Source of the DNA: Nitrospina sp.
Lineage (GTDB): Bacteria > Nitrospinota > Nitrospinia > Nitrospinales > VA-1
Length of the DNA: 7,131 nucleotides
Direction: 5' to 3'
Assembly: GCA_002697825.1 (NCBI GenBank)
Contig: NZYH01000046.1
Location: forward strand, 5,739 to 12,869
In this document: piece by piece, positions 1 through 7,131 of the stretch
How positions within the stretch are numbered: the first letter of the stretch is position 1
How the letters are laid out: every line of letters starts with the position of its first letter
Made by a program: the position numbers and the translations under genes
Notes under the pieces: generated by a model
Database searches by the model: none
What the model was told of the DNA's origin: nothing
What the model saw: only the letters and a program-made list of their open reading frames with translations

Positions 1-497
1 CTTAGTATTGCATATTTGGGACCAAGCAAAATTTTACATTTTTTTGGAACTAAATTGGTATAAGCACTTTTCATATTGATATGTAATCCCTGATCAATAA
101 TGAGATCACAATCATGTTTCCTATTATTGAGATCATCTACCACTATTATCTTATTCACAAGTTGTCTCAATGATTTTTCCCATCTAAATCCTAGACTATA
201 ATTATCCACTAATAATAAATCAATTTTCTTATTAATTTTTTTGAGTATTTTTTTTGTCTGTTCTAAATCGTACATCTCGTTAATTTTTTTCAAACCAATT
301 TTTTTATTTTTAATATAAATAACCTTATGACCATTTTTTAAAAATAATTGACTTAGATTATTTCTCTCTCTATTTGAAATAACATATACATTATAATCAT
401 ATTTTTTCATTTCATTCGCAATGGTTAAACATCTCATTGCATGGCCAAATCCAATTACATTTCCTGAATCAACTCTAATTACAATTTGTTTTTTCAT
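1..497 (-). CDS. pseG: PseG-like UDP-sugar hydrolase, N-terminal part (runs off the left edge)
   Basis: This reading frame starts at an ATG at 497 and stays open to base 1, giving 165 codons with the 3' part missing. PseG removes UDP from UDP-2,4-diacetamido-2,4,6-trideoxy-beta-L-altropyranose in cytoplasmic pseudaminic acid synthesis. The fragment shows the family's landmarks in order: RVDSGNVIGFGHAMRCL at 8-24, with His19 matching the catalytic histidine in the GxGH...RC motif; LLLVDNYSLGFRWE near 95-110; IVVDDLNNRKHDCDLIIDQG near 120-140; and LLGPKYAIL at the end. These match the GT-B-fold N-terminal half, which carries the active-site base. The gene diverges from the condensing-enzyme gene across a 99-base gap and has a TATA-like box about 28 bases before its ATG. 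A related hydrolase acting on another UDP-sugar is possible, so the family is secure but the substrate is inferred. Confidence 0.88.
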   Translation of the reverse strand, partial: MKKQIVIRVDSGNVIGFGHAMRCLTIANEMKKYDYNVYVISNRERNNLSQLFLKNGHKVIYIKNKKIGLKKINEMYDLEQTKKILKKINKKIDLLLVDNYSLGFRWEKSLRQLVNKIIVVDDLNNRKHDCDLIIDQGLHINMKSAYTNLVPKKCKILLGPKYAIL

Positions 498-520
498 ATT
501 TTATTATTTTTTTTATGTAC

Positions 521-530
521 AAAAATATAA
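521..530 (-). promoter_or_regulatory. TATA-like box of the pseG-like gene
   Basis: Read on the minus strand this is TTATATTTTT, centred about 28 bases before the ATG at 497. An archaeal TATA box sits about 26-30 bases before the transcription start, so this spacing fits a leaderless message. The background is so AT-rich that a chance match is quite possible. Confidence 0.35.
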
Positions 531-596
531 CGTATCATTGTTTCAAAAGAATGAAAAATATGCAAGACTAATTAAGATCAATTCTTCATTTTTTAT

Positions 597-1757
597 ATGG
601 GTGATGATGTTTCAATTTACGGTCTAGAAGTTGACTATCCTGAGAATGAATACTCAACAAATTCATTATTGGAACTAATGGGTGATAAACTCTCTAATCA
701 AGTTCAAGATAATATTAGACAATTAGGTGTTGAAAAAAGATGTTTCATTAGACCAATTGAGTACTATATCGGTAATGATTCTAATTTGGAAAACATCAAT
801 TTTAATGCAGAACCAATTTCGGATTTATCTGCCAAGGTAGCTAAAACCTGTATTTCAAAATTGGGTCTTAACCCAAATGAAATAACATGTCTTGTCACCG
901 CATCTGAAAATAATGATTATCAGAGTCCTGGATTGGCTCCAATTTTAGTTACTAAAATTGGACTTTCTAATTATGTCCCTCATTACAATTTACAAGGTAC
1001 AGCATGCTCAACTTTACCAAAGCTCTTAGAATTAGGAAAAAGTTTAGTAAAAAATGATGATGATGTAATTTTATTTGTTATCTCTGGGTGCAATTCTGGT
1101 TGGTATCTTCCTCATTTACGTGAAAAAGTTCCTATAGTAAACCCAAAAGAAACGTCAGAAGGTTTTGATAAAAATCAACTAGTTGACAAATGGGTTTCAA
1201 CAATGTTTTCATTTCTATTTGGTGATGGTGTTTGTGCATTTGTCATGAAAAAATCAAACGATACAAAAAATTCTATTAAAATAGGGAAAATTACTCATGC
1301 AGTTAATTTTGATAGTACTGATTACAAAAAAGCTAGTGTAAGACTAATCGGCAATGATCAAAATAGACTTTATTCATATCATTTAACTGCTGAAAATGAT
1401 ATTTTACCTCGTTCATTAAATTATTGTAAAAAAGTTCTAATGAAATCATTAAACAAAGATGAATCACAATTTGATCCTGATTCTTCTAAATCATTTTTCT
1501 CAAACCAAAAGAAAGTCATGATTCACACTGGAAGTTTAAAAATACTTGATGGTTTTAGAAATTTATTTGAATTAGAAATGGATCAAATTCAAGAATCATA
1601 TGATACTCTAAGTCAATATGGAAATCTTACCGGTGTTAGTATTCCTACTGTAATTAACAAGGCTTTCGTCCAAAATCAAAATATTTCTGGAAATGGATTA
1701 TTGATAGGAATAACTATGGGCTTTGGTCTTGACGTTGTTGAAGTTGAAAAATTATAA
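597..1757 (+). CDS. 3-oxoacyl-ACP synthase III / type III polyketide synthase-like condensing enzyme
   Basis: This thiolase-fold enzyme should load an acyl group on a cysteine and condense it with a malonyl-type or acetyl-type thioester. The full KAS III/chalcone-synthase triad is visible: Cys137 in QGTACSTLPKL, His310 in MIHTGSLKIL, and Asn343 in QYGNLTGVSIP. Other family marks are the FLFGDGVCAFVM strand near 206-217 and the closing GITMGFGLDVVEVEKL. At 386 residues it is nearer the length of chalcone-synthase-like enzymes than of FabH (about 320). The ATG at 597 is chosen because an in-frame stop lies at 573-575 and the protein then opens with the usual IYGLEVDYPENEYSTNSLLE. No acyl carrier protein gene is visible nearby, so the acceptor may be a CoA ester. 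It ends two bases from the convergent SDR gene. The product is unknown; supply of an acyl group for sugar decoration is an inference from context. Confidence 0.85.
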   Translation: MGDDVSIYGLEVDYPENEYSTNSLLELMGDKLSNQVQDNIRQLGVEKRCFIRPIEYYIGNDSNLENINFNAEPISDLSAKVAKTCISKLGLNPNEITCLVTASENNDYQSPGLAPILVTKIGLSNYVPHYNLQGTACSTLPKLLELGKSLVKNDDDVILFVISGCNSGWYLPHLREKVPIVNPKETSEGFDKNQLVDKWVSTMFSFLFGDGVCAFVMKKSNDTKNSIKIGKITHAVNFDSTDYKKASVRLIGNDQNRLYSYHLTAENDILPRSLNYCKKVLMKSLNKDESQFDPDSSKSFFSNQKKVMIHTGSLKILDGFRNLFELEMDQIQESYDTLSQYGNLTGVSIPTVINKAFVQNQNISGNGLLIGITMGFGLDVVEVEKL

Positions 1758-1759
1758 TA

Positions 1760-2506
1760 TTATTTTAAACTAGCGCCACCATCAACAATCAAAACTGAAC
1801 CAGTAGTCCATGATGAATCATCTGAGGCAAAATACAATATTGCATTAGCAATATCTTTTCCGTTTCCAATTCTTCCCAATGGATGTTGTAATACCGCTTT
1901 TTTTCGTTTTTCAGAAGAATTTAACCATAATTTTTTTGTCATATCTGTATCTACAACTGCTGCACAAACACAATTAACTCTAATTTTGTCTTTAGCATAT
2001 TCTACTGCCCATGCTTTCGTTAACATTACTAAAGCAGATTTTGATGCTGTATATGCATCTGCATAAAAATTTTCAAATGATCTAATTCCTGCATCCGATG
2101 ACATGTTAATAATACTCCCACCACTTTTCATCATATGTGGAATAACTGCCTTAGTAAATCTGAATGAACCATTTAGATTTACATCTATTACTTCATTCCA
2201 TTCTTTTTCTGATATGTTATGTAATTTTTTAAATTTTGGAAATACTCCTGCATTGTTAATTAGAACATCTATTTTCCCAAATTTTTTAATAATCTTTTTA
2301 ATAACTTTCTCTACATCTGAATTATTCCGAATATCACCTTTGACATAAAAAACATCTCCTAATTCTTTTGAGGTTTTTTTTAACATTGACTCGTTTTTTG
2401 AAGTAATGATGATTTTAGCACCTTCTTTCACAAATAATTCTGCAATACTTTTCCCAATACCTCTACTTCCTCCTGTAATTAGAACGATTTTTCCTTTTAG
2501 TCGCAT
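1760..2506 (-). CDS. SDR-family NAD(P)-dependent oxidoreductase (FabG-like)
   Basis: This is a classical short-chain dehydrogenase/reductase of normal length (248 residues), a cytoplasmic Rossmann-fold enzyme that interconverts a carbonyl and an alcohol. Visible motifs are the nucleotide loop TGGSRGIG at 11-18, NNAG at 84-87, Asn110 in DVNLNG, the catalytic Ser137 in INMSSDAG, and Tyr152/Lys156 in AYTASKSA. The C-terminal VDGG at 241-244 is typical of FabG-like members. All tetrad residues are present, so it should be active. Its ATG lies nine bases after the stop of the upstream GNAT gene, so the two are probably one transcription unit. Substrate cannot be read from sequence. Two context-based options are a 3-oxoacyl thioester made by the neighbouring condensing enzyme, or a keto-sugar. 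Confidence 0.9.
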   Translation of the reverse strand: MRLKGKIVLITGGSRGIGKSIAELFVKEGAKIIITSKNESMLKKTSKELGDVFYVKGDIRNNSDVEKVIKKIIKKFGKIDVLINNAGVFPKFKKLHNISEKEWNEVIDVNLNGSFRFTKAVIPHMMKSGGSIINMSSDAGIRSFENFYADAYTASKSALVMLTKAWAVEYAKDKIRVNCVCAAVVDTDMTKKLWLNSSEKRKKAVLQHPLGRIGNGKDIANAILYFASDDSSWTTGSVLIVDGGASLK

Positions 2507-2515
2507 ATCGATAAT

Positions 2516-3187
2516 TTATTGTAATATCTTATAATCTATCCTACCAAATTTCTCCAACAATTCTTCTTTAGTAATTTCTATTGCTGTCATCTCTCTTTCT
2601 CCATCATTTTTTTCTGCTTTAGTCCATCTCCATCCTTCATCCATAGGAATTTTATTCATTGTAAATTTAGAAATTTTTTTCCAACCACATTTCAAATGAA
2701 CTTTCATCATTGATTCATTATCAGAAAATAACTCTCCAAATATTTTTCTGCTTTCCAATGATTCAAAAATCCATCTCAAGTATACTTTTTCTATAACTGT
2801 CATCAATCCTGGAAAATTCAAGTCTGGAGATTTTATCATACTTGTAAATACCACCAAATCATTATCTTTTGGATGAATTCCGTGACCAATGTTTCCAACT
2901 TTTTTATCATCTAGGTATATCATAAACTGAATTCTTGTAGGATCTCCCAAAATATCACTTTCAATCCATTTCTTAGTTTTTTCTGTTGTAATTTCAAAAA
3001 TTGAAAAATAATTGTCTCTGTATACTTTTCTCCATTCACTCATCAACTTTACTGTTTCATCTGATGTATCGACTAACTTTAGTATGATTTTCTTTTTTTC
3101 ATAAAATATCTCAATAAAATCTGTCTGTCCTAGATTTTTTATTCTCATCAATTCATTTCTATAATTTTCATGAAACTTATCACTCAT
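2516..3187 (-). CDS. GNAT-family N-acyltransferase, PseH-like
   Basis: This 223-residue protein resembles PseH-type GNAT enzymes, which acylate the 4-amino group of a UDP-amino-sugar from an acyl-CoA. The pattern fits in order: a WRKVYRDNYFS stretch near 52-62, the EITTEKTKKWIES helix near 65-77, the FMIYLDDKKVGNIG strands at 88-101, and the C-terminal FSDNESMMKVHLKCGWKK at 154-171, which is the usual N...Y.K.GF acyl-CoA-side motif. The acyl-CoA pyrophosphate loop, normally Q/RxxGxG/A, is poorly conserved: the corresponding SPDLNFPGLMT (120-130) keeps only one glycine. A tail of about 30 charged residues follows the GNAT core. The gene starts a probable two-gene unit with the SDR and has a TATA-like box about 28 bases upstream. 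PseH function is inferred from resemblance and from pseG nearby; another amino-sugar N-acyltransferase is the main alternative. Confidence 0.75.
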   Translation of the reverse strand: MSDKFHENYRNELMRIKNLGQTDFIEIFYEKKKIILKLVDTSDETVKLMSEWRKVYRDNYFSIFEITTEKTKKWIESDILGDPTRIQFMIYLDDKKVGNIGHGIHPKDNDLVVFTSMIKSPDLNFPGLMTVIEKVYLRWIFESLESRKIFGELFSDNESMMKVHLKCGWKKISKFTMNKIPMDEGWRWTKAEKNDGEREMTAIEITKEELLEKFGRIDYKILQ

Positions 3188-3209
3188 ATTTACTCATATC
3201 TTTGTATGC

Positions 3210-3220
3210 TAATATTTTTA
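3210..3220 (-). promoter_or_regulatory. TATA-like box for the GNAT-SDR unit
   Basis: The minus strand reads TAAAAATATTA, centred about 28 bases before the ATG at 3187, the same spacing as for the pseG-like gene. It lies in the 67-base gap between divergent genes. Evidence is position and composition only. Confidence 0.35.
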
Positions 3221-3225
3221 TCGTC

Positions 3226-3240
3226 AAAAATTTTATTATT
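3226..3240 (+). promoter_or_regulatory. TATA-like AT-rich stretch before the UDP-sugar-dehydrogenase-like gene
   Basis: The run AAAAATTTTATTATT lies roughly 15-29 bases before the ATG at 3255, where a TATA box would sit for a leaderless archaeal message. It shares the 67-base gap with the opposite-facing GNAT promoter. This is a weak call because of the AT-rich background. Confidence 0.25.
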
Positions 3241-3254
3241 CTTATTAGAAAAAA

Positions 3255-4004
3255 ATGAAAAAAGATATCGTAGTTGGTTTAGGCGAAATTGGAATGCCAA
3301 TTTATAAAATGCTATCAAAGTCTTTTCCAGTTGAAGGTATAGATAAAAATACAAAACTAATCAATGTAAAAAAGAAGAATTCTTTAAAATCATATGATGT
3401 TGATTTAATTCATTTTTGTATACCGTATAACAAAATGTTTGAAAGAACGGTCTATGACTATAGTAAAAAATTTTCGCCCATTGCAATTGTAATCCATTCT
3501 ACTGTAAAACCAAACACCAGTTCAAATATACAAAAAAAACTGACAATGCCTGTAATTTATAGTCCTATTCGAGGTGTTCATAAAAGAATGATGAGTGATC
3601 TAAAAAGATATAGTAAGTTTTTTGCTACTGACATTTCACATCCTGAATCTAAAAAAATTTCAAATCACTATGTAAAAAAACTAACAAAACTTGGAATTAA
3701 ATCCAAAAAAATTTCATCCACCCTAACTCTTGAATTATCAAAAATAATTGTTGATACATCTTACTATGGTTGGTTGATAAATTATGCACAACTTTCAAAA
3801 ATTATTGCTGATAAATTTGGTGTAGATTATGATGAAATGTGGGATTTTTCTGATGAAATTCATAAATTTTTAAAAAATAGACCAAAAATGTTCCCTGGAT
3901 TTATTGGAGGACATTGTGTCATTCCAAATCTTGAGCTAATTGATGAGCAATCTCTTAAGCAAATTTCTAAAATTAATCAATATTTTGAAAAAAATCAAAA
4001 ATAA
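3255..4004 (+). CDS. Short UDP-glucose/GDP-mannose dehydrogenase-like NAD-binding protein
   Basis: The protein looks like the N-terminal and central parts of the UDP-sugar 6-dehydrogenase superfamily, but has only 249 residues against about 400-450. Visible parts are the dinucleotide loop GLGEIG at 8-13 with Asp30 as likely ribose-binding residue, HSTVKPNTS at 81-89, TLELSKIIVDT at 158-168 carrying the Glu160/Lys163 pair of the central helix, and PGFIGGHCVIPN at 214-225. The last matches the GGHC motif whose cysteine (Cys221) forms the thioester in UDP-ManNAc dehydrogenases. The protein stops soon after, so the C-terminal UDP-sugar-binding domain is absent. There is no frameshift sign: the stop is followed within seven bases by the next gene's end. 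It may be a compact dehydrogenase for a different substrate; substrate and product are unknown. Confidence 0.75.
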   Translation: MKKDIVVGLGEIGMPIYKMLSKSFPVEGIDKNTKLINVKKKNSLKSYDVDLIHFCIPYNKMFERTVYDYSKKFSPIAIVIHSTVKPNTSSNIQKKLTMPVIYSPIRGVHKRMMSDLKRYSKFFATDISHPESKKISNHYVKKLTKLGIKSKKISSTLTLELSKIIVDTSYYGWLINYAQLSKIIADKFGVDYDEMWDFSDEIHKFLKNRPKMFPGFIGGHCVIPNLELIDEQSLKQISKINQYFEKNQK

Positions 4005-4008
4005 AAAT
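3988..4008 (-). terminator. T-rich tract after the aminopeptidase-like gene
   Basis: On the minus strand, starting three bases after the stop at 4011, the transcript would read T5-A-T5-GA-T7. Archaeal RNA polymerase terminates at such T runs without needing a hairpin. The tract also encodes the Lys/Asn-rich end of the opposite gene, so its T richness could be incidental. Confidence 0.35.
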
Positions 4009-4010
4009 AC

Positions 4011-5381
4011 TTAAATTTTTTTTAAAAGATTTTCCTTTTCTAATATTTCTGCAGATTTTTTTATCACTTTCAATTCGATATTTGAGAGTTCTGAAATATC
4101 TTCTAGTGAATGATTACCATCAGAAAAATTAAGAATCCACAAATATGATAGTTGATTAAAAATTTCTTTATCCGAATCAGCAGATGTTCCCCCGATTTTT
4201 CTATATAGCCCCCTTTTGCCCAACTGTGGTTCACATTTTGGAAATTGGTTCAAATACACGATACCTTTCTCTTTCTTTTTTATGATATTGTCTTTATTTT
4301 GATTTTTTTGATTTTTTTTATTTTTATTTAATTGCATAATTATTTCAAAATACATTTCAAATGTTTCAGCTAAAGCTTTTTCTGAAATTATTGAAAAATT
4401 ATCTGCTGAACTATGATATTCTGGAAATTCAAGATATTTGTTATCAGATCTATATAAAGAACCAACTGGTAAATTTATCCCTGGAGAACAAAACTGTCTC
4501 TCATCACTACCATACGGAAAAAAATCTACAATTTGATTATCAAATTTTGAATTTTTTAATACATTCATTACTGTTTCATCAATTACGTTATTACCCATTC
4601 TAGTTTTTTTATAGGTAAATTTAGCGGATGTTCCAAGACAAGTTGCGACTAAACCATGTTTAATTCGCATTAAATTTTTTTCATTCTTGGATATCCACGT
4701 TATTGCGCCAATGGTCTCTGGAATAAATAGAAATCTGATTGAATAATAATTCTTAATTTCCTGAATTCTTTTTGCCAAATACGTTACGAGTACTACTCCT
4801 GATAAATTATCATTACATAATGATGGGTGACATACATAACATGTTATCAAAATCTCTTCATCAGTTTCTCCAGGAACTAAAAATTCACCATAAGTTAAAG
4901 AACCTGTTTCAAGTTTAGAGTCAATTAATACTTCGTATTTATCATCCTTTAATTCAGAAAGTTGTTTATGGCTCATACAGAAGCCCCAATTCTCATCATA
5001 ATATGATGTGTGATATGGAATTAAATCTGGTTTCTTTGGTAATGTACGCACATGTTCTTTTAATTCTTTTAATGAAATGTTCTTGTGAATTGGTGTACTA
5101 TAGCTAACAACATGTAAATTTAATTTTTGAAAATCTATAATTTTTTCTCCACTAGATGTTTTGATATATGCATCGTTAATATTCCATTCTTTAGGAATTT
5201 TCCAATCAAAAATTTTTTCACCAGTTTTTACTTCATGAATTTCTATTGGTATTTCTTTTGAAATTATTTCAAGTGTTTTTCTAACTCCATTTCCTGTAAT
5301 ACTTCTACAAATTGGGAATAACACATTCATCAAATCATACATTTTTTTACCTATGTTAGATGAATTATCTTCGAGTTCCAT
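4011..5381 (-). CDS. DUF4910/DUF2172 aminopeptidase-like zinc hydrolase with C-terminal winged helix
   Basis: This 456-residue protein matches the aminopeptidase-like family often found in polysaccharide clusters. Its strongest signatures are LFPICRSITGNGVRKTL (21-37), FDWKIPKEWNINDAYI (58-73), YGEFLVPG (164-171), CHPSLCNDNLSG (184-195), FIPETIGAITW (219-229), FPYGSDERQFCSPG (288-301) and YHSSADN (322-328). By analogy with M28-type peptidases, His185, Asp191, Glu222 and His323 are likely metal ligands. Residues 352-372 form a Lys/Asn/Gln linker, after which about 85 residues end in a winged-helix-like segment (DGNHSLEDISEL...EKENLLKKI). No signal peptide is seen, so it is cytoplasmic. Family function is not established; amide cleavage or deacylation of a sugar intermediate is a guess from context. 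It lies 59 bases downstream of the CMAH-like gene on the same strand and may be co-transcribed. Confidence 0.87.
   Translation of the reverse strand: MELEDNSSNIGKKMYDLMNVLFPICRSITGNGVRKTLEIISKEIPIEIHEVKTGEKIFDWKIPKEWNINDAYIKTSSGEKIIDFQKLNLHVVSYSTPIHKNISLKELKEHVRTLPKKPDLIPYHTSYYDENWGFCMSHKQLSELKDDKYEVLIDSKLETGSLTYGEFLVPGETDEEILITCYVCHPSLCNDNLSGVVLVTYLAKRIQEIKNYYSIRFLFIPETIGAITWISKNEKNLMRIKHGLVATCLGTSAKFTYKKTRMGNNVIDETVMNVLKNSKFDNQIVDFFPYGSDERQFCSPGINLPVGSLYRSDNKYLEFPEYHSSADNFSIISEKALAETFEMYFEIIMQLNKNKKNQKNQNKDNIIKKKEKGIVYLNQFPKCEPQLGKRGLYRKIGGTSADSDKEIFNQLSYLWILNFSDGNHSLEDISELSNIELKVIKKSAEILEKENLLKKI
4016..4023 (+). terminator. T8 run after the UDP-sugar-dehydrogenase-like gene
   Basis: A run of eight T's begins 12 bases after the stop at 4002-4004, inside the 3' end of the convergent gene. 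It fits an archaeal T-tract terminator for the plus-strand message. Together with the minus-strand tract at 3988-4008 it would separate the two convergent genes. There is no hairpin support. Confidence 0.35.
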
Positions 5382-5440
5382 TTTTTGATTACTTGATAAT
5401 GAAATTTACTATCAGTTAAAAAACATACTAATAATTTTTA

Positions 5441-7131
5441 TTAGTTGACAGTCTCACCTAATTCTAAAATTAGTTTATCTCTTTGTTTTTCATCTAATCC
5501 ATGAATCTCACAACCTTCTTCAATTGTTTCGCCAATTGATGCTTCGCACCCAACACAAAAAAGACCATTCTTCTCAAAAATCTCGATCACCTCGCTTCCT
5601 CCTTTTTCAATAATGTCTGCTATCGATGAATTTTTTTTAATTTCAAATACTTTTGGATTTGTTTTTCCATCATAAATTTTTCTTGCTCTCCATGGAACAT
5701 GTAATAATTGCCAAAATGCAACATTGTAAATATCTGGGTCTCGTGAAAACTCACACCAAAAACCACTTACTAATTCGTCCCAATAGAGATCATTTCTAAT
5801 TATTTCTTGAACCAGATGTCCTGGACATTTCATCAAAAGATTAGCTTTACTCTCTTTTTCTATTTTTTCATAAGTAATATTCCCATCATCAAATTTTATG
5901 AATCCATGAACTTTTTCATCTAGATGTTCCAATGTTAATGATACTGTGTAATTCCCAACTCTTCTTGCAAGGTGTGAATCTGAAAACGACTCAAAATATT
6001 GTTTCAATTCTTTATGTGTTAAATTAAATTCAAAAGGAATTGTAGTTTCAAATTCTTGTTTTTCTTGAATTTCTTCCAAATAACCCATTAAATGTTCCTT
6101 ATTGAACAAATCTTCTCTATCATCTCTTCTAGAAAATTTCCCTGTTCGTCCATTCCAAGATTCGCCAGGTAAAATATCTAATATATCAATTGGGTAATCT
6201 TTTAAAAATTTAACAACATCACTAGGTCTATTCTTTGACTGCGAATCAAGCACAAATTCTAGATGATCTTTATGATATAATTCATTAAAATTTGCAAAAG
6301 GGATAAAGTACTTTGCATTAGTAGCGTCTAAAACTTGTTTTATCATTCGTAACATTCCATCATTCCTATTTTTATTTAATTGAATTTTTGCTTTTTCATT
6401 AATGTGTGTCCATGTTGCAGGATATGCACTTGCTGGACCAAATTGCATACATACCATATCTACATCTCCTATTGCATGCTTAATTGACCAATTGAATCCT
6501 GCATCATTTACATTTAGAATAGAAAAGTTTCCTAACTGTAAATATAATATACTGTCATTAAAAACATGTCCTCGTGAAAAACTAATTGCATTAATTTCTG
6601 GTGAAAAATTATAAATTTTTTCTTGTTTCATTGAAGTAATATTTTTGAATCCAAATTCTCTTAGTTTTTTTTCTAAACGATTATTATCATAATCTGGAAC
6701 ATATATTGGAATATTTTTATCAAATTCCATTAATGTGGGTAAATGAAAATGATCAGAATGTTCATGAGATATCCAAATAGCATCAATTCTAGGTAATTCA
6801 TTAACTTGAATTCCAGATGGAGGATAGTTTACCCATGAATCAAAAACACATAACCCTTTCATCCAAGGATCAGTTAGAATATTGAAATTTTTCCATTCGA
6901 TTAGTAATGATGCACTACCAACTAGAGTAATTTTTGGTAACACTTTTTCGCCATTTGTTTTTTTAATAAGAAGATTTTCGTTTTTATCAAGGTTCACATA
7001 GACTTGATCATTCTCAACAATCAAATTTTTCTTTTCTAATGACTCATTTGAAACATTCAAGCAATTACCATTTTTTGAATCAAAAATCCAATCATGACTT
7101 GGGCATCTCCATACTTTATCTCTAATGTCTG
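5441..7131 (-). CDS. CMP-N-acetylneuraminate hydroxylase (CMAH)-like Rieske/metallo-beta-lactamase-fold protein with C-terminal DUF1858 domain (N-terminus off the right edge)
   Basis: The frame is open to the window edge, giving 562 complete codons and no start. Animal CMAH hydroxylates the N-acetyl group of CMP-Neu5Ac, using a Rieske [2Fe-2S] domain fused to a metallo-beta-lactamase-like fold. In fragment numbering, VWRCPSHDWIFD (6-17) carries the second Rieske Cys-x-x-His pair (Cys9, His12); the first pair lies outside. ILTDPWMKGL (84-93) and ISHEHSDHFHLPTL (120-133) give the HxHxDH metal motif (His122, His124, Asp126, His127). The segment 445-466, with LYWDELVSGFW and RDPDIYNVAFW, closely resembles the CMAH C-terminal region (LLWDELYIGF...RDPDIYHHLFW). 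Residues about 501-562 are an added DUF1858-like domain with CVGC (525-528) and Cys540. A TTG at 7060 could be mistaken for a start but would cut through the Rieske domain. The substrate is unknown; a CMP-nonulosonate is inferred from pseG in the locus. Confidence 0.85.
   Translation of the reverse strand, partial: DIRDKVWRCPSHDWIFDSKNGNCLNVSNESLEKKNLIVENDQVYVNLDKNENLLIKKTNGEKVLPKITLVGSASLLIEWKNFNILTDPWMKGLCVFDSWVNYPPSGIQVNELPRIDAIWISHEHSDHFHLPTLMEFDKNIPIYVPDYDNNRLEKKLREFGFKNITSMKQEKIYNFSPEINAISFSRGHVFNDSILYLQLGNFSILNVNDAGFNWSIKHAIGDVDMVCMQFGPASAYPATWTHINEKAKIQLNKNRNDGMLRMIKQVLDATNAKYFIPFANFNELYHKDHLEFVLDSQSKNRPSDVVKFLKDYPIDILDILPGESWNGRTGKFSRRDDREDLFNKEHLMGYLEEIQEKQEFETTIPFEFNLTHKELKQYFESFSDSHLARRVGNYTVSLTLEHLDEKVHGFIKFDDGNITYEKIEKESKANLLMKCPGHLVQEIIRNDLYWDELVSGFWCEFSRDPDIYNVAFWQLLHVPWRARKIYDGKTNPKVFEIKKNSSIADIIEKGGSEVIEIFEKNGLFCVGCEASIGETIEEGCEIHGLDEKQRDKLILELGETVN

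Follow-up and report, generated by a model that had tools for sequence, protein, structure and literature searches.

A DUF1858-fused Rieske/metallo-beta-lactamase protein of the wider CMAH family and its putative link to CMP-activated nonulosonates

The window, by which we mean the whole stretch of 7,131 nucleotides that was analysed, carries at one edge a gene for a CMAH-like protein, together with several further genes (Table 1). The initial annotation had reported a CMAH-like gene at this position, with a Rieske CxxH pair and an HxHxDH motif, and all three were confirmed. The gene lies on the minus strand as a frame of 562 residues, the 5' end of which runs off the window. The full-length protein P0001 (612 residues) adds the 50 N-terminal residues that the window lacks, and only one of the 562 shared positions differs. 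Of the two Rieske pairs, the second alone falls inside the window; the first, C42-P-H44, lies outside it and is present in P0001, which answers the check on the full-length protein that had been proposed for this pair. The central part of the protein is matched by the Pfam model Lactamase_B_3 at 38.8 bits (cut-off 24), and the C-terminal block LYWDELVSGFW...RDPDIYNVAFW takes up P0001 residues 498-523, with a DUF1858 domain coming next. An AlphaFold model has a mean pLDDT of 87.5 and a pTM of 0.81, with the linker and the DUF1858 part being less confident.

Table 1. Features of the window and of the CMAH-like protein, numbered from the first base of the window; residue numbers are those of P0001.
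Feature	Position	Strand	Remarks
CMAH-like Rieske/metallo-beta-lactamase/DUF1858 protein	5441..7129	minus	residues 51-612 of 612
Second Rieske pair C59-P-S-H62 (CPSH)	7094..7105	minus	
Metallo-beta-lactamase fold domain	6149..6943	minus	residues 113-377
HxHxDH metal motif HEHSDH (H172-H177)	6749..6766	minus	
D242, candidate extra metal ligand	6554..6556	minus	72/72 prokaryotic/viral and 4/4 vertebrate rows
D259 in NVNDAG, expected (putative) metal ligand	6503..6505	minus	76/76 rows
P327-F-A329	6293..6301	minus	A329 invariant in 76/76 rows
CMAH-type C-terminal block LYWDELVSGFWCEFSRDPDIYNVAFW	5711..5788	minus	sequence and profile alignment to vertebrate CMAH
DUF1858/TIGR03980 redox-disulfide domain, fused at the C-terminus	5492..5641	minus	above both curated cut-offs
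C575-V-G-C578 of the DUF1858 domain	5546..5557	minus	72/72 prokaryotic/viral rows; gap in 4/4 vertebrate rows
DUF4910/DUF2172/HTH_47 aminopeptidase-like protein	4011..5381	minus	downstream neighbour of the CMAH-like gene, 59 bases away
GNAT acetyltransferase	2516..3187	minus	Acetyltransf_3; PseH match far under cut-off
Short-chain dehydrogenase	1760..2506	minus	
Ketoacyl-synthase-III-like protein	597-1757		below curated Pfam and NCBIfam cut-offs; between the PseG-like and CMAH-type genes
PseG-like UDP-sugar hydrolase, truncated at the window edge	3..497	minus	TIGR03590, 155.1 bits (cut-off 153.55)
Nucleotide-sugar-dehydrogenase-like protein			weak match

The PseG-like hydrolase that the initial annotation had placed in the same window was recovered, 5 kb from the CMAH-like gene. 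Its description of the surroundings as a nonulosonate locus was not supported as worded: local models matched no NeuA, NeuB or NeuC in the 7.1-kb window, which leaves the PseG-like gene as the only one of this kind. The label "archaeal-looking" was upheld as plausible and is not proven. The window has a G+C content of 28.1%. In the list of 120 relatives of the DUF4910 protein, just two rows name an organism, namely Nitrosarchaeum limnium (57%) and an uncultured marine thaumarchaeote (58%), and these two make an archaeal origin of the window gene plausible; nearer listed relatives reach 95%. A glycoproteome study of two ammonia-oxidising archaea (PMC12153357) describes no apparent N-glycosylation in Nitrosopumilus piranensis, and from its main text the terms nonulosonic, pseudaminic, legionaminic, sialic, glycolyl and NeuB are all absent. 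This source speaks neither for nor against a nonulosonate reading of the window.

The C-terminal DUF1858 domain is a feature absent from the initial annotation. On the window protein, the Pfam model scores 38.2 bits (cut-off 32.2) and TIGR03980 scores 52.3 bits (cut-off 44.95). A total of 255 window-type relatives were found, and motifs were counted in the best 120 of them. The C-terminal CxxC...CxxH signature occurs in all 120 of these listed relatives, both Rieske pairs in 118, and HxHxDH in 119; the misses fall on P0010 (395 residues) and P0073 (526 residues), which are both short proteins. Residue conservation was scored in an alignment of 72 prokaryotic/viral rows (68 window-type and 4 bacterial/viral; their identity to P0001 ranges from 32 to 84%) and 4 vertebrate rows. 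Pfam Rieske matches each of the 72 prokaryotic/viral members, and Pfam DUF1858 matches 69 of them at E <= 0.001; precomputed Pfam annotation of the listed relatives shows DUF1858 for part of the rows only. C575, C578, and H593 are present in 72/72 prokaryotic/viral rows and fall in gaps in the four vertebrate rows, and the CxxC...CxxH signature is absent from all 120 relatives listed for mouse CMAH. The window protein keeps the CxxC of the hybrid-cluster-protein-associated redox disulfide domain DUF1858/TIGR03980, which has a solved relative in 2k53. Here the domain forms the tail of an oxygenase-like protein.

The window protein is homologous to vertebrate CMAH, colinearly from the Rieske domain to the C-terminus. 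Aligned with Apodemus CMAH (P0121), it is 22% identical across 557 columns (E 7e-19), and comparison of the two family profiles gives E 3.4e-36 over 488 columns, from the Rieske domain to the C-terminal block; by either score, the sequence match is far above chance. The HMM comparison suggested by the initial annotation bore out homology over the shared length. The phrase "near-identical in pattern" is apt for the C-terminal block and fails for the protein as a whole, which is only 19-22% identical to the four vertebrate CMAHs in the alignment. Both proteins have the order Rieske/metallo-beta-lactamase/C-terminal block, and they have in common the cluster ligands, the HxHxDH motif, and residues D242, D259, A329, Y428, W500, and D501. 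The cluster and motif positions (C42, H44, C59, H62, H172, H174, D176, and H177) are unchanged in 76/76 rows, as are the six further residues. Vertebrate CMAH differs from the window protein in having no DUF1858-type CxxC...CxxH, in its separate clade, and in the low overall identity. CMAH homologues have reportedly been noted in "a few prokaryotes" (by Peri et al. in 2018). Several window-type relatives bear the JGI name "CMP-N-acetylneuraminate monooxygenase". For the prokaryotic homologues, the present analysis worked out the fusion to DUF1858, the pattern of the metal site, and the surroundings with NeuA/NeuB/NeuC, GT42, or phage genes. Among the matches listed by a literature search, which left subscription journals mostly beyond its reach, there was no title on an archaeal CMAH.

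The window protein is very likely an oxygenase driven by its Rieske domain and a member of the wider CMAH family. The best match of the family profile among solved structures in the PDB is the non-heme diiron monooxygenase FrsH (E 6e-12). Next come the DUF1858 protein 2k53 (7.2e-12), the toluene-4-monooxygenase Rieske ferredoxin, which is matched by the Rieske part (3.6e-11), NAPE-PLD (1.4e-9), and CmlA (2.6e-8). The diiron beta-hydroxylases FrsH and CmlA are likewise oxygenases of the metallo-beta-lactamase fold; they align only over the metallo-beta-lactamase part (profile positions 108-291 for FrsH and 117-223 for CmlA), and unlike them the window protein has a Rieske domain of its own and other C-terminal parts. 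In a fold search limited to residues 108-411, the closest structures by Z include the hydrolases 3rpc and NAPE-PLD, and oxygenases and hydrolases tie without being separated. Together with the profile match to NAPE-PLD, this fold result is what would speak for a metal-dependent hydrolase of the metallo-beta-lactamase fold in which the Rieske domain serves sensing or regulation. We regard such a hydrolase as very unlikely. The last metal-site position is usually His in hydrolases of this fold, and at what we take to be the corresponding position the family has the invariant A329. Position 238 is His in the four vertebrate rows and Ser in 64/72 prokaryotic/viral rows, which also counts against a hydrolase, with the window protein itself among the five prokaryotic/viral rows that have His. 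Further points against it are that the best sequence match is a monooxygenase and that the Rieske pairs are retained in all listed relatives except the two short ones. An Asp in the D242 column and an Ala in the A329 column are also found in several distant metallo-beta-lactamase rows, so these residues mark a wider group and not CMAH alone. None of the 31 solved structures matched by the family profile is a CMAH entry, and for this reason prokaryotic members may serve as structural models.

The relation to CMAH was examined in a tree built without an outgroup from 38 rows: 14 window-type proteins, 8 bacterial/viral proteins with DUF1858, 6 vertebrate CMAHs, and 10 members of a family from the Helicobacter phylum sample. 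The 14 window-type proteins were taken from the 120 listed, and the Helicobacter protein L006, whose gene is in pieces, was left out. This unrooted tree contains four groups, and a branch with support of 100/100 separates the window and bacterial/viral types from the vertebrates and the Helicobacter family. Topologies in which the vertebrates were forced together with the window type (p-AU 5.43e-9) or with the bacterial type (p-AU 5.33e-9) were both rejected. When nine distant metallo-beta-lactamase rows, which lack an N-terminal Rieske domain, were added, six joined the window side and three the vertebrate side, on long branches that leave the root unsure. That tree does not show the window type and vertebrate CMAH to be closer to each other than to such Rieske-less proteins, and the relations between groups were taken from the outgroup-free tree. 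The protein thus does not file within the CMAH clade, and calling it "simply CMAH" is ruled out by the outgroup-free tree and the DUF1858 tail. Given the rejected joint clade and the unsure root of the outgroup tree, the sequences place the window type as a sister subfamily within the wider CMAH family and not as a CMAH orthologue.

The Helicobacter-phylum rows that join vertebrate CMAH in this tree form a second Rieske/metallo-beta-lactamase family (L052-L059, L062, and L063). By eye, their genes adjoin DnaK, cytochrome bc1, LpxB-like, or fumarase-like genes. A subgroup of five (L057, L058, L059, L062, and L063) has lost HxHxDH, with SSNRSSC in its place, as well as the D259 position, and from its sequences looks catalytically dead or repurposed. 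Metal-site loss therefore does occur in the wider family, which would be the precedent for the window gene being an inactive or reassigned copy, gained by transfer and kept as a redox protein for its DUF1858 domain. Such a fate is highly improbable for the window gene, given that HxHxDH, D242, D259, and the Rieske ligands are invariant in all 72 prokaryotic/viral rows despite identities to P0001 as low as the bottom of the range given above.

A scan of genome contigs for relatives yielded at least 24 loci, and the lack of archaea among those listed carries no weight. The bacterial/viral type is present in nine loci: L001 (Alkalicoccobacillus murimartini, with an unbroken gene at 9986-11839), L002 (Phycisphaerales), L003 (Bacteroidetes), L004-L006 and L060 (Helicobacter), and the viral L025 and L026. 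L060 is from the same genus as the genome of L004, and the two viral loci are close kin that count as one lineage. TIGR03980 matches the proteins of all nine (in Helicobacter, the C-terminal frames) at E 1.5e-12 to 4.1e-7, with the cut-off being passed by L001 only and the other eight lying below it. The link to nonulosonate genes that the initial annotation had drawn was borne out in these relatives. NeuB adjoins the CMAH-type gene in five of the nine loci (L001, L003, L006, L025, and L026), NeuC is present in three (L001, L003, and L006), and NeuA in four (L001, L006, L025, and L026). A GT42 sialyltransferase was identified by Pfam on 10 picked frames in three (L004, L006, and L060), and a profile built from the GT42 frames found none in the other six. 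Seven of the nine loci therefore have NeuB or GT42, and L002 (6.9 kb) and L005 (21 kb) have neither. Pfam also identified a cytidylyltransferase in L003, and flagellin and a Maf-type glycosyltransferase in L001.

The NeuC models score far above cut-off in all three loci. The NeuB model is above its cut-off of 399.65 in L003, just below it in L001 (392.5) and L006 (397.5), and far below it in L025 (235.0), and the NeuA proteins of L001 and L025 match PseF best, under the PseF cut-off. As a result, the exact type of sugar is not fixed by these genes. A NeuB-family gene is present somewhere in 8/8 of the genomes or records searched and also in 9/14 control genomes, so that only adjacency to the CMAH-type gene counts. 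NeuB was found in three of the six named genome loci, where chance alone would give 0.075 (Poisson P 6.6e-5, assuming uniform placement and rounded genome sizes). The context is thus strong in the relatives and weak in the window.

These loci make a CMP-activated nonulosonate the best-supported substrate. Our preferred reading, which we hold to be moderately probable, is that the window protein is a Rieske/metallo-beta-lactamase monooxygenase of a separate prokaryotic subfamily of the wider CMAH family, and that it would hydroxylate the N-acyl group of such a sugar, the substrate being suggested by context. The protein might instead be a Rieske monooxygenase from this wider family that has some other substrate in archaea, either a UDP-linked amino sugar, attacked at its N-acyl group, or an acyl chain whose synthesis involves the ketoacyl-synthase-III-like protein and the short-chain dehydrogenase encoded nearby; we consider this unlikely, if by no means negligible. 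The clade separate from vertebrate CMAH would fit such a substrate, as would a window composed of PseG, GNAT, SDR, and ketoacyl-synthase-III-like genes without NeuA, NeuB, or NeuC. The Helicobacter sister family, which is nearer to vertebrate CMAH in the tree, points the same way: NeuA, NeuB, NeuC, and GT42 were found in none of its 10 loci, each of 13-16 kb, and the wider family is therefore not everywhere tied to nonulosonate loci. Set against this, the group nearest to the window type, joined to it with full support, is the bacterial/viral one with its frequent NeuB or GT42 neighbours; the window, at 7 kb, is short and breaks off within the PseG-like gene; and the metal-site and C-terminal residues are those common to CMAH.

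If a CMP-activated nonulosonate is the substrate, the Rieske [2Fe-2S] cluster would pass electrons to a non-heme iron in the metallo-beta-lactamase domain, which would activate O2 and hydroxylate the N-acyl methyl group, converting N-acetyl to N-glycolyl. Vertebrate CMAH performs this N-acetyl to N-glycolyl hydroxylation on CMP-Neu5Ac, and it is by analogy with CMAH that an N-glycolyl product may be expected here. The DUF1858 domain could be a built-in redox module that replaces, or works beside, the cytochrome b5 chain of animal CMAH. For porcine CMAH, a Rieske domain and a dependence on cytochrome b5 are described in PMC9219854. In the window organism, where only PseG was seen, the sugar would be pseudaminic- or legionaminic-like, whereas Neu5Ac itself could be the sugar in those bacteria that have NeuA, NeuB, and NeuC.

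According to two papers, microbes are apparently unable to make Neu5Gc (PMC6524697), and Neu5Gc is not naturally made by prokaryotes (PMC7845648); the former raises the question of the source of human anti-Neu5Gc antibodies. We tentatively propose, while leaning slightly against it, that ammonia-oxidising-type archaea, bacteria of several phyla, and phages make N-glycolyl nonulosonic acids de novo through a DUF1858-fused CMAH-type oxygenase acting on CMP-sugars, and that this includes Neu5Gc itself where the enzyme is paired with NeuA, NeuB, NeuC, and GT42 sialyltransferases. The frequent position of the bacterial and viral cousins next to sialic-acid genes suggests that this "animal" kind of sugar may be made by some microbes on their own. 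With a CMAH-type microbial enzyme beside sialic-acid genes, the origin of anti-Neu5Gc antibodies becomes directly testable in a cultured bacterium.

In the bacteria sampled, the CMAH-type gene is rare and patchy. In the phylum sample for Helicobacter, 14 of 298 genomes match at E <= 1e-20, and score and position assign two of these (G004 and G010) to the DUF1858 type. From the other 12, ten places in nine genomes were examined, and all belong to the sister family. Matches were found in 2/395 genomes of the L003 phylum sample, 2/397 of the L001 order sample, and 11/392 of the L002 phylum sample, with one full-length match in each, the starting genome, and the rest matching mainly the metallo-beta-lactamase part. 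Searches of phage and plasmid records gave partial hits, and 0/2 and 0/41 records, respectively, had one place covering 80% of the protein. A hit in Natrinema (L029, 35.9%) was set aside, as it covers residues 5-96 only and no matching long frame was seen.

Several individual loci deserve mention in their own right. In the four Helicobacter loci, the Rieske and metallo-beta-lactamase parts lie in separate frames (L004 8717-10587, L005 9657-11503, L006 4024-5857, and L060 7385-9266), and the gene of L006 is broken further than the other three; a gene split, phase variation, and decay are indistinguishable here. In the viral IMG/VR records (L025 7727-11743 and L026 726-4736), NeuB, a methyltransferase-like frame (by eye), NeuA, and the CMAH-type gene are consecutive, the NeuA and CMAH-type frames overlap in both, and a phage DnaB-like helicase (phrog_19, tested in L026) lies near the cassette. 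This phage-borne nonulosonate cassette and the fused redox domain are further leads. L003 (7837-16776) contains NeuB, NeuC, the CMAH-type gene, a CBS-nucleotidyltransferase, a GFO/IDH oxidoreductase, the cytidylyltransferase, and a dehydrogenase, a set that to us recalls legionaminic-acid (Ptm) cassettes. In L001 (4447-14734), flagellin, the Maf-type glycosyltransferase, the CMAH-type gene, NeuA, NeuC, and NeuB all lie within 10.3 kb, and glycosylation of flagellin with a hydroxylated nonulosonate is possible at this locus.
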